Shown in pieces: positions 1-10,196 of a DNA stretch of 10,196 nucleotides. The DNA lies in assembly GCA_046760705.1 (NCBI GenBank), contig JBHIER010000079.1, positions 1 through 10,196 of the forward strand, in the 5' to 3' direction. This DNA comes from JBHIER01 sp046760705 [NCBI: bacterium] (GTDB lineage: Bacteria > JBHIER01 > G020348925). Numbering within the stretch: position 1 is the first letter of the stretch; the number at the start of each line of letters is the position of its first letter. The notes under the pieces were generated by a model. It was not told the DNA's origin, ran no database searches, and saw only the letters and a program-made list of their open reading frames with translations. A program made the translations under genes and the position numbers.

Positions 1-1
1 A

Positions 2-1576
2 AAATATACTCCCAAGACGAACGATCCCATGAGCGCCAACTGGTGGGGCAACTACGCCAAGTACTCAGTGAGCTTGCTGAAGTCCTTCTACGGCGACAAC
101 GCGCAACCGGATAATGAGTTTGGCTATCAGTACCTGCCGAAACTGGACGATGGGGAGAACTACTCCTGGATTTCGCTCTTCGAGGCCATGTACGGTGGAA
201 AGATCAAAGGGTTCTTCGCCTGGGGCCAGAATCCGGCCGTCAGCGGACCGAATGCGAACATGACCCGGGAGGCGTTGGGGAAGCTGGACTGGATGGTCAA
301 CGTCAACCTCTGGGAGACGGAGACCGGGGCCTTCTGGAAGCGGCCGGGGGCCGATCCCAAGAAGATCAAAACCGAGGTCTTTCTGCTCCCCTGTGCGGCT
401 TCCATGGAGAAGGAGGGGTCCATCACCAACAGCGGCCGCTGGAGCCAGTGGCGCTACAGGGCGGTCGATCCCCCGGGTGAGGCCAAGCCGGATAGCGAGA
501 TCATTCACGAGCTCTACGTGAGGCTGAAGCGATTGTATGAAAAGGAGGGGGGCGCATTTCCCGATCCCATCACCAAACTGAAATGGGATTACGCCAAAGG
601 TGGCCAGGTGGACATTCACGCCGTAGCCAAGGAGATCAACGGGTACGACTTGAAGACAGGAAAACTCCTGCCTTCCTTTGTCAAGCTGAAGGATGACGGC
701 AGCACCTCCTCGGGCAACTGGCTCTATTGCGCCAGCTACACCGAGAAGGGAAATATGGCGGCGCGTCGCAGCCCCGAGGATAAATCCGGCGTCGGTCTCT
801 ACTCCGAGTGGGCCTGGTGCTGGCCGGTCAACCGGCGGATCATCTACAATCGAGCCTCGGTGGACAAGGATGGTCAGCCCTGGGATCCCGAGCATCCGGT
901 AATCCGCTGGACCGGCGAAAAGTGGGTCGGCGACGTGCCTGACGGCGGCTGGCCGCCAATGGCAGAGGAGGCCAAGACCCGCTACCCCTTCATCATGAAG
1001 CCTGAGGGGCACGCCCGGATCTTCGGCATGGGTCGCGCCGACGGCCCGTTTCCGGAGCACTACGAGCCGTTGGAATGCCCCACCAAAAACCTGATGTCCA
1101 GCGTCCAGCTCAACCCAACCTCGAAGCGCTGGGATCTTTTGGGCTCAGATATGGACAAATACGCCGCGGTGTGCGATCCGAAGTATCCCATCGTGGCCAC
1201 CACCTACCGCGTCTCCGAACACTGGCAGACCGGCGCCATGACCCGTCAGCAGCCGTGGCTGGCCGAGCTGCAGCCGGAGATGTTTGTAGAGATGAGCAAG
1301 GAGTTAGGTGAGGAGCTGCAAATTAAGAACGGTGAATGGTGCACCGTGGAATCGGCCCGGGGCAAGGTGAAGGCCGTGGCCATCGTCACCGACCGGTTCA
1401 AGCCCTTCAAGATCGGCGACACCATTGTCCACGAAGTGGGCCTGCCCTGGTGCTACGGCTTTATGGGATTGGCCACAGGCGACAGCGCCAACGTGTTGGT
1501 TCCTAATATCGGTGATGCCAACACCATGATCCAGGAATCGAAGGCCTTTCTGGTCAATGTGAGAAAGGGGGTGTGA
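2..1576 (+). CDS. fdhA: Formate dehydrogenase catalytic (alpha) subunit, C-terminal half, 5'-truncated by window edge
   Basis: This is the molybdopterin-dependent subunit that oxidises formate to CO2. The frame is open from base 2, so the ATG at 29 is internal; 524 residues are present, about half of the roughly 1000 usual for FdnG/FdhA. The visible part includes GFFAWGQNPAVSGPNANM, typical of the cofactor-binding core. Near the C-terminus GAMTRQQPWLAELQPEMFVEM leads into the molybdopterin-dinucleotide-binding beta-barrel domain, where ELQIKNGEWCTVESARG and HEVGLPWCYGF are characteristic. The N-terminal 4Fe-4S motif and the active-site Cys or selenocysteine lie upstream, so selenium use cannot be judged. 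The TGA stop is 4 bp before the iron-sulfur subunit, indicating one operon. By family knowledge the enzyme is exported by the Tat pathway and works in the periplasm with c-type cytochromes or a membrane partner. Metal (Mo or W) cannot be told from sequence. Confidence 0.95.
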   Translation, partial: KYTPKTNDPMSANWWGNYAKYSVSLLKSFYGDNAQPDNEFGYQYLPKLDDGENYSWISLFEAMYGGKIKGFFAWGQNPAVSGPNANMTREALGKLDWMVNVNLWETETGAFWKRPGADPKKIKTEVFLLPCAASMEKEGSITNSGRWSQWRYRAVDPPGEAKPDSEIIHELYVRLKRLYEKEGGAFPDPITKLKWDYAKGGQVDIHAVAKEINGYDLKTGKLLPSFVKLKDDGSTSSGNWLYCASYTEKGNMAARRSPEDKSGVGLYSEWAWCWPVNRRIIYNRASVDKDGQPWDPEHPVIRWTGEKWVGDVPDGGWPPMAEEAKTRYPFIMKPEGHARIFGMGRADGPFPEHYEPLECPTKNLMSSVQLNPTSKRWDLLGSDMDKYAAVCDPKYPIVATTYRVSEHWQTGAMTRQQPWLAELQPEMFVEMSKELGEELQIKNGEWCTVESARGKVKAVAIVTDRFKPFKIGDTIVHEVGLPWCYGFMGLATGDSANVLVPNIGDANTMIQESKAFLVNVRKGV

Positions 1577-1580
1577 CAGA

Positions 1581-2366
1581 GTGGCTGGAAAATCTGTTTT
1601 GATCGATGTCTCCAAATGCATCGGGTGCAGAGGGTGCCAGGTGGCGTGCAAGCAGTGGAACGAGCTGCCGGCAGAGAAGACGAAGAACCGCGGCACCTAT
1701 CAGAACCCGCCCGACCTTTCGGGAACGACCTACACCGTGGTCCGTTTCAAGGAGGTCTTCCAAGGCGGCGATGTGAAGTGGAATTTTTTCAAGGACCAGT
1801 GTCGCCACTGTGTCGACCCTCCGTGCAAAATGGCCGCCGATGACGAGGTTCCCGGGGCCATCGTCGTGGATGACAACGGGGCTGTCATTTATACCGACAA
1901 GACGAAGCAGTTGAAGGAGTTCAACCTCCAGGAGAGCTGCCCGTTCGATATTCCCCGCTGGAACGCGGTCAAGTCCCTATGGGTGAAATGTACCTTCTGC
2001 AACGATCGGGTTGCTAACGGTTTAACTCCAGCCTGTGTCAAGGCTTGCCCCACTGGGACCCTCACCTTCGGCGACCGGGACAAGATCCTGAACCTGGCTC
2101 GCGCCAGGCTGAAGGAGCTGAAAGCTGACTATCCGAATGCGGAGTTGATGGATGCCGAGGATGTGCGCTGGATCTACCTGCTGCACGAGGCCGAGGATCA
2201 GTTCGAGATGGGACTGCTGCGGGGAATTCCCTCCATGAAATTCGGTCTGAGACGGGTCTTTTCACCCATGGCTCCAGTGTGGGTGACGGCCGGACTTCTG
2301 GGCATGCTGTTCAAGAGGCGTGAGGAGGGGATGAAGCGAGAGCTGGAGGAGGTAGACACACCATAG
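1581..2366 (+). CDS. fdhB: Formate dehydrogenase iron-sulfur (beta) subunit, three-cluster type
   Basis: This subunit carries electrons from the catalytic subunit through 4Fe-4S clusters. It starts at GTG 1581 behind the purine run AAAGGGGG and is 261 residues long. The cysteines are C13, C16, C19, C23; C74, C77, C82; C120 (CPFD); C137, C140, C152, C156 (CVKACPTG). That makes 12, enough for exactly three cubanes. The four-cluster FdnH family also has a Cys four residues after the second motif's third Cys, plus a CxxCxxC before CPFD. Both are absent here (KMAADDEVPG and FNLQES), which removes one cluster cleanly. The same arrangement is known from the Desulfovibrio gigas tungsten FdhAB enzyme. 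A short hydrophobic stretch near residues 231-244 (PVWVTAGLLGMLFK) could be a vestigial or weak membrane anchor. No gamma (cytochrome b) gene follows within the window, so the electron acceptor is not shown. Confidence 0.93.
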   Translation: MAGKSVLIDVSKCIGCRGCQVACKQWNELPAEKTKNRGTYQNPPDLSGTTYTVVRFKEVFQGGDVKWNFFKDQCRHCVDPPCKMAADDEVPGAIVVDDNGAVIYTDKTKQLKEFNLQESCPFDIPRWNAVKSLWVKCTFCNDRVANGLTPACVKACPTGTLTFGDRDKILNLARARLKELKADYPNAELMDAEDVRWIYLLHEAEDQFEMGLLRGIPSMKFGLRRVFSPMAPVWVTAGLLGMLFKRREEGMKRELEEVDTP

Positions 2367-2391
2367 AGAGTGTTGACGCGGGAGTCAGGGC

Positions 2392-3440
2392 TTGAGGAGA
2401 GGAAGACGGAGAAGTCTATCAATCTGGCTTCGAGGAATTGGAGCGGTTGTGGTCCTGGTCACTGCGGCCTGAGCTGCAGCCGCCCCTTGTCAGGATCGGC
2501 CCCGAATTCTCAGGCTGGGTGACCCTTTTCCAGAACTCTCCTTTCCCAACGTTCTGAACGACCAGGAACGGGCATATATCGGCCTCGGCGATGAGGAGAC
2601 CTTCTCCCTGAAAGAGATTGGGGTGGAGCTGGTGGTGGTGGAGTTTTTGAATAAGTACTGTTTCCCCTGCCAGGTGCAAGCACCGGTTTTCACTCTCGTC
2701 CATCGGGCCATCGAGGCCGATTCAGCCCTTCGAGAAAAGGTGAAATGAGGCGTACGATGCGGTGGGCAGCCCCAAGACCCCTTTCACGGTGCTGCTCAGA
2801 AAGGATAGAAAGGGAGGACCGATCGTGGCCAGTGCCCATCGTGGGGTCATTTACTCCGACAAAGGTTTTGTCGAGGAGATTCGGGCCGTCCTGCAATACG
2901 ACGTGAGTCTGCTCACTCTGAGACGTCCCTCCGAAGTGCCGATCCGGATCCGGGAGGAGATCAGACCCGCCTTGTCCGATGAGGAGTTGATCGATAAAGT
3001 AACAAAGTCGATGGAGGCCCCTGGGGGGAGCGTATTGAAAGTGAAAAAGGTCAACCTTCCTGAGACCGCACCTGTTTATGTGGGAACTATCGATACTGAA
3101 GGACGTCAGGAAAAGCGATTTGCGAAGATAGTCTCTCGAGCATCCTTCTGCGATGTCTGCCACGACATCCACTTCATATACGTATTTGATGAAGAGGGGG
3201 CTGTCCTTCGCTTCGATCCCGTGTACCTCACCAAGAGAGGCAATGTGGAATGGAGTGACGAAGACGTGAAGAAAATGAGAGATCGGCTCCAGGGCAGCTC
3301 GCTCTTAGGGGCCTTTGATTTTAATCCCCAAAGTCGATGCTGTGACATCTGCCACCATCAGTTCACAGCTCATATTCGTCAGTCTTAACGGGGCGAAAGC
3401 CCTCCTCAATGAACTTAAGGAGCAGGGATATGTGAGATAG
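2392..3440 (+). pseudogene. Decayed secreted thioredoxin-like / FMN-binding fusion protein (nonsense, deletion and frameshifts)
   Basis: I read one ancestral gene here across three frames. Frame A (from TTG 2392) gives a signal-peptide-like start, RRGRRRSLSIWLRGIGAVVVLVTAA, then TGA at 2470-2472, then AAAAPC and a thioredoxin fold opening with LGDPFPELSFPNVL. Its CxxC motif lies in VEFLNKYCFPCQVQAPVF (Cys codons at 2659 and 2668), and it stops at 2746. Frame B takes over at about 2744 with NEAYDAVGSPKTPFTVLLRKD, the usual C-terminal strand of such thioredoxins, and continues through a CDVCH motif (CxxCH) and HFIYVFDEEG. Frame C, one base off after the CCCCAAA run at 3326-3332, gives VDAVTSATISSQLIF, the FMN_bind-type signature, and ends at TAG 3440. 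From family memory, about 30-35 residues between REKVK and EAYDAVG are missing. A gene caller would report only 2762-3388 (208 codons, GTG start), whose last 19 residues are out of the ancestral frame. Function was probably periplasmic thiol or flavin redox chemistry. Confidence 0.8.
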
Positions 3441-3570
3441 GACAAGTAAGATGGAGAAAGGTATGAGAGGAAGAGAAAGGAGGTACCTATGATGTAATCG
3501 GAATGCGTGTTCCAACGTGCTGTTGGGAAGGGAGGAAGGGGACATACAGAAGTTCAATCGGATTGTTTAT

Positions 3571-3579
3571 AAAGGAGGG
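3571..3579 (+). promoter_or_regulatory. Ribosome binding site for the porin gene
   Basis: AAAGGAGGG lies 7 bases before ATG 3587. It decides that start over an upstream in-frame ATG at 3503, which has no comparable site and would put 28 non-signal residues before the signal peptide. Confidence 0.85.
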
Positions 3580-3586
3580 AAGAAAG

Positions 3587-4714
3587 ATGAAAAAGCTAAT
3601 GGTCTTATGTATTGTTGCTCTGATGGCTGCGTTTCTCGTCGCCAACACAACCTCTGCTCAGTTAGCCGAGGTGAAGGTGGGAAAAGGCGATCTCAAGATC
3701 GGGGCGATTTTGCAGGCAGGTTTCGATTATAGTTTAGCCGACGACGAGGGAAATGTGAACGCCCAGTTCACCCTGAACAGAGCCAGGTTGCTCTTTTGGG
3801 GAACGATCGTTCCTGACAAGGTAAAATACTTCGTCCAGACCGAGGCCAAACAGAAAATTGGGAGCTTTGCAACAGGTTTCGAGGGAGATACACTTAGTAC
3901 GAGTTTAGTTGAAGGCTCTGCAGTGACTACCCCTTACATTCTTGACTACAAGATGATCTTTCTCGGTTGCATTCCCAAGACGAGCATCACCGTGGGTCGG
4001 TTTCTCCCAAATTTCAGCCTCTACATGCCGGCTCCGACGTCAAAGCTGGACATGATCAACTACCCACTCTTCATCATCAATAGCGGATATAACTACGCCA
4101 TGTGGCGTCAGTCAGGTATTCAGACCGCGACCAAGACCGACTACGTCGATTTCAACGTGGGCATCTTTAACGGGCCGACGAACAACATGAATGACAACGA
4201 TGACGCCAAGGACGTCCTCCTGCGGGCCGGATTCAAACCTCAGACGGATTTTGCCAAAATAAAAGTTGGCGGATACGCCTGGTTAGGTAACCTCCTGCTG
4301 GCGGAAGATGCAGACCTGGCGTATAACAGATTTGGGTTCTTCGGTACTTTGAAGCACGAGCAGGCGACGGTCAACGCCGAATTTGTCATGGGGTCTGACG
4401 AGGATGGGTACACGCACTTGGTGGACTCGGAATTGGTCACCGAGGATCACAAGAGCATGGGGTTTTATGGTCATGTCGAGTATAAGGTAAATCCGGAGTT
4501 TGGGATTCTGGGCCGTTTCGATTACTTCGACCCGAACACCGGCGTGGATGACAACGCCTGGACCTGGGTCACCCTCGGTGTTAACCACTACATCGAGAGC
4601 TACAACGCCATGATCTATCTCAACTCCATCATGAAGCTCGAGCAGAACGACTGGGGTTCAACAGAGAAGATCAAAAACGACGTGATCCAGCTTCAGTTCC
4701 AGATCGCACCCTAA
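3587..4714 (+). CDS. Outer-membrane beta-barrel porin
   Basis: The 375-residue protein opens with a clear signal peptide: MKK, a hydrophobic core (LMVLCIVALMAAFLVA) and a cut probably after TTSA. The mature part alternates polar and aromatic residues as in beta-strands, for example ILQAGFDYSL, FTLNRARLLFWGTIVPDKVKYFVQTE and YHIES-like NHYIESYNAMIYLNSIM. It ends in VIQLQFQIAP, consistent with a last strand. The overall pattern recalls phosphate-selective (OprO/OprP-like) porins of delta-proteobacteria, but I cannot assign a substrate. It would sit as a trimeric or monomeric channel in the outer membrane. It is preceded by a strong ribosome binding site and a 146-bp gap after the decayed thioredoxin gene, so it is probably transcribed separately. 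No clear sigma70 or sigma54 promoter is visible in that gap. Confidence 0.82.
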   Translation: MKKLMVLCIVALMAAFLVANTTSAQLAEVKVGKGDLKIGAILQAGFDYSLADDEGNVNAQFTLNRARLLFWGTIVPDKVKYFVQTEAKQKIGSFATGFEGDTLSTSLVEGSAVTTPYILDYKMIFLGCIPKTSITVGRFLPNFSLYMPAPTSKLDMINYPLFIINSGYNYAMWRQSGIQTATKTDYVDFNVGIFNGPTNNMNDNDDAKDVLLRAGFKPQTDFAKIKVGGYAWLGNLLLAEDADLAYNRFGFFGTLKHEQATVNAEFVMGSDEDGYTHLVDSELVTEDHKSMGFYGHVEYKVNPEFGILGRFDYFDPNTGVDDNAWTWVTLGVNHYIESYNAMIYLNSIMKLEQNDWGSTEKIKNDVIQLQFQIAP

Positions 4715-4737
4715 GAGAGGGCAGCGTCTCAAGGCTT

Positions 4738-4769
4738 CCCTATCCCAGAAGGGGCTGTCTTCGATAGGG
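4738..4769 (+). terminator. Possible hairpin after the porin gene
   Basis: CCCTATC (4738-4744) is complementary to GATAGGG (4763-4769), 24 bp after the porin stop. There is no following T-run, so it is at best a weak terminator or a 3'-end stabilising hairpin. Confidence 0.3.
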
Positions 4770-4790
4770 TGCGGTCTATAAGTTTCTATC

Positions 4791-4819
4791 GACGGCGTTC
4801 GTTACTCCCGAGCGCCGTC
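4791..4819. repeat. Strong inverted repeat, 11-bp stem
   Basis: GACGGCGTTCG (4791-4801) pairs with CGAGCGCCGTC (4809-4819), with a single T-G wobble and a 7-base loop. It is GC-rich and lies between the porin and the kinase gene. No T-run follows on the + strand; on the - strand a short T-run precedes it, so it is not a standard terminator in either direction. It could be an operator, an RNA hairpin or a dispersed palindromic element. Confidence 0.6.
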
Positions 4820-4845
4820 AAAACAAACCCCTTCAGGAGAAAATT

Positions 4846-4919
4846 GGGCGGACCCGAGGCCGATACTTTGCGACGGAGGAAGTATGTTCTTTCCCCCGTG
4901 AGAGGTGATCGGTCCGCCC
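4846..4919. repeat. Long-range inverted repeat enclosing a second hairpin
   Basis: GGGCGGACC (4846-4854) is perfectly complementary to GGTCCGCCC (4911-4919). Inside it ATACTT (4863-4868) pairs with AAGTAT (4880-4885). The 74-base unit could fold as a structured RNA or be a small palindromic element. I see no flanking target duplication and no match to a riboswitch class I can recognise. Confidence 0.5.
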
Positions 4920-4957
4920 CGGCATCTGACATCGTTGTGGTCTTTTGACGGAGAAAT

Positions 4958-4999
4958 CCCCTCATCGAGAAATTATTGGGCATGAGGGGTTCATTTTTG
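4958..4999 (+). terminator. Possible rho-independent terminator or attenuator upstream of the kinase gene
   Basis: CCCCTCAT (4958-4965) pairs perfectly with ATGAGGGG (4982-4989), followed by TTCATTTTTG. The loop is long (16 bases) and the T-run is broken, so strength is uncertain. It lies just before the kinase promoter at 5023-5051, so it could end read-through from the porin side. Confidence 0.45.
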
Positions 5000-5022
5000 T
5001 TGAACAATGCAATAAAAATGTG

Positions 5023-5051
5023 TTGCAATTCAGTTTTATTCTCTGTATATT
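5023..5051 (+). promoter_or_regulatory. Sigma70-type promoter for the kinase-regulator operon
   Basis: TTGCAA (5023-5028) and TATATT (5046-5051) are separated by exactly 17 bases. Transcription would begin near 5058, giving a leader of about 47 bases to ATG 5105. This argues against the alternative TTG start at 5066, which would be only some 8 bases from the transcript end. Confidence 0.55.
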
Positions 5052-5104
5052 CAAAATGATACTGATTGATTTTGAAATTTGCTGAGACAGGTATAAAAGG
5101 GCCC

Positions 5105-6739
5105 ATGAAATTTACGAGACTGCTCAGTTTTCGGCTTTTTCTTCTGATATTGGCGGTGATGGTCATCTTTTTCAGCCTTTATACCTACATTAATATCCGC
5201 GCTCACACCTCCCACCTCATGGAGAATGTGCTCCTGTCCGCCAACCGACTCAGTGATGTGATTAAGAGATCGACCCATTATAGTATGTTATTGAATCGCC
5301 GGGAAGATCTGTATCACACTATTCAGACCATCGGGAATGAGCCTGGTATTGACGGAATCAGGATTTATAACAAAAAAGGCGAGATTATGTTCTCCACCTT
5401 ACCTGGAGAAGCCGGGACCTCTGTCGATCTGCAGGCCGAGGCCTGTTACATCTGCCATGTCCAAGAACAGCCGCTCGAGGCCCTTCCGATAAAAAAGCGG
5501 TCTCGTATCTTCTCCTCACTCCAAGGCCATCGCGTCCTGGGCGTGATCAACCCCATAATGAACGAACCGGGATGTTACAAAGCAGAATGTCATGCCCATC
5601 AGCCAGCGCAAACTGTTCTTGGTGTTCTGGACGTGAAGATGTCTCTGCAGCAGATAGATGAACGGATCGCCAAAAGCAGAAGGGACATGATCTCCTATGC
5701 TGTTGTGCTGACCCTATTGATAGGCATACTTTCGGCCGGGTTCATCGTTATTATGGTCCACATCCCGGTAAAGAAACTCATTTTCGGGACTCGGGAGATC
5801 GCCAGCGGCAATCTCAATTACTCCATAGACCTCCGATCCCGCGATGAGATCGGCAGCCTCGCTCAGTCCTTCAATCTCATGACGCGCGATATCAAGAAAG
5901 CCCGGGACGAGATCACGCGGTGGTCCTCGACGCTGGAGCTTAAGGTGAAAGAGAAGACGGCGGAGTTGGAGAAGACGCAGGCCCACATAATTCAGATGGA
6001 AAAAATGGCCTCCATCGGAAAGCTTTCCGCCACCGTGGCCCATGAGATCAGCAACCCTCTGGCCGGAATACTCACTTACACAAAGCTGGTCCTGAAAATG
6101 CTAAAAAAGGATCGGTTGTCTCATGAGGAAGAGGAGTCGATGGAGAAGTACCTGACCTTCATCAAGAGTGAAACAGGGCGGTGCGGTGATATTGTCAAGA
6201 ATTTACTCCTTTTTTCCAAGAAGACCGGAGGCGATTTCCGCCGCGAGAGTCTCAATGCTATTGTCGATAAAAGCCTTCAACTGGTCAATCATCATCTTGA
6301 AATTCAAGGGGTAACGTTGGAGAAAGAGCTGAGCCCGGATGACGATGTTATCTTCTGTGATGCCAATCAATTGCAGCAGGCCTTCATCGCCCTTTTTGTC
6401 AACGGTGTGGAGGCCATGTCTAAAGGCGGCACGCTGAAGGTGAAAACGAGTTCCGCTGACGGAGATGACACTGTTCACATTTTCATTACGGACACCGGGC
6501 ACGGGATCCCTGAAGAGGTGAGACCGAACATCTTCGACCCGTTTTTCTCCACAAAAAGGGACGAAAAGCGCGTCGGATTGGGGCTGTCGGTGGTTTACGG
6601 CATCATTCAACGCCACGGCGGCTCCATCGATGTCAAATCCAAAGTCGATCAGGGAACCACCTTCACTATCTCCCTGCCCAGAGAAAGGCCCGAGAAAGGC
6701 TCTGAACGACTTCAACCAGAACAAGAGCCTGTTGGTTAA
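5105..6739 (+). CDS. Membrane sensor histidine kinase with extracytoplasmic c-type heme motifs
   Basis: The 544-residue kinase has a first membrane segment (about residues 8-28), a periplasmic sensor of about 165 residues, a second segment (about 195-218), HAMP (about 218-272), a coiled-coil linker, and HisKA and HATPase domains. The sensor carries C114-Y-I-C-H118 (CxxCH) and C157-YKAE-C162-H163 (CX4CH), then AHQPAQTVLGVLDV. These suggest covalent heme binding by the cytochrome c maturation system, hence redox or gas sensing. The phospho-accepting residue is H313 in ATVAHEISNPLAG. The ATP site shows VNGVEAM (N box), DTGHGIP (G1), FDPFFSTK (F) and VGLGLSVVYGI (G2), an NtrB/AtoS-like set. The first Asn of the usual N box (NLxxNA) is replaced by Ala, and the second is kept. 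I chose ATG 5105 because a TTG at 5066 adds 13 residues before the first membrane segment and sits against the promoter. The ribosome binding site is weak (AAAAGGG). The regulator gene follows at 15 bp. Confidence 0.9.
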   Translation: MKFTRLLSFRLFLLILAVMVIFFSLYTYINIRAHTSHLMENVLLSANRLSDVIKRSTHYSMLLNRREDLYHTIQTIGNEPGIDGIRIYNKKGEIMFSTLPGEAGTSVDLQAEACYICHVQEQPLEALPIKKRSRIFSSLQGHRVLGVINPIMNEPGCYKAECHAHQPAQTVLGVLDVKMSLQQIDERIAKSRRDMISYAVVLTLLIGILSAGFIVIMVHIPVKKLIFGTREIASGNLNYSIDLRSRDEIGSLAQSFNLMTRDIKKARDEITRWSSTLELKVKEKTAELEKTQAHIIQMEKMASIGKLSATVAHEISNPLAGILTYTKLVLKMLKKDRLSHEEEESMEKYLTFIKSETGRCGDIVKNLLLFSKKTGGDFRRESLNAIVDKSLQLVNHHLEIQGVTLEKELSPDDDVIFCDANQLQQAFIALFVNGVEAMSKGGTLKVKTSSADGDDTVHIFITDTGHGIPEEVRPNIFDPFFSTKRDEKRVGLGLSVVYGIIQRHGGSIDVKSKVDQGTTFTISLPRERPEKGSERLQPEQEPVG

Positions 6740-6754
6740 GGAGTTAAAGTAGCT

Positions 6755-8098
6755 ATGGAGAACAGAGACGTTGGAATCCTGGTGGTGGATGATGAGCTCG
6801 TGGTGAGGGAATCTCTGTACAACTGGTTCAGAGAGGACGGCTATCGGGTCGACACGGCCGAAGATGCCAAGGCGGCCCTCAAAAAGTTACACCAGAGCTC
6901 CTGGGATATCGTGCTCTTAGATATAAAAATGCCTGGCATGGACGGGATGGAACTACAGAAGAGGATCAAGGAGATAGACGCAAACATCATCGTCATCATG
7001 ATCACCGCCTATGCGGCGGTGGACACGGCTGTTCAGGCATTGAAGGAAGGGGCCTTCGACTATGTGACCAAGCCTTTTGATCCGGATGACATGAGCCATC
7101 TCATCCGCAATGCCGTTGCCCAGCGGAAACTGACGACGGAGAATATTCAGCTCCGCCAGAAGATCGACGAGCTGTCGAAATTTGATGGGATCGTCGGCGA
7201 AAGCCTTTCAATGAAGCGGGTCTTTGAGCTGGTACACACGGTGGCCCAGTCCGACGCTACGGTGGTCATTCACGGTGAGAGCGGCACGGGCAAGGAGCTG
7301 GTGGCCCGGGCCATTCACAGCAACAGCCCGCGGCGCTACTTCCCCATCATTCCCGTCAACTGCGGGGCACTGCCTGAGGGGATATTGGAGAGTGAAATTT
7401 TCGGCCACGAGAAAGGGGCCTTCACTGGGGCCCAATACAGAAGAAAGGGGAAGTTGGAAATGGCTGACGGAGGCACGCTCTTCTTGGACGAAATCTCCAA
7501 CATCGGTATGAAAACCCAGATGGATCTGCTCAGGGTGCTGGAGACGAAGAAATTCACCAGGTTGGGAGGAAGTCAGGAGATCACTGTCGATTTTCGGGTC
7601 GTCTGTGCCACCAACCAGAACCTGGAAAAGATGGTCGAAGAGGGTACCTTTCGTGAGGATCTCTACTATCGCATCAACGTTTTCGCTATTCATCTGCCTC
7701 CCCTGCGGGAACGGCAATCGGACATCCCGCTCCTGGCTCAGCATTTTGTTAAAAAATATGCCCTGGCCATGAACAAGCAGATCGCGGAGATCTCCCCGGA
7801 GGCCATGGATTTGCTTGTCCGATACGATTGGCCGGGAAACGTAAGGGAGCTGGAAAACGCCATCGAACGGGCCATGGTGGTTGGCAAACCGCCTCGCATC
7901 AACCCCACGGATCTGCCGTTTCAACTGAGCAGCAAGAAGGCGGTCCCTGCGGCTGATTCCTTAGAGGAGGTTGAGAAAACTCATATCTTAAACGTACTGG
8001 AGCGTATGGGTTGGAACATCTCCCGTTCGGCTGAGATCCTCAAGATCGATCGAGTGACCCTGTACAACAAGATAAAAAAATACGACTTACAGAAATAG
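6755..8098 (+). CDS. NtrC-family sigma54-dependent response regulator
   Basis: The 447-residue protein is the evident partner of the kinase. The receiver domain (1-120) has acidic D12/D13, phospho-acceptor D56 (LLDIKMPGMDG), T84 and K106. The AAA+ domain has Walker A GESGTGKE (174-181), the sigma54-contacting GAFTGA loop (221-226), Walker B LFLDE (D245, E246), and WPGNVRELENAIERA in the sensor II region. A Fis-type helix-turn-helix closes it (GWNISRSAEILKIDRVTLYNKIKKY). All residues needed for activation appear intact. It should bind upstream enhancer sites when phosphorylated and hydrolyse ATP to open sigma54 promoters. Its AAGGAG site (6738-6743) overlaps the kinase stop codon, with 11 bases to the ATG, so the two are translated from one message. 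Its targets cannot be read from this window with confidence. Confidence 0.96.
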   Translation: MENRDVGILVVDDELVVRESLYNWFREDGYRVDTAEDAKAALKKLHQSSWDIVLLDIKMPGMDGMELQKRIKEIDANIIVIMITAYAAVDTAVQALKEGAFDYVTKPFDPDDMSHLIRNAVAQRKLTTENIQLRQKIDELSKFDGIVGESLSMKRVFELVHTVAQSDATVVIHGESGTGKELVARAIHSNSPRRYFPIIPVNCGALPEGILESEIFGHEKGAFTGAQYRRKGKLEMADGGTLFLDEISNIGMKTQMDLLRVLETKKFTRLGGSQEITVDFRVVCATNQNLEKMVEEGTFREDLYYRINVFAIHLPPLRERQSDIPLLAQHFVKKYALAMNKQIAEISPEAMDLLVRYDWPGNVRELENAIERAMVVGKPPRINPTDLPFQLSSKKAVPAADSLEEVEKTHILNVLERMGWNISRSAEILKIDRVTLYNKIKKYDLQK

Positions 8099-8121
8099 CG
8101 AGACAAACCACCAAATCATTT

Positions 8122-8658
8122 ATGTCTTCCCTATATGTGGTCCCTATCAAATTGTCAAAGGATTTGCTGCTTCCGCCTCTTCGGGAAAGAATTTTGAATA
8201 CCTTTCATATAGAGACGAAGATTGGCGCTTTTTCGATCGATCCCTCCTCCGGTTACGACTCCTCCCGAAATCAATACAACTCCTCAGCTCTTTTGGCTGA
8301 ATTGATTGCGACACAACCTAAAGACACCCTTCGAATTTTGGGAGTAGCCGATCTCGATCTGTTCGTCCCTGTGCTCACTTTCGTATTCGGCGAGGCTCAA
8401 CTCAACGGTCCGGCCGCAGTCGTCTCGATCCACCGGCTGAAGAATCAATTCTATGGGCTGCCTAAAGATGAGAGATTGCTTCAAGAGCGATTGGAGAAGG
8501 AGGCCATCCATGAGCTCGGCCACACCTTCGGTCTCCTCCACTGCCGGGATGATAGCTGTGTTATGAGCGCATCCACGTACGTCGAAAACATCGATCTGAA
8601 ATCCGACAGGTTCTGCTTCTCTTGCAGTAAGATCCTCAATGGGAGGAAGGATCCATGA
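8122..8658 (+). CDS. amzA: Archaemetzincin-type zinc metalloprotease (peptidase family M54)
   Basis: The 178-residue protein has the full archaemetzincin signature: H130-E-L-G-H134-TFGLL-H140 as the HExxHxxGxxH catalytic zinc site, followed directly by C141-RDDS-C146-VM. The later cysteines are C165 and C168 (FCFSC). M148 is the metzincin Met, and the four cysteines form the family's structural zinc site. The N-terminus, LYVVPIKLSKDLLLPPLRERI, is also family-like, and the length matches the small prokaryotic members. There is no signal peptide, so it should be cytoplasmic. It lies 23 bp after the regulator gene without a promoter between, so it is probably co-transcribed. No good ribosome binding site precedes the ATG (the region reads CCACCAAATCATTT), so translation may be weak or coupled. 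The physiological substrate of prokaryotic members is unknown to me. Confidence 0.93.
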   Translation: MSSLYVVPIKLSKDLLLPPLRERILNTFHIETKIGAFSIDPSSGYDSSRNQYNSSALLAELIATQPKDTLRILGVADLDLFVPVLTFVFGEAQLNGPAAVVSIHRLKNQFYGLPKDERLLQERLEKEAIHELGHTFGLLHCRDDSCVMSASTYVENIDLKSDRFCFSCSKILNGRKDP

Positions 8659-8681
8659 GAGAAATACAGTTCAGACTTGTT

Positions 8682-8697
8682 GGGAATCGCCCTTCCC
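8682..8697 (+). terminator. Weak hairpin after the archaemetzincin gene
   Basis: GGGAA (8682-8686) pairs with TTCCC (8693-8697) around a 6-base loop, 24 bp after the stop. Only a scattered T-rich stretch follows. It may help end the kinase-regulator-protease transcript, but the stem is short. Confidence 0.25.
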
Positions 8698-8727
8698 TGT
8701 GCATTTCTTGCCACCCTCAATTTTAGT

Positions 8728-8756
8728 TTGACAATCTTGATTTTTCAGCCTATTTT
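8728..8756 (+). promoter_or_regulatory. Sigma70-type promoter upstream of the dockerin-protein remnant
   Basis: A perfect TTGACA (8728-8733) is followed after 17 bases by TATTTT (8751-8756) in an AT-rich stretch. Transcription would start near 8763 and run about 115 bases to the ATG at 8877. The remaining bases 8757-8876 show no gene and no riboswitch I recognise. Confidence 0.55.
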
Positions 8757-8876
8757 ATGATTGCTTTATGGCCGCGGAAGACAAATGCATCTTCTCGCTG
8801 CTGAAAAGCCGGAGTAAATCTTGACTTAACAATCGGAAAATGGGATCCTTTACCCGTATAAAGAAGGCCTGAGAAC

Positions 8877-8972
8877 ATGAAAAGAACAATCATTGTCCAC
8901 TGGGATTTTGGTCATTGGAAGTTGTTTCGGATTTCGATATTCGAATTTCGGATTTATACCTCGTCGGTTTGA
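8877..8972 (+). pseudogene. Probable 5' stub of the interrupted secreted-protein gene
   Basis: The ATG at 8877 opens a 31-codon frame beginning MKRTIIV, like the first residues of a signal peptide. The frame enters the AT-rich repeat after about 5-7 codons and ends at TGA 8970. It lies downstream of a good promoter. I infer that it is the original start region of the gene whose tail resumes at 9010. The alternative is a chance short ORF. Confidence 0.4.
8891..8957. repeat. AT-rich dispersed intergenic repeat (TTCGGATTT-type)
   Basis: The stretch contains GATTTTGGTCATTGGAA followed by two copies of TTTCGGATTT (8925-8934 and 8946-8955) around ATATTCGAAT. On the reverse strand it reads AAATCCGAAATTCGAATATC, a pattern I recognise from many Desulfobacterota and other environmental genomes, where its spurious translation resembles SEIRISKSETTSNDQNP. 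Base composition differs sharply from the flanks. The exact ends are my estimate. Confidence 0.6.
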
Positions 8973-9036
8973 GGCGAAGCTTCGCTATGAAGAGGCGGTG
9001 AGGGGTTAGGTTACTGTTGTCAGAGACGGTGGGGAG

Positions 9037-10196
9037 ATGACCGATACGGTCGTCATTGATCAGGCATATCAGTCCATCAACATTACTGTTGATGGTTTGC
9101 CCACCGAGGTACTCCTCGACAGAGACAACTGGATCTTGAAAGAGGTGACACACATCACCACCCCTCTCGTTTCATGCACAGACTATTCCATTAACGATGA
9201 AACCGGCAACACTAACGGTGTACCCGACCCGGGAGAACAAGTCGATCTTGTGGTGATGTTGCTCAACACCGGGATGGAAGCCACAGGCCTTGCAGCCTCC
9301 ATATCGACTCAGGATCCGGATGTTGACATCGTCGACGGGACAGCGGAGTTTGGAAGTCTGGGTTACGGTCAAACAGCCTCGAACGGGGATGATCCCATCG
9401 TCTTCGAAGTCGATGCCGAGGCCAAGAGCAAAGTGGTTCTTTTTGTGATGTCCATCACGGCTGATGGCGGATACAGTATGAGCGATAGCATCTATATCAC
9501 CATCGGCCCGGCCACCATCCTGGTGGTTGATGATGACTTAGGGGAGGAGTATGAAGAGTATTACACAGATGGGCTTTTTCTCTCCTACCCCTTCGACCTG
9601 TGGGAGGTTGCGACCAAAGGGGTCCCATCGGAGACACTCTTCTATTATGAAGCCGTGGTCTGGTTGACCGGCGATGAGAGGACATCGACGCTCACCTCTG
9701 AGGAACAGACGGCCCTCAAGCAGTACCTTGACGGCGGTGGCCACCTGTTCGTCACAGGGCAGGATATGGGCTACGATCTGGTGGAGACCGGTTCGGCTGA
9801 AGATGCGGGCTTCTATCGGGATTACCTCCACGCGGAATATGTGAGTGATGTGTCGCCTGATAATATTTTGTCCGGGGTAAGTGGTGATCCCATCTCCGAC
9901 GATGTCTCATATCTGAGTCTGGCTGCTGGCGGTGCAGATAATCAGGATTCACCCAGCATCATTGAGCCGCTTTCGGGAGCCAGCAGTGTCTTCACGTATC
10001 ATCCCTCCGGTACCACGGCTGGCATTAAATACGCCGCCGAATACAGGATGGTCTACTTCGCTTTCGGCTACGAAGGCGTCGGTGATTTTGGGACGGACCA
10101 CGCTAAAAGACGGGCCTCCATCATGGACAATGTCATCAAGTGGTTTCGGTACGTTCCTCAGAAAGGCGATGTCAATGAGGATGGCGAGGTGAATGT
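9037..10196 (+). CDS. Secreted multidomain protein, M1-peptidase-like tail + Ig-like + glutamine-amidotransferase-like + dockerin; N-terminally truncated, runs off window
   Basis: The frame is open from 9010 (after TAG 9007) to the window end. The first ATG is 9037, with GGGGAG directly abutting it, which is too close for normal initiation. The first 40 residues (TDTVVIDQAYQSINITVDGLPTEVLLD, then NWILKEV) match the C-terminal end of M1-type aminopeptidase domains, so the catalytic part is missing. An Ig-like segment follows (about 44-155) with NDETGNTNGVPDPGEQVDLV. Next is a class I glutamine-amidotransferase-like fold (about 158-372): ATILVVDDD, YYEAVVWLTGDE, YLDGGGHLFVTGQDMGYDL and MVYFAFGYEGV. 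At the edge GDVNEDGEVN (377-386) is the first calcium loop of a type I dockerin. Family members are secreted and large. This copy has no signal peptide of its own and is probably a degraded gene, though the remaining frame is uninterrupted for almost 1.2 kb. Confidence 0.75.
   Translation, partial: MTDTVVIDQAYQSINITVDGLPTEVLLDRDNWILKEVTHITTPLVSCTDYSINDETGNTNGVPDPGEQVDLVVMLLNTGMEATGLAASISTQDPDVDIVDGTAEFGSLGYGQTASNGDDPIVFEVDAEAKSKVVLFVMSITADGGYSMSDSIYITIGPATILVVDDDLGEEYEEYYTDGLFLSYPFDLWEVATKGVPSETLFYYEAVVWLTGDERTSTLTSEEQTALKQYLDGGGHLFVTGQDMGYDLVETGSAEDAGFYRDYLHAEYVSDVSPDNILSGVSGDPISDDVSYLSLAAGGADNQDSPSIIEPLSGASSVFTYHPSGTTAGIKYAAEYRMVYFAFGYEGVGDFGTDHAKRRASIMDNVIKWFRYVPQKGDVNEDGEVN

Follow-up and report, generated by a model that had tools for sequence, protein, structure and literature searches.

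A probable pseudogene next to formate dehydrogenase genes, with intact relatives that join a thioredoxin to an RnfG/NqrC-type domain

The window analysed here, a stretch of 10,196 nucleotides in all, begins inside formate dehydrogenase genes. The 3′ part of an FdnG-type fdhA lies at positions 2 to 1576 of the plus strand (NCBIfam TIGR01553, E = 3e-204 over the portion present here), and fdhB, for the iron-sulfur subunit, follows on the same strand at 1581 to 2366 (TIGR01582, E = 9.9e-55, under the cut-off of that model). After 25 bases comes a broken gene (2392 to 3440), and then a plus-strand porin-like gene (3587 to 4714) with a weak match to Pfam BBP2 (E = 0.0019, 17.9 against 26.2 bits). 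We compared this region with two loci in other genomes: L001, in the Gemmatimonadota MAG bin29 (CP070758.1, genome G001), and L002, in a B38 MAG (genome G002). The identities to L001 are 455/524 for fdhA, 211/259 for fdhB, and 210/336 for the porin-like gene, which is syntenic with L001:6893-7939.

The broken gene runs through three frames of the plus strand. An earlier sequence-only reading had proposed that they spell one protein, and translation of the window placed every feature it named within 2392 to 3440 where it had been reported. The frame at 2392 begins with a signal-peptide-like stretch, LRRGRRRSLSIWLRGIGAVVVLVTAA (2392 to 2469), for which a TTG start is proposed, the start codon being inferred. 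Its best 15-residue hydropathy is 2.13, and its position matches the hydrophobic N terminus of L001. This frame is open until the TGA at 2746 to 2748, past one in-frame TGA described below. The piece at 2473 to 2745 resembles the N-terminal part of a ResA/TlpA-type thioredoxin domain and contains CFPC (2659 to 2670); its Pfam matches are weak and below cut-off (Thioredoxin, E = 0.0021; AhpC-TSA, E = 0.0045), and it is identical to L001 at 60/87 residues. The frame at 2744 is open until the TAA at 3386 to 3388. Its piece (2744 to 3328; 147/193 identical to L001) comprises the rest of the thioredoxin with SPKTPFTVLL (2768 to 2797), a linker, and, judged from the fold of the L001 domain, the first part of an RnfG/NqrC-like domain with CDVCH (3149 to 3163). 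It matched zero Pfam families at E values up to 1. The frame at 3330 supplies the C-terminal part (3333 to 3440; 24/35 identical), with the flavinylation-like motif DAVTSATISS (3336 to 3365) and a TAG stop (3438 to 3440).

The two homologues came from a scan of a genome collection described as covering 84,980 species, with six exact 8-residue patterns taken from the middle piece of the window gene. The scan gave 71 stretches, 3 relatives, and 2 distinct loci; exact patterns of this kind reach close relatives only and say little about how far the fusion has spread. L001 has one uninterrupted open reading frame (ORF) (5518 to 6696; 392 aa, the true start possibly lying a few codons further in), and L002 has one ORF of 380 aa (761 to 1903). 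The two are 41% identical. Neither match contains an internal stop, and all three window pieces are present in the same order in both ORFs. The proposal that one gene spans the three frames is thus borne out by the single L001 ORF and by a second intact homologue. Homologues ending at the same internal stops, and unrelated families for the separate segments, were looked for and not seen. A view of the pieces as three unrelated short genes, adjacent by chance, draws on their falling below Pfam cut-offs one by one and on the middle piece having no family, and is refuted by the two single ORFs that hold them in order, so that we give it practically no credence. Viral contigs yielded 0 relatives, both with the L001 protein as query (4 stretches) and with the alignment as query (87 stretches), and the plasmids searched for fusion homologues gave none at 1e-5.

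Several lines of evidence point to a ResA/TlpA-type thioredoxin in the N-terminal half. In a PDB sequence search, residues 82 to 188 of L001 matched ResA (best E = 5.3e-5). The full-length L001 model is weak (pLDDT 51.7). Foldseek rows for this model were led by ResA (3c73, probability 0.98, E = 4.7e-3), with no row at E < 0.001; they also included further thioredoxins and peroxiredoxins, the RnfG rows 8rb9_G and 8ahx_G (probability 0.99), and some unrelated low-probability entries such as 8h5y (0.10) and 1g7c (0.10). The Foldseek output does not list matched residues, and the two halves were assigned from the PDB sequence search and the VIA alignment. The predicted domain shares with ResA/TlpA-type oxidoreductases the CxxC pair (CFPC in the window, CFHC in L001, and CTSC in L002), the hydrophobic N terminus, and a TPFT strand, which we take to be the cis-Pro position of thioredoxins. 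Against AhpC-TSA (PF00578), L001 scored 26.1 for a cut-off of 26 bits, and L002 scored 20.3. However, the fusion lies far under the cut-off of the ResA subfamily (PRK03147/NF002854; 21.9 and 23 against 170 bits), and it differs from these proteins in carrying a second, C-terminal domain. Part of the thioredoxin core is lost in the window.

The C-terminal half is clearly, by predicted fold and motif, a domain of the RnfG/NqrC FMN-binding type. When the L001 domain was predicted alone (163 residues, 4 rows), pLDDT rose to 83.6. RnfG took the first and second Foldseek rows (probability 1.00; E = 1.6e-3 and 5.0e-3), and no row fell below E = 1e-3. In VIA-align, run on 999 chains preselected by Foldseek, the first 16 rows were all RnfG/NqrC (Z 11.2 to 8.3, rmsd 3.2 to 4.0, 130 to 147 residues), and the next row had a Z of 6.3. 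Also shared with this family are the attachment-motif residues Asp and Thr. In contrast, the motif has lost its Gly, a CxxCH has been added, and the Pfam scores fall short of the 22-bit cut-off of FMN_bind (PF04205): L002 reached 14.4 bits, the C-terminal window piece 15.1 bits (E = 0.037, over residues 1 to 17 of the piece), and L001 was unlisted at E values up to 0.1. A PDB profile search with the domain alignment did not find RnfG/NqrC and returned one irrelevant row (E = 1.2). No Rnf or Nqr genes were recognised among the scanned neighbours of the fusion. A thioredoxin and an FMN_bind-type domain in one gene, as the sequence-only reading had it, therefore find support in the ResA sequence and fold match, the RnfG/NqrC fold, and the intact ORFs. 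The fusion is a new pairing of known modules. Our literature search, which covered titles and the starts of abstracts and left most subscription journals outside, found no thioredoxin-FMN_bind fusion.

In L001 the gene order is fdhA, fdhB, a mobA-like gene, fdhD, fdhE, the fusion, the porin-like gene, a cytochrome c554-type gene, and a multiheme/cytochrome b561 gene. In the window it is fdhA (3′ part), fdhB, the broken fusion, and the porin-like gene. The mobA-like gene, fdhD, and fdhE are absent at 2364 to 2392, having been either lost in the lineage of the window or added in that of L001. The sequence-only reading had advised a look for intact copies next to fdhAB in related genomes, and the L001 fusion lies three genes downstream of fdhAB. 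In G001, FdhA (L007, minus strand, start at 3626; G001:C1:4228617-4231619) is complete; its N terminus is of the twin-arginine type and its frame contains a single internal TGA, so that by the usual reading it would be an exported selenoprotein. The link to formate dehydrogenase holds in the window and L001 and is not general. In G002 the fusion is on contig C6, and the FdnG model has just one match, a weak one on C40 that reaches 30.3 of the required 814.2 bits; an FdnG-type formate dehydrogenase over the cut-off was not found.

We then considered the cofactors. The review PMC12052999 gives the ApbE attachment motif as D-x-x-[S/T]-G-A-[S/T]. The fusion has DAVTSAT in the window and L001 and DAVSRAT in L002, so that Gly is replaced (by S, S, and R) while Asp and the acceptor Thr remain. 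For a fumarate reductase, the same review reports about 50% flavinylation after a Gly-to-Ala change in the motif; attachment to the fusion would therefore be possible and not assured. A C-x2-C-H-x2-H pattern, with CDVCH or CDICH, is kept in 3/3 sequences (CDICHDIH in L002). The ApbE family was found in 1/2 genomes (G001), as were the PF01578 (CcsA-type), ResB, and cytochrome c554 families. ApbE, Pfam FMN_bind, CcsA-type PF01578, ResB, and cytochrome c554 were not found in G002, a MAG in which rpoB is present and which may be incomplete. The DsbD_TM family (DsbD/CcdA-type transporters) was found in 2/2 genomes, so that a thiol electron donor would be at hand in both. By gene content, a heme at the CxxCH is possible in G001 and doubtful in G002, and a metal site or a second thiol pair at C-x2-C-H-x2-H is a fair alternative. 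Flavin, heme, and formate dehydrogenase thus appear not to be fixed companions of the fusion, with the reservation that the G002 MAG may be incomplete. Of the thiol, heme, and flavin chemistry suggested earlier, the domain pair stands, the heme is putative, and the flavin is weakened by the motif without Gly and by the failure to find ApbE in G002.

These data leave room for a protein that works differently from the one we favour, although the identity of the gene would be the same. The fusion could be a thiol or metal chaperone or reductase whose C-terminal domain has lost its flavin, with C-x2-C-H-x2-H serving as a metal site or as a second disulfide. The replaced glycine in 3/3 sequences is consistent with this, as is G002, in which neither ApbE nor the tested heme-assembly families were detected, yet L002 keeps CDICHDIH, Asp, and Thr. 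However, Asp and the acceptor Thr persist in 3/3 sequences, G001 has ApbE and cytochrome c assembly families, and the RnfG/NqrC fold is clear. We regard loss of flavin binding as a tentative reading that is well worth keeping in mind, while the balance tips against it.

Three disabling lesions separate the window copy from its relatives. The first is the in-frame TGA in the signal peptide region (2470 to 2472), seen by translation and by alignment to L001. The second, at 2743 to 2748, is a junction at which a net 95 bases are missing relative to L001 near 2745 and the frame changes (DNA alignment and three-way protein alignment). A stretch of 33 L001 residues, from MIGVGAGN to DADFV, between DRVK and AYDAVG, has no counterpart in the window and is present in L002. 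The third is the CCCCAAA run at 3326 to 3332, which by DNA alignment has one base more than L001 and again changes the frame. The claim that the three frames give one coherent protein therefore needs qualifying. There is one gene and its features are in place; however, joining the frames does not restore a complete thioredoxin, because the first frame change goes with the net 95-base loss, and there is the extra TGA at 2470 to 2472. Reading this TGA as a residue was considered and rejected; TGA also ends fdhA and the ORF at 8122 to 8658.

We asked how long the gene had been under selection. Differences between the window and L001 fall at 65, 43, and 171 first, second, and third codon positions over 315 codons, against 39, 27, and 117 over 259 codons in fdhB and 53, 36, and 217 over 524 codons in fdhA. 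NG86 dN/dS values (window versus L001) were 0.15 for the first of the three pieces (A) and 0.22 for the last (C), compared with 0.07 for fdhA and 0.08 for fdhB. YN00 values and some NG86 values, including that of piece B, could not be computed, so the codon-position counts carry the argument. The fusion gene thus appears to be under looser constraint than fdhAB, with dN/dS still well under 1. With L002 as the third sequence, 116 gap-free sites were alike in all; the window alone had changed at 16, L001 alone at 12, and L002 alone at 114. The 16 and 12 changes do not differ measurably (chi-square 0.57), and the window copy is therefore not measurably faster than L001. The codon-position pattern and these counts together suggest long purifying selection followed by recent loss. 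The damage looks recent relative to the split from L001, or partly technical.

The lesions would be wholly technical if the gene were alive and its defects were sequencing or assembly errors. In favour of this, substitutions still follow the pattern of a gene under constraint, and one of the lesions amounts to one base in a C/A run, an error-prone type of sequence. However, there are three lesions in one gene, one of them a net 95-base loss where both homologues keep the sequence, which is not a typical read error, and fdhA (part), fdhB, the porin-like gene, the kinase, the regulator, and the archaemetzincin all have open frames. We consider a living gene unlikely. Far less probable is programmed recoding, by frameshifting or stop read-through, that would yield the full protein: slips are known at runs of the CCC-C type, and a +1 slip at 3326 to 3329 would continue the frame, but the L001 and L002 ORFs read straight through, and the sequence missing at the first frame change, kept by both homologues, led us to reject it. 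The region 2392 to 3440 is most likely a pseudogene, although damage in the assembly is possible, and its protein would no longer be made whole in the organism of the window.

Taken together, we think it probable that the window holds a recently inactivated single gene for an exported thioredoxin plus RnfG/NqrC-type protein with the following redox mechanism. The encoded chain would start with a signal or anchor and continue with a ResA/TlpA-type thioredoxin that carries CxxC and an RnfG/NqrC-type domain with an unusual CxxCH and DAVTSAT/DAVSRAT. In an intact copy, a CcdA/DsbD-type membrane thiol transporter, or else envelope substrates, would supply electrons to the CxxC pair, which would exchange them with the C-terminal domain. 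A flavin there, covalent or not, could then convert the two-electron chemistry of thiols into one-electron steps towards envelope partners; we infer this direction of flow. Within a formate dehydrogenase cluster, the protein might act in electron transfer, or help to assemble and repair the exported enzyme and its cytochromes. A bolder form would place three redox centres in one exported chain (a disulfide, heme c at the CxxCH, and covalent FMN) and have them directly connect the thiol pool of the envelope to the formate/quinone/cytochrome chain. We judge it improbable. Our search of titles and abstract starts, with most subscription journals outside its coverage, found no envelope-thiol to formate/quinone/cytochrome bridge of such a kind.

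The nearest published idea that we found, in Meheust et al. 2021 (PMC8238504), is a hybrid thioredoxin/flavinylation system in which a thioredoxin-like protein is proposed to cooperate with an ApbE substrate, DsbD supplying the electrons. As in those clusters, the fusion pairs thiol and flavin-type modules. However, the clusters described there consist of separate proteins (DUF3570, thioredoxin-like, and DUF4266), whereas the fusion is one polypeptide with another flavin-type domain, and in L001 and the window it lies near formate dehydrogenase. The same paper treats thioredoxin-like proteins and flavinylated carriers as side-by-side mediators of extracytosolic electron transfer. Both kinds of domain in one chain suggest that the two could be coupled, and they offer a single small target in which to measure this. 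Row 17 of the full-model Foldseek list was a weak match (probability 0.60) to PDB 4eo3, a peroxiredoxin-nitroreductase fusion. By its title, it also has thiol and flavin domains in one chain; its flavin part is a nitroreductase and not an RnfG-type domain. Because the two domains of the fusion score below their Pfam cut-offs or only just reach them, and the window copy is in pieces, the pair could easily escape automatic annotation.

Further downstream, the window encodes a histidine kinase (5066 to 6739) whose N-terminal part contains CYICH and CYKAECHAH, followed by a sigma-54 response regulator (6755 to 8098). From these motifs, the kinase, which is close to the porin-like and fdh genes, is possibly an envelope sensor of the heme type. 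An intact archaemetzincin lies at 8122 to 8658 (NF033823, 164.2 bits against a cut-off of 145). An AT-rich, repeat-like stretch, GATTTCGATATTCGAATTTCGGATTT (8930 to 8955), is present in a single copy within the window, upstream of an ORF without a clear start (9010 to 10196) that has a weak DUF4159 match under the cut-off. This ORF may be a 5′-truncated gene; if so, the window would hold two broken genes, in keeping with general decay or a rough assembly.
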